DNA from: Rhizohabitans arisaemae
GTDB lineage: Bacteria; Actinomycetota; Actinomycetes; Streptosporangiales; Streptosporangiaceae
Assembly: GCF_025996515.1 (NCBI RefSeq)
Contig: NZ_BLRH01000009.1
Coordinates: 310,001 to 374,000 of the forward strand
Reading direction: 5' to 3'
DNA length: 64,000 nucleotides
A model generated the notes under the pieces. It ran no database searches, was not told the origin of the DNA, and saw only the letters and a program-made list of their open reading frames with translations. The position numbers were made by a program, and so were the translations under genes. This document shows, in pieces, positions 1-64,000 of this stretch; position 1 is the stretch's first letter, and the number at the start of each line of letters is the position of its first letter.

Positions 1-628
1 GGACCCGGGTGGGTTCGCGGACGAGCGGATAGTGGTTGACGAAGACCACGGGCAGCCCGCCCGCCTCGGCGCTCAGCCGGCGTTCGGTCTCGGCGACCCG
101 GGCCCGGCACCAGGCGTCCCTGGTGGGGTAGGGGTCGGGGTGGAGCAGCACCTCGTCGGCGCAGACCACGCCGGACTCGTAGGCGACGGCGAGCGACTCC
201 TCCTTGGTCGAGGCCCCCTCGGGACGGAACGTGTAGTCGTAACCGAGGAAGAGGGGGACGATCAGGGCGGGGCCGTCGGCACCCTCCCAGATCGGGTACG
301 AATCCTCCGGGGTGGTCACCCCGAGGCTCCGGCAGACCTCGACGAGACGGCGGTAGCGGGCCTCGCCCTTCAGCCTGACCGGGTCCTGGCGCGCGGTCCA
401 CAGCTCGTGGTTGCCCGGAGCCCAGATCACGCGGGCGAACCGCTCGCGGAGCAGGCCGAGCGCCCATTCGACCTCGCCCACGGTCTCGGCGACGTCCCCG
501 GCGACCAGGAGCCAGTCGTCGCCGGACTCGGGCCGGATCCCCTCAGTGATCTTCCGGTTCTCGGGGTGGGAGACATGGAGGTCGCTGATGGCCAGCAGCT
601 TCCCCGACGTCCCAGGTTTCACCGTCAT
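1..628 (-). CDS. Metallophosphoesterase, cut by the window edge
   Basis: The reading frame starts at an ATG at 628 and stays open to the left edge, so the C-terminus is missing. After about 12 residues comes a calcineurin-type metal-binding start, ISDLHVSHPEN (D-x-H motif). GDVAETV (GD motif) and APGNHELW (GNHE motif) follow, and near the cut there is VNHYPLVREP (a metal-binding His). These are the canonical dimetal phosphoesterase motifs, so hydrolysis of a phosphoester is expected; the substrate cannot be read from the sequence. It is transcribed divergently from the PfkB-type kinase gene, with 119 bases between the two starts. Confidence 0.9.
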   Translation of the reverse strand, partial: MTVKPGTSGKLLAISDLHVSHPENRKITEGIRPESGDDWLLVAGDVAETVGEVEWALGLLRERFARVIWAPGNHELWTARQDPVRLKGEARYRRLVEVCRSLGVTTPEDSYPIWEGADGPALIVPLFLGYDYTFRPEGASTKEESLAVAYESGVVCADEVLLHPDPYPTRDAWCRARVAETERRLSAEAGGLPVVFVNHYPLVREPTRV

Positions 629-747
629 CGGCGTGATCGTAGCGCGGAATCCCATGTGTACGGGATAGGTGATGACGGTGCTCCAGCCCGCCGCCAATCC
701 CTAAGATCCTGCGTATCGCGGATAATCCCCCCTTTGAAAGGCCCGCA

Positions 748-1656
748 ATGACGCACGTGCTCACCCTCGGCGAGGCGCTCGCCGTCGTCGCCACCGAACC
801 CGGCGACCGGCTCCGCCATACCGACCGGCTGCGGCTCGACATCTGCGGCTCCGAGACCAGCCTGGCGATCGGGCTGATCAGATTGGGGCATCGGGTGACC
901 TGGATCGGCAGGGTCGGCGACGACGAGCTGGGCCGACGGATCCTGGCCACCCTGCACGGCGAGGGCGTCAACGTCCGCGGATGCCGTACGGACACCACGT
1001 CGCCGACCGGAATGGTGCTCAAGGAGCTGCGTTTCGGAACGTTCCCTCGGCTCACCCACTACCGGGCGGGCACGGCGGGCTTGGGGCTGTCGCCGCTGGA
1101 CGTCCCCACGGGGGCGGTCAGGGAGGCCCGGCTCCTGCACATCACCGGCATCACCCCGGGTCTCAGCCCGAGCGCGTACGAGGCGGTGAAGCAGGCGGTG
1201 TCGACGGCCAAGGACGCGGGGGTCCCGGTCTCCTTCGACGTGAACTACCACGCCGAGCTCTGGCCGGAGGCCAACGAGGCGGTGGACGTCCTCTCGTCGC
1301 TGGCCGCGAAGTCGGACGTCGTCTTCGCCAACCAGGACGAGCTCATGCTGATCGAGTCCGTCTTGAACCGGATCCCCGAGCTCGTGGTCACCCGTGGGGA
1401 GAAGGGGGCGAGCGTCACGGTGGGCGGGCTCAGATTCGACACGACGGCGGTCCCGGTGAGCGTCGTGGACCCCTCCGGTGCGGGTGAGGCGTTCGTCGCC
1501 GGCTACCTGAGCGCGCTGCTGGAGGACCTGCACCCGTCGATGCGGCTGCAGCGGGGGGCGCTGCTCAGCGCGTTCTCCTTGGCCAGCGCGAGCGCCTGGC
1601 ACGGCCTGCCGAGCCGGGACGACCTGCGTCCGGTCAACCGGGACCTGGTGCGCTGA
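748..1656 (+). CDS. PfkB-family carbohydrate kinase (KDG-kinase-like)
   Basis: This 302-residue protein has the ribokinase/PfkB layout. The N-terminal substrate region has the GSETSLAIGLIRLGH glycine/asparagine-type motif followed by WIGRVGDDELG. The second signature is near residue 235. It resembles 2-keto-3-deoxygluconate kinases more than fructokinases. The catalytic signature reads DPSGAGEAFVAGYL, where nearly all family members have GAGD, so the usual catalytic-base Asp is Glu here. Whether activity is kept is unknown. A GAAAGG ribosome site lies just upstream of the ATG. A strong hairpin follows the stop and is shared with the convergent secreted-protein gene. Confidence 0.9.
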   Translation: MTHVLTLGEALAVVATEPGDRLRHTDRLRLDICGSETSLAIGLIRLGHRVTWIGRVGDDELGRRILATLHGEGVNVRGCRTDTTSPTGMVLKELRFGTFPRLTHYRAGTAGLGLSPLDVPTGAVREARLLHITGITPGLSPSAYEAVKQAVSTAKDAGVPVSFDVNYHAELWPEANEAVDVLSSLAAKSDVVFANQDELMLIESVLNRIPELVVTRGEKGASVTVGGLRFDTTAVPVSVVDPSGAGEAFVAGYLSALLEDLHPSMRLQRGALLSAFSLASASAWHGLPSRDDLRPVNRDLVR

Positions 1657-1664
1657 GCTGGGCG

Positions 1665-1697
1665 CCGGGGACCCGGTCCGGTGGTCCGGGTCCCCGG
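1665..1697. terminator. Bidirectional hairpin terminator
   Basis: A perfect 12-base stem (CCGGGGACCCGG pairing with CCGGGTCCCCGG) with a 9-base loop lies between the convergent kinase and I36-like genes. There is no U-tract, which is usual for high-GC actinomycete terminators. Confidence 0.6.
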
Positions 1698-1726
1698 GCG
1701 GCGACTCGGCGGCAGGCGCCCGGGAC

Positions 1727-2104
1727 TCAGCAGTAGGCGCCCGAGGCGATGCGGTCCATGACCCCGCCGAAGGCGCCGAGGTAGTCGGCCCGATAGTCAC
1801 CGGCGCCCGCCAACCGGGCACCGTGGAAGTCCCCGCCGGGGTCGTCCCCGGTGTCGATGAGGCACGCCCGGGTATTGGCGATGAAGGACCCGACGTGGTC
1901 GACGAGGGCGGCGGCCCGGTCGCCGAGGAACACGTTTCCCTGGTTCGGGGTCCACACGTACGACGCGCCGGTGTAGTTCGGCCCGGACCAGAGGCAGACG
2001 GCTCCGTACGGGCAGGCGGGCGCGGGCGAGGCCTGCGCCACGCCGGGCAGGGCCACCGCCGCCGCGGCGCCGAGTCCCGCGAGGATCGCTCGTAAGCCGG
2101 TCAT
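1727..2104 (-). CDS. Secreted peptidase-inhibitor-I36-like protein
   Basis: This 125-residue protein has a Sec signal peptide: MTGLR, a hydrophobic Ala/Leu core, and a likely cut after AQAS near residue 26. The mature part begins with CPYGAVCLWSGPNYTG, a pattern typical of the small crystallin-like peptidase inhibitor family I36 in actinomycetes. It carries four cysteines (two near the mature N-terminus, one in TRACL, and the C-terminal residue), suggesting two disulfides. The likely role is an extracellular small beta-sandwich protein, possibly inhibiting proteases. The target is unknown. GAGGAAG lies upstream of the ATG. Confidence 0.8.
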   Translation of the reverse strand: MTGLRAILAGLGAAAAVALPGVAQASPAPACPYGAVCLWSGPNYTGASYVWTPNQGNVFLGDRAAALVDHVGSFIANTRACLIDTGDDPGGDFHGARLAGAGDYRADYLGAFGGVMDRIASGAYC

Positions 2105-2283
2105 GGGTCTTCCTCTCGGTCACGGTCGAACGACCACGCTCGCGATCATAACTTTCGGCGATTCAAATATCACTCTTCGTGATGACATGCCGCCGTGGCC
2201 TGATCGTGAATTCGACGACAACACGTACCAATCCTGTGCATATTGCCGTATGTAACAGGACATGCCGGATATTGTGGTGGATC

Positions 2284-2772
2284 ATGTTCGACCCACCACG
2301 CCAGGGAATCAGCTCCCGGAGCCCTGCCGTCCAGATGCTGATCGCCCTGTCGATCATGGCGGCCCTGACGATGACCTTCGGCGCGGTCCTGGTCTCCATC
2401 GCCGACACCGTCTCCCCGCCGAGGCCCAACCTCGCGGCCGCCGCGACCGCCTCGCCCACACCGGGGCCGGGTGCGGGCCCGCGGGTCAGCCCCGTCTCCA
2501 CCGCGCCCACCACCACGCCGCGACCGGGGGCCGTACCCTCCCCCGACGCCGACCAGCGACGGCGGCTGCTGATCGTCCTGGAGGCGGCCGCCCCGTCCCT
2601 CACCGGCGCCACGGCGATCCACCGGGCCAGGCTCACCTGCGCCGAGATGCTCCGGGGCATGGCCGTTCCCCGGGTCGTCGAACGCGCGCGGGTACGGTTC
2701 GCCCCCGCAACCCCCGGTCAGGCGAGGCGGATCGTCACCGCGATCGAGCAGATCTTCTGCGCCCCGCGCTGA
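2284..2772 (+). CDS. Membrane-anchored protein with Cys-containing C-terminal domain
   Basis: The frame is open upstream to 2179, but the ATG at 2284 gives a sensible start just before the membrane segment. The 162-residue product has one transmembrane helix (residues about 16-42), a Pro/Thr/Ser/Ala-rich linker (about 48-85) and an alpha-helical C-terminal domain with two cysteines (LTCAEML and QIFCAPR). The layout resembles small actinobacterial exported domains of the DUF732 type, but the match is weak. The function is unknown. It lies just upstream of pqqA on the same strand; a shared transcript is possible but not shown. Confidence 0.65.
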   Translation: MFDPPRQGISSRSPAVQMLIALSIMAALTMTFGAVLVSIADTVSPPRPNLAAAATASPTPGPGAGPRVSPVSTAPTTTPRPGAVPSPDADQRRRLLIVLEAAAPSLTGATAIHRARLTCAEMLRGMAVPRVVERARVRFAPATPGQARRIVTAIEQIFCAPR

Positions 2773-2909
2773 CTGCACGCTGCGCTGATTACCAGTCGTT
2801 CACCAACAAACCAGCAAATCTCCAGCGATTCTCGACATGACCCCGGGAATAATGCGGTTCGGCCGTGCCGATAAGACGGCACGCGGCAGCAAGGGTAGGT
2901 GAACCGGTT

Positions 2910-2996
2910 ATGGCAGAGAACACCTGGCACACCCCCGATTACGAGGTCATCGAGACATCGCTCGAAGTGACCGCTTACTTCATGACGAACCGCTAG
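2910..2996 (+). CDS. pqqA: PQQ precursor peptide PqqA
   Basis: This 28-codon gene lies 14 bases before pqqB. The peptide ends SLEVTAYFMTNR and so holds the invariant Glu19-Val-Thr-x-Tyr23. Those two side chains are the ones PqqE cross-links to build pyrroloquinoline quinone. AAGGGTAGGTG lies upstream of the ATG. PqqA is the ribosomally made substrate for the operon. No processing protease gene (pqqF/G) is visible nearby. Confidence 0.95.
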   Translation: MAENTWHTPDYEVIETSLEVTAYFMTNR

Positions 2997-3010
2997 ATTC
3001 CAACACCGCC

Positions 3011-3931
3011 ATGCAGTTGCGCGTTCTCGGAACCGCGGCGGGTGGCGGCATCCCGCAGTGGAACTGCGCGTGCCCCGGATGCGCCGGGGCACGCGCACAT
3101 CCCGCCCGGCGGCGATGCCACGCCTCGATCGCGGTGCGCTCAGGCCCCGGCAGCTGGTACATCGTCAACGCGACCCCCGACATCACCGCCCAGATCGAGG
3201 CGTGCCGGCCCCTGCACCCACCCGCGGGCGGCCGGGACACCCCGGTGCGCGGGGTGATCCTCACCGACGCCGAACTCGACCACACCCTCGGCCTCGCCCT
3301 CCTGCGGCAGGCCGGGGAGACCGAAATCCTCGCCGCCCCCGCCGTACGGGACGCGCTCCTGGACCGTCTGCGGCTCGGCCGGATCCTGGACCCCTACACC
3401 ACACTCACCTGGCGCGAACTGCCCGAGGACCGCCCGCTCCGGCTCGGCGGCGCCGGATCGGTCACGGTCCGCGCCATCCCGGTGTCGGGCAAACGCCCGC
3501 GATACGCCGTGGACGGTACGGCCGGCGGCGCGCCCTGGGTGATCGCGCTCCTGCTCGCCGACGCGAAGTCGGGCGCGTCCGCGCTGTACGCCCCCGCCGT
3601 GGGCACCTGGTCGCCGGAGCTGGAGCGGGCCGCGGCCGACGCCGACTGCGTCATTCTCGACGGAACGTTCTGGGACGATGACGAACCCCGCAAAACGGGA
3701 ATATCCCCCAAGTCTGCGACGGAGATGGGGCACCTCCCCATCGACGGCCCGGACGGCACGGCCACCCGACTGGCGCGCCTGCGCGCCGCACGCCCCGGAA
3801 ACGGAGGACGCCACCTCTACACCCATCTCAACAACACCAACCGGCTCGTCGACCCGGCCGCTCCCGAGCACCGGGTACTCGCCGAAATGGGCATCGAGGT
3901 CGCCGGCGAAGGAGCAGTGATCGAACTATGA
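3011..3931 (+). CDS. pqqB: PQQ biosynthesis protein PqqB
   Basis: This 306-residue protein of the metallo-beta-lactamase fold starts MQLRVLGTAAGGGIPQWNC, the standard PqqB N-terminus. The CACPGCAGAR segment supplies the CxxC structural metal site. DAELDHTLGL is the degenerate metal-binding motif of the family, and KSATEMGHLPI and HLYTHLNNTN are the expected downstream His motifs. PqqB is an iron-dependent hydroxylase acting on the cross-linked Glu-Tyr intermediate. Its last four bases overlap the pqqC start (ATGA), indicating translational coupling. Confidence 0.96.
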   Translation: MQLRVLGTAAGGGIPQWNCACPGCAGARAHPARRRCHASIAVRSGPGSWYIVNATPDITAQIEACRPLHPPAGGRDTPVRGVILTDAELDHTLGLALLRQAGETEILAAPAVRDALLDRLRLGRILDPYTTLTWRELPEDRPLRLGGAGSVTVRAIPVSGKRPRYAVDGTAGGAPWVIALLLADAKSGASALYAPAVGTWSPELERAAADADCVILDGTFWDDDEPRKTGISPKSATEMGHLPIDGPDGTATRLARLRAARPGNGGRHLYTHLNNTNRLVDPAAPEHRVLAEMGIEVAGEGAVIEL

Positions 3932-4683
3932 GCGACACACCGTGGAGCCCGGCGGAGTTCGGCGAGCGCCTGCGTGCCGTCCCCGGCGAGCGTTACCATC
4001 ACCTCCACCCGTTCAACCTCCGTATGCACGCGGGTGACCTGGACCGGGGGGAGATCCGGGGCTGGATCCTCAACCGCTTCCACTACCAGCGGAACATCCC
4101 CATCAAAGACGCCCTCATCCTGGCCAAACTGGAGGACCGCGAACTCCGCCGGATGTGGATCCGCCGCATCCACGACCACGACGGGGGACCCCACGTCCCC
4201 GGCGACCCCGACGGCGGCGGCATCGAGCGCTGGCTCCGGCTCGGCGAGGCCGCCGGACTCGACCGCGCGCTCCTGCTCTCCGGCTACTCCGTGCTCCCCG
4301 GGGTGCGTTTCGCGGTCGAGGCCTACGTCAACTTCTGCCGCCTGCGCACCACGCTGGAGGCCGTCGCCTCCTCGCTCACCGAACTGTTCGCCCCCGACAT
4401 CATGCGGACCCGGATCGACGCGTTCGAACGCCACTACCGCTGGATCGACGGCGACGGCCTGAGGTACTTCCACACCCGGATCGGCCAAGGCAGACGGGAC
4501 AGCGGCGAGGCGCTCGACCTCGTCCGCTCCTGGGCCCGGACCCGGGAGGAGCAGGAACGGGCCGTCGCCGCGCTCTCCTTCAAGTGCGACGTGCTCTGGT
4601 CGCTCCTCGACGCCGTCCAGGACGCCTACGGCCCCGAGGGCGGAAGGCGGCCACGCGAGGGGGAGTTCGCCCATGGAAACTGA
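3928..4683 (+). CDS. pqqC: Pyrroloquinoline-quinone synthase PqqC
   Basis: This 251-residue all-helical oxidase of the TenA/PqqC fold carries out the last step, ring closure and eight-electron oxidation to PQQ. Family landmarks include RYHHLHPFNLRMHAG, WILNRFHYQRNIPIKDA, HDHDGG and RHYRWIDGDGLRYFHTRI. The length is typical. It overlaps pqqB by 4 bases and pqqD by 11. Confidence 0.96.
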   Translation: MSDTPWSPAEFGERLRAVPGERYHHLHPFNLRMHAGDLDRGEIRGWILNRFHYQRNIPIKDALILAKLEDRELRRMWIRRIHDHDGGPHVPGDPDGGGIERWLRLGEAAGLDRALLLSGYSVLPGVRFAVEAYVNFCRLRTTLEAVASSLTELFAPDIMRTRIDAFERHYRWIDGDGLRYFHTRIGQGRRDSGEALDLVRSWARTREEQERAVAALSFKCDVLWSLLDAVQDAYGPEGGRRPREGEFAHGN

Positions 4684-4933
4684 CTGGAGACCGGCGCTCG
4701 CCCCTGCGGTCCTGCTCCGCCGGGACGGGGTGACCGGGGCCGACCTGCTGGTGATGCCCGAACGTGTGGTCGTCCTGAACGAGCAGGCCGGAGCGGTGCT
4801 CCGGCTCTGCGACGGGGCCAGCACCGTGACGCAGATCGTCGACCGGCTCCTCGCCGACCATCCCGGCGCCCCGGTCGCCGAGGAGGTCCCGGTCTTCATC
4901 GACCGGGTCCGGGGGGAGGGCTGGGTACGGTGA
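4673..4933 (+). CDS. pqqD: PqqA-binding chaperone PqqD
   Basis: This 86-residue winged-helix RiPP recognition element holds the PqqA peptide and presents it to PqqE. LNEQAGAVLRLCDGASTVTQIVDRL is the classic PqqD core, close to LNEtaaaIL.LcdG..sv. It overlaps the end of pqqC by 11 bases and the pqqE start by 4 (GTGA), which suggests stoichiometric coupled translation with PqqE. Confidence 0.95.
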   Translation: METDWRPALAPAVLLRRDGVTGADLLVMPERVVVLNEQAGAVLRLCDGASTVTQIVDRLLADHPGAPVAEEVPVFIDRVRGEGWVR

Positions 4934-6072
4934 CCGGCCTCCCCCGGCCGTGGGCGCTGCTCGCCGAGCTCACCCACGCGTGCCCGCTGCGCTGCCCGTA
5001 CTGCTCCAACCCCGTCGAACTCGTCCGCCGATCGGCCGAACTGACGGCCGCCGACTGGGCCAGGGTGTTCGGCGAGGCGGCCGGGCTCGGCGTCGTCCAC
5101 ACCCACCTGTCCGGCGGCGAGCCGCTGCTCCGGCCCGACCTCGCCGAGATCACCGCCTCGGCGGTCCGGACCGGGCTCTACACCCAGCTCGTCACCAGCG
5201 GGGTCGGGCTGACCGAGACCAGAATGGCCGAGCTCCTCGACGCGGGCCTGCACAGCGTGCAGCTCTCCGTCCAGGACGCCGACCCGGTCTCCTCCGACCG
5301 GATCGGCGGCCGGCGGTCGTTCCCCGCCAAGGAGCGCGCCGCGCGGCTGGTCGTCGAGTCCGGGCTCCCCCTCGGGCTCAACGTCGTGCTGCACCGGCAC
5401 AATCTGGACTCCCTCGACGAGATCATCGCCCTCGGCCTCTCCTGGGGCGTCAGCCGGATCGAGCTCGCCAACACCCAGTACTACGGATGGGCCCAGCTCA
5501 ACCGCGCGGCGCTCCTGCCCACCCGGGAGCAGCTGGCCCGGGCGGAGCCGACCCTGCGGCGCTGGCGTGACCGGCTGGCCGGTTCCGTCGAGGTGATCTG
5601 GGTGGTGCCCGACTACTTCGAAGGCATCCCCAAGCCGTGTATGGGCGGCTGGGGGTCGCTCTCCATCACCGTCGGGCCGGACGGGACCGCGCTCCCCTGC
5701 CCGGCCGCGTACGCCCTGCCGGGGCTGGACCCGCCGAGCGTCCGCGACCGGCCGCTCGCCTGGATCTGGGAGAGCTCCCCGGCGTTCAACGCCTACCGGG
5801 GCACCGCGTGGCTGCCCGAGCCGTGCGCCGGCTGCCCGCGCCGGGAGATCGACTTCGGCGGGTGCCGTTGCCAGGCATTCGCGATCACCGGGGACGCCGG
5901 GCGGACCGATCCGGCCTGCGCGCTCTCCCCCGACCATCACCTGATCAAGGAACTCACCGAGGGCGGCGACCCCGCGGCGCCGGCCGAGCTGGTCTACCGC
6001 GGCCCGCGCCGGCGGCGGGGAGCCGTCGGTGAAGTCATGGTTTCGGCTCCACCCGAACAACCAATAGGTTGA
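4930..6072 (+). CDS. pqqE: Radical SAM enzyme PqqE
   Basis: This 380-residue enzyme starts with GTG inside the pqqD stop. THACPLRCPYC gives the radical-SAM cluster triad Cys18, Cys22 and Cys25. HLSGGEPLLRPD is the GGE SAM-binding motif. The C-terminal SPASM region carries the auxiliary-cluster cysteines (PCMGGWG, LPCPAA, PCAGCPRREIDFGGCRCQAF). It forges the Glu-Tyr C-C bond in PqqA. It is the last gene of the operon, and a GC-rich hairpin follows at 6080. Confidence 0.96.
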   Translation: MTGLPRPWALLAELTHACPLRCPYCSNPVELVRRSAELTAADWARVFGEAAGLGVVHTHLSGGEPLLRPDLAEITASAVRTGLYTQLVTSGVGLTETRMAELLDAGLHSVQLSVQDADPVSSDRIGGRRSFPAKERAARLVVESGLPLGLNVVLHRHNLDSLDEIIALGLSWGVSRIELANTQYYGWAQLNRAALLPTREQLARAEPTLRRWRDRLAGSVEVIWVVPDYFEGIPKPCMGGWGSLSITVGPDGTALPCPAAYALPGLDPPSVRDRPLAWIWESSPAFNAYRGTAWLPEPCAGCPRREIDFGGCRCQAFAITGDAGRTDPACALSPDHHLIKELTEGGDPAAPAELVYRGPRRRRGAVGEVMVSAPPEQPIG

Positions 6073-6079
6073 TCGTGAC

Positions 6080-6102
6080 ACCCCGCCCCCGCCGGGCGGG
6101 GT
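6080..6102 (+). terminator. Hairpin after pqqE
   Basis: An 8-base stem (ACCCCGCC with GGCGGGGT) lies just behind the pqqE stop. It probably ends the pqq transcript. No U-run follows. Confidence 0.45.
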
Positions 6103-6336
6103 CGCGTCGACGTCGCCGGCAGGACGGAGCCATGCGGTTGAGTCGTGTGCCCACGCCCCACATTCCCGATCCGACACATCGGACGTATATTACGCATGCG
6201 GAAAAACAGCAACTAAACAATTAACGGAGTCATCTTCACCTTTCTTCACTTATACATTGCCTTATATCGGCATGAAATTTGACATTTCAACCAACCACAG
6301 CGTAAAGCTGTGATCAACAGATATAGACTTATCAAT
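6103..6336. promoter_or_regulatory. AT-rich promoter region before the lipoprotein gene
   Basis: This stretch is distinctly AT-rich, in contrast with its surroundings. TTGACA at 6279-6284 matches a -35 box. A weaker TAAAGC-like -10 follows after about 18 bases, which would place transcription start near 6310. That position favours the ATG at 6337 over the GTG at 6310 as the start of the lipoprotein. Confidence 0.4.
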
Positions 6337-6771
6337 ATGTCTTCATGGAAAATCAGAACCTCGGCGGGGGTGCTTACGGCATTCACCGGGCTCCTCCTGC
6401 TGACGGGCTGCTCCGGCGACGCGAACGGCGCGGACACCCCGCGGGACGTCGTGGACGCCTATGTCACGGCCCTCAACGAGGAGGACACCGAGGCGCTCAA
6501 CCGGCTGATCCCCCCGGGCAACAACGCCGACGCCGAGATCGAGGAACTGCTCAAGGCCCACGGCGGCAAGGAGATCACCCTCAGCGAGGCCGCGATCACC
6601 AGCGAGGACTTCCGCAAGGTGGCCACCGCGCGGCTCTCCGGGGTCGGCACCGCCGGCTCGTACAGCGAAACGCTGACGATCACCCAGAACGGTGATCGCT
6701 GGTACGTCGCGCTCGGCCGGAACCCGGACCCCAACAAGATCCCGACCTCGTCGGTCGACCGGCCCACCTGA
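6337..6771 (+). CDS. Lipoprotein with nuclear-transport-factor-2-like domain
   Basis: From the ATG at 6337 the product has 144 residues. It has a short basic N-terminus, a hydrophobic core and a lipobox LLTGC (Cys near residue 25), so it should be lipid-anchored outside the membrane. The rest (DVVDAYVTALNEEDTEALNRLIPP ... GDRWYVALG) reads like a DUF4878/NTF2-like fold of actinomycete lipoproteins. No enzymatic motif is visible. No clear Shine-Dalgarno sequence precedes either possible start. Confidence 0.75.
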   Translation: MSSWKIRTSAGVLTAFTGLLLLTGCSGDANGADTPRDVVDAYVTALNEEDTEALNRLIPPGNNADAEIEELLKAHGGKEITLSEAAITSEDFRKVATARLSGVGTAGSYSETLTITQNGDRWYVALGRNPDPNKIPTSSVDRPT

Positions 6772-6854
6772 TCGGCACCGCCCACCCTCGCGGGACCCAC
6801 GTAGATATGGGTACCGTGCCCCAGATTCCTCCCGATCAGAGAGGCGAACACCCC

Positions 6855-7901
6855 ATGACCCAGACGGTCGACGCCGGAGACAACACCCCCACTCCGGCCC
6901 ACGACGTCGTCATCGGACTCCGTGAGTCCTTTCTCACCTTCACCGTGCTGGCCGCGTTCGCCGAGCACGGCATCGCCGACCGCCTCGCCGACGGCCCGCG
7001 CACCGCGGCCGAACTCGCCCACGACTGCGGCCTCGACGCCGCCGCGCTCACCCGGGTCCTGCCGATCCTCATTCCGGCCGGGATCCTGCACGCCGACGCG
7101 CAAGGCCGCTACCGGCTCACCCCGGCCGGCGAGACCCTCAAGGAGGGACCGGACTCGCTGCGCGCGACGATCCGCCTGGCCATCGAGCCGGCCTGGTGGA
7201 CGACCGCGGGCAACGTCGCCGAGACCCTGCGTACCGGCAAGTCCGGCTTCATCGCGCGGTACGGCAGCTCCTGGAACTACCTGAGCACCCGGCCCACCTC
7301 GCGTTCCCTCTTCGACCACTGCATGATCGACCGCTCCCAGTCGATCGGGCGCGACATCGCGGGACGGCACGATTTCGGCGACATCCGGTCGGTGATCGAC
7401 GTGGGCGGCGGGGCGGGCACCGTCCTCTCCGAGATCCTCGGCCCCCACGGCCATCTGACCGGCACCGTCCTGGACCTGGAACCGGCGATCCCGTCGGCCC
7501 GGGACCACCTCACCGCCCAAGGTCTGACCGGGCGTTTCCGGACCGTCGCCGGGGACTTCTTCCAGTCGGTTCCGGGTGCGGACGAGCATCCCTCGGCCTT
7601 TCTGCTCGCCAGCATCCTGCACAACTGGGACGACGACCACGCCCAGCGGATCCTGAACAACGTCGCGGCGGCGATGGGCCGGCAGGATCGGCTGCTGATC
7701 GCCGAAACCCCGCTGCCGGACGACCCGTGTGCCCCGCATCCCGGCCGCCTGCTCGACCTGCGCATGCTGATCATGTTCAACGGCGCCCGGGAACGGACCG
7801 AGTCCGAGCTTCGCGGACTCCTCGACACCGCGGGTCTGCGCGTCACCGGCATCGTCCCGCTGCCCTCCGGGCCATCCTTGATCACCGCGGAACGCGTCTG
7901 A
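6855..7901 (+). CDS. SAM-dependent O-methyltransferase
   Basis: This 348-residue protein of the plant-type/secondary-metabolite O-methyltransferase family (Methyltransf_2) has an N-terminal winged-helix dimerisation part (residues about 20-95). VIDVGGGAGTVLSEIL is SAM motif I. SILHNWDDDHAQRIL carries the catalytic His that deprotonates the acceptor hydroxyl. The ATG at 6855 is chosen because AGAGGCGA precedes it at good spacing; an in-frame ATG at 6807 has no such site. The substrate is unknown, and no biosynthetic cluster surrounds it. Confidence 0.88.
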   Translation: MTQTVDAGDNTPTPAHDVVIGLRESFLTFTVLAAFAEHGIADRLADGPRTAAELAHDCGLDAAALTRVLPILIPAGILHADAQGRYRLTPAGETLKEGPDSLRATIRLAIEPAWWTTAGNVAETLRTGKSGFIARYGSSWNYLSTRPTSRSLFDHCMIDRSQSIGRDIAGRHDFGDIRSVIDVGGGAGTVLSEILGPHGHLTGTVLDLEPAIPSARDHLTAQGLTGRFRTVAGDFFQSVPGADEHPSAFLLASILHNWDDDHAQRILNNVAAAMGRQDRLLIAETPLPDDPCAPHPGRLLDLRMLIMFNGARERTESELRGLLDTAGLRVTGIVPLPSGPSLITAERV

Positions 7902-7976
7902 CCGACCGCGCCGATCGGGTGCCGGCGCTCCGCGCCGCGACGGCCGGCGCGGGGCGATCGACATCCGGAGTGCGGT

Positions 7977-8011
7977 GTACGGCCTGCGGCGGCGACCGCC
8001 GCAGGCCGTAC
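7977..8011 (+). terminator. Perfect 16-base hairpin
   Basis: GTACGGCCTGCGGCGG pairs perfectly with CCGCCGCAGGCCGTAC around a CGA loop. It most likely ends the methyltransferase transcript and insulates the kinase operon downstream. Confidence 0.65.
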
Positions 8012-8144
8012 GGCGCGCTCGCCGACGGCGGGAACGCGCCGAACCGGCCTGCCGTGCTCCCGCGACGGGCCGGCGATCCGACGTCCGCGGAGATCGCGGC
8101 GCACGCCGTACACCTCATCGGAACATGCCGGTTAAGGTGTGGAT

Positions 8145-9332
8145 ATGCGCTTCGCGGGCCTCCAGGCCTTTTGGGGGTTCATCAGGCGTCCCCGGGTCCT
8201 CGACACGATTCTGGTATCCGTCCTTTTCACGGCGGGGGCACTCGCCGCCGTCGCCTCCGTCCACGACCATCCCGAGCTCGCCCTCGGTGCGGGCGTCTTC
8301 GCCGTCTCCGCCCTCCCCCTGCTGGTCCGGCGGAGCCACCCGGTGATCGCCGCGACGATCACCGTGGTCCTCGACGTCGCCGCCTCCCCGCTCTCCCAGC
8401 AGCCCGCGCCCGGCCTGACCGCGTCGATCGCCCTCTACAGCGTCGGCCGGCACAGCGCGGGCCGGACCTCCTTGATCGTCGCCATCCTCGCGGGCGCCGC
8501 CAACATGGGCAACGCGGCCGTGCTCCGCCTGGTCCGGGACGGGTCCGAGAACCTCGTGGGCGAGCTGCTGAGCGCCGTGGTGGGTCCGGTCTTCTGCGTG
8601 TGCGTGGGCACCTTCTTCCGGCTCCGCGGCGAGATCCGGACGCGCCGGGTGCAGCAGGCGGCCGAGGAGGCCGTCCGTACCGAGCGGCGGCACATCGCCA
8701 GGGAACTGCACGACGTCGTCGCCCACCACATCAGCGTGATCAACGCCTTGGTCGGGGGCGCCCGCGCCGCCATGGAGGCCAACCCGTCGGGGGCGCGCGA
8801 CGCCCTGCTCTCGGCCGAGGAGACCGCACGGCAGGCGCTCGCGGAGATGCGGCAGCTGCTCGACGTCCTCAGAGCCGACGGGGACACCGAGACGACACCC
8901 GCCGCGGGGGCCGTGGGGCTGCCCGGCCTCATCGAGCAGGCGGGGAGCGCGGGGCTGCCCGCCCGGCTGGAGATCACCGGTGAGGTCGTGCCGCTCCCCG
9001 CCCTCGTGGACCACGCGGTCTACCGGATCGTGCAGGAGTCCCTCACCAACACCCGCAAGCACGCCGCCGGGGCCCGGGCCGACGTCCGGGTCTCCTACGA
9101 GTCCGACGCCGTCGAGGTCGAGGTGCTGGACGACGGGATGCCGGTGGAGCGGGCCGTGGGCGGCTTCGGCCGGCAGCCGAGCGGATTCGGCCTGGGCGGG
9201 ATGGCCGAGCGGGTGGCCATGTGCCACGGACAGCTGCAGACCGGGCCGCGGCCGGACGGGGGCTTCCGGGTCTACGCCCGATTCCCCCTCCCGGTACTCC
9301 CCCGGCCGACCGTGCAGGAGGCACATCGATGA
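8145..9332 (+). CDS. Sensor histidine kinase, NarL/DesK class
   Basis: The 395-residue product has four to five N-terminal membrane helices (residues about 15-160). A HisKA_3 dimerisation helix follows, with the phospho-acceptor His in RRHIARELHDVVAHHISV. The HATPase domain has the N-box NTRKHA, and DDG and GFGLGGMAERV as G-boxes. The ATG at 8145 sits 7 bases after AAGG; a GTG two codons earlier is possible. It overlaps the response regulator by 4 bases, so the two form one signalling pair. It probably controls the ABC transporter genes that follow. Confidence 0.92.
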   Translation: MRFAGLQAFWGFIRRPRVLDTILVSVLFTAGALAAVASVHDHPELALGAGVFAVSALPLLVRRSHPVIAATITVVLDVAASPLSQQPAPGLTASIALYSVGRHSAGRTSLIVAILAGAANMGNAAVLRLVRDGSENLVGELLSAVVGPVFCVCVGTFFRLRGEIRTRRVQQAAEEAVRTERRHIARELHDVVAHHISVINALVGGARAAMEANPSGARDALLSAEETARQALAEMRQLLDVLRADGDTETTPAAGAVGLPGLIEQAGSAGLPARLEITGEVVPLPALVDHAVYRIVQESLTNTRKHAAGARADVRVSYESDAVEVEVLDDGMPVERAVGGFGRQPSGFGLGGMAERVAMCHGQLQTGPRPDGGFRVYARFPLPVLPRPTVQEAHR

Positions 9333-9988
9333 TCAGGGTGCTGCTCGCCGACGACGAGGCGCTGGTACGCACCGGGTTCAGGCTGCTTCTCGGCTCCCAG
9401 CCCGACATGACCGTCGTGGGCGAGGCCGCCGACGGAGCCGAAGCCGTCCGGCTGGGCGGGCGGCTCCGCCCGGACGTCGTGCTCATGGACCTGCACATGC
9501 CCGGGGTGGACGGGGTGCAGGCGACCGAGCGGATCGCAGCCGAGCTGCCGGAGGTGCGCGTGCTCGCGCTGAGCACGTTCGACCTCGACGAACACGTGGT
9601 GGCGATGCTCCGGGCGGGGGCCGCCGGATTCCTCCCCAAGGACGTCTCGCCCGAGGAGCTGGTCGAGGCGGTGCGGGTGGTGCACCGGGGCGAGGCCGCG
9701 GTGGCCCCGCGGCTGCTCACCCGGCTCATCGGCACGTTCGTCCGGGCCTCCCGGCCACGCCTGGCCACCACGTCGCCCCGGGTGGCCGACCTCACCGAGC
9801 GGGAACGGGAGGTGCTCACGCTGATCGGGCGGGGACGGTCCAACCCCGAGATCGCCCAGGCGCTGCAGGTGTCGCCCTCGACGGTCAAGAACCACGTGAC
9901 CAACCTCTTCGGCAAGATCGGTGTCCGGGACCGGGCGCAGGCCGTGATCGTCGCCTACGAGACGGGGCTCATCGATCGGAAGGCGTAG
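9329..9988 (+). CDS. LuxR-family response regulator
   Basis: This 219-residue protein has an N-terminal receiver domain: acidic pocket ADDEALV, phospho-acceptor Asp in VVLMDLHMPG, and Lys in FLPKDVSPEEL. The C-terminal LuxR helix-turn-helix runs LTEREREVLTLIGRG to VKNHVTNLFGKI. The start codon overlaps the kinase stop (ATGA). It is the partner of the upstream kinase. Confidence 0.94.
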   Translation: MIRVLLADDEALVRTGFRLLLGSQPDMTVVGEAADGAEAVRLGGRLRPDVVLMDLHMPGVDGVQATERIAAELPEVRVLALSTFDLDEHVVAMLRAGAAGFLPKDVSPEELVEAVRVVHRGEAAVAPRLLTRLIGTFVRASRPRLATTSPRVADLTEREREVLTLIGRGRSNPEIAQALQVSPSTVKNHVTNLFGKIGVRDRAQAVIVAYETGLIDRKA

Positions 9989-10068
9989 GACTCCGGCCCC
10001 AGTCCGCCGCCGAAGGGACCGTTCTCAGGCTCGATGAATCCCGGCCGTCGTCCGGGGAAGCTGGACAC

Positions 10069-10971
10069 ATGACGGCAATCACGGCGACAAACCTCACCAA
10101 GCGCTACGGTGCCACCGTAGCGGTGCAGGACCTCACGTTCGAGGTCCTGCCAGGTCGGGTCACCGGCTTCCTCGGGCCCAACGGGGCCGGGAAGTCGACC
10201 ACCATGCGGATGATCCTCGGCCTCGACCGCCCGACGAGCGGATCCGTCAAGATCGACGGCCGCTCCTACGCGGAACTCCGCAGACCCCTGAACAAGATCG
10301 GCGCCCTGTTGGACGCGAAGGCGGTCCACGGCGGCAGGACCGCCCACAACCACCTGCTCGCCCTGGCCCAGAGCAACGGCATCTCCGCCAAACGGGTCAC
10401 CGAGGTCCTCGACATCGTCGGGCTGACCGAGGTGGCGGGCCGGCGCATCGGCGGGTTCTCCCTCGGGATGGGGCAGCGGCTCGGCATCGCCGCCGCGATG
10501 CTCGGCGACCCGGAGATCCTCATCTTCGACGAGCCGGTCAACGGGCTGGACCCGGAGGGGATCCTGTGGGTCCGCACCTTCATGCGCAAGCTCGCGGCCG
10601 AAGGCCGTACCGTCTTCGTCTCCAGCCACCTCATGAGCGAGATGGCGCAGACCGCCGACCACCTCATCGTGATCGGCAAGGGACAGCTCATCGCCGACGC
10701 CGAGGTCGGCGAGTTCATCGGGCTCAGCTCCCAGGGATACGTGCGGGTCGGCTCGCCGCAGCTCTCCCAGCTCGCGCCGCTCCTGGGCGGCGAGGCCGTC
10801 CTGCACGGCGACCATCTGCGGGTCACCGGCGTCACCGCCGCCGAGGTCGGCGAGACGGCGGCCCGCGCCGGGCTCGTCCTGCACGAGCTGACGTTCGTCC
10901 AGCCGACCCTTGAGGCGGCGTACATGGAACTCACCAAGGGCAGTGTCGAGTATGAGGCGGTCGCGGCATGA
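10069..10971 (+). CDS. ABC transporter ATP-binding protein
   Basis: This 300-residue single ATPase of the drug/bacteriocin-export type (CcmA-like) has Walker A GPNGAGKST near residue 40, signature SLGMGQRLGIA, Walker B ILIFDEPVNGLD and the switch His in VSSHLM. The C-terminal about 90 residues form the extra domain of this subfamily. It lies 80 bases after the response regulator and overlaps the permease by 4 bases. With the two-component pair upstream it resembles self-protection export modules. Confidence 0.93.
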   Translation: MTAITATNLTKRYGATVAVQDLTFEVLPGRVTGFLGPNGAGKSTTMRMILGLDRPTSGSVKIDGRSYAELRRPLNKIGALLDAKAVHGGRTAHNHLLALAQSNGISAKRVTEVLDIVGLTEVAGRRIGGFSLGMGQRLGIAAAMLGDPEILIFDEPVNGLDPEGILWVRTFMRKLAAEGRTVFVSSHLMSEMAQTADHLIVIGKGQLIADAEVGEFIGLSSQGYVRVGSPQLSQLAPLLGGEAVLHGDHLRVTGVTAAEVGETAARAGLVLHELTFVQPTLEAAYMELTKGSVEYEAVAA

Positions 10972-11726
10972 GCACGCTTGTCCTTCGTTCGGAGTGGACC
11001 AAACTCCGCTCGGTCCGATCCACGATGTGGACGCTGATCGCGACCGCGGTGACGATGCTCGCCTTCGGCATCCTGCTTCCGCTCGCCGTCGCCAACTCCT
11101 CGAACCCGGCTGAATCCGGTCTGAACGGCACCGACCTGAGCCTTACCGGTCTCGGCCTCGCCGCGCTGACCATCGCCGCACTCGGCGTGCTGACGATCAG
11201 CGGGGAGTACCGCACCGGCTCCATCCGGACCTCGTTCCTGGCGGTGCCCGGCAGGGTGAACATGCTCGCCGGCAAGGCCGTCGTGTTCACCGTCGTCTCC
11301 CTGGTCGTCACCACGGCCGCGGCGTTCCTGTCGTTCTTCGCGGGACAGCTGGTGCTGGACGGCACCGGGCTGGAGACGACGCTCGGCGCCCCCGGCGTGG
11401 TACGGACGGTCGTCGGCGCCGGGCTCTACCTCACCGCGAGCGGCCTGCTCGGGCTGGTGCTCGGGGCCCTCATCCGGCACACCCCGGGCGCGATCGTCTC
11501 GGCCATCGCCCTGATCCTGGTCCTGCCCCAGATCTCCGCCCTGCTGCCCGGTCAGTGGGGGGAGACGGTCCGCACGTACCTCACCTCCAACGCGGGGCAG
11601 CAGATCGCCCTCCTCGAAACACGCCCAGGCATGCTCGAACCCTGGGCCGGGCTCGGCGTCTACCTGCTCTGGATCGCGGTGATCGGGATCGTCGCGGCCG
11701 TCCTGCTGCACCGCCGGGACGCCTAG
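10968..11726 (+). CDS. ABC-2 type permease
   Basis: The 252-residue membrane protein begins STLVLRSEWTKLRSVRSTMW, the usual cytoplasmic start of actinomycete ABC-2 permeases, and has six hydrophobic segments. GEYRTGSIRTSFLAVPGR is the conserved loop after the second helix. It is translationally coupled to the ATPase (ATGA). The exported substrate is unknown. Confidence 0.92.
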   Translation: MSTLVLRSEWTKLRSVRSTMWTLIATAVTMLAFGILLPLAVANSSNPAESGLNGTDLSLTGLGLAALTIAALGVLTISGEYRTGSIRTSFLAVPGRVNMLAGKAVVFTVVSLVVTTAAAFLSFFAGQLVLDGTGLETTLGAPGVVRTVVGAGLYLTASGLLGLVLGALIRHTPGAIVSAIALILVLPQISALLPGQWGETVRTYLTSNAGQQIALLETRPGMLEPWAGLGVYLLWIAVIGIVAAVLLHRRDA

Positions 11727-11776
11727 CGGGGCGCAAGCCCACCCGGCGCTTCGGCAGAGAACGTCGCCGCCGTCCC

Positions 11777-11813
11777 CACCGGGCCCGCCGTGAACCTCGC
11801 GGCGGGCCCGGTG
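11777..11813 (+). terminator. Hairpin terminator of the ABC operon
   Basis: A perfect 14-base stem (CACCGGGCCCGCCG with CGGCGGGCCCGGTG) with a 9-base loop lies 50 bases after the permease stop. Confidence 0.7.
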
Positions 11814-12027
11814 TCGTGCGGACGCGTTCCGGGGAGAGGACCTCGGGGTATGGCGTGGTGACGGACCCCGGCGAACGCCGCCGTACAGAACCCACGCCCA
11901 ATACATCACCGTTTGTACTTTAAAAGTTACAGAGAGTGTTGAATACCTGTGTGGGGGCATATGGGCATACGAGAGGGACGGTAACTCGACGGCATCGACG
12001 CCGCTTACGGACAGTCCGGGGGATGTT
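11814..12027 (+). promoter_or_regulatory. Upstream region of the PQQ-dehydrogenase gene
   Basis: The stretch 11900-11960 drops in GC (TTTGTACTTTAAAAG and nearby) and is the likely promoter region of the dehydrogenase. CGGGGGA before the TTG at 12028 is the ribosome site. An ATG at 12023 opens only a short unrelated frame. Confidence 0.4.
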
Positions 12028-13356
12028 TTGCACACCCAACGACCACAGGCGAGCACGGACCGGACCCAGGCACGACGATTCGGCACCCCTCGCCCGGCGT
12101 CCCGGCGGCGTCGGACCGGCCGGGCGCGAGCCGTACGGCTCACCTTCATCCTCGCGATCGGCCTCAGCGTGCTGACCCCGCTGTTCGCCCCGATCCCCGC
12201 GAACGCCGGGAATCCGCGGGACCGCGGGGACCGAGAGCGTTGCCTCCATCGAGGAAAAAGATGTTGTCCGTGCTACGTGCCCGGAAGGGGCTGGAAATGC
12301 TGCCCTTGCTGTGGACCCGGCAGGCGGGCGTGCATGAGCGCCAAAAGCAAGGCCGGATCCCGCCGGCATCCCCGCGCCCGCGGCGGCGTACCGCAGACCC
12401 CCACCGTGATCAGCACCGGCTGGACCGCGCCCTGGGAGATCGCCTGGCTACCCGACGGGAAGTCCGCGCTCGTCACGGAACGGGACACCTTCAACGTCTT
12501 CCGGGTCACCCGCAAAGGGGTGAAAACCCAGATCGGCCGGATACCGCATGGAGTTCCCGGTGACGGCGGCATGATGGGGTTCGCCCTATCGCCAACCTGG
12601 AACGGCACCACCGACCAGGACGTCTTCTTCATGCACGCCGCCGACGAAGGCAACCGGGTCGCCAGAATGAGCTTCGACGGCACGTCTCTCAGCGGATACA
12701 CCGTGCTCCTCAAAGGGATCGCGAAAAACCGGTACCACAACGGCGGCCGGATGCGCTTCGGTCCCGACGGCTACCTCTATGTGGCGACCGGCGACGCCAT
12801 GCAGACCTACCTCCCACCCGACCTGAACTCGCTCAACGGCAAGATCCTCCGGATCACCAAGACCGGGGCCCCGGCGCCGGGCAACCCCTTCGGCACCGCC
12901 GTCTACAGCTACGGCCACCGCGACCCGCAGGGGCTCGCCTTCGACTCGGCCGGACGGCTGTGGGCCACCGAACTCGGGAACACCCGGCGCGACGAGCTCA
13001 ACCTGATCCTGCCCGGGCGCGACTACGGCTGGCCGGTCTGCGAGGGATACTGCGGCAAACCCGGGAAGGAGAACCCGAAGGCCACCTGGCCGGTGGGCAC
13101 CGCCTCCCCCAGTGGGATGACCATCGTCAACGACACCGTGTACATCGCGTCCCTGCGCGGCCGGCGGCTGTGGCGGATCGAGCTGAACGGCACCGAGATC
13201 GGCGACACCTCGTGGTTCTTCCCGGACATGTACGGCAGACTCCGCGCGGTCGCCCCGGTACCCGGGAGGCAGACGCTCTGGTTCTCGACCTCCAACGTCG
13301 ACAACGGCGGCGCGCCAAGCGGCTCGGACCGCATCATCCGCACCGACCTGCGCTGA
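12028..13356 (+). CDS. Secreted PQQ-dependent sugar dehydrogenase with Cys-rich insert
   Basis: This 442-residue protein starts with TTG. A long basic N-region (to about residue 37) precedes a hydrophobic core and an ANA cut near residue 60, so it should be exported. From about residue 120 it is a GSDH/Asd-type six-bladed propeller: GWTAPWEIAWLPDG, GDGGMMGFALSP (catalytic-base region), NGGRMRFGPDGYLYVATGD, GHRDPQGLAFD. Such enzymes oxidise aldoses with PQQ and Ca2+. Between the signal peptide and the propeller lies an odd segment with nine cysteines (residues 72-102) that contains two CCPC motifs. The pqq operon about 6 kb upstream would supply the cofactor. Confidence 0.88.
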   Translation: MHTQRPQASTDRTQARRFGTPRPASRRRRTGRARAVRLTFILAIGLSVLTPLFAPIPANAGNPRDRGDRERCLHRGKRCCPCYVPGRGWKCCPCCGPGRRACMSAKSKAGSRRHPRARGGVPQTPTVISTGWTAPWEIAWLPDGKSALVTERDTFNVFRVTRKGVKTQIGRIPHGVPGDGGMMGFALSPTWNGTTDQDVFFMHAADEGNRVARMSFDGTSLSGYTVLLKGIAKNRYHNGGRMRFGPDGYLYVATGDAMQTYLPPDLNSLNGKILRITKTGAPAPGNPFGTAVYSYGHRDPQGLAFDSAGRLWATELGNTRRDELNLILPGRDYGWPVCEGYCGKPGKENPKATWPVGTASPSGMTIVNDTVYIASLRGRRLWRIELNGTEIGDTSWFFPDMYGRLRAVAPVPGRQTLWFSTSNVDNGGAPSGSDRIIRTDLR

Positions 13357-13641
13357 CCCGGCCCGGACGCCTGCCGGTGTCCTGCCCACGCCCGGACACC
13401 CGGCCGCGGGCCCGGGTGTACTCCGACGCGGATCGGCACGGCCTCGGCCGAACCCGCCGCCGGGTTGGCGATCGCGTGCCGTCCAAGCCGGAAGCACGTG
13501 CGCCGATCGGCCGTACGGGTGCTCATCAGGTGGCCTTGCACCCCTCAGCGGACATACATCAGGATGTTTCCCCTGATCGGCTACCGTGTTGAATCCCGCC
13601 GGCCCGCGCCTGGCCGTAGATACCCTGCGAAAGAGACCCTG

Positions 13642-14232
13642 ATGGAGTACACCCGGACCATCGAAGGCCGCCTCATGCCCATCCCCGGGGCCTGGGTCTT
13701 CGTCCACGGCACCAGCTCCGCCGGATTTCTCATGCGCCACCTCGGCATCGCCAAACTCCGCGGAACCTTCCGGGCGTTCGCCGGAATCATCGACGTCGGC
13801 GAGACACTCCACGACACCACCGTCTCCCTCGGCATCGAAGCCTCCAGCGTCGACACCGGCCTGAGCGCCCGCGACGCCGCGATGCGCGACGAAGACTTCT
13901 TCAACGTCGCCGCACACCCCCTCATCACCTACCGAAGCACCAAAACCCACGTCACCGAAGACGGCGACCTGGAAATCCACGGCCACCTCACCATCGCCGG
14001 AGTCACCCAGCCCGCCGTCCTCGGCCTCGACTTCCTCGGGGTCGTCTCCGTCCACACCGGCGAATACCGGGCGGTGTTCAGCGCCACCACGATGATCGAC
14101 CGGCTCGACTTCGGGCTCGTCTACAACAAGACCCTCGACACCGGCGGGAAAATCCTCGGCACCCAGATCAAACTCGAACTGGAGATCCTCGCCGTGCGGC
14201 AGGACTCCCCCGTCCACACCCACGGTGACTGA
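13642..14232 (+). CDS. YceI-family lipocalin-like protein
   Basis: This 196-residue protein carries the YceI signature: RTIEGRL, ASSVDTGLSARDAAMRDEDFFNVAAHPLITYRST and GHLTIAGVTQPAVL. YceI proteins bind polyisoprenoids or other hydrophobic ligands in a beta-barrel. There is no signal peptide from the ATG at 13642, which follows GCGAAAGAGA; the frame is open further upstream but reads as non-coding there. It overlaps the next gene by 8 bases. Confidence 0.88.
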   Translation: MEYTRTIEGRLMPIPGAWVFVHGTSSAGFLMRHLGIAKLRGTFRAFAGIIDVGETLHDTTVSLGIEASSVDTGLSARDAAMRDEDFFNVAAHPLITYRSTKTHVTEDGDLEIHGHLTIAGVTQPAVLGLDFLGVVSVHTGEYRAVFSATTMIDRLDFGLVYNKTLDTGGKILGTQIKLELEILAVRQDSPVHTHGD

Positions 14233-14632
14233 CCCCATGACCCGCCTGCCCGCCGCCGTCGCCGTCATCGCGACCCTCGCCGCCGGACTCGGCATCCGAG
14301 CCTGGACCGACGGCCCCCTCGCCAAATACGGCGGCGTCGCCCTCTACACCGTCCTCGTCTACACGCTGATCATCCTCATCCGGCCCCGGACCCGCCCCCG
14401 CACCACCGCCGCGATCGCCCTCGCCCTCAGCTGGGCCGTCGAATTCGCCCAGCTCACCCCGGTACCCGCCGCGCTCTCCGCGCAGAGCACCCTCGCCCGC
14501 CTCATCCTCGGCAGCACCTACCACCCACCCGACCTGCTCGCCTACGCGCTCGGCGCACTCCTCGCCCTCGCCGTACACGCAGGTGTGGCACGCAGACGTT
14601 CAAGCGTCACACGGAGTCGAAGAATCCGCTAG
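14225..14632 (+). CDS. DUF2809 membrane protein
   Basis: This 135-residue protein with four hydrophobic helices fits the DUF2809 family: GLGIRAWTDGPLAKYGG, YTVLVYTLIILI, ALSWAVEFAQL, DLLAYALGALLA. The function is unknown. The GTG start lies within the end of the YceI gene, so the two are co-translated. It ends 31 bases before the tRNA trio. Confidence 0.82.
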   Translation: MTDPMTRLPAAVAVIATLAAGLGIRAWTDGPLAKYGGVALYTVLVYTLIILIRPRTRPRTTAAIALALSWAVEFAQLTPVPAALSAQSTLARLILGSTYHPPDLLAYALGALLALAVHAGVARRRSSVTRSRRIR

Positions 14633-14663
14633 AGTTCTTCTCGTAAGACCGCGCAAGCGGCAC

Positions 14664-14735
14664 GCGGAAGTGGCTCAGTGGTAGAGCATCACCTTGCCAA
14701 GGTGAGGGTCGCGGGTTCGAATCCCGTCTTCCGCT
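14664..14735 (+). tRNA. tRNA-Gly (GCC)
   Basis: The acceptor stem GCGGAAG/CTTCCGC, D-arm GGCTCAGTGGTAGAGC, anticodon GCC in CTTGCCAAG and T-loop GGTTCGAATCC are all present. CCA is not encoded. Confidence 0.97.
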
Positions 14736-14758
14736 CGGAGAGGTCCACGGACCTCCTC

Positions 14759-14829
14759 GGTGGAGTGGCCGAGAGGCGAGGCAACGGCCTGCAAAGCCGT
14801 CTACACGGGTTCAAATCCCGTCTCCACCT
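14759..14829 (+). tRNA. tRNA-Cys (GCA)
   Basis: The acceptor GGTGGAG/CTCCACC, anticodon GCA in CCTGCAAAG and T-loop GGTTCAAATCC are present. It lies 23 bases after tRNA-Gly, and the Gly-Cys-Val order is the usual actinomycete trio. Confidence 0.97.
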
Positions 14830-14839
14830 CGAACAATAA

Positions 14840-14911
14840 GGGCGATTGGCTCAGCGGGAGAGCGCTTCCCTGACACGGAAGAGGTCACTGGTTCGATCCC
14901 AGTATCGCCCA
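14840..14911 (+). tRNA. tRNA-Val (GAC)
   Basis: The acceptor GGGCGAT/ATCGCCC, anticodon GAC in CCTGACACG and T-loop GGTTCGATCCC are present. It is the last gene of the trio; the terminator ladder begins 22 bases later. Confidence 0.97.
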
Positions 14912-14933
14912 CGCGTGGCGGGTTACCCTACTC

Positions 14934-14958
14934 AAAAGCCCCCTTTGGGGGCTTTTTT
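14934..14958 (+). terminator. Intrinsic terminator 1 after the tRNA trio
   Basis: AAAAGCCCCC-TTT-GGGGGC followed by six T is a textbook rho-independent terminator, 22 bases after tRNA-Val. Confidence 0.93.
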
Positions 14959-15112
14959 CGCGGGGGCCCGCGCAGTACTTTCCCGGGGGGCGACCCCCGG
15001 ACCCCCGGTGTGGCGGCTTCGCCGCCACCTTTGGACCCGGTCGCTCCGCTGGACGCCCTTGCGGGCGTCGACGCCTACTGAGTGACCAGCCACGAGGCGG
15101 ATCACCTTGCCC

Positions 15113-15137
15113 AAAAGCCCCCTTTGGGGGCTTTTTT
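15113..15137 (+). terminator. Intrinsic terminator 2
   Basis: The same hairpin and T-run as terminator 1, one repeat unit (179 bases) downstream. Confidence 0.88.
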
Positions 15138-15293
15138 CGCGTTGGCACGCGTGCAGTGTTTTTCCGGGGGGCGACCCCCGGACCCCCGGTGTGGCGGCTT
15201 CGCCGCCACCTTTGGACCCGGTTACTCCGCTGGACGCCCTTGCGGGCGTCGACGCATTCTGGGTGACCAACCACGAGGCGGATCACCCTATTC

Positions 15294-15316
15294 AAAAACC
15301 CCTTCGGGGCTTTTTT
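15294..15316 (+). terminator. Intrinsic terminator 3, diverged
   Basis: AAAAACCCC-TTC-GGGGC with a six-T tail, 181 bases after terminator 2. In the fourth unit (15451 onward) the T-run has decayed to CATTATCG. Confidence 0.8.
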
Positions 15317-15779
15317 CGCGGGGACCGCGCAGTGTTTTTCCGGGGCACGACCCTCGGACCCCCGGTGTGGCGGCTTCGCCGCCACCTTTGGGCCCGGTCG
15401 CTTGGACCCGGTCGCTCCGCTTGATGCCTTGCGGGCGTTGACGCCTATTCAAAAGCCCCTTTTGGGGGCATTATCGCGGGGGCCATGTGGTGTTTGCCGG
15501 GGGGCGACCCCCGGATCTCCTCGGTGTGGTGGCTGTGGCGCCGCCTTGCTGGTCATCTCGCTCCGCTTGATGTCCTGCGGGTGTCAGCGCCTGTGGGGCC
15601 GCCTGGAAGTGGGGTTGCCAGAGCTGCGCGGCACATGGGTGCGGATTCAGCAGGCCGTCGCAGCACAGCCCCGGCATCCGGTTGGCGTGGCGGATCACCT
15701 TGCTCAAAAGGCTCTGCGGGGCCGAACAGACTGCAAGCCGACGGCCCGGCGTGCGCGAAGTCCGCCGGGCCGCCCGAGA

Positions 15780-16016
15780 TCAGTTGACGATCAAGAAGCT
15801 CCCGATACTGAGGTGACACGTCCGGAAGACTCGGAGAGGGGCATGGGTGACGAAGAGCAGATTGGTATGCCCGCCGGCAGCGAGGCATTCCGCCTCGTTG
15901 GTAGGCAGGTTGGAGACGGGGGCCGCTGACGCGGTGGGCGCGAGGGCGGCGAGCGCGGCGGTGGCGGCAAGCAGACCGCCGGCCAGTTTCACAGCGATGG
16001 GCATCGCAGAACGCAT
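15780..16016 (-). CDS. Small secreted two-cysteine peptide
   Basis: The 78-residue product begins MRSAMPIAVKLAGG and has a clear Ala-rich signal peptide with a likely cut after SAA (about residue 32). The mature peptide of about 47 residues holds two cysteines (EAEC and RTCHL), enough for one disulfide. The ATG is preceded by GAAGGAGAGG, a strong ribosome site, which supports a real gene despite its size. No family is recognised. It lies just after the decayed end of the terminator array and faces the tRNA genes. Confidence 0.7.
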   Translation of the reverse strand: MRSAMPIAVKLAGGLLAATAALAALAPTASAAPVSNLPTNEAECLAAGGHTNLLFVTHAPLRVFRTCHLSIGSFLIVN

Positions 16017-16265
16017 GACCTCTCCTTCACAGGTCGACTGTCACTCATAGCGAGCAATCAACTACTTACCGCAGTCAGGCTCGAGGGAAGCCTCAGTCCG
16101 CTTTCGAACCCCCTAAGGTGAGCGCCCTGTGTCGTAGGAGATAGCCAGGCAGAAACCCGCGCACAACCAGAGACGCATGGCGGGCCCCGTACGTCCCATT
16201 TGGGTCGCGATTCCGGACCGCGGGGCGGCGGTGGATTCGCTTGGGCCTCTATAGCATCGCGAACT

Positions 16266-17222
16266 ATGAGGTTCTTGGATGAACCGCCCCTGTTTGCCGC
16301 TTTGAAGGATGCTCAACGGGTGCTGATCGCCGGGGCGGGGGGCGGCTTCGATGTCTATGTCGGTCTCCCGCTTGCGTTTGCGCTGATGCGGCTCGGCAAG
16401 AGTGTGCACCTGGCGAACCTGTCCTTCAGTGCGCTGGATCTCATCGGCACCGACGCCTGGGTCGCGCCGAACCTGGCCGCGATCACGCCCGCGACCTCGG
16501 GACACGACCGCTACTTCCCCGAACGCACCCTCGCTCGCTGGCTGTCCTCCCGCGGCCTGAACCCCATCGTGTACGCCTTCGACAGGATCGGTGTGCGACC
16601 CCTGCGCGCCGCCTACCGCGCGTTGGTGCGGACGTTGGACATCGACGGCATCGTGCTGGTCGACGGCGGCACCGACATCCTGATGCGCGGCGACGAGGCG
16701 GGCGTCGGCACCTTCGAGGAGGACATCACCAGCCTGGTCGCGGTGGCCGGGGTCGAAGTGCCGGTACGTCTCGTCACCTGTGCCGGCTTCGGCATCGACG
16801 CCTACCACGGAGTGTGCCATGCGCATGTCCTGGAGAACCTCGCCGCCCTGGACCGCCGGGGCGCGTACCTGGGCGCGCTGTCGATCCCCCGCCACAGCGA
16901 GGAGGCGGCGCTCTATCTGGACGCCGCCGCCCACGCCCACGCGCACACCCCGGCGCGGCCCAGCATCGTCAACGGCCAGATCGCGGCGGCGGTCCGCGGT
17001 GAGTTCGGCGACGTCCGCGTCACCGACCGAACCGCGGGCAGCGAGCTGTTCGTCAATCCGCTGATGGCCGTGTACTTCACCGTGGACCTCCCCGCACTCG
17101 CGGACCACCTCCGGTATCCGCCGCACCTGAACGACACCGACACCCAGCACGAGGTACGCGCGATAGTCGAAACGTTCCGCGCCGGAATCAAGCCACGCCC
17201 GAAGCGTCCCATCCCGCACTGA
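16266..17222 (+). CDS. DUF1152 domain protein
   Basis: This 318-residue protein starts MRFLDEPPLFAALKDAQRVLIAGAGGGFDVYVGLPLAFAL. The glycine-rich GAGGGFD motif and DGIVLVDGGTDILMRGDEAGVGTFEED are typical of DUF1152, a Rossmann-like family of unknown function. The ATG at 16266 is chosen over open upstream codons because the family homology begins there. It appears monocistronic. Confidence 0.85.
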   Translation: MRFLDEPPLFAALKDAQRVLIAGAGGGFDVYVGLPLAFALMRLGKSVHLANLSFSALDLIGTDAWVAPNLAAITPATSGHDRYFPERTLARWLSSRGLNPIVYAFDRIGVRPLRAAYRALVRTLDIDGIVLVDGGTDILMRGDEAGVGTFEEDITSLVAVAGVEVPVRLVTCAGFGIDAYHGVCHAHVLENLAALDRRGAYLGALSIPRHSEEAALYLDAAAHAHAHTPARPSIVNGQIAAAVRGEFGDVRVTDRTAGSELFVNPLMAVYFTVDLPALADHLRYPPHLNDTDTQHEVRAIVETFRAGIKPRPKRPIPH

Positions 17223-17596
17223 GCGACCGGAACATTCACAGACCGCGACTGCACGCCCCTTGGACTTGCTTCACGTGCTCGGTGTTTCCGGAGGATCTCG
17301 CCCTGTTCGCGAGCTTGGCCGGATCGGGAGCGAGGCGTGTACCGGCCAGCCCGCCAAGTCCGCGGTTGGGGCCGGATCCACGCGGTCGAACGGTTCGGCG
17401 AAACGGATGATCCGAAGATCGAGGCATGGCTGCTGCGGGACGGATTCCACCACGGGTGCCGATACCGGCCTTAGGTCCGTACGGGCATTCGCCGGGTTTC
17501 ACCATGCCGCTCCAAGGAGGAGCGGTCGTCCGCAGGTCGTCCGTTGTCGGTCACGGTGAGTAGTGTGAGCGGATCGACTGAGGGGAGGTGGCGACG
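17223..17596. other. Intergenic stretch with a gene fragment
   Basis: No intact gene is present. The only coding-like signal is the short C-terminal fragment at 17367-17474, listed separately. GAGGGGAGG at 17580-17588 is the ribosome site of the sigma-factor gene. Confidence 0.6.
17367..17474 (+). pseudogene. Fragment resembling a HEAT-like hypothetical protein
   Basis: In frame, the sequence reads WGRIHAVERFGETDDPKIEAWLLRDGFHHG and then stops at 17474. The pattern GRIHAVERL..T.DPEIKAWLLREGF is recalled from larger actinomycete hypothetical proteins with helical repeats. Here there is no start codon or upstream coding sequence, so it would be a decayed remnant. The match is from memory only. 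Confidence 0.4.
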
Positions 17597-18595
17597 GTGA
17601 GATCTCCGGCGACGGACGGACGGCGGCGGGCCGACGGGCCGGAAGCCCGGCTGGAGGGCTTCCGCGGTGAGCTGATCGGGTACTGCTACCGGATGCTCGG
17701 CTCGGCGTTCGAGGCCGAGGACGCGGTGCAGGAGACGCTGGTCCGGGCGTGGCGTGGTCTCGACCGGTTCGACGCCGCCCGGGGATCGTTGCGAACCTGG
17801 GTCTACGCGATCGCGACGAACGTCTGCCTGGACATGCTGCGCAGCGCGCAGCGCCGTGCCCTGGCCATGGACCTCGCACCCGCGGCACACCCCGGCGCCG
17901 ACATCGGGCTGCCGCTGCCGGACTCCGCCTGGGTGCAGCCGATCCCCGACAGCCTGATCTTTCCCCTCGGCGGGGACCCGGCCGACCTGGTCGCGCGGCG
18001 GGAGACGGTCCGGCTGGCGTTCATCGCCGCGCTGCAGCGGCTTCCTCCCCGCCAGCGGGCGACGTTGATCCTGCGGGACGTCCTGTGCTGGAAGGCCGAC
18101 GAGGTCGCCCGGCTGCTGGACACCACCGTCGCGTCGGTCACCAGCGCGTTGCAGCGGGCCAGGAGCACCCTCAAGGCCGTCGAACCTCCCGCCGCCGACC
18201 CCTACGACCCTGCCGACCGGGTGCAGCGGGACCTCCTCGACCGCTACTGCGACGCCTTCGAACGCCACGACGTCGACGCCCTCGTCTCGCTGCTCCACAA
18301 GGACGCCACCACGTCGATGCCGCCGTTCCTCTGGTGGCTGCGCGGCCGTACCGGGATCCGGGAGGTGCTGAGCGCCGCCGAGCTGCCCTGTGCCGACGCC
18401 CGGCTGGTGCCGACCGTGGCCAACGGCTCCCCTGCGTTCGGTCAGTACTGGCCTTCGGAGGGCGGATACCGGCCGTTCGCCCTGCTCATCGTGGAGGTGT
18501 CGGGTGACGTGATCACCTCGTGCACGACCTACCTGGAGACCGCGAGGCCGTTCCCCCTGTTCCCGCTGTTCGGCCTGCCTGCGGAGTTGCCCTGA
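17597..18595 (+). CDS. ECF sigma factor with SnoaL-like C-terminal domain (SigG-type)
   Basis: This 332-residue protein has sigma region 2 at about residues 20-90 (YCYRMLGSAFEAEDAVQETLVRAWRGLDRFD, then LRTWVYAIATNVCLDMLR). Region 4 is at about 140-195 (LPPRQRATLILRDVLCWKADEVARLL). A C-terminal NTF2/SnoaL-like domain of about 120 residues follows, as in the SigG/SigJ-type ECF groups, where it replaces an anti-sigma factor. The GTG at 17597 sits 8 bases after GGGGAGG; another GTG at 17588 overlaps that site and is less likely. The hydrolase and HhH genes follow. Confidence 0.9.
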   Translation: MRSPATDGRRRADGPEARLEGFRGELIGYCYRMLGSAFEAEDAVQETLVRAWRGLDRFDAARGSLRTWVYAIATNVCLDMLRSAQRRALAMDLAPAAHPGADIGLPLPDSAWVQPIPDSLIFPLGGDPADLVARRETVRLAFIAALQRLPPRQRATLILRDVLCWKADEVARLLDTTVASVTSALQRARSTLKAVEPPAADPYDPADRVQRDLLDRYCDAFERHDVDALVSLLHKDATTSMPPFLWWLRGRTGIREVLSAAELPCADARLVPTVANGSPAFGQYWPSEGGYRPFALLIVEVSGDVITSCTTYLETARPFPLFPLFGLPAELP

Positions 18596-18706
18596 AAAGT
18601 TTCTTCCGATCCGGCGATGAGTTCCGGGGTCGCGCTCCGTATCACCCCTGAACGGAATGTACGGCGACGGCCTCAAGGCTCGTCGCCGCGATCGGAAGGC
18701 ACATCC

Positions 18707-19483
18707 ATGGCTGACTACGCACAGGTCAACGGCGCACACATGTGGTACGACGAGCGGGGCGACGGCGAACCGGTGGTTCTCCTGCACGGTGGCCTCACCG
18801 ACAGCAGGAGCTTCTTCGGGAACCTCGACAAGCTGGGCGACCGCTTCCGGCTGTACCTCCCCGACCGCCGGGGCCACGGCCGAACCGCCGACGTCGAAGG
18901 ACCCATCACCATGGAGGTGATGGCCCAGGACATCATCGCCTTCCTTGACGACGTCGTCGGCGGACCGGCCCGGCTTGTCGGCTACAGCGCCGGTGCCGGG
19001 GTGGCACTGTGGGTGGCCGCGCGCCGCCCCGACCTGGTCACCAGGCTCGTCCTCATCAGCGGCACCTTCGATCCCGAGGGACTGATCGTACGGCCGGTCG
19101 CCGGGCTCGAGCCCCCGGCGGAGCTCCTGGCCCACTACGCCGAGGTCTCGCCGGACGGCGCGGACCACTTCTCCGTGGTGATCAACAAGATCGTGGAAAG
19201 CACCGACTCGGAACCGGGGCTCACCACCGGCGAGCTGAACACCGTGACCTGCCCGGCACTCGTCATGGCCGGCGACGACGACATCGTCACCCTGGAGCAC
19301 ACGATCTCGCTGTACCGAGGCCTGCCGAACTCCCAGCTCGCGATCATCCCCAACGCATCCCACCTCCTCCTTTTCGAGCGAGGCGACCTGTGCGTGAAAC
19401 TCGTCACCGACTTCCTGACCCAGGATCCCACCCCGACCTTCATGCCGATGCGTCGCTCCCCCCGGCCCGTCGAGGTGGCCTGA
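18707..19483 (+). CDS. Alpha/beta hydrolase
   Basis: This 258-residue protein has the alpha/beta-hydrolase layout: oxyanion VVLLHGGLTDSRSFF, nucleophile elbow GYSAGAG, acid in MAGDDDIVTL and catalytic His in IPNASHLLLFE. It resembles chloroperoxidase-like/esterase members; the substrate is unknown. It sits 111 bases after the sigma-factor gene and overlaps the following HhH gene by one base (TGATG). Confidence 0.9.
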   Translation: MADYAQVNGAHMWYDERGDGEPVVLLHGGLTDSRSFFGNLDKLGDRFRLYLPDRRGHGRTADVEGPITMEVMAQDIIAFLDDVVGGPARLVGYSAGAGVALWVAARRPDLVTRLVLISGTFDPEGLIVRPVAGLEPPAELLAHYAEVSPDGADHFSVVINKIVESTDSEPGLTTGELNTVTCPALVMAGDDDIVTLEHTISLYRGLPNSQLAIIPNASHLLLFERGDLCVKLVTDFLTQDPTPTFMPMRRSPRPVEVA

Positions 19484-19710
19484 TGACCCGGACCGCACGC
19501 ACAGGTGCCGAGCAGGACGCGGACTTCATCGCCGGATTCGGCGAACCGGCGCGGCGTGCCCTCGCCGGCGCCGGATACACCACCCCCGGGCTGCTCGCCT
19601 CCGCCGACGCCGCCGCGGTCCTGCGCCTCCACGGCATCGGCCCCAAAGTGCTGAACCGCATCCGCGAAGCACTCGCGGAACAGGGGCTGTCGTTCGCCGA
19701 CGAACGCTGA
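19483..19710 (+). CDS. Small helix-hairpin-helix protein
   Basis: This 75-residue protein begins with the ATG overlapping the hydrolase stop. The C-terminal half (LLASADAAAVLRLHGIGPKVLNRIREALAEQGLSF) is a helix-hairpin-helix motif like the C-terminal domain of RNA-polymerase alpha. It probably binds DNA non-specifically; its role with the hydrolase is unknown. Confidence 0.8.
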   Translation: MTRTARTGAEQDADFIAGFGEPARRALAGAGYTTPGLLASADAAAVLRLHGIGPKVLNRIREALAEQGLSFADER

Positions 19711-20026
19711 AGTACCAGGTCAACGCATCCGCACCGGGTGGCACCGCACAGGCCACCCGGTGCGGTGCCACCCACATGGCGGACTCCCCCGTCCGGCTCA
19801 CCCTCCAGGGGGCGATGCCGCGCCTGTCCGGCCCGACGACAGGAATCCGGCTGCCGCTGCGGCGGTGGAGAAAGGCCGGTTCCGCGGTGCGGATTCACCC
19901 CATGGAGCGTCCGGTCTCGCGTTCACCGGTTTCCGCCGCCCCGGATCCGGTTACCGACTCATGGCGGATCACCGGGGACAGCAGGCTCCGCTGAACATCC
20001 GGCGCGCGGCTCCACGGCATCCGGCA
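19711..20026. other. Intergenic stretch with a convergent hairpin terminator
   Basis: A perfect 12-base stem at 19731-19742/19752-19763 (GCACCGGGTGGC with GCCACCCGGTGC) follows the HhH gene. The remainder, up to the convergent CGNR gene, shows no coding sign on either strand. Confidence 0.6.
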
Positions 20027-20644
20027 TCACGATGGGCCGGACCCGCCGCCCGGCGCCGTCTGCCGACGCCGGTAGTGCCGGGCGGCTCGGGCGCGATTTC
20101 CGCAGGAGGGTTTGCACCACTCCTGCCGACCATGACTTTTCAGGAAGTATCGGATGCAGCGGGGTGCCGTACAGGCGTGGAGTTGTTCCCGCTGCGGACC
20201 GGTGAGAAAGTCGATGGCCGCGCGGGCCAGCGCCGCGAGCAGCCGTACATGCGGATCGGTCTCGGTCGCCATCAGCCGGGCCTTGGGCGCCTCACCAGGC
20301 GGCCACTCCATGCGCAAGATCACCGGCACCCGGGCGGCCACCTTGTTGATGTGGGCCAACGCCTCATCCGCGGGCATCAGACGACGGGCATCCGCCGGAC
20401 TCGGAGGAGCCGGGCTGACCGCCCGGGCGAAGAGTGCGCGAACCGCCTGACGCAAACCGATGACCTCGCTCCGGAAACGCTCGTCGACCAGTACTCCCCC
20501 ACCCGGAGTACGGCCGGCCAGCAACTCGCTCTGTTTCTCGATCCACAGCGCGGTTCCCCGGAGTGTGAGCAGGTCGTCGGCGATACCGCCGCTCCCGTCA
20601 TGGCGGATCGTGCTCGCCAGTTCCAAAGCCAGAAAGCGCTCCAC
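20027..20644 (-). CDS. CGNR zinc-finger regulator (ABATE domain)
   Basis: This 205-residue protein starts with GTG at 20644, preceded by GAGAGG at 6 bases. The frame runs further upstream, but without family similarity. The N-terminal ABATE-type domain begins FLALELASTIRHDG. The C-terminal zinc finger reads CTAPRCIRYFLKSHGRQEWCKPSCGNRARAARHY, with CxxxxC and CxxxCGNR. Such proteins are putative stress-responsive transcription regulators in actinomycetes. Confidence 0.9.
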   Translation of the reverse strand: MERFLALELASTIRHDGSGGIADDLLTLRGTALWIEKQSELLAGRTPGGGVLVDERFRSEVIGLRQAVRALFARAVSPAPPSPADARRLMPADEALAHINKVAARVPVILRMEWPPGEAPKARLMATETDPHVRLLAALARAAIDFLTGPQREQLHACTAPRCIRYFLKSHGRQEWCKPSCGNRARAARHYRRRQTAPGGGSGPS

Positions 20645-20850
20645 AAAACGCCTCTCTTCTCGCCGCGTCCGGCTGCAAACCAATTGATCACATCCTCGCG
20701 TAAAGCCTAGAGTTCCTAACGGAAAACCGGGAAACCCCGTTAGGCCGGGATCGATTCCGGAACGACGCGGCACACGCCCGCGGCAGGAGGCGGTGCACCG
20801 ATGACCGCGCTACCCGCGCACATCGGCGACCTGCATCTGGGTGACTCCTT

Positions 20851-20868
20851 CGCTCCCTGAAGGGAGCG
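20851..20868. repeat. Hairpin of an IS200/IS605-type right end
   Basis: CGCTCCCT-GA-AGGGAGCG is a perfect 8-base palindrome 8 bases beyond the TnpB stop. This is the position of the right-end hairpin and of the omega-RNA 3' part in TnpB elements. Confidence 0.6.
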
Positions 20869-20876
20869 GCTTCTCG

Positions 20877-20975
20877 CTAAGCCGCTTGCGCAGCCCGGCG
20901 AAGGGCAAGCCCTGCCCTCAAGATGTTCTTGGCTGCGTTGACGTCGGCGTGCGCGGTGTGCCCGCATGCCGTACA
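20877..20975 (-). pseudogene. C-terminal remnant of a TnpB (IS200/IS605) nuclease
   Basis: In frame the sequence gives CTACGHTAHADVNAAKNILRAG, then about ten residues and a stop. This is the second half of the TnpB zinc finger (CxxCG), the third RuvC aspartate (ADVNAAKNI) and the usual tail. A TGA lies two codons upstream and no further TnpB sequence is found, so more than nine-tenths of the gene is lost. Confidence 0.85.
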
Positions 20976-21250
20976 TCATGGAAGCGACGGAGCAACCCGC
21001 CGCGTCACCCGCGTCATGGAGTACCTGCGGGCTCCGCCCCGTACCGTGTCTTCTGGTCGTCGGAGACGTCGCCGACCATGGTGCGAAGGTGAAGTGCGGG
21101 GAAGCGGCCCGGATGCCGGCCGTACCCTTCCCGGAAGGACGCCGGTCGGCGCCTTCGGCATCCGAAGCACTCGCCGGGTTGCGCCATCCCGACCTGGAGC
21201 GGCGTCGCCCGGGGTCACGGAGCCATGCCACACCACGCCGGTACGGTTGC

Positions 21251-21970
21251 CTATCGCGAGGATTCACCTGAGAACAGGCTGAGGATGCCGCCGGTGATGA
21301 AGTCGACCAGACGCTCGCTCTCGATGATCTCGGAACCTTCGCGCTGCGCACCCGACGTTTGACGCCGGGGCCACTCCACCGCGGTGAACACCCCGGACTG
21401 ATGGAGGCTGAGCAGCCCCAGCATGCTGGTGTAGGCGAAGCGGACGTCGCCCTCGTCGCGGCCGGGCAGCGCACGGGCCATCGCCGCCAGGTATCGCCCC
21501 TCCACCCGGTCCACCTGATCGGCGAAGATCTGACGGACCCGCGGATCCGATTCGCCCATCATGCGGCCGATGAAGCGCTCGACGACGGAGCCGTTCACTC
21601 CGTGGCCCGTCGTCAGAGCCACACCCGGTTCGACGAAGGCCCGTACCAGCTCGGCCACCGACGGCACGGGGGATCGGGCTTCAAGCTCGTCCAGCCGGCG
21701 GCGGCGCTCCTCGTTGACCGCCCGCATCGTCCCGTCGATGACGGCGCGCAGCAGGCCTTCCTTGGAGCCGAAATGGTAGTTGACCGCGGCGACGTTGCTG
21801 TCGGCGGCGTCGGTCACCGCACGCAACGACGTCGCTTCGAACCCTTTCTCCCCGAACAGCCGAACGGCCGAGTCGATCAGCCGGTCCCGCGTGGAGCTCC
21901 CTCGCCCAGCCGCCTGCTCCTGCTCGGCCACCCGCGCCTCCTTCGCCTTTGCCGCCGTCAACGGAATCAT
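21251..21970 (-). CDS. TetR-family regulator
   Basis: This 239-residue protein has an N-terminal TetR helix-turn-helix (STRDRLIDSAVRLFGEKGFEATSLRAVTDAADSNVAAVNYHFGSKEGLL) preceded by about 27 residues. The C-terminal ligand domain contains VVERFIGRMMGESDPRVRQIF. The ATG at 21970 has only a weak ribosome site. It is divergent from the FAD monooxygenase gene across a 55-base gap with operator-like repeats, so it probably represses that gene and itself. Confidence 0.9.
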   Translation of the reverse strand: MIPLTAAKAKEARVAEQEQAAGRGSSTRDRLIDSAVRLFGEKGFEATSLRAVTDAADSNVAAVNYHFGSKEGLLRAVIDGTMRAVNEERRRRLDELEARSPVPSVAELVRAFVEPGVALTTGHGVNGSVVERFIGRMMGESDPRVRQIFADQVDRVEGRYLAAMARALPGRDEGDVRFAYTSMLGLLSLHQSGVFTAVEWPRRQTSGAQREGSEIIESERLVDFITGGILSLFSGESSR

Positions 21971-21979
21971 ATAGCATCC

Positions 21980-22009
21980 GTTTGAAACGAGTGTTTGAAA
22001 CGATCGTTT
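21980..22009. promoter_or_regulatory. Operator-like repeats between tetR and the monooxygenase gene
   Basis: The direct repeat GTTTGAAACGA occurs at 21980-21990 and 21993-22003. The palindrome AAACGATCGTTT at 21998-22009 overlaps the second copy. Position and AT content fit a TetR binding site covering both divergent promoters. Confidence 0.65.
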
Positions 22010-22025
22010 TACGGAGGTGTCCACA

Positions 22026-23234
22026 TTGCGTCCGAGCAACACGGCGATCGTCGTCGGCGCCGGGATCGGCGGCCTGACCGCGGCTCAGGCCCTGCGGCGT
22101 ACCGGATGGCGGGTGACGGTCTACGAGCAGGCCCACACCATCGCCCCGGTCGGCGCCGGAGTCGGCATCGCCCCAAACGCCGTCAAGGCCCTGGACCACC
22201 TCGGGCTGGGCTCGGCTCTGCGCGACCGCGGCCGACGTCAGGAGGCGATGGAGATCCGCTTACGCAACGGCCGACAGGTCGCGCGCGTATGCGCTTCGGA
22301 CATCGAGCGCCGTTACGGCGCCCCCTTCTACGCCCTGCACCGGGCGGAGCTCCACCGTCTTCTCCTGACCGGCTTGGACGCGGCCACGCTACGCACGGGT
22401 CACCGCGCCGAACGAATCGTCTCCGAGCCCTGGAGCGCCACGGTCGTCTTCCGTACGGCCGACGGCACGGTGTCGGAAACCGCGGACCTGGTGGTGGCGG
22501 CCGACGGGGTCGGCAGCGCGCTGCGCACCACCCTGCTCCCCCGCTATCCCGGCCCGGCCTACGCCGGATACACGGTGTGGCGCGGCATCGTCCCCGCCGA
22601 TCGGGCCGCCGCCCTACGCGTCCCCCCGGTCTTGGCGGAAAGCTGGGGACGCGGCGCCAGGTTCGGCATCGCGGCGATCAACGACGGCCAGGTCTACTGG
22701 TTCGCCTGCGAAAGCGTCCCCGAGCACACCGTCCCCACCCATGACCTCGGCCTCCTCGCCACCCGATTCAAGCGCTGGCACGACCCCATCCCGGCGCTGC
22801 TCAGGGCGACCCCGGAAGAGACCTTGCTCCGCCACGACGTGTACTACCTGAGGGCCAGGCTCCCCGGATTCACGCACGGCCGGGTGGTGCTCCTGGGTGA
22901 CGCGGCGCATGCCGTCACCCCCGACATCGGTCAAGGGGCCTGCCTGGCCATCGAAGACGCGGTGACCCTCGCGACCGGGATCGAAAACTCGGGAATCGAC
23001 GCCGGACTCCGGATCTACGACGCTCTCCGGCGCCCTCGCACCGAGCGGATGGCCCGCACCTCCGGCAGACTCGGTCGCATCATGCAGACGGCCAACCCGG
23101 TGGCGGCCCTGCTCCGGGACAACCTCGCGGCGGCCGTACCGGCCTCCTTGCTGATCCGCGGGATAGGAGCCGCCTTCGCGTGGCAGCCACCCATGCCGTT
23201 CACGGATCATCCGCCGATCACGACACGTGAGTAG
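22026..23234 (+). CDS. FAD-dependent monooxygenase (PHBH family)
   Basis: This 402-residue flavoprotein has the dinucleotide fold VVGAGIGGLTAAQAL, the DG motif (ADLVVAADGVGSALR) and GD motif (GRVVLLGDAAHAVTPDIGQGACLAIEDAVTLA) of aromatic-ring hydroxylases similar to 6-hydroxynicotinate/salicylate monooxygenases. ACGGAGG at 22011 points to the TTG at 22026; a GTG at 22017 lies on top of that site. It is probably induced by the aromatic ligand of the divergent TetR regulator. Confidence 0.9.
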   Translation: MRPSNTAIVVGAGIGGLTAAQALRRTGWRVTVYEQAHTIAPVGAGVGIAPNAVKALDHLGLGSALRDRGRRQEAMEIRLRNGRQVARVCASDIERRYGAPFYALHRAELHRLLLTGLDAATLRTGHRAERIVSEPWSATVVFRTADGTVSETADLVVAADGVGSALRTTLLPRYPGPAYAGYTVWRGIVPADRAAALRVPPVLAESWGRGARFGIAAINDGQVYWFACESVPEHTVPTHDLGLLATRFKRWHDPIPALLRATPEETLLRHDVYYLRARLPGFTHGRVVLLGDAAHAVTPDIGQGACLAIEDAVTLATGIENSGIDAGLRIYDALRRPRTERMARTSGRLGRIMQTANPVAALLRDNLAAAVPASLLIRGIGAAFAWQPPMPFTDHPPITTRE

Positions 23235-23791
23235 CGCGGTCGGAGCGTCGGGGGAGGTGAAGACGATGAGGTCCTCTACGGACGCGTGGTGTGGGAAATG
23301 ATGTCCGCCTTCTGGCCGCAGGCCCAGCAGCACTCGACACACGATCACGACCTGGCTTTCGCCGCTCCGGTTCACCCCCCGGCGGGCGTGACGAGGGGGC
23401 TCTTTCGGCTTTCGGCCTCTGGGTTCACCCTCACGGGCGTGGGCAAAGGGTCCAAAGGTCGCACGGGTACGCCTCGCTGGACGGTTCACCCCCACGGGCG
23501 TGGGGAGCGGGCTTGCTGAACTGCGGGGACATCAGCGAGCTGCGGAAACGCGGATGTCGGGGCTTGTCGGTGATCGGATCGTCCATTCGCACGGAGTTCG
23601 CACCTGGATCGTGAGTCGGTTGCCCGCCGTCGGCTGTGCGGCCTCTCCATCATGCCGGTGGGTCACCGGCGGCATCCACCGTTCGGCCACAACCCTCCCA
23701 GGCCGCTCGATCCAGACTGCCATCCTGTCGCGGCCCCTGAATCCCCGCAGGGGATCCCGCCCGGCGACGAGGCCGCCGGGCGGAGTCGAGG
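23235..23791. other. Intergenic stretch with CRISPR relic A
   Basis: Holds three decayed type I-E-like repeats (23369-23510). From 23511 to 23791 no further repeat and no gene is seen. Confidence 0.6.
23369..23510 (+). CRISPR. Decayed CRISPR array A, three repeats
   Basis: Repeats start at 23369 (GGTTCACCCCCCGGCGGGCG.., strongly mutated), 23422 (GGTTCACCCTCACGGGCGTG..) and 23483 (GGTTCACCCCCACGGGCGTG, with GGGGAGCG after). The last two are 61 bases apart, the period of type I-E (28-base repeat, 33-base spacer). The first interval is 53. No cas gene lies within the window. It is the same repeat family as array B. Confidence 0.75.
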
Positions 23792-25528
23792 TCACGCGGC
23801 GTGTCTTCGCATCCAGGGCGGCCGGTCGATCCGGTAGACCACCGTGCCGCCGGGCTGAGGGCTGACGGTGTAGGCGCCGGGGTGGTCGGCTTTGTCACGG
23901 TTGTGGAACCCGCAGAGCGGGGCGAGGTTGGAGACGTCGGTTTTGCCGCCGAACTCCCATCCGGTGACGTGGTCCACCTCGCAGGCGTGCGCGGGGATGT
24001 CGCATTCGTCCACCGCGCAGGTGCTGTAGCGGGCGGCCAGGACCAGCCGCTGGGCGTCGGAGGCGAACCGCACCCTGCGGCCCAGGAAGAGGGGACGGCC
24101 GTCGCCGGACAGCAGCAGCACCGAGATCCCGTGGCTCAACGCGATCCGCTTGGCCTGGGCGGCGTCGATCGGGGTGCCGTCGGAAAGGTGCGCGGAGGCA
24201 ATCTCCCACCGGCCCGCGCCCTTCGTCCCGGAACCGGCGGCGACGGGCATGCCGGGAACGCACTCCGGGTCGGCTCCGGATCCGGCTTTGGTTCCGATGT
24301 CGTGGGCGTCAGCCGGGACGGCCCCGAATGGTGCCGGGCCGCAGGCGTCGGGTGCGGTCCCGTCGCCGGTCCGGGCGCGGGCGGGTTCGCCGGAGGCTGC
24401 GTCGTCCGGCGGCCCGGGGTCGGGGACCGGTACAGGCGGCCCGGTCCCCGCCGCGAACCGGGTGGTTCGGGTGGGCGCGGTCGCCGGACCGGTCTGCGGT
24501 GTGGTCCCGTACCCGGAACCGGGTGTCGGATCGGGGCCGGGCCGCCGGGGAAGCCGGACCACGTTCTCCAGGAGCCGGGCTGCCGGGAGGTCCTGCGGCT
24601 CTGCGGCGGGGCCGGGAGTCAGGCCGGTGTCACCGGGAGGAAGTGGGACCGGTCCGGGAACGACGTCGGTGGCGGCCGGGGGAAGAAGGCGCGGGCCGGG
24701 GCGGGACACACCGGTCACGGGAGTGCCGTCGGCCTGGGTGTCGCGCAGGGTGATCACGACGACGGCCTCCTGGCCCCGCCCGTCCCGGGTCAGCAACGTC
24801 CGCAGCGCGGCGGCGTTGCGCTTGTCCCTGGTCCCGGCCCCCGCTGAGGCGGTGCGGGAGGTCAACGGGTCCAGCTTGGACTGCAGCAGCTGCTTAAGCT
24901 CGGCGTCCAGCCAGCCCTTCAGCCACGCCCCGCCGTCCAGGGACTCCGACACCTGCAGCCAGGAGTCGGCGAAGCCTTTGCGGGTGTCCGAATCGGGGGC
25001 ATCCCCCCGGAGCAGCTCCAGGGCCTTCTCCCCGGCTTTGCGGATCTGCTCCACCGTCCCGCCCTGCTCGGCCAGCCCCAGCAGGGTCTGCTCCGCCAGA
25101 GCGGTGCCGGCGTCGTCCAGGTGCCTCACCGCGTGGCAGATCGCCGCCGCGTACGCCACGGGAAGCCGGGCCTGCTCCACCCGGCGGGCAACCTGGGGCA
25201 GCCGGTGCAGGGTCCGCGCCAGCGCCAGCCGGTCCGCGGCCGTCGAACGGCGGGCGGCAAGACCGACGGTCAGCCAAGCCCGGGTACCCGAGAATCCATG
25301 GGACTTGGCCTCACCGGTGGAGTCGACCCGCGCGACCAGCGGCGTCAGACCCGCTTCCCCGGCGTCCAGCAGGTCGGCGAACCTGGCGGCCTCCCGCATG
25401 CAGGCGAGGGCGGAGTCCGGGACGGGGCGGGCGGCCCACGCACGGGCCATGGCGGTCGCGACCCGCCCCAGCTCCTGCCGGGAGGCCGTCTCAAGCCACT
25501 CGATCACCGTCTCCGCATCCATACCCAC
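23792..25528 (-). CDS. DUF222 / HNH endonuclease domain protein
   Basis: The 578-residue protein has an N-terminal DUF222 helical domain (residues about 1-260; KSHGFSGTRAWLTVGLAARRSTAADRLALARTLHRLP). A long Pro/Gly-rich insert follows (about 285-440), then a C-terminal HNH nuclease: CAVDECDIPAHACEVDHVTGWEFGGKTDVSNLAPLCGFHNRDK, with the DH, N and HN metal/catalytic residues. This is the actinobacterial 13E12-repeat-like family, multicopy and often linked to mobile DNA. The role is unknown. GTG at 25528 and ATG at 25522 are both possible starts. Confidence 0.9.
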   Translation of the reverse strand: MGMDAETVIEWLETASRQELGRVATAMARAWAARPVPDSALACMREAARFADLLDAGEAGLTPLVARVDSTGEAKSHGFSGTRAWLTVGLAARRSTAADRLALARTLHRLPQVARRVEQARLPVAYAAAICHAVRHLDDAGTALAEQTLLGLAEQGGTVEQIRKAGEKALELLRGDAPDSDTRKGFADSWLQVSESLDGGAWLKGWLDAELKQLLQSKLDPLTSRTASAGAGTRDKRNAAALRTLLTRDGRGQEAVVVITLRDTQADGTPVTGVSRPGPRLLPPAATDVVPGPVPLPPGDTGLTPGPAAEPQDLPAARLLENVVRLPRRPGPDPTPGSGYGTTPQTGPATAPTRTTRFAAGTGPPVPVPDPGPPDDAASGEPARARTGDGTAPDACGPAPFGAVPADAHDIGTKAGSGADPECVPGMPVAAGSGTKGAGRWEIASAHLSDGTPIDAAQAKRIALSHGISVLLLSGDGRPLFLGRRVRFASDAQRLVLAARYSTCAVDECDIPAHACEVDHVTGWEFGGKTDVSNLAPLCGFHNRDKADHPGAYTVSPQPGGTVVYRIDRPPWMRRHAA

Positions 25529-26022
25529 AGTGTCTCACCCGGCACCGACAGTTATCGGAGTCGTCCTTGATGATGGTGTCCCATCGAGTGGTGGGATTCG
25601 AGCAGGCGACGACCGATCGCCGTGGGTGGGCAAGCCCGGCCCTGCCTTGCACGACGGCTCGCCTCAAGGCACGGACGGGGGACGCCGCGCCTCCCGAATC
25701 CCACCACCTCACAGGACGTGACCTTCTTGATCCCCGCAACCTTGCGGAAGAGCCTCTTCTGAACGAGAGAAAGAACGTAAATAATCACAGGCGACCTCGA
25801 CCGGTGGCCAGGGTCATCAGACACCTCCTCCGCCGGAGAGCGTAAGCCTTCCGTAGGTGCAGAAATCCGCTATGTCCAATCAGGCGACAGCCAGCCAGCG
25901 CGAAGCCGTACAAGTCCTGCGTCGGGAGAGCATCGCCGGCAGCTCTCCTATCTTCGAGATCAAGTACCGGCAACCGAGCCCATGCTGCTGACCAGGATGG
26001 TGATGAACCCGGAAACAGTTGA
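25529..26022. other. Intergenic stretch with an inverted-repeat element
   Basis: It carries the 13-base inverted repeats described at 25588-25707. A 39-codon frame at 25872-25991 (ends SSPIFEIKYRQPSPCC) is open but not recognised. Nothing else is convincing. Confidence 0.5.
25588..25707. repeat. 13-base inverted repeats around about 94 bases
   Basis: GTGGTGGGATTCG (25588-25600) and CGAATCCCACCAC (25695-25707) are perfect inverted repeats. The unit could be a small non-autonomous element or the structured end of a lost TnpB/IS element. No flanking target duplication is evident. Confidence 0.5.
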
Positions 26023-26988
26023 TCACATTGGCGAACGCTCGTCGGTCAGCCACCGGTGCACCGTCTCAACATAGTCGTCCGGCACCTCCAACGGCAGAAG
26101 GTGCCCGACCGACTCGAAGACACGACGCTGCCAATCGGGTCGACGTCGGGCGATATCGTCGATCGTACTTGTGGTGATCAAACCGTCTTCGTCGCCCGAG
26201 AGCATTAGCGTGGGCGCGCTCAGCCCGGCGATCGCTCTGTACACGGGATCCCTGTTGACGAACAGGGCCGACATGACCGAGGCGAAGGCTGTGACAGCGT
26301 CGCCGAGCCGCCGCGGCTGTGCGCTTCGCAGTTCGTCGGCGAGCAGGGCGGTCATTTCCGGCGACAACCGCGACGGGTCTCCACCGACATAGTTCCCGCT
26401 CGACCAGGCGCTGGGGTCGGCGTACATTTTCAGCTTGAGGTCGAGCATCCGTCGACCCGCAATACGGAGTACGGCTCGCGCGACAGGCGGTCCGACCGCC
26501 AAGAGCAGCCTGCCGGCGGTCGTCCAGAAGCGAACCTCGTCAGCGGGGATCGGACCAGGCAAAGCGGGAGCCGCGAGCACAAGGCGCCCCACCCGATCGG
26601 GCGCCGAATCAGCGAACAGCACCGCAACCAGCCCACCCATGGACCAGCCGTGAACAACTGCGTTCCCGATACCCAGTCGGTCGGTGAACGCCCGCAGGAA
26701 GCGGGCGTTCAGCTCAGCCGTGGCTGCCCGAGAGTGAGGTGAGCCGGTGTGCCCGAACAGTGTTCCCACTAGATCGGGGGCGATGACCGCGCCAAGTCGA
26801 CTCAGCGGGGCGATGAGGTCCAGCCACATCGAAGCGCTACCCGCCATCGGATGGACCAACAGGTGGGTGGGCCCGCCGAGGCCCGCGTCGGCCCGGAGGT
26901 AATGTACGGCGACGCCATCGACGTCGGTCTCTTCGCTGTGAATCCCGGCCCAACGTTGGGACCGCACACCCCAGTCGGCATGACGCAT
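26023..26988 (-). CDS. Alpha/beta hydrolase
   Basis: The 321-residue protein has an alpha/beta-hydrolase core: LLVHPMAGSASMW (oxyanion loop with Pro in place of Gly), nucleophile GWSMGG, acid in LSGDEDGLITT and His in VGHLLPLE. It has a lid of about 100 residues. GGAG lies before the ATG. GC and codon use are somewhat lower than in its neighbours, consistent with acquisition. The substrate is unknown. Confidence 0.88.
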   Translation of the reverse strand: MRHADWGVRSQRWAGIHSEETDVDGVAVHYLRADAGLGGPTHLLVHPMAGSASMWLDLIAPLSRLGAVIAPDLVGTLFGHTGSPHSRAATAELNARFLRAFTDRLGIGNAVVHGWSMGGLVAVLFADSAPDRVGRLVLAAPALPGPIPADEVRFWTTAGRLLLAVGPPVARAVLRIAGRRMLDLKLKMYADPSAWSSGNYVGGDPSRLSPEMTALLADELRSAQPRRLGDAVTAFASVMSALFVNRDPVYRAIAGLSAPTLMLSGDEDGLITTSTIDDIARRRPDWQRRVFESVGHLLPLEVPDDYVETVHRWLTDERSPM

Positions 26989-27505
26989 GCCTTACTCCTC
27001 CGATTCACTCATAAGAGGAACCGCTACCCGGTTATATCACGGCTCATCGGCATTACCTGAGCGGCAACGGATCGTGATCAACACTTCCGGATCGACGCGT
27101 CTGGGACTGGTACCAGACGCCGCAGCGGCCTTGTGGCGAGTGAACACGCGTATGGGGAGGTCTCCGGCAACCGCCACACCATCGTCACCGGCGCCTGGTT
27201 CGTCACCGGTTCACCCCCACGGGCGTGGGGAACAGCGCGCTCCCCAGACGCGCCGATCCATGGTGGTCGGTTCACCCCCACGGGCAGTGGGGAGCGAGCC
27301 AGCGACGTTGCCCGCAGACCGGCCCATCCCAGTTCACCCCCACGGGCATGGGGAACGGTTAGGTGGCGCACCGTCTGGGGATGCCGGCCCTGGTTCACCC
27401 CACGGGCTTGGGGAGCTGGGGAGACCGGAACCGGCTTCATATCGACATCCGCGTGCCGGGCCCATCCCGACGCCCGTGGGGGTGAGCGGTTGGCTCGGGC
27501 CGCAG
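26989..27505. other. Intergenic stretch with CRISPR relic B
   Basis: 26989-27207 shows no gene; its first 70 bases are relatively AT-rich and could be promoter or leader remnants. 27208-27490 is the decayed array. Confidence 0.6.
27208..27490 (+). CRISPR. Decayed CRISPR array B, four repeats plus an inverted half
   Basis: Repeats of GGTTCACCCCCACGGGCGTG followed by GGGGAACAG start at 27208, 27269, 27331 and 27392, at intervals of 61, 62 and 61 bases. The extra base lies inside copy 2. Copy 3 begins A instead of G and copy 4 lacks one C. Spacers of about 33 bases differ from each other. A half-repeat in the opposite orientation lies at 27469-27490. The length and palindromic core match type I-E repeats. 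No cas genes are present. Confidence 0.85.
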
Positions 27506-28450
27506 TCAGGCGGGTTGGGGGTGGGTGGTGGTTAGGCGGTGTTGTTGGGGGGATATGCCGCGGACGCGTTTGAAGGCGGTGCTAAGCGCGAAAGGACTGG
27601 CATAGCCGACCTGCCTGGCCACCGCGTCGACGGTGGTTTCGGGGTCGCGGAGGAGGTCGGCGGCGAGGGAGAGCCGGCGGTTGGTGAGGTAGGCCATCGG
27701 GGGTTCGCCGACGAGTTCGGTGAAACGCCGGGCGAGGAGGGCTCGGGAAACGCCTGACCTGGCGGCCAGGGTGCCCACCGTCCACGAATGACCCGGGCTT
27801 TCATGGAGTAGCCGTAGTGCGCGGCCCACCACGGGGTCGAGGTGGGCGCGATACCAGGCCGGGGCTTGGTCTCCCTGGCGGGTGAACCAGGTGCGTAGGA
27901 CGGCGACGAGGAGCAGGTCGAGCAGACGGTCGAGCACCGCTTCCTGACCGGGCGCGTCCCTGACGACCTCCTCGCCGAGCAGGCTGACGATCGGTGAGTC
28001 CCAGTCGCGCAGGACGACCAATCCGGGCAGCACGTCCAGGAGGCGCCGGTTGATGTCGCCGCGCAGTTGGTAGGTGCCGATGAGTGCCGTCGTCGAACCG
28101 TCGAGGCTGTCTCCCCAGGTGCGGACGCCGAGTTCCATCGACGCGCACAGGTCTTCACCGTCCAGGCTGATGTTGCACCCGCCGGGGAGGACTCTGGACC
28201 GCGGAGGGGTGGTTGGGGCGTCGGCGATGGTGTAGTGGTGCGGCCCGCGTACGACGCCGATGTCGCCGGGGCGTAACCGTACCGGATCCTCGCCGTCGAG
28301 AAGCACCCAGACCTCGCCGCGTTCCACGGCTACGAGGGTCAGCGGGGCCCGATCCTCGATCCGGATGGCCCACGGTGGGTTGAGAATCGCACGCAGGAGA
28401 AACGCGCCCCGGGCTCGCGGCCCGGCCAGCAGTCCGGCCAATGCATCCAC
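27506..28450 (-). CDS. AraC-family regulator with cupin N-terminus
   Basis: The 314-residue product starts with GTG at 28450: MDALAGLLAGPRARGAFLLRAILNPPWAIRIEDRAPLTLV, the standard beginning of the AraC/cupin_6 family. The upstream extension has no similarity. The C-terminal double helix-turn-helix (LAARSGVSRALLARRFTELVGEPPMAYLTNRR and VARQVGYASPFALSTAFKRVRGISP) is intact. It probably regulates an oxidoreductase or efflux gene elsewhere. Confidence 0.92.
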   Translation of the reverse strand: MDALAGLLAGPRARGAFLLRAILNPPWAIRIEDRAPLTLVAVERGEVWVLLDGEDPVRLRPGDIGVVRGPHHYTIADAPTTPPRSRVLPGGCNISLDGEDLCASMELGVRTWGDSLDGSTTALIGTYQLRGDINRRLLDVLPGLVVLRDWDSPIVSLLGEEVVRDAPGQEAVLDRLLDLLLVAVLRTWFTRQGDQAPAWYRAHLDPVVGRALRLLHESPGHSWTVGTLAARSGVSRALLARRFTELVGEPPMAYLTNRRLSLAADLLRDPETTVDAVARQVGYASPFALSTAFKRVRGISPQQHRLTTTHPQPA

Positions 28451-28832
28451 GCATCCAGCGTAGACGGGCGGCCATGCCCTTGCGTCCCGCTCAAACTCAA
28501 CCCGACCCGCGGACTGCGCACCCTCCGCGGAACACACGACGGAAACGCGAATTTCATCGTCCACGCCTACGCTCAGATCGGCCGCGGCTACCCCGACCTC
28601 CTGATCAACGAGATCGGCCGCTACCGCGGAAAGGTTCTCCTGCACTCGGGAACCCGCCTGGTCACCGTCAAGGCGGACGGTTCGTGGTCCCTGACCCGCC
28701 GCTGACCCCTACGGCCGGCCGGCAACGGGCTCAGCTGCCCGGCGGGACTCTCGACCACGCATCAGGCGGAACGTCTCTTTCGACCGGACTGTACGGCGCC
28801 GCGCCGCCGACCAAGGCACCGAACACGACAAG
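28451..28832. other. Intergenic stretch with a gene fragment
   Basis: Apart from the fragment at 28484-28705, no gene is visible between the divergently read AraC gene and the tail of the phosphotransferase gene. Confidence 0.5.
28484..28705 (+). pseudogene. C-terminal fragment of a hypothetical exported protein
   Basis: The frame reads LKLNPTRGLRTLRGTHDGNANFIVHAY and ends LLINEIGRYRGKVLLHSGTRLVTVKADGSWSLTRR, then stop. It has the look of a beta-sandwich repeat (F.G..DGNANFIV....G.....L.NEIG.Y.G.V....G...V.ADGSW) found at the ends of Streptosporangiaceae secreted proteins. The 73 residues have no start codon or signal peptide, and the 5' side runs straight into the AraC start region. It is probably a truncated gene. 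Confidence 0.55.
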
Positions 28833-29642
28833 TCACATGCGACCTACACCGCGTCGAAGTGGGTTCTCCAGCAGGGCCGACATCCGCTCGGCCTGCTGGA
28901 CCTGAGTCTCCCCGCGGGTCCGCACCAGCCAGTACAGGGCGAGAAGGCGGCGGCACTCGGTGAGCCTGGCCGCTTCGTCGACGGTCAGTTCCAGCCGTGC
29001 CAGAACGGCGGTCATGCCGGCGGCGTCGCCGCGCCGTACCGACACATGCTCGACGACCTCGGCGAGTTCGAATGCGCGGTCACTCCGCCCGGAGTACTCG
29101 AAGTCGACGACACGGGCGCGGGATCCGTCCCACAAGTAGTTGGCCAGGTTGCCGTCGCCGGTGCCGAACACCGGCGTGCCCGGCCGCGCCAGCAAGTCGT
29201 CCAGGGACGGCCGTGCCACCCAGCGGGCGGCCGACCGCAGCGCGTCCACGACGATCGGATTTCCGGCGGGAGGGGCCGCGGACCACGCCCGTACCTGCCG
29301 GAGGAGTTCGACGGGGTGCCCGGCACGTGCCGGTATCAACTCCAGTACGGCCTGAGGGATCGCCTGCTGGACCCGGGTTACGGCCTCGGCCAGAGCGTCG
29401 GACAGGGGTCCCGTGATCGGTCCGCGCACGGGGACGCCGTCGAGCCGGGACATCACCACGGTCGGCGGATCGCCGTCCAGGTCGGCGGTCACCGGTACGG
29501 GCGCCAGCCCGGGCGCGTACCGGCTGAGCAGCCCCAGGGCTCGCCACTCCCGTTCGGGCTGGTCGTGGTCCGACATTCGGTACTTCTTGACCACCACATC
29601 GGGCCGGACCTCGATCGCGTGCGTACTGGCCCGGCCACCCAT
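28833..29642 (-). CDS. Phosphotransferase (APH family)
   Basis: The 269-residue protein starts with the ATG at 29642 after GGGAGGCGGAG. The N-lobe has VVVKKYR (ATP-binding Lys). The catalytic loop reads GTGDGNLANYLW, with Asp and Asn in place but the leading His absent, and the metal motif is VVDFEYSG. It is an aminoglycoside-phosphotransferase/choline-kinase fold enzyme; substrate unknown. The same gene on the opposite strand generates only shadow frames. Confidence 0.88.
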   Translation of the reverse strand: MGGRASTHAIEVRPDVVVKKYRMSDHDQPEREWRALGLLSRYAPGLAPVPVTADLDGDPPTVVMSRLDGVPVRGPITGPLSDALAEAVTRVQQAIPQAVLELIPARAGHPVELLRQVRAWSAAPPAGNPIVVDALRSAARWVARPSLDDLLARPGTPVFGTGDGNLANYLWDGSRARVVDFEYSGRSDRAFELAEVVEHVSVRRGDAAGMTAVLARLELTVDEAARLTECRRLLALYWLVRTRGETQVQQAERMSALLENPLRRGVGRM

Positions 29643-29828
29643 GCGTTCTCCGCCTCCCTTGAGCGGATCGACCTTACCGACATTCGACCCCCGTGGACGC
29701 ACGCGTATGTCTCCGAGGTCCTCGACCATGTCCGGGGCCCGCGCCGTCGACTTCAATCGTGACCGGATACGAAACGTCGACAGAACGTCGCCGAGGTCAC
29801 GCCGGCGCCGGGAATCCGGAGGAAAGAC

Positions 29829-30323
29829 GTGGTGGAACTGCTGAGGAACGTCACGCTGATCGGTGCCACGGTCAGCGTGGGGTTGATCGCCGGACTGCTC
29901 TACGGGTTCGCCTGCGCAGTGATGCCGGGGTTGCGTATGGCAGGCGATCAGGCGTTCGTCGAGGTGATGCGGCGGATCAACGTGGCGATCATGAACGGCT
30001 GGTTCGCCGTCGCGTTCGCGGGCGCCCCCATACTGACTCTCGCCGCCGGGCTGCTCCAAATCTCTGCGGACAGTCGTCCGGCATTGCCCTGGATCGGGGC
30101 CGGATTCGTCCTGTACGGCGCCGCGTTGCTGATCACCGCGGTGGTCAACGTACCGCTCAACAACGGACTGGAGGCGGATGGCCGTGCGGTCGGCACCGAC
30201 CCCTCGACGGCGCGCACGCGGTTCGAGCCGAGATGGGTCCGCTGGAACGTGATCAGGACGGTCCTGTGCACGGCGGCGTTCGCCTGCCTGTGCTGGGCCC
30301 TCGTCCTGTACGGGCCCGCCTGA
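29829..30323 (+). CDS. DUF1772 (anthrone-oxygenase-like) membrane protein
   Basis: This 164-residue protein with four hydrophobic helices fits DUF1772: GLLYGFACAVMPGLR, INVAIMNGWFAVAF, NVPLNNGLEADG and RFEPRWVRWNVIRTVLCTAAF. Some members act as anthrone oxygenases; here the role is unknown. GGAGGA precedes the GTG start. Confidence 0.88.
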   Translation: MVELLRNVTLIGATVSVGLIAGLLYGFACAVMPGLRMAGDQAFVEVMRRINVAIMNGWFAVAFAGAPILTLAAGLLQISADSRPALPWIGAGFVLYGAALLITAVVNVPLNNGLEADGRAVGTDPSTARTRFEPRWVRWNVIRTVLCTAAFACLCWALVLYGPA

Positions 30324-30460
30324 CGGCGAGTGCCCGTACGGCTATCCGGATCGGCACAGCCGCCGCACTCCGACCGGCAGCGCCCTCGTCTAATCACCGA
30401 CAATCCCCGACAGGTGACATCACCCCAGGTCACCGAGAACCTGCCAGCTCAACAAGCCTC

Positions 30461-30498
30461 CTCCCCACGCCCGTGGGGGTGCCGAAGGGCGTGGGGAG
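30461..30498 (-). terminator. Hairpin after glnII that contains a CRISPR-like repeat core
   Basis: CTCCCCACGCCC (30461) pairs with GGGCGTGGGGAG (30487-30498) over a 14-base loop, 12 bases beyond the glnII stop. Read on the minus strand, the left half and loop give CACCCCCACGGGCGTGGGGAG, the core of the repeat in arrays A and B. Confidence 0.55.
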
Positions 30499-30509
30499 CA
30501 TGTCGGGTG

Positions 30510-31523
30510 TCAGACCTGGCCGGCCTTTTCCAGGGCGGTGCAGCAGGTTTCGATGATGAGGCGGGTGACGACGTAGGGGTCGCAGTTGGCGTTGGGGCGG
30601 CGGTCTTCGATGTAGCCGCGCTTGTCGATCTCGGCTTGCCAGGGGATGCGGACGGAGGCGCCGCGGTCGGAGACGCCGTAGCTGTACTCGCTCCACGGGG
30701 CGGTCTCGTGCAGGCCGGTGAGGCGGTGCTCGATCTCGGCGCCGTAGCCGTCGATGTGCTCCTGGCGCCGTTCGCGGAGTGACTCGCAGGCGGTGATGAT
30801 CGGGTCCCAGCCGGTGCGCATGGCCTCGGTGGAGAAGTTGGTGTGGGCGCCCGCGCCGTTCCAGTCGCCCTTGACCGGCTTGGGGTCGAGGGTCGCGGCG
30901 ACGTCGTAGTCTTCGGCGACGCGGTAGAGCAGCCAGCGGGCGACCCAGAGCTGATCGGCCACGTCCAGGGCGGACAGGGGACCGACCTGGAACTCCCACT
31001 GGCCGGGCATGACCTCGGCGTTGATCCCGGAGATCTCCAGTCCGGCGGCGAGGCAGGCGTCCAGGTGGGCTTCGACGATGTCGCGGCCGAAGACCTCGTC
31101 GGCGCCGACGCCGCAGTAGTAGAAGCCCTGCGGTGCGGGGAATCCGCCGGAGGGGAAGCCGTAGGGGCGCCCGTCTTTGAAGAAGGTGTACTCCTGCTCG
31201 ATCCCGAAGATCGGCTTCTGGTCGGCGAAGCGTTCGGCGACGGCGGAGAGGCGTGCCCGGGTGTTGGTGGGGTGCGGGGACAGGTCGGTGAGCAGGACCT
31301 CGCAGAACACGAGTTTGTGGTCTCCGCCGCGGATCGGGTCGGGGCAGACGAACACCGGCTTCAGCACGCAGTCGGACCGCTCCCCGGCCGCCTGGTTGGT
31401 GCTGGATCCGTCGAAGCCCCACAGGGGCAGCTCGGCGCCGTCCGGGAGGATCTTGGTCTTCGAGCGCAGCCTGGCGGTGGGCTCGGTCCCGTCGATCCAG
31501 ATGTACTCGGCCTTGTAGCTCAC
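30510..31523 (-). CDS. glnII: Glutamine synthetase type II
   Basis: The 337-residue enzyme is of the short eukaryote-like GSII type: YIWIDGTEPTARLRSKTKIL, WGFDGSSTNQAAGERSDCVLKPV, EQEYTFF, GGINAEVMPGQWEFQ-like (ISGINAEVMPGQWEFQVG), GAGAHTNFST and DRRPNANCDPY. It makes glutamine from glutamate and ammonia, is cytosolic, and is octa- or decameric. The GTG at 31523 follows GGAAGGGA at 5 bases. In streptomycetes glnII is nitrogen-regulated by GlnR; no clear GlnR box is visible here. Confidence 0.96.
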   Translation of the reverse strand: MSYKAEYIWIDGTEPTARLRSKTKILPDGAELPLWGFDGSSTNQAAGERSDCVLKPVFVCPDPIRGGDHKLVFCEVLLTDLSPHPTNTRARLSAVAERFADQKPIFGIEQEYTFFKDGRPYGFPSGGFPAPQGFYYCGVGADEVFGRDIVEAHLDACLAAGLEISGINAEVMPGQWEFQVGPLSALDVADQLWVARWLLYRVAEDYDVAATLDPKPVKGDWNGAGAHTNFSTEAMRTGWDPIITACESLRERRQEHIDGYGAEIEHRLTGLHETAPWSEYSYGVSDRGASVRIPWQAEIDKRGYIEDRRPNANCDPYVVTRLIIETCCTALEKAGQV

Positions 31524-31695
31524 GTTGGTCCCTTCCTCGGCGGCGTGTCGTCCACTGCCCACACTGAGGGTCCCTATGTGCTATTTCGCAACGATTGCCC
31601 AAATATGAACGCTATGTAAAACGTTGCGCTTCGTGGGAGTTTCTCCCAGGGTACCCGGACCGTCCGCGCGGGAACCGGACGGCCGGGCTCCGAGG

Positions 31696-32289
31696 TCAGG
31701 AGACCGCGTTCACGGACGGGACCTGGCGGGCGCTCCGCACCACCTGGTCCACCATGCCGTACTCCCTGGCCTCCTCCGCGGTGAACCAGCGGTCCCGATC
31801 CCAGTCGAGCTTGATCTGCTCGACGGTCTGGCCGGTGTGCTGGGCGATCCGTTCGGCCATGACCGCCTTCGTGTGCGCCATCTGCTCGGCCTGGATCCTG
31901 ATGTCGGAGGCCGTACCGCCGACGCCTCCGGAAGGCTGGTGCATCACGACCCGGGTATGCGGAAGCGCGTACCGCTTTCCGGGGGCGCCCGCGCAGAGCA
32001 GGAATTGCCCCATCGAACCGGCCAGTCCCATCGCGACGGTGGAGACCTCGTTGGGGATGTATTCCATGATGTCGTAGATGGCCATTCCGGCCGAGACCGA
32101 GCCTCCCGGGGAATTGATGTAAAGGAAGATATCCCGTTGCGGGTTCTCCGCGGCGAGCAGCAGCAGTTCCGAGCAGATGCGGTTGGCCACCTCGTCGTCG
32201 ACCGTCTGTCCCAGGAAGACGATGCGCTTGCGGAGCAGCCGGTCGTGAAGGTGCTCCGTCATCTGGGCGGGTGGGGGTGCGTCAGTCAC
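31696..32289 (-). CDS. clpP: ATP-dependent Clp protease proteolytic subunit
   Basis: This 197-residue ClpP has the catalytic Ser in GLAGSMGQFLL (usually GMAASMGQ), His in LPHTRVVMHQPSGG and Asp in LDWDRDRWFTAEEA. It is complete and stand-alone, not next to a second clpP or clpX, which suggests the extra (ClpP3-like) paralogue class of actinomycetes. The GTG at 32289 follows GACGGAG. It lies between spo0M and glnII on the same strand, but gaps of about 170-220 bases argue for separate promoters. Confidence 0.94.
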   Translation of the reverse strand: MTDAPPPAQMTEHLHDRLLRKRIVFLGQTVDDEVANRICSELLLLAAENPQRDIFLYINSPGGSVSAGMAIYDIMEYIPNEVSTVAMGLAGSMGQFLLCAGAPGKRYALPHTRVVMHQPSGGVGGTASDIRIQAEQMAHTKAVMAERIAQHTGQTVEQIKLDWDRDRWFTAEEAREYGMVDQVVRSARQVPSVNAVS

Positions 32290-32448
32290 TGTGTCTCCGT
32301 CTCAACAGGGGCGAGTCCGCATTACGCTAAGACAATTTTGACCCATTTGAATTGATTTTCATCAACGGCGGAATTCGCTAAAGGCGGATTATGCTGTGCA
32401 AGAAAGCGCTGGCAGAAGTGAAAATGTTGTGTCCTTCCCGAAAACGAC

Positions 32449-32488
32449 CGGGCCGGGTGCCGGAACCGACGTCCCCGCACCCGGCCCG
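32449..32488 (-). terminator. Hairpin after spo0M
   Basis: CGGGCCGGGTGC pairs perfectly with GCACCCGGCCCG (12 bases) just beyond the spo0M stop. Confidence 0.7.
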
Positions 32489-32507
32489 TCCACCGGACGA
32501 CCTGCGA

Positions 32508-33413
32508 CTACTCTTCGTCTCCCTCGAAGAAGTCGCCGACCTCGTCGACGATCTCCGCGGCGATCATGCCGCCGGCGAAGCCGGCCGCGACGCCCACGGC
32601 CGCACCGCCCGCACCGTGTCCGTGGTCACCGTGGTGGCCGTGCCCCCCGTGGTGCCGGGAGCCGAGCGACTCCAGCCAGGAGCCGATCGCGCCGATCCAG
32701 TCGGTGTCCTCGGCCGCCTCGTGGGTGCTGTGCAGGCGGGCCAGGGTGTCCCCGCGCCCGCTGCGCTTGTCCGCCTCCAGGATGACCTCGAACCCGGCGT
32801 GGTCCGTCATGAAGGTCAGCTCGATCTCGTCGGCCTGTCCCGCGTACGCGGGCGGGGCCTGGAACTCGATCTCCTGGTAGAACGGCAGTTCCTGGACGGA
32901 TCCGTGGATCCGCCCGTGCTCCAGGTCGGCGCTCTTGAACCGGAAGCCCAGATGGGCCAAGGCGTCGAGCACCCGGAGCTGACCGGAGATCGGCGAGACG
33001 ACGAACTCGTCCAGGTCGCCCTTGTCGACCGCCTTGGCGACGGCGAGTTCGGTGCGGACCCCCATCGCCATCCCGCGGAGCGGCTGACCGTAGACCTCGG
33101 TGATCGGCGTCTCCCACGGGACCGCGAGCCGGAACGGGATCTCCAGCCGCTCCGCGGCCGCGAGCCGGAAGCCCTCCGAGACCCGGACCCGGTGGAACTC
33201 CACCTGGCCGGAGCCTTCCCCCTCGCCGTGCTCGTACTCCACCCGGGCGACCAGCCCCAGGGTCACCTCGGTGATGTCGACGTCGAGGTCACCGCCGAGG
33301 ACACGCACCTCGCCGGCGAGAACCCCTCCGGGCCGGCATTCGGGTGACACCAGCACGGTGTCCACCGAGGGACCGCCCACGCCCAATGCACCCAGCATGC
33401 GCTTGAAAATCAC
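32508..33413 (-). CDS. Spo0M-like sporulation-control protein
   Basis: The 301-residue protein starts with GTG at 33413 (MIFKRMLGALGVGGPSVDTVL), the standard start of the arrestin-fold Spo0M family. It contains the SPECRPGGVLAGEV and IPFRLAVPWETPITEVYGQPLRG motifs. The C-terminus has a His/Gly-rich stretch (RHHGGHGHHGDHGHG), probably metal binding, and an acidic tail. In Bacillus the homologue tunes entry into sporulation; the role in actinomycetes is not settled. Confidence 0.9.
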   Translation of the reverse strand: MIFKRMLGALGVGGPSVDTVLVSPECRPGGVLAGEVRVLGGDLDVDITEVTLGLVARVEYEHGEGEGSGQVEFHRVRVSEGFRLAAAERLEIPFRLAVPWETPITEVYGQPLRGMAMGVRTELAVAKAVDKGDLDEFVVSPISGQLRVLDALAHLGFRFKSADLEHGRIHGSVQELPFYQEIEFQAPPAYAGQADEIELTFMTDHAGFEVILEADKRSGRGDTLARLHSTHEAAEDTDWIGAIGSWLESLGSRHHGGHGHHGDHGHGAGGAAVGVAAGFAGGMIAAEIVDEVGDFFEGDEE

Positions 33414-34236
33414 TGTCCGCCTCTTCTTTGTGTTGGCCGGTAACGCGAACCACTGGGGCCAACGATCACCGCGCACCGCCCTGTTCCCGTTTTCCGGGTT
33501 GACCACAAGCTTGACCTGGTCTCACTACCGTGGGTACGGCCGCCGTACGGTCCGCCACCACTCAAAGATCACCCGAAACCACCATAAAGGCTCAGATACC
33601 AGGCAGACACGGCGATCCATCCGGTCTCCGGCGAACGGCACGGATCACACCGACCCCGGAACCGCGATTGACTCGGCCCTTGACCATGATTCATCGCAGC
33701 GGGTACGGCGGGCGCGGCTCCAAGCGCCGGCGCACCGGGTGCGGCCGGGAGGATTCGGCTTGCCGAAACCCCCCTCCGAACACCCTCGGAACATGCCTGG
33801 ACGGGATCCCGGAATACCACAGACTCCCGACACAGTATTCATTATTACCGACAGCCGATCGAACATTTAGCACTTTTATTGGGACATATCAAACCAATCA
33901 TCTGCCGAAGCCTGGCCACCGAAGATCCAGCGTTTCAACCTTTACCAAATCTTGCCAGAAAAACCCTATCCTGATCACTACATTCCCTGGTAAAAGCACA
34001 CGCCATCGATCGAGAACCACCAGGCCACAGACCATCCAGGCCCTCCACCACCCCGATTTCACTTATGCCCGGCTGCCTCCTGCCCATCTGATGCCGACCG
34101 TGAATTGGTAACCGTTTCCTGCCTTGTCAGTAATGCCGCTGGGGCGGATTATCAAGCATGGCCGCCACGTCGGGGCCACGCCAATGCAGGGTCAGTTGCC
34201 TAAGCAGCCAAGCGGCGACTTAGGAGGAAGCCGAAA
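33414..34236. other. 823-base intergenic region without a credible gene
   Basis: Base composition falls clearly below the window average from about 33850 to 34140. An open frame at 33530-34111 has no ribosome site, a biased composition (Thr/Arg/Pro rich) and no family look, so it is not called. The last bases (TTAGGAGGAAG) are the ribosome site of the astacin gene. It could hold a long promoter region. Confidence 0.5.
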
Positions 34237-35349
34237 ATGGCACCTACCGATGATCAAAGCACTGACACATCCGCGACCGACGGGGTGACCGGTTCGGGCC
34301 AGTACCGCATCGGCCCGGAGGTACACGTCGGTCTGATCCAGACCGTCACCCAAGGCCCGAAGGCCGTCCAGTACACCCTCGTCGACGGTGAGCCCATGGT
34401 GGAGGGGGACATCGTCCTCAGCCTCATCGGCCCCGAAGACCTGCTCCAGCCGGTGTCCGGGGACTCCGGCGTCGAACGCGGCATCGTCGTCACCGGGAAC
34501 CAGTTCCGATGGCCGAACGGCGTGGTGCCGTACGACATCGAGGCCGCGCTCCCCAATCAGGCCCGGGTCACCGACGCCATCGCCCACTGGGAGCGCAACA
34601 CCCGGATCCGTTTCGTGCTCCGGACAGCCGCCAACGCCGCGCAGTTCCCGAACTTCGTCCGCTTCGGGGTGGGCGACGGCTGCAGCTCACCGGTGGGGAT
34701 GCGGGGCAACCAGCAGACCATCCGGCTCGCCGCCGGGTGCAGCACCGGGAGCACCATCCACGAGATCGGGCACAGCGCCGGGCTGTGGCACGAGCAGAGC
34801 CGGGAGGACCGGAACAACTGGGTCACGGTCAACTGGGCCAACATCCAGCCCGCGAGCGCGCACAACTTCAACCAGCAGATCAACGACGGCGACGACGTGG
34901 GCCCGTACGACTATCACTCGATCATGCATTACGGGCGCCGGGGCTTCGCGATCGACCCGAACGCGGACACCCTGACGCCGGTGCAGAACGTCGAGATCGG
35001 CCAGCGGGAGGGGCTCAGCCCGGGTGACTGCGCCGCGATCCGGTCGATCTATCAGGGTCTGGAGCCCGCCGCGGTCTTCCGGGGGGTCCAGTTCACCGGG
35101 ACGGTCCCCGCGAACAGCACCCGCCGGTGGTTCACCCACAGCTGGCCCGCCGCCTGGTACGTCATCTGGACGGTGGTCCCCACCGCCCCGATCGTGGACG
35201 GGGAGGCCCAGCTGGAGTGGACGGTCCAGGTGACCCGGCAGTCCGGTGGGCTGCTCAAGTACTTCATCGCCGTCCGCAACCTCACCGCCGGCCAGATCGG
35301 CTTCGAAGCCCGATACGACGTCCTCGGCTGGTCGCTCGCGGCGACGTGA
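34237..35349 (+). CDS. Astacin-type (M12A) zinc metalloprotease with C-terminal partner domain
   Basis: The 370-residue protein has an N-terminal propeptide-like region (1-85). The astacin domain (about 86-275) has the zinc motif HEIGHSAGLWHE at 175-186 and the Met-turn SIMHYGRRGF. A C-terminal domain of about 90 residues (281-370) begins FRGVQFTGTVP. No signal peptide is visible, which is unusual for astacins. The ribosome site is AGGAGGAAG. The C-terminal domain is repeated as a separate protein two genes downstream (35623-35880), so the three genes form one cassette. Confidence 0.9.
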   Translation: MAPTDDQSTDTSATDGVTGSGQYRIGPEVHVGLIQTVTQGPKAVQYTLVDGEPMVEGDIVLSLIGPEDLLQPVSGDSGVERGIVVTGNQFRWPNGVVPYDIEAALPNQARVTDAIAHWERNTRIRFVLRTAANAAQFPNFVRFGVGDGCSSPVGMRGNQQTIRLAAGCSTGSTIHEIGHSAGLWHEQSREDRNNWVTVNWANIQPASAHNFNQQINDGDDVGPYDYHSIMHYGRRGFAIDPNADTLTPVQNVEIGQREGLSPGDCAAIRSIYQGLEPAAVFRGVQFTGTVPANSTRRWFTHSWPAAWYVIWTVVPTAPIVDGEAQLEWTVQVTRQSGGLLKYFIAVRNLTAGQIGFEARYDVLGWSLAAT

Positions 35350-35360
35350 GAGGAGCCCCC

Positions 35361-35609
35361 ATGAGATACGTACCCGCTGACGAAGCCCGATTCGGGGCCG
35401 GTTCCGCGGCCTCGGACGCCGGGCTCCTGAACGGCGGCCCGGCCCCCGCGGTGGCGGGCGACGCCGCCTACTCCCCGCTCGCGACGGCGGACGACCTGGT
35501 GGACGGGGGCGGCGCCCCAAGGGGTGACTCCGCCGCCGTGGCCTTCGACGTCACCGCGGCGGAAGCCGAATCCGAAGACGCGGGCGGTGCGCCCACCGCC
35601 CCGAGCTGA
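35361..35609 (+). CDS. Small acidic, Ala/Gly-rich protein of the astacin cassette
   Basis: This 82-residue protein starts MRYVPADEARFGAG and is rich in Ala, Gly, Asp and Glu with no cysteine. It looks intrinsically disordered. GAGAGGAGC precedes the ATG, 11 bases after the protease stop, so it is part of the operon. There is no signal peptide and no family. It could be a protease substrate, inhibitor or leader-type peptide; none of these is shown. Confidence 0.65.
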   Translation: MRYVPADEARFGAGSAASDAGLLNGGPAPAVAGDAAYSPLATADDLVDGGGAPRGDSAAVAFDVTAAEAESEDAGGAPTAPS

Positions 35610-35622
35610 GAGAGGACGAGCC

Positions 35623-35880
35623 ATGTGGCTTGGCGTGCAATTTCGTGGTTCGGTGCCCGCGGGAGCGACGCGACGCTGGTTCACCCATAGCTGGCCGGAG
35701 GCCTGGCGCGTCGTCTGGATGGTCGTGCCGACCTGGCCGATGGTCGACGGCGACGCCCAGATCGAGTGGAAGGTCCAGGTGGACCGGCAGGCCGCCGGAC
35801 TGCTGAAGTACTTCATCGAGATCCGCAACGTCACCAACGTTCAAGTCGACATCGAGGCGCGGTTCGCCGTGTTGAACTGA
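35623..35880 (+). CDS. Stand-alone copy of the astacin C-terminal domain
   Basis: This 85-residue protein starts MWLGVQFRGSVPAGATRRWFTHSWPEAW. It is collinear with residues about 281-365 of the astacin protein (FRGVQFTGTVPANSTRRWFTHSWPAAW), sharing most positions, including VDG(D/E)AQ(I/L)EW, GLLKYFI and the EAR(F/Y) end. It is predicted to be an all-beta domain. The shared motif RRWFTHSWP may be a binding surface. AGAGGACGAG precedes the ATG, 13 bases after the small acidic gene. Confidence 0.8.
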   Translation: MWLGVQFRGSVPAGATRRWFTHSWPEAWRVVWMVVPTWPMVDGDAQIEWKVQVDRQAAGLLKYFIEIRNVTNVQVDIEARFAVLN

Positions 35881-35910
35881 CGCGGTGCCGAAGCGACGGC
35901 ACGACCTGGA

Positions 35911-35944
35911 GCGGTCCGGCCCTTGGGGCCGGGCCGCTCGTTTT
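35911..35944 (+). terminator. Terminator of the astacin cassette
   Basis: GCGGTCCGGCCC pairs with GGGCCGGGCCGC (one G-T pair) around TTG and is followed by TCGTTTT, a good intrinsic terminator. Confidence 0.8.
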
Positions 35945-36160
35945 GCGGCCGGGCCCGGGAGGCGGCAAAGCTCACGGCATTGAATTGAACAATCACGCAG
36001 CGACAACCGCCGTGTTCAGCACAGGTTGCCCGACGGCCCGAGGCACCCTTGTGCTGATTTAGCTATATGTCCACTCTTTTCCTATTGAAGGATTGCCGCT
36101 AGTTTCCGATCTAGGTTGTTTCGGGGACACCTACGTAAACCTTCTCAGTAGAGGAGCTTC

Positions 36161-37705
36161 ATGCGCGTCAATCTCCGACGGGCCGGGGTATGCGTCACCA
36201 CCGTGATGGCCGCCTTGGCCCTTCCGCTCGCCTCAGCCGTTCCGGCCAACGCCACACACGGTGACGTCTTCGCCAAGCTCCTGGTGAAGTCGGTCAAGGG
36301 GTCCAAGGTCAAGAAGCACCTCGACGCCTTCCAGGCCATCGCCGACGCCAACGGGGGCAACCGCGCCGCCGGGACGAGCGGCTACGTCGCCTCGCGCGAC
36401 TACGTCGCGAACAAGCTCCGCAAAGCCGGATACAAGGTCAGCTTCACCGACGTCGACTTCGTGAAGAGCTGGACGGAGACGACCCCGTCGACGCTCCAGC
36501 AGGTCTCCCCCGTGGCCAAGTCCTACACCCACACCGCGGACTTCGTCACCACGATCCCCTCCGGCTCCGGCGACGTCACCGCTCAGGTGCAGGGCGTCGA
36601 CCTGGTCCTTCCGCCGTCGCCGACCCCGTCCTCGACCAGCGGCTGCGAGGCGAGCGACTTCGCGTCCTTCGTCCCCGGCCGGATCGCGCTGATCCAGCGC
36701 GGCACCTGCCCGTACGTGCAGAAGCTCGGCAACGCCCGGGACGCCGGGGCCGCCGCGGTGATCCTCTTCAACGAGGGGCAGCCCGGCCGGACCGACGCCT
36801 ACCAGTTCGACATGGGTGAGTGGCGGTACGGCTTCCCGATCGTCTTCGCCAACACCGCCACCGGGATCGACCTGGCGAGCGCGCCGGGCACCGTCGTGCG
36901 GGTGAAGACCGACACCGTCCTGGATCTGGGCAAGGACCAGAACGTCATCGCCGAGTCCCGCTGGGGCCGGAGCGACAACGTGGTGATGGTCGGCGCGCAC
37001 CTGGACGGGGTCCACGAGGGCGCGGGCATCAACGACAACGGCTCGGGCAGCGCCGCGGTCCTGGAGGTCGCGCTGCAGATGCGCCACTTCCCGGTGCGGA
37101 ACAAGGTCCGTTTCGCCTTCTGGGCGGCCGAGGAGATCGGCCTGCTCGGCTCCAACCAGTACGTGGCGGAGCTGACTCAGGCCCAACGGGACAAGATCAA
37201 GCTCTACCTCAACTTCGACATGGTGGCCTCGCCGAACTACGCCTACAAGCTCTACGACGGCGACAACTCCGACGGTGTCGGCGCCCCCGCGGGCCCGCCC
37301 GGATCGGCGCAGATCGAGCAGCTGCTGAAGAGCTTCTACAACTCACGTAGCCTGCCCACCAACGGCACCGACTTCGACGGGCGCTCCGACTACGGCGCGT
37401 TCATCGAGGCGGGCATCCCGGCTGGCGGCATCTTCACCGGCGCCGAGGTCCTCAAGACCGCCGAGGAGGCCGCGCTCTTCGGCGGCACCGCCGGGGCCCC
37501 CTTCGACCCCTGCTACCACGCGGCCTGCGACAACATCAACAACATCAGCATGACCGCGCTCGACGTGAACTCCGACGCGATCGCCAACACCGTCGGCGTC
37601 TACGCGTTCGACACCCGTTCCATCCCGCCGCGGACCGCCGCGGCGACCGCCACCGCCAAGGGCGCCGCCCCCGACACCGCGCGCACGTACACCGGTCCCA
37701 GCTGA
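36161..37705 (+). CDS. Secreted M28 family aminopeptidase with PA domain
   Basis: This 514-residue exported enzyme has a signal peptide (cut after ANA near residue 30). A protease-associated insert lies at about residues 130-245 (FASFVPGRIALIQRGTCPYVQKLGNARDAGAAAVILFNEG). The zinc residues sit in VMVGAHLDGV, GINDNGSGSAA, FWAAEEIGLLGS, LNFDMVASPN and CYHAACD. This is a Streptomyces-aminopeptidase-like leucyl aminopeptidase. The ribosome site is GTAGAGGAGC. A hairpin terminator follows at 37724. Confidence 0.94.
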   Translation: MRVNLRRAGVCVTTVMAALALPLASAVPANATHGDVFAKLLVKSVKGSKVKKHLDAFQAIADANGGNRAAGTSGYVASRDYVANKLRKAGYKVSFTDVDFVKSWTETTPSTLQQVSPVAKSYTHTADFVTTIPSGSGDVTAQVQGVDLVLPPSPTPSSTSGCEASDFASFVPGRIALIQRGTCPYVQKLGNARDAGAAAVILFNEGQPGRTDAYQFDMGEWRYGFPIVFANTATGIDLASAPGTVVRVKTDTVLDLGKDQNVIAESRWGRSDNVVMVGAHLDGVHEGAGINDNGSGSAAVLEVALQMRHFPVRNKVRFAFWAAEEIGLLGSNQYVAELTQAQRDKIKLYLNFDMVASPNYAYKLYDGDNSDGVGAPAGPPGSAQIEQLLKSFYNSRSLPTNGTDFDGRSDYGAFIEAGIPAGGIFTGAEVLKTAEEAALFGGTAGAPFDPCYHAACDNINNISMTALDVNSDAIANTVGVYAFDTRSIPPRTAAATATAKGAAPDTARTYTGPS

Positions 37706-38115
37706 CCCGTACGCCCGCCACCCGACGGGGCCGTCCCACCGGACGGCCCCGTCCCTTTTGCCCACAGGTCGCCGCCGTCTTCCGTCAACTGGGCCCGCCG
37801 CAGGCCGCGGACACCCATCGCAGGGTCGTCGGCGGCGCTCGCCTACCTCCCGGGGCACGTCCACCGCGTGAGCACGACGCCCGTTGCGTCCGGTACGGCG
37901 TACGCGGCCTCGGCATCGCGTCTTGGCCGGACTCGGGCGCCGCCCCGACGTACCGCGGTCCACACCCAGAGGCCGGTACGGCCGGCGCGACGCCGAGCCG
38001 CCGCCGTACAAGACGATCCAGATCAACGTCCGGTACGGCCGAACGCGGCAAGTGAAGGCGGTGTCCCGCGCCCACATCAGCGGCCGGTACGGCCGACGCG
38101 GGGTTCACGTGGGCG
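37706..38115. other. Intergenic stretch with terminator and CCGGTACGG repeats
   Basis: A strong hairpin at 37724-37736/37741-37753 (GACGGGGCCGTCC with GGACGGCCCCGTC, then CCTTTTG) ends the peptidase gene. From 37890 to 38100 four copies of a degenerate element with the core CCGGTACGG(CC) lie at 37890, 37973, 38030 and 38084. No gene is present. Confidence 0.65.
37724..37759 (+). terminator. Terminator of the M28 peptidase gene
   Basis: A 13-base perfect stem with a 4-base loop is followed by CCTTTTG. Confidence 0.8.
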
Positions 38116-38400
38116 TCAGCCGGATCCCCGATCACGGCGCGCACGGCGTAGATCCTGGATTCCCACCACAAGGGCGAAGGCGACCAGACCGTTCACGTAG
38201 GCGAGCAGGGCGACAACGATCGTATCGGGTTCGATCCTCTCCCATTGGTCGAAGGCCACGAGCACGAGAGCGGCGATCGGCAATGGGAGCAGGGAGGTCA
38301 GCAGGCGGTGCCGGGAGAAGAAGGCCCGGGACCTGGGGATGCCGAACAACACGATGAAATAGATCGCCAGGATCAGCAGGACGGGATAGGTGATGCTCAT
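38116..38400 (-). CDS. Small membrane protein co-translated with the kinase
   Basis: This 94-residue protein (MSITYPVLLILAIYFIVLFGIP...) has three hydrophobic segments and a basic tail (RRARRDRGSG). The ATG at 38400 overlaps the kinase stop by 4 bases. No family is recognised. Coupling suggests it works with the kinase at the membrane. Confidence 0.7.
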   Translation of the reverse strand: MSITYPVLLILAIYFIVLFGIPRSRAFFSRHRLLTSLLPLPIAALVLVAFDQWERIEPDTIVVALLAYVNGLVAFALVVGIQDLRRARRDRGSG

Positions 38401-39455
38401 GCTCGCCTCCGCTTCGCCAGGTTGCGCAACGCCAGCGCGGCGAAGCCTCCCCCGAGGATCCAAGCGATCACGCCGATCCCGAACAGCAGGCCGTTCTCCT
38501 CCTCCAGGATGAACGTGACCAGGGCAGCGATGACCTGAGCCGCAAGCGCCAGCCCGAAGGGACCGCCGGTGCGGGCGACGGTTTCCCCGGCGGGCTGCGG
38601 CGCGGGCCGAGTGGCACGTCCGGCGGAACGTGGCGCGGACTGAGGGGCGTGCCCGAGCATCCGCTGGAGCAGCTCGCTTGCGGTCGGGCGGTCGTTCGGG
38701 TCTTTGGCCAGGCACGACCGCAGCAGGGCACGCAGGTCGTCCGGCACCCCGTCGAGCGAGGGTTCCCGGGTCAGGATGCGGTTGAAGACCGCGGGGATGC
38801 TGTCCTGACCGAAGGCGGGCTGACCGGTCGCCGCGAACACCATCGCCACGCCCCAGGAGAACACATCGGATTCCGGGCCGACTTTCGCGCCTGAGACCTG
38901 TTCCGGGGACATGTAGGGCGGTGTGCCGACGACGGCGCTGGACAGCATGGTCGTGCCTTCGAGGGCGCGGGCGATGCCGAAGTCGACGACCCGCGGCCCG
39001 TCCGCCGCCAGCAGGATGTTGCTGGGTTTGAAGTCCCGATGCACGATTCCGGCCTGGTGGATGGCCTGGAGTGCAGCTGCGGTGGCCAGCATGAGCCGCC
39101 GCAGCCCCCCGGCGTCACGTGGGCCCTCCCGGTTGATCAGCTGCTGCAGCGACTCCCCGCGAATGTACTCGCTGACGATGAAGGGCTGCTCCCCGTAGAA
39201 GTCGACCTCCAGCACCTGCGCGGTTCCGAACGTCCCCACGCTGCGGGCGGCTGCCACCTCCCCAAGGAACCGGCGGCGGCTCTCCGCGTCATCCCGGAGC
39301 CGGGCATGCAATGTCTTGATCGCAACCTGTTGCCCGGAGGGCGTCTGTCCCAGGTACACGGTTCCCTGCCCGCCTTCGCCCAATAGGCCGACGAGCCGAT
39401 AAACACCGAGTTGGAGGGGATCGCCTTTCCGCAGCGGGGCTATTTCCGCAGGCAT
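38397..39455 (-). CDS. Hanks-type Ser/Thr protein kinase
   Basis: This 352-residue kinase has the glycine loop LLGEGGQGTVYLG, Lys in VAIKTL, catalytic loop HRDFKPSN, DFG (VVDFGIA), activation segment GTPPYMSPEQ and ESDVFSWG. Two hydrophobic segments follow at the C-terminus (LALAAQVIAALVTFIL and IGVIAWILGGGFAALAL), with hardly any outside domain. It therefore lacks a built-in sensor. The single-PASTA lipoprotein encoded upstream on the same strand could serve that role. Confidence 0.92.
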   Translation of the reverse strand: MPAEIAPLRKGDPLQLGVYRLVGLLGEGGQGTVYLGQTPSGQQVAIKTLHARLRDDAESRRRFLGEVAAARSVGTFGTAQVLEVDFYGEQPFIVSEYIRGESLQQLINREGPRDAGGLRRLMLATAAALQAIHQAGIVHRDFKPSNILLAADGPRVVDFGIARALEGTTMLSSAVVGTPPYMSPEQVSGAKVGPESDVFSWGVAMVFAATGQPAFGQDSIPAVFNRILTREPSLDGVPDDLRALLRSCLAKDPNDRPTASELLQRMLGHAPQSAPRSAGRATRPAPQPAGETVARTGGPFGLALAAQVIAALVTFILEEENGLLFGIGVIAWILGGGFAALALRNLAKRRRA

Positions 39456-39791
39456 TCTGTCCTTTTACCAATAATGGGGGTGGACTGCCACATAAAGCCT
39501 AGGCCAGGGTGCCGGACTCCACCCGGAGATACATGATTTCCCGAACCCTGCGGTCTCCCGGCCAACCACGGTCGCCGGTGCGGATCCGCCGAACGGCATC
39601 CGGGCGGGATCGACGGGTCCCGATCCCCCGGACGGCGTTTTTGTCGGTGGCGCCCGGTTTACTGGGGCCGCACTATGGCGTGACGCGGGGGCGGTGGTCG
39701 AACGGTGGGCAGGGTGACGGCGGGGACGCGAAGGCCGGACGGCGCACCGTGTGCGCGGCCACCCGATCTTCACGGTGGGCCCCCGGGTCCG
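39456..39791. other. Intergenic stretch upstream of the kinase gene
   Basis: 336 bases without a gene on either strand. AAAGGACAG just before the kinase ATG is its ribosome site. Confidence 0.5.
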
Positions 39792-40262
39792 TTACCCGTC
39801 GGTCTTCTTCTTCGAGCGGAGCACGATCTTGGCGTCGAGCCGGTGCCTTGTGCCGCCCCTGGGCGTCTGCGACACCACCACCCAGTTCCGGTCGAAGACC
39901 AGCAGGCGACCCTGACCGGTGGCGTCCTCCTCGCGCAGGTTGTAGAAGCCCGCGGCCTGGAGCCGGTCCTGGGCGGTCTGGTGGTTGAGCCCCACCACGT
40001 TCGGGATCACCGTGATCCGCGCCTTGGGGTCGGGGTCGACCGGTTTGCGGGGCGGGGCGCTCGGGGCGGCGGGCTCGGTCGGCGGAACGGACTCGGCCGG
40101 GAGCGTCCGGGTCTCGGTCGTGGTCACGGTGACGGCGGGGGCCGCCTCGGTGTTTCCCCAGCCGCAGGCCGTACCGGTCAGGACCAAGGCGATGCAGAGG
40201 GGAAGCACAGCCGTGGGCCGTACTCCGGCGGTGGGGACGACATGCCGTCGATCAGGTCTCAC
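39792..40262 (-). CDS. Lipoprotein with a single PASTA domain
   Basis: This 156-residue product starts with GTG at 40262, after AAGGAG at 7 bases. The N-terminal hydrophobic stretch ends LVLTGTAC (Cys33), a somewhat loose lipobox. A Thr/Pro-rich linker follows, then one PASTA domain from IPNVVGLNHQTAQDRLQAAGF to VSQTPRGGTRHRLDAKIVLR. PASTA domains bind cell-wall muropeptides and usually sit on kinases or penicillin-binding proteins. Here the domain is separate, next to a kinase that has none. Confidence 0.85.
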   Translation of the reverse strand: MRPDRRHVVPTAGVRPTAVLPLCIALVLTGTACGWGNTEAAPAVTVTTTETRTLPAESVPPTEPAAPSAPPRKPVDPDPKARITVIPNVVGLNHQTAQDRLQAAGFYNLREEDATGQGRLLVFDRNWVVVSQTPRGGTRHRLDAKIVLRSKKKTDG

Positions 40263-40589
40263 GCGGGCTCCTTGCCGATCTCGATCCGTGCGGGTCTCTG
40301 AGACTGATCTGCCCGCAGGCTGCCATCCGTACGCCGCGGGATGACAAGAGGAGGCCACATCGTCACAAGAACACTGTCAACCCGATTGGCGGCCGGTGGA
40401 CCGGGGCATGCACGACATTTGCCTGCTATTCCACGTTAGAACGGCCGTTGTCCGGTTGATCTCTCGTAGTGGGGTACGGCGACGCGGCGAGCGAAAGGGG
40501 TGCGTGGCATGTCCGACTTGACGGACGGTGGACCGGCGGGGTGTCGGGAGCGGACGAGAGATCTCAGGGACACGGCCTAGGAGGCAATC
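40263..40589. promoter_or_regulatory. Divergent promoter region of the PASTA and sigma-factor genes
   Basis: No gene. A palindrome AACGGCCGTT lies near 40440-40449, and TAGGAGG at 40577 is the ribosome site for the TTG-started sigma gene. Confidence 0.4.
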
Positions 40590-41243
40590 TTGGATTCGGA
40601 CACGCTGCCCGCCGACGAGGCGGTGGTGGCACGGCTGCGCGAAGGCGACGAGTCGATGTTCGCCCGGCTGCTCGACCTGTGGTCGCCCGGCATGCTGCGG
40701 GTCGCCCGCGCGCACGTCTCGACCCGTGAATCGGCCGAGGAGGTCGTCCAGGAGAGCTGGCTGTCGGTGGTCCGGGGCATCGACTCCTTTGAGGGACGCT
40801 CCTCCTTGAAGACCTGGGTCTTCCGGATCCTGGCGAACACCGCCAAGAACCGGGGACGCCGGGAAAGCCGGATCGTGCCGTGGCCCGGCGTGCTCACCGA
40901 ACCCCCCGACGAGGGCCCGACCGTCGACCCGGCCCGATTCCGCGGCCCGGACGAGCGCGCGCCCGGGCATTGGCGCGCCCACCCCGGCCTCTGGCCGTCC
41001 CCGGAGAACGAGCTGGTCGCCGCGGAGGCACGGGACCGGATCAGCAAGGCCCTGGAGGAGCTCCCCTCCCGCCAGCGGCTTGTCATCACCCTGCGTGACG
41101 TACACGGCTACAGTTCTGCCGAGGTGTGCGCGATCCTGGAGATCTCCCTGGCCAATCAGCGTGTCCTGCTGCACCGGGCCAGAGCCGGTGTGCGCCGCCG
41201 CCTGGAGGAGTACTTCACCGGTGCTGAAGAGGCAGGTTTATGA
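40590..41243 (+). CDS. ECF sigma factor
   Basis: The 217-residue protein begins with TTG, 6 bases after TAGGAGG. Region 2 is at about residues 15-85 (FARLLDLWSPGMLRVARAHVSTRESAEEVVQESWLSVVRGIDSF). A proline-rich linker follows, then region 4 at about 150-205 (LPSRQRLVITLRDVHGYSSAEVCAILEISLANQRVLLHRAR). It is translationally coupled to a zinc-finger anti-sigma gene (ATGA). Confidence 0.93.
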   Translation: MDSDTLPADEAVVARLREGDESMFARLLDLWSPGMLRVARAHVSTRESAEEVVQESWLSVVRGIDSFEGRSSLKTWVFRILANTAKNRGRRESRIVPWPGVLTEPPDEGPTVDPARFRGPDERAPGHWRAHPGLWPSPENELVAAEARDRISKALEELPSRQRLVITLRDVHGYSSAEVCAILEISLANQRVLLHRARAGVRRRLEEYFTGAEEAGL

Positions 41244-41467
41244 ACTGTGTGGACTTTGTGGAACTTGTCACCGCCTATCTGGAAGACGCGCTCGACGCCT
41301 CGGCCCGCAGGCGTTTCGAGGAGCACGTGACCCGGTGCCGCGGGTGTGAGCGTTACCTGCGCCAGATCAGGGACACCGTCGCCGCGCTGGGCCGGATCCC
41401 CGTCGACCGGCTCTCCGACGCGGCCCGCCGGCGGCTGCTGGACGCGTTCCACACGCCCCCCCGGTGA
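41240..41467 (+). CDS. Zinc-finger anti-sigma factor
   Basis: This 75-residue protein carries the HCC zinc motif EEHVTRCRGCERYL plus an N-terminal Cys (MNCVDFVELVTAYLEDAL), the zf-HC2/anti-sigma domain. It should hold the preceding sigma factor in an inactive complex, perhaps released on thiol oxidation. The ergothioneine genes, a thiol pathway, start about 100 bases further on, which suggests redox control but does not prove it. Confidence 0.9.
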   Translation: MNCVDFVELVTAYLEDALDASARRRFEEHVTRCRGCERYLRQIRDTVAALGRIPVDRLSDAARRRLLDAFHTPPR

Positions 41468-41572
41468 CCGCCGCCGCGCCGCCGGCGGTCAAGAGATCCC
41501 ATATTTTCCCGCGAAGCCTGTAACGCTTGCCCGGCTCATAGGTCTGTAGAGGCCGTGGGTGAGCGCAGCGCC

Positions 41573-42760
41573 ATGACCGAGGACGACGTGGTGGTCTACG
41601 CGGGCGGGTGTTTTCGCCCGTCCGGGGCCGATCGGGTCGGCGTCGAACTGGAGTGGCTGGTGTACGACCCGGCCGCGCCGCGGGAGGCCGTCCCCATCGA
41701 ACGGGTCCGTTCCGCGCTCGCCGGGGTGCCGCTCACCAGCCGGGTCACCTTCGAGCCGGGCGGGCAGCTGGAGCTCTCCTCGCCCACCGCGGCGCTGCTG
41801 CCGTGTCTGCTCGACCTGGCGCGGGACCTGGGTTCGGTGCGGTGTGCGCTCGCCGACGCCGGCCTGGTGCTGGTCGGGTCGGGGATCGACCCGATCCGGA
41901 CGCCCAGCCGTCAGGTGACGGGGCCCCGGTACGACGCGATGGCCCGCTTCCTCGGCTCGCCGTTCGGCCCGCTCATGATGTGCTCGACCGCGTCGGTCCA
42001 GGTGAACCTGGATTTCGGCCCGAGCTGCGGGACCGCCTGGGAGCGGGCGCACCGGCTCGGCCCGGTGCTGCTCGCGTCGTTCGCCAACTCGGCGGTGCTC
42101 ACCGGGCGGCCGTCCGGGTGGATGTCGGCCCGCCAGGCGGTCTGGGCCGGGCTCGACCGGACCCGGACCGACCCGGTGCCCTTGACGGACCCGGTCGAGG
42201 CGTGGGCCCGCTATCTGCTGGACGCCCGGCTCATGCTGGTCCGGGAGTGCGCCGACGGCCCGGGCGAGGTCTTCCGCCCGGTTTCCAACGGGGCCACGTT
42301 CGGCGACTGGCTGCGCGACGGCGCCGGGCTGGACCGGCCGCCCACCCCGGACGACCTCGCCTACCACGCGACGACGGTCTTCCCGCCGGTACGGCCGCGC
42401 GGCTGGCTGGAGATCCGCTACCTGGACGCGCAGCAGCCGTGGAACTGGCCGGTCTGCGCCGCGGTGACGTACGCGCTGATCTGCGACGACCGGGCGGCCG
42501 AGGCGGCGATGGCGGCGGCGGAACCGCTGGCGGGGGCGTGGCGGACGGCGGCCCGCCGCTCGATCGCCGATCCCCTGCTCCGCCGGGCGGCGCGCACCTG
42601 TTTCCGCGCCGCGCTGGAGGCGCTGCCCGGGCTGGGCGCGGACCGCCGGCTCGTCGCCGCGGTGTCGGACTTCGCCGAGACCTACATCGATCCGGGGCGT
42701 CCCCCGGCCGTGGACTTTCTCGACCTGATCGACCTCGACCAGGAGGAGGTACGGGCATGA
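41573..42760 (+). CDS. egtA: Glutamate-cysteine ligase EgtA
   Basis: This 395-residue ligase of the GCS2/EgtA family has VGVELEWLVYDP, TFEPGGQLELSSP, MMCSTASVQVNLDFG and RGWLEIRYLDAQQPWNW. It makes gamma-glutamyl-cysteine, the sulfur donor for ergothioneine. The ATG at 41573 is preferred over the GTG at 41555, whose GAGG lies too close. It overlaps egtB by 4 bases. Confidence 0.95.
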   Translation: MTEDDVVVYAGGCFRPSGADRVGVELEWLVYDPAAPREAVPIERVRSALAGVPLTSRVTFEPGGQLELSSPTAALLPCLLDLARDLGSVRCALADAGLVLVGSGIDPIRTPSRQVTGPRYDAMARFLGSPFGPLMMCSTASVQVNLDFGPSCGTAWERAHRLGPVLLASFANSAVLTGRPSGWMSARQAVWAGLDRTRTDPVPLTDPVEAWARYLLDARLMLVRECADGPGEVFRPVSNGATFGDWLRDGAGLDRPPTPDDLAYHATTVFPPVRPRGWLEIRYLDAQQPWNWPVCAAVTYALICDDRAAEAAMAAAEPLAGAWRTAARRSIADPLLRRAARTCFRAALEALPGLGADRRLVAAVSDFAETYIDPGRPPAVDFLDLIDLDQEEVRA

Positions 42761-44064
42761 CGGACGATCTCAAGGAGCGCATCGCGACCGAGTTGGCGGG
42801 GGTTCGGCGCCGCTCGCTCACGTACACCGACGCCGACGACAATTTCCTGACATGTCAGCATTCGCCGATCATGTCGCCGCTGGTGTGGGACCTCGCCCAC
42901 GTCGGGAACTACGAGGAGCTCTGGGTCCTGCGCGAGGTCGGCGGGATCACCCCGCTCCGCCCCGAGATCGACGACCTCTACGACGCGTTCAAGACACCCC
43001 GCAAGGACCGTCCCAGCCTGCCGATCCTCGGGCCCGCGGAGGCCCGACGCTACATCTCGGGGGTACGCGGCCGGGTCCTGGACGTGCTGGACGCGGCCGA
43101 CCTGTCCGCCCCCGACCCGCTCCGCCGGGACGGCTTCGTCTTCGGGCTGGTCATCCAGCACGAGCACCAGCACGACGAGACGATGCTCGCCACCCTCCAG
43201 CTCTCCGGCGAATCCGGCCTGCTCCCTGAGGTCCCCCACCCGCCCGCACCGGTGGTGGACGCCGCCGCCGAGGTCCACGTGCCCGCCGGGCCCTTCCTGA
43301 TGGGGACGGACGAGCACCCGTGGGCGTACGACAACGAACGGCCCGTGCACCGCGTCGACCTCCCCGCCTACTGGATCGACCGCTATCCGGTGACCAACGG
43401 GCGCTACCTGGAGTTCATCGAGTCCGGCGGGTACGGCGACCCCCGCTGGTGGACGCCTGAAGGCTGGGAGTGGCGGATGGGTACGGGCGCCTTCGCGCCG
43501 CTGTTCTGGAGCCGGGACTCCTCGGGGTGGCTGCGGACCCGGTTCGGCCGGGTCGAGGCGCTTCCGCCGGCCGAGCCCGTCCAGCACGTCTGCTGGTACG
43601 AGGCGGACGCCTACGCCCGCTGGGCGGGCCGGCGGCTGCCCACGGAGGCGGAGTGGGAGAAGGCGTGCGGATGGGACGCCGGAGCCGACCGCGCCCGCCG
43701 CCATCCGTGGGGGGACGCCCCGCCGGCGGCGGAGCTGGCGAACCTGGCCCAGCGCCGCGCCGGTCCGAGCCCGGTGGGGGCGTTCCCGGCCGGGGTGAGC
43801 CCGTACGGGGTGGAGCAGATGATCGGTGACGTCTGGGAGTGGACGTCCTCGTTCTTCACCGGATATCCGGGGTTTTCGAGCTTTCCGTACCGGGAGTACA
43901 GCGAGGTCTTCTTCGGGCGGGACTACCGGGTGCTCCGCGGCGGCTCGTGGGCGACGCATCCGACCGCGATCCGTACCACCTTCCGCAACTGGGACTACCC
44001 GATCAGACGGCAGATCTTCTCGGGGTTCCGGTGCGCCAGGTCGGCCTCGCCCGGGGAGGCGTGA
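42757..44064 (+). CDS. egtB: Hercynine oxygenase EgtB
   Basis: This 435-residue non-haem iron sulfoxide synthase has an N-terminal DinB-like domain with the iron-binding histidines in DLAHVGNYEE and QHEHQHDETM. The C-terminal formylglycine-enzyme-like domain contains VPAGPFLMG, RLPTEAEWEKA, GDVWEWTSSFF and VLRGGSWATHP. It joins gamma-Glu-Cys to hercynine with O2. The ATGA overlap with egtA shows operon coupling. Confidence 0.96.
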   Translation: MTDDLKERIATELAGVRRRSLTYTDADDNFLTCQHSPIMSPLVWDLAHVGNYEELWVLREVGGITPLRPEIDDLYDAFKTPRKDRPSLPILGPAEARRYISGVRGRVLDVLDAADLSAPDPLRRDGFVFGLVIQHEHQHDETMLATLQLSGESGLLPEVPHPPAPVVDAAAEVHVPAGPFLMGTDEHPWAYDNERPVHRVDLPAYWIDRYPVTNGRYLEFIESGGYGDPRWWTPEGWEWRMGTGAFAPLFWSRDSSGWLRTRFGRVEALPPAEPVQHVCWYEADAYARWAGRRLPTEAEWEKACGWDAGADRARRHPWGDAPPAAELANLAQRRAGPSPVGAFPAGVSPYGVEQMIGDVWEWTSSFFTGYPGFSSFPYREYSEVFFGRDYRVLRGGSWATHPTAIRTTFRNWDYPIRRQIFSGFRCARSASPGEA

Positions 44065-44070
44065 GGCGGG

Positions 44071-44802
44071 GTGTGCCGTCACCTCGCCTGGCTGGGTCCG
44101 CCCCGGACCCTGAACTCCTTGATCTACGAGCCGGAGTACGGCCTGGAGTCCCAGTCGTATCGGCCGCGGATGCAGCGGTACGGCGTGGTCAACGCCGACG
44201 GGTTCGGGGTCGGCTGGTACCTGCCCGGCCGGGACCGGCCCGTGCGCTATCGGCGGGCGGTGCCGATCTGGAGCGACGACAACATCCGCGCCCTGGCCGA
44301 GGTGACGACGGCGGGCTGCCTGGTCGCCGCGGTCCGCACGGCGAGCGCCGGCATGCCGGTCGAGGAGTCGGCGACGGCGCCGTTCACCCGGGGTGGCTGG
44401 CTGGTCAGCCACAACGGCCGGGTCGCGGTGGAGGCGGTGCGCCCGCTGGTGGAGCCCGGTGAGCCGGAGAGCCGCTGTGACTCGGCCTGGCTCGCCGCCG
44501 CGGTCTTCGCCCGGGTCGACGCCGGGGCCGGGCTCGCCGAGGCCGTGGCCGAGGTCGTTCGCACGGCCGGGGCCGCCGATCGCCAGGCCCGGCTCAATCT
44601 GCTGGTCAGCGACGGTACGGCGGTCGTGGCGAGCGTGTGGGCGGAGACGCTGTGGATCCGCCGGGGCGACGGCGTCCCGGGCGGGGACGGCGTGCTGCTC
44701 GCGAGCGAGCCGCTGGAGGAGGGGCCGGGGTGGGAAGCCGTCCCCGATCACAGGCTCGTCCTCGCCACCCGTCACGGAATCGACATCCAGGAGCTCTCAT
44801 GA
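44071..44802 (+). CDS. egtC: Glutamine amidotransferase EgtC
   Basis: The 243-residue class-II amidotransferase fold starts MCRHLAWLGPP with the catalytic N-terminal Cys2. HNGR and ASVWAETLW motifs follow. It removes the gamma-glutamyl group from the EgtB product. The GTG start lies 6 bases after the egtB stop, and the end overlaps egtD by 4. Confidence 0.95.
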   Translation: MCRHLAWLGPPRTLNSLIYEPEYGLESQSYRPRMQRYGVVNADGFGVGWYLPGRDRPVRYRRAVPIWSDDNIRALAEVTTAGCLVAAVRTASAGMPVEESATAPFTRGGWLVSHNGRVAVEAVRPLVEPGEPESRCDSAWLAAAVFARVDAGAGLAEAVAEVVRTAGAADRQARLNLLVSDGTAVVASVWAETLWIRRGDGVPGGDGVLLASEPLEEGPGWEAVPDHRLVLATRHGIDIQELS

Positions 44803-45785
44803 GTGCATTCACGCTGGTGAACCATCTTGATCAGGGTTATCTGCGGGACGCCCTCGCCGCCGACGCGCGGACGGCGTTCACCGCCGAGCACAAGTGGCTG
44901 CCGCCGAAGTGGTTCTACGACGCCGAGGGCAGCGCGCTGTTCACCAAGATCACACAGCTGCCCGAGTACTATCCGACCCGGCGGGAGCTGGCGATCCTGC
45001 GGGCCCGGGGGGCGGAGGTCGCCGCGGCGACCGGGGCCGAGACCTTGGTGGAGCTGGGCTCGGGTACCAGCGACAAGACCGAGTGGCTGCTGTCGGAGCT
45101 GAGTACGGCGGGGACCTTGCGCACCTATGTGCCGGTGGATGTGGACGCCGGGACGCTCACCTCGGCTGCGCACCGGTTGATTGCGACTTATCAGGATTTG
45201 TCGGTTTATGCGGTTTGTGCTGATTTCGAAGTCCACCTGAAGTCCCTCGTCGGGGTGCCGCCGGGGGAGGCGACGGGCAGACGGCTGGTCGCGTTCCTCG
45301 GCGGCACGATCGGAAACCTCACCCCCGCCGCCCGGGCCGCCTTCCTCGCCGGGCTCCGGGCCACGATGGCCCCCGGCGACGGCTTCCTCCTCGGAGCCGA
45401 CCTGGTCAAGGATCCCCGCAGGCTCGTCGCCGCCTACGACGACGCGGCCGGGGTGACCGCCGAGTTCAACCGCAACGTGCTCCGGGTGCTCAACCGGGAG
45501 TTGCGGGCCGGCTTCGAACCCGAGGCGTTCGAGCACGTGGCGATCTGGGACGAGGAGAACGAGTGGATCGAGATGCGCCTGCGCGCCATGCGCGACATGA
45601 CGGTCGGCGTGGAAGACCTCGACCTGGCCGTGTCCTTCGCCGAGGGTGAGGAGATGCGCACCGAGATCAGTGCGAAGTTCCGCAGAGCGGGCCTGGAGGA
45701 CGAGCTCCGCCGGGCCTCCTTCACCCCCGCCGCCTGGTACACCGACCCGGCCGGCGACTTCGCCCTCTCCCTCTCCTTCGCCTGA
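44799..45785 (+). CDS. egtD: Histidine N-alpha-methyltransferase EgtD
   Basis: The 328-residue enzyme trimethylates histidine to hercynine. Landmarks are LPPKWFYDAEGSALFTKIT, LPEYYPTRRE, VELGSGTSDKTEWLL (SAM site), VPVDVD, AFLGGTIGNLTP and RNVLRVLNRELRAGF. It is the last gene of the egt operon, and no EgtE lyase follows. A block at about 45170-45230 uses T-ending codons (CGG TTG ATT GCG ACT TAT CAG GAT), quite unlike the flanking GC-ending codons. Confidence 0.96.
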   Translation: MSAFTLVNHLDQGYLRDALAADARTAFTAEHKWLPPKWFYDAEGSALFTKITQLPEYYPTRRELAILRARGAEVAAATGAETLVELGSGTSDKTEWLLSELSTAGTLRTYVPVDVDAGTLTSAAHRLIATYQDLSVYAVCADFEVHLKSLVGVPPGEATGRRLVAFLGGTIGNLTPAARAAFLAGLRATMAPGDGFLLGADLVKDPRRLVAAYDDAAGVTAEFNRNVLRVLNRELRAGFEPEAFEHVAIWDEENEWIEMRLRAMRDMTVGVEDLDLAVSFAEGEEMRTEISAKFRRAGLEDELRRASFTPAAWYTDPAGDFALSLSFA

Positions 45786-45889
45786 CCGCCGCAGGTCCCG
45801 TACCCGTCTTGAGGTATTCCCGCCCCGGGCGGGGCGTTGTCACGTACGGTAACGGTTCGTCGTTTCCACGTGACAAGCGAAAGGGTGGC

Positions 45890-47578
45890 ATGACACACAC
45901 GACAACACAGGCGCCCGCGCCGGCGGACGCGGGCCCGGGGGCCTGGTCGCCGGGCGGGGTCCGGATCGAGGTGACGGAGGTGAGCCGGGCCGCCGGGGGG
46001 CGGCGGGTGCTCGACGGGGTGACGCTCTCGGTGCGGCCGGGTCAGGTGGTGGTGATCGTCGGGCTGAGCGGGGCGGGCAAGACGACACTGCTGAGTCTCA
46101 TGGCCGGGTTCACGACCCCGAGTGAGGGGGAGGTCCGGCACGACGGAGGGCCGATCGCCGCGGGGGCCTCGGTGGGGTACGTCCCGCAGGACGACATCGT
46201 CCACCGGGAACTGCCGCTCGCGCGGACCCTCGCCTACGCGGCGCGGCTCCGGCTTCCGGTGGGCACCGAGATCGAGCCGGTGGTCGCCAAGGTCTTGGCC
46301 GAACTGGACCTGGAACGTTGCGCCGGCACCCGGATCGGTGCGCTCAGCGGGGGCGAGCGCAAGCGGGCGAGTATCGGCACCGAGCTGCTCACCCGGCCGC
46401 GGGCCTTCTTCCTGGACGAACCGACCTCCGGGCTCGACCCCGCGACGGCGGCCGAGCTGATGGGCACCCTGCGCGACCTGGCGGACGGGGGCGCCACGGT
46501 CGTGCTGACGTCGCACAGCCCGTCCGACGTCCGGCACTGCGACACGGTGATCGTGCTCAACGCGGGCCGCCTGGCCTATGCCGGGCCCCCGGAGGAGGTC
46601 TGTGCCCATTTCGGGGTGTTCTCCATGGAGGAGGTGTACCTGCGGCTGGGCGGCGCGGTGCCGGACGGGGACCGGACCGCGGACGCCGTCCCCTGCACCG
46701 AGCGGGCCTGCGACGGGCGGCGGCCGCAGGCTCCGCCGCCGGCGGGGCGTCACCCCGGGGTTTTCCGGCAGTGGGCGCTGCTCAGCCGCCGCAACCTCGA
46801 CATCCTCCGCAGGAACCGGCTCACCCTCGCGATCCTCGCGGGGTCGCCGCTGATGGTGCTGGGGATGTTCGCCCTCCTCTTCCGGCCCGGCGCGTTCGAT
46901 CCGGCCGATCCCAGCCCGAGCGCGACCGTCCAGATCCTGTTCTGGATCGCCTTCGGCGGGTTCTTCTTCGGGCTCACCTACGGGTTGCTGCAGATCTGCA
47001 CCGAACTCCCGGTGCTGCGGCGGGAGCGTTTCGTCGGGCTCAAGGCCGGGCCGTACGTCCTGGCCAAGGTCACCGTGCTCCTCCCCCTCCTGCTCGTCGT
47101 GGACGCGGCGATGCTCGCGGTGCTCGGCGCACTCGACCGGCTGCCGGATGGCGACGCCGTCATGTACGCCGAGCTGTTCACCACACTGGTGCTGTCGAGC
47201 GCCGCGGCGCTCGCGCTCGGGCTGCTCGTCTCGGCCTCGGTGTCCGACCCCTCGCAGGCGGCGCTGGCGCTGCCGATGGCCTGCTTCCCGCAGGTGCTCT
47301 TCGTCGGCGCGATCCTGCCGGTGCCGCTGATGGCGACGGGGGGCCAGGTGATGAGCCTGGCGCTGTCGAACCGGTGGGCCTTCGAGGCACTCGGCCACTC
47401 CGCGCAGGTGGAGCGGCTCTGGGCGGAGGGTGCCTCGCCGCTCGGCCCGCCGCTGCTGATGTCGTACGGCGACAGCTTCGCGCGGCCGCTCGTCGTGGAC
47501 TGGGCGCTGCTCGGCCTGTTCACGGTGGGCCTCCTGCTGATCACCCGGTTCACGGTGGCCCGCCGGTCAGCAGCGTAG
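45890..47578 (+). CDS. ABCG-like transporter, fused ATPase and permease
   Basis: The 562-residue half-transporter has its ATPase first: Walker A GLSGAGKTT, signature LSGGERKRASIG, Walker B FFLDEPTSGLD and switch His in LTSHSPSDV. An ABC-2 membrane domain of six helices follows (from about residue 300). This white/ABCG-like order exports lipids or small molecules. It sits 104 bases after egtD and could move a product of that pathway, but nothing in the sequence shows that. The final 12 bases overlap the convergent PLP-enzyme gene. Confidence 0.9.
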   Translation: MTHTTTQAPAPADAGPGAWSPGGVRIEVTEVSRAAGGRRVLDGVTLSVRPGQVVVIVGLSGAGKTTLLSLMAGFTTPSEGEVRHDGGPIAAGASVGYVPQDDIVHRELPLARTLAYAARLRLPVGTEIEPVVAKVLAELDLERCAGTRIGALSGGERKRASIGTELLTRPRAFFLDEPTSGLDPATAAELMGTLRDLADGGATVVLTSHSPSDVRHCDTVIVLNAGRLAYAGPPEEVCAHFGVFSMEEVYLRLGGAVPDGDRTADAVPCTERACDGRRPQAPPPAGRHPGVFRQWALLSRRNLDILRRNRLTLAILAGSPLMVLGMFALLFRPGAFDPADPSPSATVQILFWIAFGGFFFGLTYGLLQICTELPVLRRERFVGLKAGPYVLAKVTVLLPLLLVVDAAMLAVLGALDRLPDGDAVMYAELFTTLVLSSAAALALGLLVSASVSDPSQAALALPMACFPQVLFVGAILPVPLMATGGQVMSLALSNRWAFEALGHSAQVERLWAEGASPLGPPLLMSYGDSFARPLVVDWALLGLFTVGLLLITRFTVARRSAA

Positions 47579-48931
47579 CCTCCGGGCGAGCCCGTCGGTC
47601 GCGGGGACCGTGTCGCGGTAGGTCTCCTCGGCGAAGCGGATGAACTCCTCCACGTCGGAGACGTTCGAGGCGACGCCGAGGGAGACGCGCACGGCCCCGC
47701 CGCTCGGCATCCGGATCCGGTCGAGGTAGGTCTCCACGTCGTGCACGTCCTGGCGCATCGCCGCGCGCAGCGCGCCGCGGGTGAGGCCGAAGGCCGCCTC
47801 GGACGCCCCGGGGTTGCAGAAGCAGCCGGTCCGCAGGGAGATGCCCTGCGCCGCGGCGTCCCTGGCGACCGCCCGCTCATCGACGATCCCGCCCCTGCGG
47901 TCGAGGAAGTTCACGGTGACGGTTCCCCCCCGCCGGTCCGCGTGCGCGGGCCCGTAGAAGCGGACCATGGGGGAACCGTCGCCGTGCCGCAGCTCCTTCA
48001 GCCGGGTGAGCAGGTAGCCGGTGAGCCGGGTCACCCGCAGGTTGATCTCGCGCATGCCGATCCCCTGGATCCAGTCCAGGCCGCGGCCGATCGCCGGGAT
48101 GGAGAGGAAGTCGATGGTGCCGTCCTCGAACGCGGTCTCGTCGCTCGTAAGCCGGTGCCACCCTCCGGCCACGCTGACCCCCCACACGGTCCCGCCGGAG
48201 AACCACGGGCGGCGCAGCTTCCGCAGGGCGTCCCAGCGGGCGATCAGGCATCCGGTCCCGGTCGGGTAGCCGAAGACCTTGTACCAGCTGACCGGCATGT
48301 AGTCGGGTTTGACGACGCTGAGGTCCAGGGGGCTGGTGGGGACGTAGGCGGCGGCGTCGAGGAGGACGTCGTGGCCGTACTCGTGGGCGAGGTCGACCCA
48401 GTCGAGCGGGTGCCGGACCCCCGAGAAGTTGCTCTGCGCCGGGTAGGCGAACAGGCCCCGCCGGCCCCGCCGGAGCGCGCGGGCCACGTCCTCGGGCGAG
48501 GTGCGCAGTTCGTGCCGGTCCACGGGCACCCGGTCGATCCTGGCCTTCCCGGTCCGGGCGAAGACGCCCAGGCCGTTCACCGAGTTGTGGTTGTCGACGG
48601 TGAGGATGAGCCGCCGGAACGGGTACGCCTCGCCGACCAGGCGGCAGGCCGCGGTGGCGCCCGCGGTGAAGACGACCGCGTACTCGTCGGGGTCGGCGTT
48701 GAAGAAGGACAGCACCGCCCGGCGGACGGAGGCCACCTGATCGGTCGCCGCCTTGGAGGTGGGGTTCTCCGAGTGCGGGTTGCCGAAGCAGCGTCCGCGC
48801 AGCAGGTCGGCGTGCTCGCGGATCTGGATGTCGGCGGGTATCCCGGCGCCGGCGTAGTCCAGATAGACATGTCCTTCGTTGTCCAGATATGCGTACTCGG
48901 TGGCGCGGAGTTCGTCCAGTGTCGCTTGCAT
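47567..48931 (-). CDS. MoCo-sulfurase-like aminotransferase class V
   Basis: This 454-residue PLP enzyme has the ATG at 48931 after GGGAG. YLDNEGHVYLDYAGAGIPADIQIREH, FGNPHSENPTSKA, VDNHNSVNG, the PLP-Lys in VSWYKVFGYPTG and the Cys pair in LRTGCFCNPGA match the N-terminal (NifS-like) domain of molybdenum cofactor sulfurase better than EgtE. It lacks the MOSC domain. It probably forms a persulfide from cysteine; the sulfur acceptor is unknown. It is convergent with and overlaps the ABC gene tail. Confidence 0.85.
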   Translation of the reverse strand: MQATLDELRATEYAYLDNEGHVYLDYAGAGIPADIQIREHADLLRGRCFGNPHSENPTSKAATDQVASVRRAVLSFFNADPDEYAVVFTAGATAACRLVGEAYPFRRLILTVDNHNSVNGLGVFARTGKARIDRVPVDRHELRTSPEDVARALRRGRRGLFAYPAQSNFSGVRHPLDWVDLAHEYGHDVLLDAAAYVPTSPLDLSVVKPDYMPVSWYKVFGYPTGTGCLIARWDALRKLRRPWFSGGTVWGVSVAGGWHRLTSDETAFEDGTIDFLSIPAIGRGLDWIQGIGMREINLRVTRLTGYLLTRLKELRHGDGSPMVRFYGPAHADRRGGTVTVNFLDRRGGIVDERAVARDAAAQGISLRTGCFCNPGASEAAFGLTRGALRAAMRQDVHDVETYLDRIRMPSGGAVRVSLGVASNVSDVEEFIRFAEETYRDTVPATDGLARRLRC

Positions 48932-49195
48932 GTGTACTCCCGGTAGTTGCCCGTACTCTCCTTCGGGTACGGCGAGAGCATGGAACCGCAGACCGCCGGG
49001 TACGCACCGGCGAACGAGCCTATGTTCCGGCAAAGCTGTCACCGGCCGGTTGGAAACTGCGAGCGGATCTCACATTCCTCGCCGTGCACGGGGAAGGGAC
49101 GTCGGTGTCGGCGCGCTCCCCGCCGTCGGCCAGAATGGGGATCTCGCGCCATCCCCCAACGCGGGCACACCCGTCCAGACGAGGAATCACACATC

Positions 49196-50734
49196 ATGCA
49201 CTCCGTCGCGGTAGGTCCCCACCCTCTGACCTTCGCGGGCGTCGTCGCCGTCGCACGAGACGGCGCCTCGGTCGAGCTGACCGCCCAGGCCCTCGACGCC
49301 GTCGCGCTGGGCCGGGAGCGGGTGGAGGCGCTCGCCGGCGCCCCCGAACCCGCCTACGGCATCTCCACCGGCTTCGGCGCCCTGGCCAACCGGCACATCC
49401 CGCCGGCCCTGCGGGCACAGCTGCAGCGCTCCCTCATCCGGTCGCACGCCGCCGGCTCCGGACCCGAAGTCGAGCGCGAGGTCGTCCGCGCCATGATGCT
49501 GCTGCGGCTGCGCACCCTGGCCACCGGCCGTACCGGGGTGCGGATCGAGACGGCCCGCACCCTCACCGGGCTGCTCAACACGGGCCTGACCCCCGTGGTG
49601 CACGAGTACGGCAGCCTCGGCTGCTCGGGCGACCTCGCCCCGCTCTCCCACGTCGCCCTCTGCCTCATGGGCGAGGGCCTGGTCCGGGACTCCGCCGGTG
49701 AGCTGCAGGACGCCGGGAAGGCGATGCGCGCGGCGGGGATCGAGCCGGTCGAACTCGCCGAGAAGGAGGGGCTCGCCCTCATCAACGGCACCGACGGCAT
49801 GCTCGGCATGCTCATCCTCGCCTGCCACGACCTGGCCGCCCTGCTCCGCACGGCCGACGTCGCGGCGGCGATGAGCGTGGAGTCGCTGCTCGGCACCGAC
49901 CAGGTCTTCGCGGCCGAGCTCCAGGAGCTGCGGCCGCACCCCGGGCAGATCGCCTCCGCGGCCAACCTGCGGGCCCTGCTCGCCGGATCCGGCATCATGG
50001 CCTCGCACCGGGACGGCTCGTGCACCCGCGTCCAGGACGCCTACTCGCTGCGCTGCTCACCCCAGGTCGCCGGGGCGGCGCGCGACACCCTCGACCACGC
50101 GGTCACCGTCGCCGGGCGGGAGCTCGCCTCCGCCATCGACAACCCCGTCGTGCTGGACGACGGGCGGGTCGTCTCCAACGGCAACTTCCACGGGGCGCCG
50201 GTCGGCTACGTGCTGGACTTCCTGGCCGTCGCGATCGCGGACACGGCGTCGATCTCCGAGCGGCGCACCGACCGCCTGATGGACGTCGCCCGGTCCCACG
50301 GGCTCCCCCCGTTCCTCGCCGACGACCCGGGCGTGGACTCCGGCCACATGATCGCGCAGTACACCTCGGCGGCGATCGTCTCCGAGCTCAAGCGGCTCGC
50401 CGTACCGGCCTCGGTGGACTCCATCCCCAGCTCGGCGATGCAGGAGGACCACGTCTCGATGGGCTGGTCGGCCGGGCGCAAACTCCGGCGGAGCGTGGAC
50501 GGGCTCGCCCGGGTCCTGGCGATCGAGATCCTCTCGGCGGCCCGGGCGCTGGACCTGCGGGCCCCGCACACCCCCGCGCCCGGCACCGGCGCCGTGGTCG
50601 CGCTGCTGCGCCGCTCGGTCCCCGGGCCGGGGCCGGACCACTTCCTCGCCCCCGCCATCCAGGCCGCCGTCGACCTCGTCCAGGAGCGCGAGGTGCTGGC
50701 CGCCGCCGAGTCCGCGGTGGGCGCGCTGGTCTGA
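49196..50734 (+). CDS. hutH: Histidine ammonia-lyase
   Basis: The 512-residue enzyme makes urocanate from histidine. The MIO prosthetic group forms from the Ser-Gly in GSLGCSGDLAPLSH; the preceding residue is Cys rather than Ala, as is common in actinomycete HutH. YGISTGFG, NGTDGMLG, QDAYSLRCSPQV and SSAMQEDHVSMG are the other motifs. The ATG at 49196 has GAGGA 10 bases upstream. It is divergent from the sulfurase-like gene. Other hut genes are not in the window. Confidence 0.95.
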   Translation: MHSVAVGPHPLTFAGVVAVARDGASVELTAQALDAVALGRERVEALAGAPEPAYGISTGFGALANRHIPPALRAQLQRSLIRSHAAGSGPEVEREVVRAMMLLRLRTLATGRTGVRIETARTLTGLLNTGLTPVVHEYGSLGCSGDLAPLSHVALCLMGEGLVRDSAGELQDAGKAMRAAGIEPVELAEKEGLALINGTDGMLGMLILACHDLAALLRTADVAAAMSVESLLGTDQVFAAELQELRPHPGQIASAANLRALLAGSGIMASHRDGSCTRVQDAYSLRCSPQVAGAARDTLDHAVTVAGRELASAIDNPVVLDDGRVVSNGNFHGAPVGYVLDFLAVAIADTASISERRTDRLMDVARSHGLPPFLADDPGVDSGHMIAQYTSAAIVSELKRLAVPASVDSIPSSAMQEDHVSMGWSAGRKLRRSVDGLARVLAIEILSAARALDLRAPHTPAPGTGAVVALLRRSVPGPGPDHFLAPAIQAAVDLVQEREVLAAAESAVGALV

Positions 50735-51048
50735 TCGGCCGCCCCGGCCGTACCGGCTCCCGGGTGGAGTCCGGTACGGCCGACGCGTGGTCGCCGGGGG
50801 CGGTGCGCCCAGGACGGCCGCCATGCCGCCACCGGCCTGGGGATCTTCTTCGCGGGACGGGCCGGCAGACCTCCGGCGTCGAGGTGCGGGAACCGCGCCA
50901 CAAGGTGATTCCGGACTGTCACCGGCGATCGGGGCGCGGTTGGCCGGTGCCGTGAATATCAGCGAATCGGGGTGTACCCAAAAAGTGACTTGCATTTACC
51001 TCTCGTGTAGTCATTCTCAGGAATGTCTAGAGAAGTCGGAGCAAGTCA
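50735..51048. other. Intergenic stretch with terminator and AT-rich promoter part
   Basis: A perfect 12-base stem at 50745-50756/50771-50782 (CGGCCGTACCGG with CCGGTACGGCCG) ends hutH; its right arm is the same CCGGTACGGCC element repeated at 37890-38100. From 50950 to 51040 the DNA is AT-richer (TTGCAT with TAGTCAT about 16 bases on) and is the likely promoter of the NERD gene. No gene lies between. Confidence 0.6.
50745..50782 (+). terminator. Terminator of hutH
   Basis: Twelve perfect base pairs around a 14-base loop, 11 bases after the stop. Confidence 0.7.
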
Positions 51049-51804
51049 ATGCATGGTCGCTCAATTTACGTAAAACGGGACACAGCTCTCCACGGGCAAA
51101 GTCCTCAGGCGATGGAGGACGCCTTCTGGGACGCCGGGCGCAAGCAACGGCTCCGGGTACGCGGGGCGATCGCGGGCGCGGGACTGGTGATCGGCACACT
51201 CGTGTGGGACTTCAGGGTCGGCTTGGTCCTCGGAGTGCTCGCCGGCTTGGCCGATCTCGGTTACCACTGGTCCGGCCGCTACCGGTCCCGCGTCTGGCGG
51301 ACCGGCACCCAAGGCCCGCAGGAGACCACCAAGATCTTGCGGCGCAACCTGCGGCGGCGGAGGGGCTACACCGTGCTCCACCGGGTGAAGGTCCCCGGCC
51401 ACCCGCAGATCGACCACATCGTTATCGGCCGCAACGGGATCTGGACCCTGCAGAGCCGGGCGTACGCGCTGGACACCACGCTCGCCGCCTACGGCGGAAA
51501 GCTCTTCATCGGCGAACGGACCGCGCCGCAGCTCACCGCCGAGCTCCGCACCGCGTCGGAGGCCTTCGCCGAGATGCTCTCCGACAAGCTCGGCCACCAG
51601 GTCCAGGCCGACCCCGTCATCGTGGTGCACGGCGGCGAACTCCCCCGCGGTGGCACGCTCACCGTGGACGGGGTGACCCTCGTCCGCGCCATGACGCTCG
51701 GACGGTGGATCAGAAGGCATCCGGAGACGGACTTCACCCCGGCGGAGGTCCAGGAGATCATCCGGACCACGGCCCGGCTCCTCCCCCTGGCCTCCCACTG
51801 GTGA
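51049..51804 (+). CDS. NERD-domain membrane protein
   Basis: The 251-residue protein has two close membrane helices (residues about 45-85). A nuclease-related NERD domain (about 95-220) follows: TEKILRRNLRRRRGYTVLHRV-like (TTKILRRNLRRRRGYTVLHRVKVPG), then IDHIVIGRNGIWTLQSRAY. The Asp of IDHIVIG is kept, but the usual E/D-x-K that completes the nuclease site reads LQSR, so catalysis is doubtful. The ATG at 51049 follows CGGAG. The role is unknown. Confidence 0.82.
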   Translation: MHGRSIYVKRDTALHGQSPQAMEDAFWDAGRKQRLRVRGAIAGAGLVIGTLVWDFRVGLVLGVLAGLADLGYHWSGRYRSRVWRTGTQGPQETTKILRRNLRRRRGYTVLHRVKVPGHPQIDHIVIGRNGIWTLQSRAYALDTTLAAYGGKLFIGERTAPQLTAELRTASEAFAEMLSDKLGHQVQADPVIVVHGGELPRGGTLTVDGVTLVRAMTLGRWIRRHPETDFTPAEVQEIIRTTARLLPLASHW

Positions 51805-51823
51805 ACCGGCCCGCGTGACCGCT

Positions 51824-51857
51824 GTGGTGTGCCGGCCTCGCGTCGGCGGCACACCAC
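51824..51857 (+). terminator. Hairpin after the NERD gene
   Basis: GTGGTGTGCCG pairs with CGGCACACCAC (11 bases, 12-base loop), 20 bases after the stop. Confidence 0.65.
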
Positions 51858-51928
51858 GTCGCGCCCCGGTATCGGCCGGTACGGGGTGCCTCGACCGCGG
51901 GGTGCCGGTCAACGATTAGCCTGATCCC

Positions 51929-52864
51929 ATGAACATGATCGGGAACTCCGAGCTCTCCGTCTTCCCGCTGTGCCTAGGCACCAACATCTTCGGCTGGACC
52001 GCCGACCAGCGGCAGGCGTTCGAGGTGCTCGACGCCTTCACCGGCGGCGGAGGCGACTTCCTCGACACCGCGGACTCCTACTCGGCCTGGATCCCCGGTC
52101 ACTCCGGCGGCGAGTCGGAGACGATCATCGGTGCCTGGATGGCCAGCCGCGGCACCCGGGACGACGTCGTACTCGCGACGAAGGTGGGCGGGCTCCCCGG
52201 CCGCAAGGGCCTGTCCGGGCCGAACATCAGGATGGCCTGCGAGGACTCGCTGCGACGGCTCGGCACCGACCACATCGACCTGTACTGGGCCCACTACGAC
52301 GACCCGGAGACCCCCATCGGGGAGACGCTCGAGGCGTTCGACACACTGATCCGCGAGGGCAAGGTCCGCTACATCGGCGCCTCCAACTTCGGCCCCGAGC
52401 GGCTGGCCGAGTCGCTGCAGATCTCCCGCCGCGAGGGCCTGGCCTCCTACATCGCCCTGCAGCAGCACTACAACCTGGTCGAGCGGGAGCTGTACGAGGG
52501 GCCGCTCGCCAAGGTCGTCGCCGACAACGGGCTGTCCAGCATCCCCTACTACGGTCTGGCCCGCGGCTTTCTGACCGGGAAGTACCGTACGGGCTCCGTG
52601 GTGGAGAGCGCGCGGGCCGCGGGTGCCGCCCCGTATCTGGAGAGCGAGCGTGCCCTCGCCGTCCTGGAGGCGCTGGACGAGATCGCCGAGGCCCGTGACG
52701 TGGAGGTCGCCGCGATCGCCCTCGCCTGGCTTGCCGCCCAGCCCACCGTGGCCGCCCCGATCGCGAGCGCCCGCAGCGTCGAGCAGGTGTCGGCGCTGCT
52801 CGACTCGGCCGAACTCACCCTCTCCGAAGCCGAACTGGTCCTCCTCAACGCCGCCTCCGCCTAA
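51929..52864 (+). CDS. Aldo/keto reductase
   Basis: The 311-residue AKR barrel has the catalytic tetrad Asp in FLDTADSY, the Tyr of that motif, Lys in VLATKVGG and His in DLYWAHYDD, plus GASNFGPERLAESL and IASARSVEQV for NADPH. No ribosome site precedes the ATG; a TTAGCCT element about 14 bases upstream looks like a -10 box, so the mRNA may be leaderless. The substrate is unknown. Confidence 0.9.
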   Translation: MNMIGNSELSVFPLCLGTNIFGWTADQRQAFEVLDAFTGGGGDFLDTADSYSAWIPGHSGGESETIIGAWMASRGTRDDVVLATKVGGLPGRKGLSGPNIRMACEDSLRRLGTDHIDLYWAHYDDPETPIGETLEAFDTLIREGKVRYIGASNFGPERLAESLQISRREGLASYIALQQHYNLVERELYEGPLAKVVADNGLSSIPYYGLARGFLTGKYRTGSVVESARAAGAAPYLESERALAVLEALDEIAEARDVEVAAIALAWLAAQPTVAAPIASARSVEQVSALLDSAELTLSEAELVLLNAASA

Positions 52865-52901
52865 GCGAGTCCTCAAGCCGGTACGAGCTCGCGCCGCCAT
52901 G

Positions 52902-52941
52902 GGTACGGCTCCCGCCTGGGAGTGTGGGCGGGAGCCGTACC
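52902..52941. terminator. Bidirectional terminator between reductase and symporter genes
   Basis: A perfect 15-base stem (GGTACGGCTCCCGCC with GGCGGGAGCCGTACC) and 10-base loop lie between two converging genes. Confidence 0.8.
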
Positions 52942-52991
52942 AGCCCCTCAGGTCCAGGGTGGGGTGACCGGACCGAGGGATTTCGAAGGGG

Positions 52992-54593
52992 TCAGTGCGG
53001 GCTTGCCGCCTCGGCGCCCGCGCCGGTGAGGGAGCGGACCTCGATCTCGGCGAACTTGGCCGCGTTGGACTCCCTGCTGAGGACGGTGCCGAGCCAGCCG
53101 GCGAGGAAGCCGAGCGGGATCGAGACGATGCCGGGGTTCTGCAGCGGGAACCAGGCGAAGTCGGCGCCGGGGAAGAGCGCCGTCGGGGTGCCGGAGACCA
53201 CCGGGGAGAAGATCACCAGCGCCACGGCGGAGACCAGGCCCCCATAGATCGCGCTGACCGCGCCCGCGGTGTTGAACCGCCGCCAGAACAGGCTGAACAG
53301 GATGGCCGGCAGGTTCCCCGAGGCGGCCACCGCGAAGGCGAGCGCCACCAGGAACGCCACGTTGAGCTTCTGCGCGAAGATGCCGAGCACGATCGCGACC
53401 GCGCCGATGACGAAGGCGGAGATCCGGGCGACGTTGATCTCCTCCTTCTCGGTGACCCGGCCGCGCTTGAACACGTGCGCGTACAGGTCGTGCGCGAAGG
53501 AGGACGAGGAGGCGAGGGTGAGCCCGGCGACGACCGCGAGGATCGTGGCGAAGGCCACCGCGGCGATGATCGCGAGCAGGATCGTCCCGCCGACCTCACC
53601 GAAGATCAGCCGGCCGACGGTCTCGGCGAGCTGGGGTGCGGCGGTGTTCCCGGCCGCGTTCTGGGCCGCGATCGCCTTGCCGCCGACGAGCGCGGCGGCG
53701 CCGAAACCGAGGACCAGGGTCAGCAGGTAGAAGACGCCGATGATGCCGATGCCCCAGATGACCGACTTCCGGGCGTCCTTGGCGGTCGGCACGGTGTAGA
53801 AGCGGATGAGGATGTGCGGCAGCCCCGCCGTGCCGAGGACCAGGGCGAGCCCCAGGCTGACCAGGTCGATCTTGCCCGCGAGTCCCTGCGCCTCGGTGCC
53901 GTACTTCTGCCCGGGTTCGAGGAACGCCTGACCCTTTCCGCTCTGCGCCGCCGCGTCGCCGAGCAGGGCCGAGAGGTTGAACCCGAATCTGGTGAGCACC
54001 AGCAGCGTGACTAGGGTGGCGCCGCCCATGAGCAGGACGGCCTTGACGATCTGGACCCAGGTGGTGCCCTTCATCCCGCCGACCACCACGTAGACGATCA
54101 TCAGTGCGCCGACCAGGACGATCGTGGCGCCCTTGGCGAAGTCACCGGTGAAGCCGAACAGCAGCGCGACCAGGGCGCCGGCCCCGACCATCTGGGCGAG
54201 CAGGTAGAAGATGGAGACGGTGATGGTGGAGACGCCCGCCGCGGTGCGCACCGGGCGCGGGCTCATCCGGAAGGCCAGCACGTCGGCCATGGTGTACTTG
54301 CCGGAGTTGCGCATCAGCTCGGCGACGAGCAGGAGCGCCACCAGCCAGGCGACGAGGAATCCGATGCTGTACAGGAAGCCGTCGTAGCCGGAGAGGGCGA
54401 TGATGCCGGCGATCCCGAGGAACGAGGCGGCCGACATGTAGTCGCCGCCGATGGCCAGGCCGTTCTGGACACCGGTGAAGGAGCGTCCGCCCGCGTAGTA
54501 GTCGGCGGCGTTCTTGGTGTTACGGCTGGCCCAGACGGTGATGGCGAGGGTGCCCGCGACGAACAGCAGGAACAGGATGACGGCCAGGCTCAT
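52992..54593 (-). CDS. Cation/acetate symporter, ActP-like
   Basis: The 533-residue sodium/solute symporter has about 13 helices. Family marks include YYAGGRSFTGVQNGLAIGGDYMSAASFLGIAG and GTAGLPHILIRFYTVPTAKDARKS. It resembles ActP/MctC, carriers for acetate, pyruvate or propionate. The ATG at 54593 overlaps the preceding DUF485 gene by 4 bases; the longer N-terminal frame is not membrane-like and is discarded. Confidence 0.92.
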   Translation of the reverse strand: MSLAVILFLLFVAGTLAITVWASRNTKNAADYYAGGRSFTGVQNGLAIGGDYMSAASFLGIAGIIALSGYDGFLYSIGFLVAWLVALLLVAELMRNSGKYTMADVLAFRMSPRPVRTAAGVSTITVSIFYLLAQMVGAGALVALLFGFTGDFAKGATIVLVGALMIVYVVVGGMKGTTWVQIVKAVLLMGGATLVTLLVLTRFGFNLSALLGDAAAQSGKGQAFLEPGQKYGTEAQGLAGKIDLVSLGLALVLGTAGLPHILIRFYTVPTAKDARKSVIWGIGIIGVFYLLTLVLGFGAAALVGGKAIAAQNAAGNTAAPQLAETVGRLIFGEVGGTILLAIIAAVAFATILAVVAGLTLASSSSFAHDLYAHVFKRGRVTEKEEINVARISAFVIGAVAIVLGIFAQKLNVAFLVALAFAVAASGNLPAILFSLFWRRFNTAGAVSAIYGGLVSAVALVIFSPVVSGTPTALFPGADFAWFPLQNPGIVSIPLGFLAGWLGTVLSRESNAAKFAEIEVRSLTGAGAEAASPH

Positions 54594-54958
54594 CGCGGCT
54601 CCTCCTGCTTCTCCTCGGCAAGCCCGGCCTTCTTCTCCGCGAGCTCGGCGTCGGCGAGGAGGGCGGTGGCGAGCGGGTCGAGCCGCCGCTCGGCGTACCG
54701 CGAGTACCACCAGGCGATGAGGAAGGTCGAGGCGAACTGGAGCAGGCCGAACACCAGGGCCACGTTGACGTTGCCGAAGAGCTCGACGCCCATGAAGCCG
54801 CGGGCCCAGCCGGACAGGACGACGTACAGGAGGTACCAGGTGAGGAAGGCGACCGTCATCGGGAAGGCGAACGACCTGAACCTCCGCTTCAGTTTCTGGA
54901 ACTCGGCACTTTGCTGGATCTGCTCGTAAACCGCGGTCTCGCGGTCGCTGGTGGTCAC
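54590..54958 (-). CDS. DUF485 membrane protein, symporter partner
   Basis: This 122-residue protein starts with GTG at 54958 after GGGAGG. SAEFQKLKRRFRSFAFPMTVAFLTWYLLYVVLSGWARGFM is the DUF485 signature, with two helices and a charged tail. These proteins are nearly always encoded just before an ActP-type symporter and are thought to assist it, as seen here through the ATGA overlap. Confidence 0.92.
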   Translation of the reverse strand: MTTSDRETAVYEQIQQSAEFQKLKRRFRSFAFPMTVAFLTWYLLYVVLSGWARGFMGVELFGNVNVALVFGLLQFASTFLIAWWYSRYAERRLDPLATALLADAELAEKKAGLAEEKQEEPR

Positions 54959-55103
54959 CGGACCTCCCACCTGTTCGTTGTGACGCCGATCACCCTCACG
55001 GTAGGGAGGCCTGGTGTCCCCCTGGGAGGGGTTGTCCCCCGGCGAGCGCCCAGGCGTCCCGCCCAAGCGACCGATTGGGTACGACCTGCGGTGAGTGGTC
55101 TGT

Positions 55104-56654
55104 TCAGTGCGACGAACGGTTCCCGCCGCCATTGGGCCGCCAGTCGCCCCGGTTGACGTCGAGCGACTCCGGCGCGTGCAGCCGGACCATCGTCCGCGCG
55201 GCGCCCGCCGGGATCCGCCGCGGGGTGCACAGCGACACCGCCACCATCACCGTGAAGGCGATCGGCACCGTCCACGCGGCCGGCTGGGCCAGCAGTGCGC
55301 CGACCAGGCCGCCGAACGGACCGCCGATGATCGTCACCGCGACCGCCGCGCAGGCCAGCCCGCCGCCGACCAGCAGCCCGGCGATCGCGCCCACGTCGGT
55401 GAGCCGCCGCCACCAGATGCCGAGCACCAGCAGCGGGCAGAACGAGGAGGCGGCGACCGCGAAGGCCAGCCCGACCACGTCGGCCACCGCGAGCGACCGC
55501 GCCGCGAGCGCCAGGCCGAGCGGCACGAGCACCGCGCAGAGCGTGGCGATCCGGAACGCCCGCACCCCGCCCCCGAGCACGTCCTGCCCGATCACCCCGG
55601 CCACCGAGACGGTCAACCCGGACGAGGTCGACAGGAACGCGGCGAACGCCCCGCCGGTGACCAGCGCGGTGAGCAGATCGCCGAGGGTCCCGCCGACCAG
55701 GGTGCCGGGCAGGGTGAGGACGACGGTGTCGGTACGGCCCTGGGCGACCAGGTCGGGCGCGTAGATGCGGCCGAGCGCCCCGTACACCGCGGGCATCAGG
55801 TAGAAGGCGCCGAGCAGGGCGAGCACGGCGAGCGTGGTCCGGCGTGCCGCGCGGCCGTCGGGGTTGGTGTAGAAGCGGACGAGTACGTGGGGCAGGCCCA
55901 TCGTGCCGAGGAAGGTGGCCAGGATCAGCGAGTAGGTCGCGTAGACCGGGTGGTCCCGGCCGCTCGCCAGCGGCAGCACCCACGCCGGGTCGACGACCCG
56001 CGGCGCCCCGTCGTGCCGCCAGGCGAGGACGAGGAAGATCACCGGGACGGCGAGCGCGGTGAGCTTGAGCCAGTACTGGAACGCCTGGACGAAGGTGATG
56101 CTCCGCATCCCGCCGGAGAGCACGTTGACCGCGACGACGACCGCGACGAGCACCCCGCCGACCCAGGCCGGCACGTCGACCACGGTCCGGAGCACCAGTC
56201 CCGCGCTCTGCATCTGGGGCATGAGGTAGAGCCAGCCGATGAGGATCACCAGGACGCTGGCGATCCGCCGTACGGTCGTCGACTCCAGCCTGGTCTCGGC
56301 GAAGTCGGGGAGCGTGTACGCGCCGGAGCGGCGCAGCGGCGCCGAGATCAGCACGAGCAGCACCAGGTAGCCGCCGGTCCAGCCGACGGGAAGCCAGAGC
56401 ATGTCGGCGCCGTAGGCGAGGATGAGCCCCGCGATCCCGAGGAACGAGGCGGCGGAGAGGTACTCCCCGCCGATCGCCGAGGCGTTGAGCAGCGGGGAGA
56501 CGGTCCGGGAGGCGACGTAGAAGTCTGAGGTGGTCCGGGACAGGCGCAGGCCGAACACCCCGATGAGCACGGTGGCGGCGACCACGAGGGCGACCCCGCC
56601 GAGCCCGTACACCGGGTCGATCCGCGCGGCCTGGAGGTCGGTGGCGAGGGACAC
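55104..56654 (-). CDS. Second cation/solute symporter, ActP-like
   Basis: This 516-residue sodium/solute symporter paralogue has YVASRTVSPLLNASAIGGEYLSAASFLGIAG and GTMGLPHVLVRFYTNPDGRAARR. It is about as far from the downstream ActP-like protein as separate subfamilies are. It starts with GTG 12 bases after the small membrane gene and belongs to the LytTR-led operon. Confidence 0.92.
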   Translation of the reverse strand: MSLATDLQAARIDPVYGLGGVALVVAATVLIGVFGLRLSRTTSDFYVASRTVSPLLNASAIGGEYLSAASFLGIAGLILAYGADMLWLPVGWTGGYLVLLVLISAPLRRSGAYTLPDFAETRLESTTVRRIASVLVILIGWLYLMPQMQSAGLVLRTVVDVPAWVGGVLVAVVVAVNVLSGGMRSITFVQAFQYWLKLTALAVPVIFLVLAWRHDGAPRVVDPAWVLPLASGRDHPVYATYSLILATFLGTMGLPHVLVRFYTNPDGRAARRTTLAVLALLGAFYLMPAVYGALGRIYAPDLVAQGRTDTVVLTLPGTLVGGTLGDLLTALVTGGAFAAFLSTSSGLTVSVAGVIGQDVLGGGVRAFRIATLCAVLVPLGLALAARSLAVADVVGLAFAVAASSFCPLLVLGIWWRRLTDVGAIAGLLVGGGLACAAVAVTIIGGPFGGLVGALLAQPAAWTVPIAFTVMVAVSLCTPRRIPAGAARTMVRLHAPESLDVNRGDWRPNGGGNRSSH

Positions 56655-56666
56655 GGCGTCAGCGGG

Positions 56667-57026
56667 TCAGCGCTCGACCAGCTCGGCGAAGTCCCGTTCG
56701 GCGCGCTCGGCCTGCCGGACGTACCACCAGGCGCACACCACGAACGCCGGATAGATCAGCCCGGCCAGGATGAGCCAGGCGAACGGGATGCCGAGCACGT
56801 CGAGCCCGCGCAGCACGGGGAAGACCAGGAACAGGAGGGGAAGCCCGCCGATCACGCACCCGGTCACCGTACAGACCGAGACGGCCAGCCGGAGCTGCGA
56901 TCGGATCAGCGAGCGCATGTAGACCTCGCCCAGCCGGGTCTGCTCGTCGATCTCCAGCGTCGCCGGGTACCTCGGCCGCGCCGCGGCGCTCCGGCGCGGG
57001 CCGGTCACCGTCACCCGCCGCTTCAC
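56667..57026 (-). CDS. Small membrane protein, DUF485-like symporter partner
   Basis: This 119-residue protein starts with GTG at 57026, inside the regulator's end. Two helices (about residues 50-75 and 85-107) lie between a basic N-terminus and an acidic C-terminus. The layout and the position before a symporter parallel the DUF485 gene downstream, although sequence similarity is faint. Confidence 0.75.
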   Translation of the reverse strand: MKRRVTVTGPRRSAAARPRYPATLEIDEQTRLGEVYMRSLIRSQLRLAVSVCTVTGCVIGGLPLLFLVFPVLRGLDVLGIPFAWLILAGLIYPAFVVCAWWYVRQAERAERDFAELVER

Positions 57027-57811
57027 CGGGCCTCCCCGGCCACGCCGTCCCGGCCGCGCCGCGCCCGCCGTACCAGCAGGTCGCGCAGCTCCCGGGTGTG
57101 CCGGCGGCTCACCGGGATCTCGATCCCGGCGACGGTGACCGTGCACCGGCCCGAGTCGATCCGCAGCTCGTCGATGTACCGGAGCGCCACCAGGTGGCTG
57201 CGGTGCACCCGGACGAACCCCGCCCCCGACCAGCGCTCCTCCAGCGCCGCCAGGGGGATCCGGACCAGGTGGCTCCCGGTCGCGGTGTGCAGCCGGGCGT
57301 AGTCCCCCTGGGCCTCCACGTACCAGACGTCGGCCACCTGGACGAAACGGGTGACCCCGGCGAGTTCCACCGGGATCGTGCCCGGGGATCCTCCGGAGGC
57401 CTCAGGCGGGGCGGGCCCGTCGGCGGCTCCCCGCCCGCCCGCGACCCGGCGGATCGCCTCGGCCAGCCGCTCCGGCCGTACCGGCTTGAGCAGGTAGTCC
57501 TCCGCCTTGATCTCGAAGGCGTCGACGGCGTGCCCCTCGTAGGCGGTGACGAAGACGATCCGCGGCGGCTGGGCGAACCGGGTCAGCAGGCGGCCGAGGA
57601 CGACTCCGTCCAGGCCGCGCATGTGGATGTCGAGGAAGACGGCGTCGATGGGGCGCCCCTCGGCGAGGGCCCGGTCGACGAGTTTGAGCGCGCCCTCCCC
57701 GTCGCGGGCGAGCCCCACGTCGGCCACGCGGGGGTCGGCCCGGAGCAGGTAGGCGAGGTCGTCGAGGGCTGGCTGCTCGTCGTCGACCGCGAGAACGCGT
57801 AGTCCGGCCAC
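57023..57811 (-). CDS. LytTR-family response regulator
   Basis: The 262-residue protein has a receiver domain (VDDEQPALDDL, phospho-Asp in AVFLDIHMRGLDG, Lys in DYLLKPVRPE). A LytTR DNA-binding domain follows (about 150-250; VWYVEAQGDYARLHTATGSHLVRIPL, FVRVHRSHLV). It is coupled to the small membrane gene and symporter behind it, as in BtsR/YehT-type regulation of pyruvate uptake. Its histidine kinase is not adjacent. Confidence 0.93.
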   Translation of the reverse strand: MAGLRVLAVDDEQPALDDLAYLLRADPRVADVGLARDGEGALKLVDRALAEGRPIDAVFLDIHMRGLDGVVLGRLLTRFAQPPRIVFVTAYEGHAVDAFEIKAEDYLLKPVRPERLAEAIRRVAGGRGAADGPAPPEASGGSPGTIPVELAGVTRFVQVADVWYVEAQGDYARLHTATGSHLVRIPLAALEERWSGAGFVRVHRSHLVALRYIDELRIDSGRCTVTVAGIEIPVSRRHTRELRDLLVRRARRGRDGVAGEAR

Positions 57812-58023
57812 TGCTCCCCTTCGGTTCCGCCCGTCGATTCCCTTGAGCCTGGCGCAACCGGAAAATTGAAGTCAACAGCGAAAACCGATGAATGCCGCGG
57901 CTGAATGCAACGGCGGAGTTACAACTGCGTCGACTCCGTACACCTGCCCACGGGTGTCGACATATCTTCCTTACCGTGCCCAGTGACCGCGTTCATCGGC
58001 GAGTAGCGCGTTCCCGGACGACG

Positions 58024-59313
58024 ATGTCGCTGCTCAGGCACCACATCGACGACTGGTTCGCCACCGCTCGGATAAATCCGGACTTTTCGCGGTTTGGTGC
58101 GCAGTTCACGCTATTGGAGGGGGTCGTCGGGGAGATGCTGCGCGGCCTCGGCGAGGCCTACGACGGCGCGGCGTCGATCACCGGTTCGGGAGACGCCTAC
58201 GAGCGGTGCCGCCGCCTCGACGCCGGCCTGCGGACCGTACGGCACCTTTTCACCTGGTACACCGACAAATACGACCAGCGGAAGGACCCCGCCCTCGGCG
58301 ACGTCCTCGCCGCGGCCGACCAGATCGTGCTCAGCTGCTGGCACGAGCCCTTCACCCGGCTCCGCCGTACCCCGCCCGGCGGTCCCCTCCCCTACGTCGA
58401 ACCCCGCTTCGACGCCTACTCCACCTCCCGCGAGGCCGTCCCCGCCCAGCTCCGCGGCCCCGCCGACTCGACCGTCGCCGAACTCACCCGGAGCCTGCCG
58501 ATCCCCCTGGTCTGCCTCCCCGAATGGTCGGCGCAGGAAGGCTGGTGGCTGGTGGTCGCCGCCCACGAGACCGGCCACCACCTGCACGGCGACCTCGACC
58601 CCGGGCTCCGCGCCGCCACTCGCGAAGCCTTGGCCCGAACCACCGGGGACGAGATGTGGCGGGCGTGGGCCGCCGAAGCCTTCGCCGACGCCTACTCGGT
58701 GCTGATGACCGGCCCCGCCGCCGCCTGGATCATCGAGGAACTGGAGCACGCCGGCGACTCCGCCCTGTTCACTCCGCCGTACCGCCCCGGCCCGTATCCG
58801 CCGCCCGTCGTCCGCCTGGCCCTGCTCGCCGAACTCGTCCGCGCCGCCGGGATCGACGTCGCCGTCCCCGTCCCCGGGCTCGACCGGGCGCGCGGCGTAC
58901 CCGGCCTCGCCCGCCACCTGGACGCGGTGCCCGCCGCCGCCCGCGCCCTCCTCGACCTGCGCGTCGAGTCCGCCCGGGTCGGCCCCACGTCGCTGCGCGA
59001 GCTCAGCGGCCTCGCCCCCGAGTGGTTCTCCCCCGGCGGACGCGGCGAGAAGTGGACCCGCCGCCTCACCGGCGGCCTGGCCTTCCCCAGCGGCCTGAAG
59101 GACGCGTCGGCCGCCCGGGTGCTGATCGCCGCCGGGGTCGGCGCCGCCACCGGCCCCGTGGACGAGCCGACCCGGCGCCGCGTCCACCGCGGCCTGCTCG
59201 ACAACCTCGCCGCCTGCGGCCCCGAACGCACCCTCGGCGCGGCCCCCGCCCGGCCCGAGATCACCCGCGTCGCCGAATCCCTCACCGCCCGCCTCCTGGC
59301 CGGCCTGCGATGA
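58024..59313 (+). CDS. Predicted HExxH zinc metallopeptidase linked to CHAT/STAND genes
   Basis: This 429-residue cytosolic protein has a gluzincin-like site HETGHH (His181, Glu182, His185) and a third ligand candidate Glu218 in EAFADAYSVL. The N-terminal half (about 1-150) is helical and unrecognised. There is no signal peptide or membrane helix. The start is the ATG at 58024; the frame upstream has no conserved look. It lies 205 bases before the CHAT gene and is read in the same direction. The protease role is inferred from motif and context. Confidence 0.7.
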   Translation: MSLLRHHIDDWFATARINPDFSRFGAQFTLLEGVVGEMLRGLGEAYDGAASITGSGDAYERCRRLDAGLRTVRHLFTWYTDKYDQRKDPALGDVLAAADQIVLSCWHEPFTRLRRTPPGGPLPYVEPRFDAYSTSREAVPAQLRGPADSTVAELTRSLPIPLVCLPEWSAQEGWWLVVAAHETGHHLHGDLDPGLRAATREALARTTGDEMWRAWAAEAFADAYSVLMTGPAAAWIIEELEHAGDSALFTPPYRPGPYPPPVVRLALLAELVRAAGIDVAVPVPGLDRARGVPGLARHLDAVPAAARALLDLRVESARVGPTSLRELSGLAPEWFSPGGRGEKWTRRLTGGLAFPSGLKDASAARVLIAAGVGAATGPVDEPTRRRVHRGLLDNLAACGPERTLGAAPARPEITRVAESLTARLLAGLR

Positions 59314-59438
59314 CCCCGCCTCCGGTGCCGAAGCAGGTGCGAACGGAGTCGGCCTCCAGGTGTTCGTCATGTCCGGTACGGCCACATGGCGGTTTCCCGG
59401 CGCGGCTCCCGCCTCGGCCCACCCCCGGCGACCCGCTC

Positions 59439-59522
59439 ATGAGCCGCGACGAGCGAGCCCAGGGCTCAGCCGACGGCGCAGCCCGTACCGGACTCGGGAA
59501 ACCCTTGGCGGGTGGCCGGTGA
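59439..59522 (+). CDS. Possible 27-codon leader before the CHAT gene
   Basis: MSRDERAQGSADGAARTGLG... (27 residues) ends in a TGA that overlaps the CHAT GTG start by 4 bases (GTGA). It may merely couple translation. No clear ribosome site. A similar-sized MSRG.. frame precedes the STAND gene. Confidence 0.3.
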   Translation: MSRDERAQGSADGAARTGLGKPLAGGR

Positions 59523-61654
59523 ACCCACCTCGGGTGCTGGTCACCCTGGATGAGCTCCGGCGGGTTCTGGTGACCCATACGGAGGAACCGCTTGCGGAGC
59601 CGTACCCGCTGACTCTTCCCGACATAGGGGATTTTTCGGGAGGCGGGGAGATTGAGGATGTGCGGGAGTACGGCAACACACTGTTCCGGGCACTGCTCGG
59701 CCCGGTCTGGGAGAAGATCGTCACGCTCCCGGCCGTATCGGCCGCCAAAGGGGTGGAGATCGCCCTCAAGCTGCACGGCCCGGTGCGGCGGCTCGCCTGG
59801 GAGGCGATGCACCTGGACGGGCGGCCGCTGATCGCCCAGCCGGAGTGCCTGGTCGCGGTCACCCGGATCGTCACCGGACGGGCGGAGCCGCCGCAGACCA
59901 TCGTGCGGACGCCCCGGGTGCTCTTCGCCACCGGAAGCGACGTCACCGATCCGGCGATCCGGCCCGGCGCGATGTTCCTCGGGCTGCTCCGCGAATGCGA
60001 GTCGCAGGGCCTGGCCGCCACCCGGATCGCCCCAGGCGTCAACCTTCACCAACTGCGGGAGGTATGCGAGGCGTTCATGCCCGACCTGATCCATCTCGTC
60101 GCCCACGGCGAACTCGACGACGACGACCAGACCTGGATCAGGCTGGGCGGCGAGACGGTCAGCGGGAACCAGCTCGCCCGCGCGATCACCTCGGGGACGC
60201 GTACCCCGGTCGCGGTGCTGCTCAGCGTCTGCCACAGCGGGACCGCCGCCTCCGGCCGCACCGGCGACACCGTGACGACGGGCGGCCCGGACCGCACGGC
60301 CTCCCTCGCCGAGCACCTGATCGACAGCGGAGTCTCCTTCGTCGCCGCGATGGCCGGGGAGATCGGCGAGCACACCTGCCGGCTGTTCTCCCGGAGGTTC
60401 CTCGGCGCCCTGCTCACCGGGGACGCGGTCGCCGAAGCGGTGGCACACGCCCGCCGCGCCGCGCTGCCCACCCAGGTCGACCCGGCCACCGGCCTCTACT
60501 GGGCGATGCCCACGCTCTTCGCCGCCGAGGCCGTCCCACCCGCGTTCCGGACCGTCGACCCCTCCCACGCGCAGGCACTCCGGGAGAAGGCCAAACAGCT
60601 CGACCTGCTGCAGGCCCCCGTCTACATCGGGCGACTACAGATCTTCGAAACGGTGGACGAGCTCGCCGGGCCAAGAGGTGGGATCGGCTTTCTGGCCGCG
60701 ACGACCGGCAGTGACTTCGCCAAGCTGGGGAGCACCCGGCTGCTTCGTGAAATCGGATACCGTCTGCTCCAGCGCGGGCATCTGCCGCTGCTGCTCGCGC
60801 CGTACAACGAAGGCAACGCGCCGCAGAACCTACGCCAGGTCGTCGCCAAGCTCCTCACCACCATGATCATCACTGCGCAACGGCTGGGACTGCCCCCCGA
60901 ACCACCCCGCACCGTGAATCGGGAACTCCGCCTCGGCAGACCGCCCGCCGCGAGCGTGTGGCAGGGACTCAAACAAGCCGTCGCAGAGTTCGGGGGATCC
61001 GAAACCACTCTCACCCAGATCGATGTGCAGGACCCGCTCGCCGAGGACCTCGTACGGCTGGCGCAGGCCGCCGAAGAGCAGCTGGGCAAGCCGTTCGGCC
61101 CGCACACCCAGGCCGTCGTCCTCGCTGAAGGGCTCCACCTCTGGCACGGCGCCCTCGGCTGGACCGAGCGGAACCCGGGCCTGCTCGACCTCGTCACCCC
61201 CAACGGCCTCGGCACCCCTGAGCGGCCCGCTCCGCTCATCGCCACCGCCGCGCTCCTGCAAGCCACACCGCTCCACGCCTACCAGGAGGAGCACGCGGGA
61301 AAAGACTGGTTCCGGCAGGTGTCCTTCGAACCGCTCTCCGACGACGAGGCAACCCTCGGCTACCAGTGGATCCTGCTGCACGCCTGGCACACAAAACCCC
61401 GCTACCGGAACGCCTACTGGCTCCGCCCGGGCTACGAACTCGACATCTTCCGCAACCACATCCGCAAACGGGTCGGCGGCCACCCCGGCCACGTCCTCAC
61501 CAAGCTCTACGACCTGGTCGAACTCCTCGTCGACAACAGGGACATCCTGCTCCACGACGACGAGGCGGCCTGGCGTCTCTATGCGAAACGCCACGGTCTA
61601 GGGCAGGACACCTCTGGACAGCGCAGGCCTGGGGAGCACAACCTTGGACAGTAA
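59519..61654 (+). CDS. CHAT-domain (caspase-like) protein with degenerate NTPase-like C-terminus
   Basis: The 711-residue product has a CHAT protease domain at about residues 1-340. The dyad His196 lies in HLVAHGELDDDD and Cys238 in VLLSVCHSGTAA. FVAAMAGEIGEHTCRLFSRRFLGALLTGDAVAEAVAHARRA is the usual helix after the active site. The C-terminal half (about 370-711) is laid out like a STAND-type ATPase, but the Walker A position reads TTGSDFAKLGSTRL and the Walker B position AVVLAEGLHL, so it probably does not hydrolyse ATP. The GTG at 59519 is the likely start. No membrane segment. Confidence 0.85.
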   Translation: MNPPRVLVTLDELRRVLVTHTEEPLAEPYPLTLPDIGDFSGGGEIEDVREYGNTLFRALLGPVWEKIVTLPAVSAAKGVEIALKLHGPVRRLAWEAMHLDGRPLIAQPECLVAVTRIVTGRAEPPQTIVRTPRVLFATGSDVTDPAIRPGAMFLGLLRECESQGLAATRIAPGVNLHQLREVCEAFMPDLIHLVAHGELDDDDQTWIRLGGETVSGNQLARAITSGTRTPVAVLLSVCHSGTAASGRTGDTVTTGGPDRTASLAEHLIDSGVSFVAAMAGEIGEHTCRLFSRRFLGALLTGDAVAEAVAHARRAALPTQVDPATGLYWAMPTLFAAEAVPPAFRTVDPSHAQALREKAKQLDLLQAPVYIGRLQIFETVDELAGPRGGIGFLAATTGSDFAKLGSTRLLREIGYRLLQRGHLPLLLAPYNEGNAPQNLRQVVAKLLTTMIITAQRLGLPPEPPRTVNRELRLGRPPAASVWQGLKQAVAEFGGSETTLTQIDVQDPLAEDLVRLAQAAEEQLGKPFGPHTQAVVLAEGLHLWHGALGWTERNPGLLDLVTPNGLGTPERPAPLIATAALLQATPLHAYQEEHAGKDWFRQVSFEPLSDDEATLGYQWILLHAWHTKPRYRNAYWLRPGYELDIFRNHIRKRVGGHPGHVLTKLYDLVELLVDNRDILLHDDEAAWRLYAKRHGLGQDTSGQRRPGEHNLGQ

Positions 61655-61688
61655 GGGTGTCGGACCGCACAGCCGGGAACAGCACGAC

Positions 61689-61769
61689 ATGAGCCGAGGG
61701 CATCACGCGCAGCACAAGGACCGGGGCTCGCGCCGGTCCCGGCTCGCCGCCACCCAGGTCACGGGGTGA
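61689..61769 (+). CDS. Possible 26-codon ORF before the STAND gene
   Basis: MSRGHHAQHKDRGSRRSRLAATQ... is basic and ends 5 bases before the STAND ATG. It may be a leader or a chance frame. Confidence 0.2.
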   Translation: MSRGHHAQHKDRGSRRSRLAATQVTG

Positions 61770-61774
61770 CGCCG

Positions 61775-64000
61775 ATGAACTCACGCCTCGACCTCGACGC
61801 CGAGCTGGAGCTGCGTGCGCGCGTCAGAAGGACCAGGCTGTTCAGCGGATTCCCCCTGGAGACGCTGATCCGGCTCGTCCTCCTGCCCGAGTGGACGACG
61901 GCGCTCGCCCGCCACTTCGAACTCACCGCCCCCGGCGACCTTCCCGATCTGCTCCGCCGTCTCGTCGACGGCGAACTGGTGGAGACCAGCCCGATCCTCA
62001 CCCCGGACGGCGAGGAGGACACCTCGTTCTGGGTGCACACCTCGATGCGCACCGAGATCGGGGAGTTCATCCGGCTCACGGCGCACCCGCACACCGTGAA
62101 CACCACGCTGCTGGACATGTATCGGCGGGCCAAAGCGCAACCCGACCTGGCGAACTGGCGCCACGCGGTCAACGTCCATCTCAGTGACCAGTCGGGGGCG
62201 AGCCTCCTCAAAGCGGTCACCCCGCTCATCGAGTCGGGCCGGATCCCCGAGGCGGCGAGACAGGTCGCGGTGGCCAGGATGCTCGGCGACGTCCTCCGGG
62301 GGCCGCTGCCCTCGGCCGCCCGCCGGGCCCAGTGGCGGGTCAACCGGGCGATGCGCGAAGCCGAGGACGCCCGGTTCCTGCGGCACTACCTGCCCCGCGC
62401 GACGGCGCGGCGCGCCCTGAACGAGCTGTTTCCCGTGATCCGCGTGGGGATCCCCGGAGAATCCTCGGATTTCATCCACACCCCGCAGCCGACGACGGCG
62501 CCATCATCGAACAGATGGGCGCTTCATCTGCTCGGTGGCGGCGGCGCGGGCAAGACGATGGTCGTCCGGCACCTCTCCTCCGGTGCCTACGCCCGGGAGC
62601 GCGGGCTCGCCCCGTTCCCGGTGGCCCGGATCGACTTCGACCACATGGACCCCCGCTACCCGGACGAGCGGCCCGGCGAGATGCTGCTCGCCCTCGCCGA
62701 AGAGCTCCTGGGCTTCGGGACGACCCGGAGTATGGAGCACAGCTATCTCCGTTTCACCGACACCGTCGACCACCTCCACGAAGAACTGTCCCGCGCCGAG
62801 CACCTGACCGACCGGATCGGTTCACTCACCTATGAGATGATCGCGGGCTTCGCCCGTTTCGTCAGCGCGCTACCCCCGCCGGTCACACTGGTCCTGGACA
62901 CCTGTGAGGAACTGGCCAAGCTCTACCCGGTCGGCGCGGACGCCCCGGCGATCGACAAGACGTTCCACATCCTGGAAACGCTGCACGAGCTGGTGCCTTC
63001 ACTCAGAGTCGTGTTCGCGGGACGCCGCCGTCTCGTCCCCACCTCCGACCCGGGCGACTCCGCCGGGCCGCTGCTGCGCCCCCGGCCGTACCTGCGGGTC
63101 GTCCCCTTCGGCGGCTTCACCGCCGAGGAAGCCCACGACTACCTGACCGCGCGGGCGCCCACCCCCGCACTCCGGCCCGCGCTCCTCGACCGGTCCCGGG
63201 ACGGCGAACTCCACAACCCGTTCGAACTCGCCGCCTACACCGAATGGGCGCTCAGCGAACCCGACCTCGACCCGGACGCGCTCCGGAACGCGCCCCGCGA
63301 CCCCTACATCGAACGCCGGATCGTCGCCCGGCTCGACGACCCGCAGCTCACCCGCTCCCTCGCCGTCGCCGCCGAACTCGGCCGGTTCGACCGGAACCTC
63401 ATCGCGCCCGCTTTGAGACGCCTCCGGCTCGACCCCGACCACGTCTTCGACGGCCTCGCCACCCAGGAATGGGTCAGAGTCGTCGAACTGCGTACGGACG
63501 GCCGGCCCCGCGTCATCGAACTCGACGAAAACCTCGGTACCCGGCTCCGCGCCTTCACCCGCGCCGACCCCGACCGCTTCCCCCTCAACCCGGCCCTGCT
63601 CGGCGAAGACGCCGTCCAAGTGATCGACGGCACCCGCATGCTCCGCGACGTGCCGACCGCGACCGTCGTCACCGCCGTCCGACTCCTCCCCGTCGAAACA
63701 GCCGGAACCTTCTGGAAACGCCTGGAAGAGCGGATCATCGCCGAAGACGCCTGGGCCTGGGCCGCACACATCGCCGTACGGGCCGCCGCCGAAGAACAAC
63801 AGCGCGCACCCGGCCCCGCGAACACCGCACCGGCCGAACGGGAACCCTCGGCTTCGCACCTCCCCGCCGCCCCAGCTGTAGGACCTGCCTCAGGGCAGGC
63901 ACACCCGGAGGGGACGGCCGGCGCCGGCCCGGCTGATTCGGCCCCACCCGGGGAACACCACCGTGATTTCGCCGCGCGGACGGGGCCGGAGATACCTCTG
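61775..64000 (+). CDS. STAND-type P-loop NTPase, cut by the right edge
   Basis: The frame is open from the ATG at 61775 to the edge (742 codons). The N-terminal region (about 1-240) is helical and may be an effector-associated adaptor. The NTPase core has Walker A LLGGGGAGKTMVV (Lys260), Walker B VTLVLDTCEE (Asp375) and an arginine-rich sensor stretch VVFAGRRRLVP, then a winged-helix-like segment. Near the edge a Pro/Ala-rich linker starts, so a sensor or repeat domain probably follows outside. It sits 120 bases behind the CHAT gene. Confidence 0.85.
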   Translation, partial: MNSRLDLDAELELRARVRRTRLFSGFPLETLIRLVLLPEWTTALARHFELTAPGDLPDLLRRLVDGELVETSPILTPDGEEDTSFWVHTSMRTEIGEFIRLTAHPHTVNTTLLDMYRRAKAQPDLANWRHAVNVHLSDQSGASLLKAVTPLIESGRIPEAARQVAVARMLGDVLRGPLPSAARRAQWRVNRAMREAEDARFLRHYLPRATARRALNELFPVIRVGIPGESSDFIHTPQPTTAPSSNRWALHLLGGGGAGKTMVVRHLSSGAYARERGLAPFPVARIDFDHMDPRYPDERPGEMLLALAEELLGFGTTRSMEHSYLRFTDTVDHLHEELSRAEHLTDRIGSLTYEMIAGFARFVSALPPPVTLVLDTCEELAKLYPVGADAPAIDKTFHILETLHELVPSLRVVFAGRRRLVPTSDPGDSAGPLLRPRPYLRVVPFGGFTAEEAHDYLTARAPTPALRPALLDRSRDGELHNPFELAAYTEWALSEPDLDPDALRNAPRDPYIERRIVARLDDPQLTRSLAVAAELGRFDRNLIAPALRRLRLDPDHVFDGLATQEWVRVVELRTDGRPRVIELDENLGTRLRAFTRADPDRFPLNPALLGEDAVQVIDGTRMLRDVPTATVVTAVRLLPVETAGTFWKRLEERIIAEDAWAWAAHIAVRAAAEEQQRAPGPANTAPAEREPSASHLPAAPAVGPASGQAHPEGTAGAGPADSAPPGEHHRDFAARTGPEIPL

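Follow-up and report, generated by a model that had tools for sequence, protein, structure and literature searches.

The astacin cassette of the window

The window, that is the whole stretch of 64,000 nucleotides from Rhizohabitans arisaemae which was analysed (assembly GCF_025996515.1, contig NZ_BLRH01000009.1), holds a compact cassette of three genes: a metalloprotease, a small acidic peptide and a protein of 85 residues. The protease and the last protein have in common a domain called D here, which is fused to the C-terminus of the enzyme in the first case and free in the second. The features are as follows.

34222..34227, + strand: AGGAGG, from its position the likely ribosome-binding site for the protease
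34237..35349, + strand: gene of an astacin (M12A) metalloprotease, 370 aa (Pfam Astacin)
34399..34413, + strand: VEGDI in the N-terminal segment of the protease, resembling FXGDI, the aspartate-switch motif in the pro-segments of animal astacins (motif)
34507..35055, + strand: astacin catalytic domain (Pfam Astacin, residues 91-273)
34759..34812, + strand: zinc site HEIGHSAGLWHEQSREDR (motif reading)
35074..35325, + strand: fused D domain, protease residues 280-363, 84 residues (alignment)
35361..35609, + strand: acidic low-complexity peptide, 82 aa, with repeated [DN]xGxAP-like motifs
35623..35880, + strand: free D protein, 85 aa (homology to fused D)
35917..35936, + strand: terminator-like hairpin that would end a three-gene operon (weak candidate)

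The intergenic gaps of the cassette amount to 11 nt (protease to peptide) and 13 nt (peptide to free D). The hairpin is rated as weak since the region contains 3 terminator-like sites against 1.6 expected from shuffles. The protease matched Pfam Astacin over residues 91-273 with E 1.4e-45 and 155.8 bits (cut-off 22.5). In the first-pass annotation its tail was described as duplicated in a separate protein, and this was borne out: protease residues 280-363 align with the third protein without a gap, with 55/84 identities (65%) and E 2e-39 in a single pairwise comparison, so the duplication lies far beyond chance. The homologous block had been drawn over residues 281-370; the homology stands, the limits had to be moved to 280-363, and the last 7 residues of the protease are extra. 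D was found in only these two places of the genome. A second, weaker astacin-family match of the same genome (29.5 bits; L002 and L087) is without D.

The absence of a signal peptide, noticed at first pass, could be upheld for the protease, judged by hydrophobicity alone: the best 12-residue Kyte-Doolittle mean within its first 60 residues is 0.71, against 2.38 in a single control, the protein starting at 36161, which has an evident signal peptide. In this respect the window astacin does not resemble a secreted one. Of the two settings suggested at first pass, the cytosol or a special route of export, either may apply.

Sequence and predicted fold of D

AlphaFold2 predicted D as a six-stranded beta-sandwich (mean pLDDT 94.9, pTM 0.82). 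No family over cut-off was found for D in Pfam or NCBIfam (in NCBIfam with three free D and several carriers), and 25 D sequences gave no Pfam family at E < 0.05. A sequence search of the PDB brought no match for D alone, nor for the D profile at E up to 1, and Foldseek with the D model found nothing at E < 0.001 in the PDB or among viral models. Minor matches were PTCRA for the free D of L049 (E 0.0076, under cut-off) and, in PHROGs, where no family was convincing, phrog_28219 for one of the 25 D sequences (E 0.015). The best VIA-align rows for the single domain were GOLD domains, YPM, PirA and the ColG collagen-binding domain, all with Z < 8; for a linked model of two D the best was a GOLD domain (Z 8.5, rmsd 2.1, 77 residues). 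On the scale that VIA-align itself provides, these likenesses of the models may reflect just a common sandwich arrangement.

Recurrence and gene order

Conservation of the gene order had been set beforehand as one of the points on which the first-pass annotation could be checked, and the order proved to be conserved, beyond astacins too. In 32/39 D loci the gene with fused D has a free-D gene after it in the same orientation, a proportion to be read with the fact that loci were found via D itself, so that a two-copy locus has two chances of detection; L086, a match to L024, was left out of the count. The first scan (pattern and tblastn, one genome per species) gave 23 loci, 19 of them with the pair. 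Astacin cassettes account for thirteen of these (L003-L015; Lentzea, Saccharothrix, Streptomyces), and five pairs are from Zobellia and Pricia (L016-L020). The remaining pair, L021, is from a Chloroflexia contig that includes no more of the fused gene than its last 160 residues, in which there is an S8 serine motif and no Pfam match. A tblastn search of plasmids added L033 on Haloferax mediterranei pHME505, and genome profile searches added L034-L036, L047-L051 and L080-L085. The pair thus occurs in Actinomycetota, Bacteroidota, Chloroflexota and the archaeon Haloferax. A fused D without a free one was found in L022, L023, L035 and L036, and L084 lies at a contig end with the free-D side out of view. 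Broken free D with no fused D found are those of L024 and L025, the former (5992-6457) retained by Nonomuraea fuscirosea with no fused D nearby. Two contigs of Lentzea sp. NEAU-D7 carry cassettes with identical D copies (L003 and L005).

By profile search D proved to be rare; it was present in 11/341 genomes of the window's family, 4/396 of its phylum sample, 3/301 of Chloroflexota, 1/247 of Bacteroidota and 1/349 of Pseudomonadota, where in the last two cases the sole genome is the centre of the search. Each count includes the centre genome, and all are lower bounds because a limited number of candidates was scored per genome. Among 7 records scored completely, five (4 genomes and 1 plasmid record) have exactly one pair and no third D, one has two pairs and one a single fused D. 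Mobility of the cassette by phages or plasmids was rejected: tblastn of the window's D gave 0 matches in 50,697 phage records, none of 5 pattern matches on viral contigs was confirmed, and only 1/72,556 plasmid records, the Haloferax one, has D.

The gap from fused to free gene is 9-66 nt in 16/17 non-astacin pairs and about 400 nt in L080, and it is 210-321 nt in the 15 astacin pairs, where it is occupied by the acidic peptide or its remains. Read-through of the stop codon, which would join both D in one product, was rejected because the starts of free D are mostly preceded by purine-rich, ribosome-binding-like stretches and because the stop codon, the gap and the phase differ from pair to pair.

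Between the subtilase and free-D genes of the flavobacterial loci L016-L020 (6256-6325) there is a conserved hairpin, GGAAAGG...CCTTTCC, with 8 pairs of which 2 are changed on both sides in the five sequences. It may set the ratio of the two products. A similar sequence stands ahead of the broken orphan free D of L025 (5650-5685).

Carriers of the fused domain

The proteins to which D is fused are unrelated. Four types are over the Pfam cut-off, namely M12A (window, L048), S8 (L017, L022, L050), M64 (L047, E 1.5e-41) and Sortilin-Vps10 (L034, L051); the fifth, with BNR repeats (L049), is just under it. The Haloferax carrier is S8 by annotation, and the carriers of other loci were assigned by sequence likeness rather than by profile. 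All five types are present in the window's own family: astacin (window, L048, L084), S8 (L050, L082, L083), M64 (L047), Vps10-like (L051, L085) and BNR-like (L049). Two frames stand somewhat apart, a propeller-type protein of 1,395 aa whose D is divergent, with no free D found and with a kinase-like gene downstream (L036, 3183-8975), and a 675-aa frame with a C-terminal D whose remaining part has no Pfam family over cut-off (L035, 5292-7316).

The zinc site HExxHxxGxxHExxRxDR and the Met-turn were found in 16/16 astacin frames examined, the window's included, with L005 equal to L003 and with one internal stop elsewhere in the gene of L007 (4222-5787, between the VEGDI motif and the zinc site). 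The active-site motifs are likewise intact in 10 S8 frames examined and in M64; in the S8 carriers Pfam finds the peptidase domain only. The motif [FV]EGDI stands ahead of the catalytic domain in all 16 astacin cassettes. In animal astacins (PMC9848320) the FXGDI-type motif is the aspartate switch of latency; by analogy, the astacins of the D cassettes are probably made as zymogens.

It could be supposed that the free D is an immunity or inhibitor protein by which the producer silences its own enzyme. A small co-encoded protein stands beside the hydrolase in 32/39 loci, and the intact protease motifs imply that control is needed. The same family of D serves, however, unrelated catalytic folds as well as propellers with no recognised protease site, the astacins have their own pro-segment motif, four loci are without a free D, and an inhibitor would be expected to follow the catalytic domain rather than the tail. 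This explanation is therefore judged improbable. The first-pass annotation had offered scaffold and immunity side by side: a scaffold or co-assembly role is the part now favoured. Protease-specific immunity or competition is disfavoured, because a similar free D also stands beside carriers of the S8, M64, Vps10-like and BNR-like types and because none was found in four loci with fused D.

Most of the carrier families are usually secreted, yet none of the carrier starts in 28 frames has a strongly hydrophobic N-terminus (best values up to 1.57, against 2.38 in the control). This check covered methionine starts, with GTG/TTG starts and L005, L007, L021, L023, L035, L036, L048, L049 and L085 outside it. 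Such proteins could be sent out by a special route, with D as an export, packaging or sorting domain for an injection particle, a vesicle or a shell and the free copy as a loading chaperone or adaptor. The phage-sheath family PF17482 was over cut-off in 8/18 carrier genomes, which agrees with such a route; but 3/14 control genomes have it too, which means that it does not mark injection particles specifically, and it had no match in the window's genome, which is 98% complete. Moreover, the carriers live in one-membrane bacteria, two-membrane bacteria and an archaeon, so that no single known exporter fits, and no neighbour family recurs consistently in a coarse comparison that returned scattered common families such as ABC ATPases. 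An export role is considered improbable as well. Cargo of an injection system, as a general rule, is unsupported for the window, since its genome has no sheath match.

The acidic peptide

An acidic, cysteine-free protein of 82 residues between the two D genes was already described at first pass, and its composition (13 D/E, 3 K/R, no Cys) agrees with the description. Twelve sequences of the peptide from astacin cassettes were aligned, to which those of L048 and L005 (= L003) are added. The pattern D[AG]G-x-x-P, chosen afterwards, is present in 2-3 copies per peptide in 6 sequences, against 0.003-0.025 in their own shuffles. The peptide appears to be an astacin-specific third part of the cassette when judged at the loci themselves, because the intergenic gaps of other pairs hold none: in 16/17 of them the gap is too short, and the gap of about 400 nt in L080 has no similar peptide. 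When relatives of the peptide were looked for elsewhere in the window's genome, the best other match was a 533-residue frame at E 0.009, which was taken as a matter of composition. In L010 of Lentzea indica (5773-6255) a frame shift runs the peptide into the free D, either as a sequencing error or as a real fusion. Astacins prefer acidic residues after the cut. As for the function of the peptide, it may, at a guess, serve as a linear-motif ligand, be cut as a decoy substrate or act as an inhibitor.

Fused and free copies compared

The tree of D comprises 66 copies (35 fused, 31 free) over 86 columns, and many of its forks are open; L005, whose D is identical to that of L003, and L024, L025 and L036 were left out of it and of the column counts. 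Support of 99/99 joins the fused D of the 15 astacin cassettes in one set, and a second set (99/96) is made up of 13 of their 14 free D, with that of L048 apart. It follows from these separate sets that the astacin pair is old. In Haloferax the fused and the free D group together (99/92). On the whole tree the label fused or free changes 6 times, at least 4 of them on supported branches.

Free D is under purifying selection and is the slowest-evolving part of the cassette in Lentzea and Saccharothrix, where omega was 0.04-0.17 for free D, 0.15-0.27 for the protease and 0.28-0.70 for the peptide (7 comparisons, 5 loci). Consistent differences between free and fused copies are few. At columns 48 and 50, which belong to one predicted strand, they differ in charge: in 9/12 lineages the charge is shifted to the basic side in fused D and to the acidic side in free D, and in the other three, i.e. 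both astacin lineages (the window's included) and the flavobacteria, the sum is slightly reversed. A largest-column swap test gave p 0.03 with lineages treated as independent, of which the tree gives no guarantee; per-column tests cannot reach 0.05 because there are only 4 independent fused/free pairs on supported branches. These counts over 12 lineages also omit L022, L023, L035 and L084, which have no free partner. A linked D-D model of the L021 pair (pTM 0.70, mean pLDDT 76; built with a read-through linker and 10 rows, no interface score) is compatible with a packed pair and does not prove it.

Other positions are the same in both copies. Eight columns are invariant across the 66 copies (Q6, F20, W24, W32, G43, R55, N69 and R80), and W19 and T21 are nearly so (63/66 and 65/66). 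The loop dipeptide 22-23 (HS, WG or FN, read from one locus per lineage) is identical in the fused and free D of a locus in 10/12 lineages, with a permutation p of 0.00025 when lineages are treated as independent. The agreement is compatible with a ligand or contact common to both copies, and also with common ancestry; gene conversion could produce it too. On such grounds D may bind a sugar, a lipid or a cell-surface polymer. The fused copy would then direct the enzyme to a target that both copies share, and the free one would assist it in the manner of a soluble lectin or act as a decoy shielding the ligand of the producer, with no contact between D and D. Conserved aromatics (F20, W24, W32 and W19, together with T21), the loop and the nearest PDB shapes, i.e. 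GOLD, YPM, PirA and the ColG domain, speak for a ligand. On the other hand the Z values, below 8 for the single domain and 8.5 at best for the linked model, perhaps mark a common arrangement, and exposure to the outside is not evident because strongly hydrophobic N-termini were missing from the 28 carrier frames. Binding of a ligand with no D-D contact is regarded as somewhat unlikely.

Proposed mode of action

The reading preferred here, tentatively and with slightly less than an even chance, is an interaction of free D with fused D, by which the enzyme would be docked, capped or taken into a mixed assembly. It is the best account of the sequences because one domain is shared by five carrier types, the free copy is adjacent and downstream, and no third D is present in the 4 genomes and 1 plasmid record with a single pair that were scored completely. 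According to this reading the cassette would be one form of a two-gene module: a hydrolase or propeller with no evident signal peptide bears a jelly-roll-like D at its C-terminus, and directly downstream of it lies a gene for D and nothing more. Fused and free D would bind each other; in S8-type lineages the strand at residues 47-56 would probably contribute to the contact. In this way the free copy would dock or cap the enzyme or multimerise it, giving a mixed D assembly in which the catalytic part is an interchangeable warhead. The astacin would probably be made as a zymogen, and in its cassettes the acidic peptide with its repeated motifs would join as ligand, substrate or inhibitor; a step of release or export may follow.

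With slightly more reserve, it is possible that this is a docking system common to bacteria and archaea, where one beta-sandwich tag makes unrelated hydrolases and propellers interchangeable and is met by a dedicated free partner with a charge-diverged contact strand in a heterotypic complex. If so, one small domain ties at least five carrier types from two domains of life into a fixed two-gene plan, a partner can be named for many "orphan" hydrolases, and a ready pair of tag and partner is at hand. The question is then raised whether the free copy docks, silences or delivers the enzyme, and its size of 85 residues eases biochemistry.

Comparison with known systems

A description of the D cassette was not found in searches of the open-licence PMC literature. 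The anti-phage candidate PDC-M32A has a limited likeness to D: 6/25 D sequences match PDLC04574 (best E 3.4e-4) and 2/25 match PDLC04575. The PDLC04574 genes of 4/183 genomes match only its positions 260-354 and are missed by the D profile (best E 0.34). We lean towards a local motif and against kinship. Small genes matching these positions (L090-L093) share a GGVQ-x-EW-like motif with D.

The ColG collagen-binding domain, too, forms the C-terminal beta-sandwich of a protease. Its VIA-align comparison with D gave Z 6.3 (rmsd 2.9, 72 residues), a value that by itself does not show kinship; unlike ColG-type domains, D is also a free protein and has no sequence match in the PDB at E up to 1. LegP-type astacins (NCBIfam NF045530; LegP in PMC6617341) resemble the window protease in the catalytic domain and the N-terminal segment, matched over residues 32-273 at E 2.2e-80. 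The window protein, however, scores 269.7 bits and L048 275.6, below the cut-off of 300, and the part matched by the LegP model includes neither D nor the two small genes. With the secreted animal-type astacins (review PMC9848320) the window protein has in common the zinc motif, the Met-turn and [FV]EGDI ahead of the catalytic domain; it differs from them in having no visible signal peptide and no further Pfam tail domain, the tail being D with a free copy beside it.

The nearest described logic is that of the effector-associated adaptor domains (EADs) of bacterial NTP-dependent conflict systems. According to Kaur et al. 2020 (PMC7159879), a small domain is carried by diverse effectors, peptidases included, the protein encoded next door bears a second copy, and the role put forward is homotypic coupling. 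The cassettes differ from EADs in several respects: the protein with the second copy of D consists of D and nothing else, the fold predicted for D is a beta-sandwich and no Pfam family matches it over cut-off, and the module is present in an archaeon too. None of the described EAD families was recovered for the 25 D through Pfam (E < 0.05), which may not hold all EADs. No vWA-MoxR or GTPase core or NTPase was recognised beside the D loci in a coarse all-against-all comparison of neighbours, in which two large mixed clusters include shadow frames, so that partners can be missed; smaller cross-clade clusters, named by reading, were ABC ATPases, SARP-type regulators, a kinase and a glutamine amidotransferase-like pair, none of them consistent. 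Nevertheless, the same domain on an effector and in the adjacent gene, the arrangement typical of EADs, was found in the 32/39 D loci, and by this analogy the D cassette may work in the way proposed for effector-associated adaptor domains.
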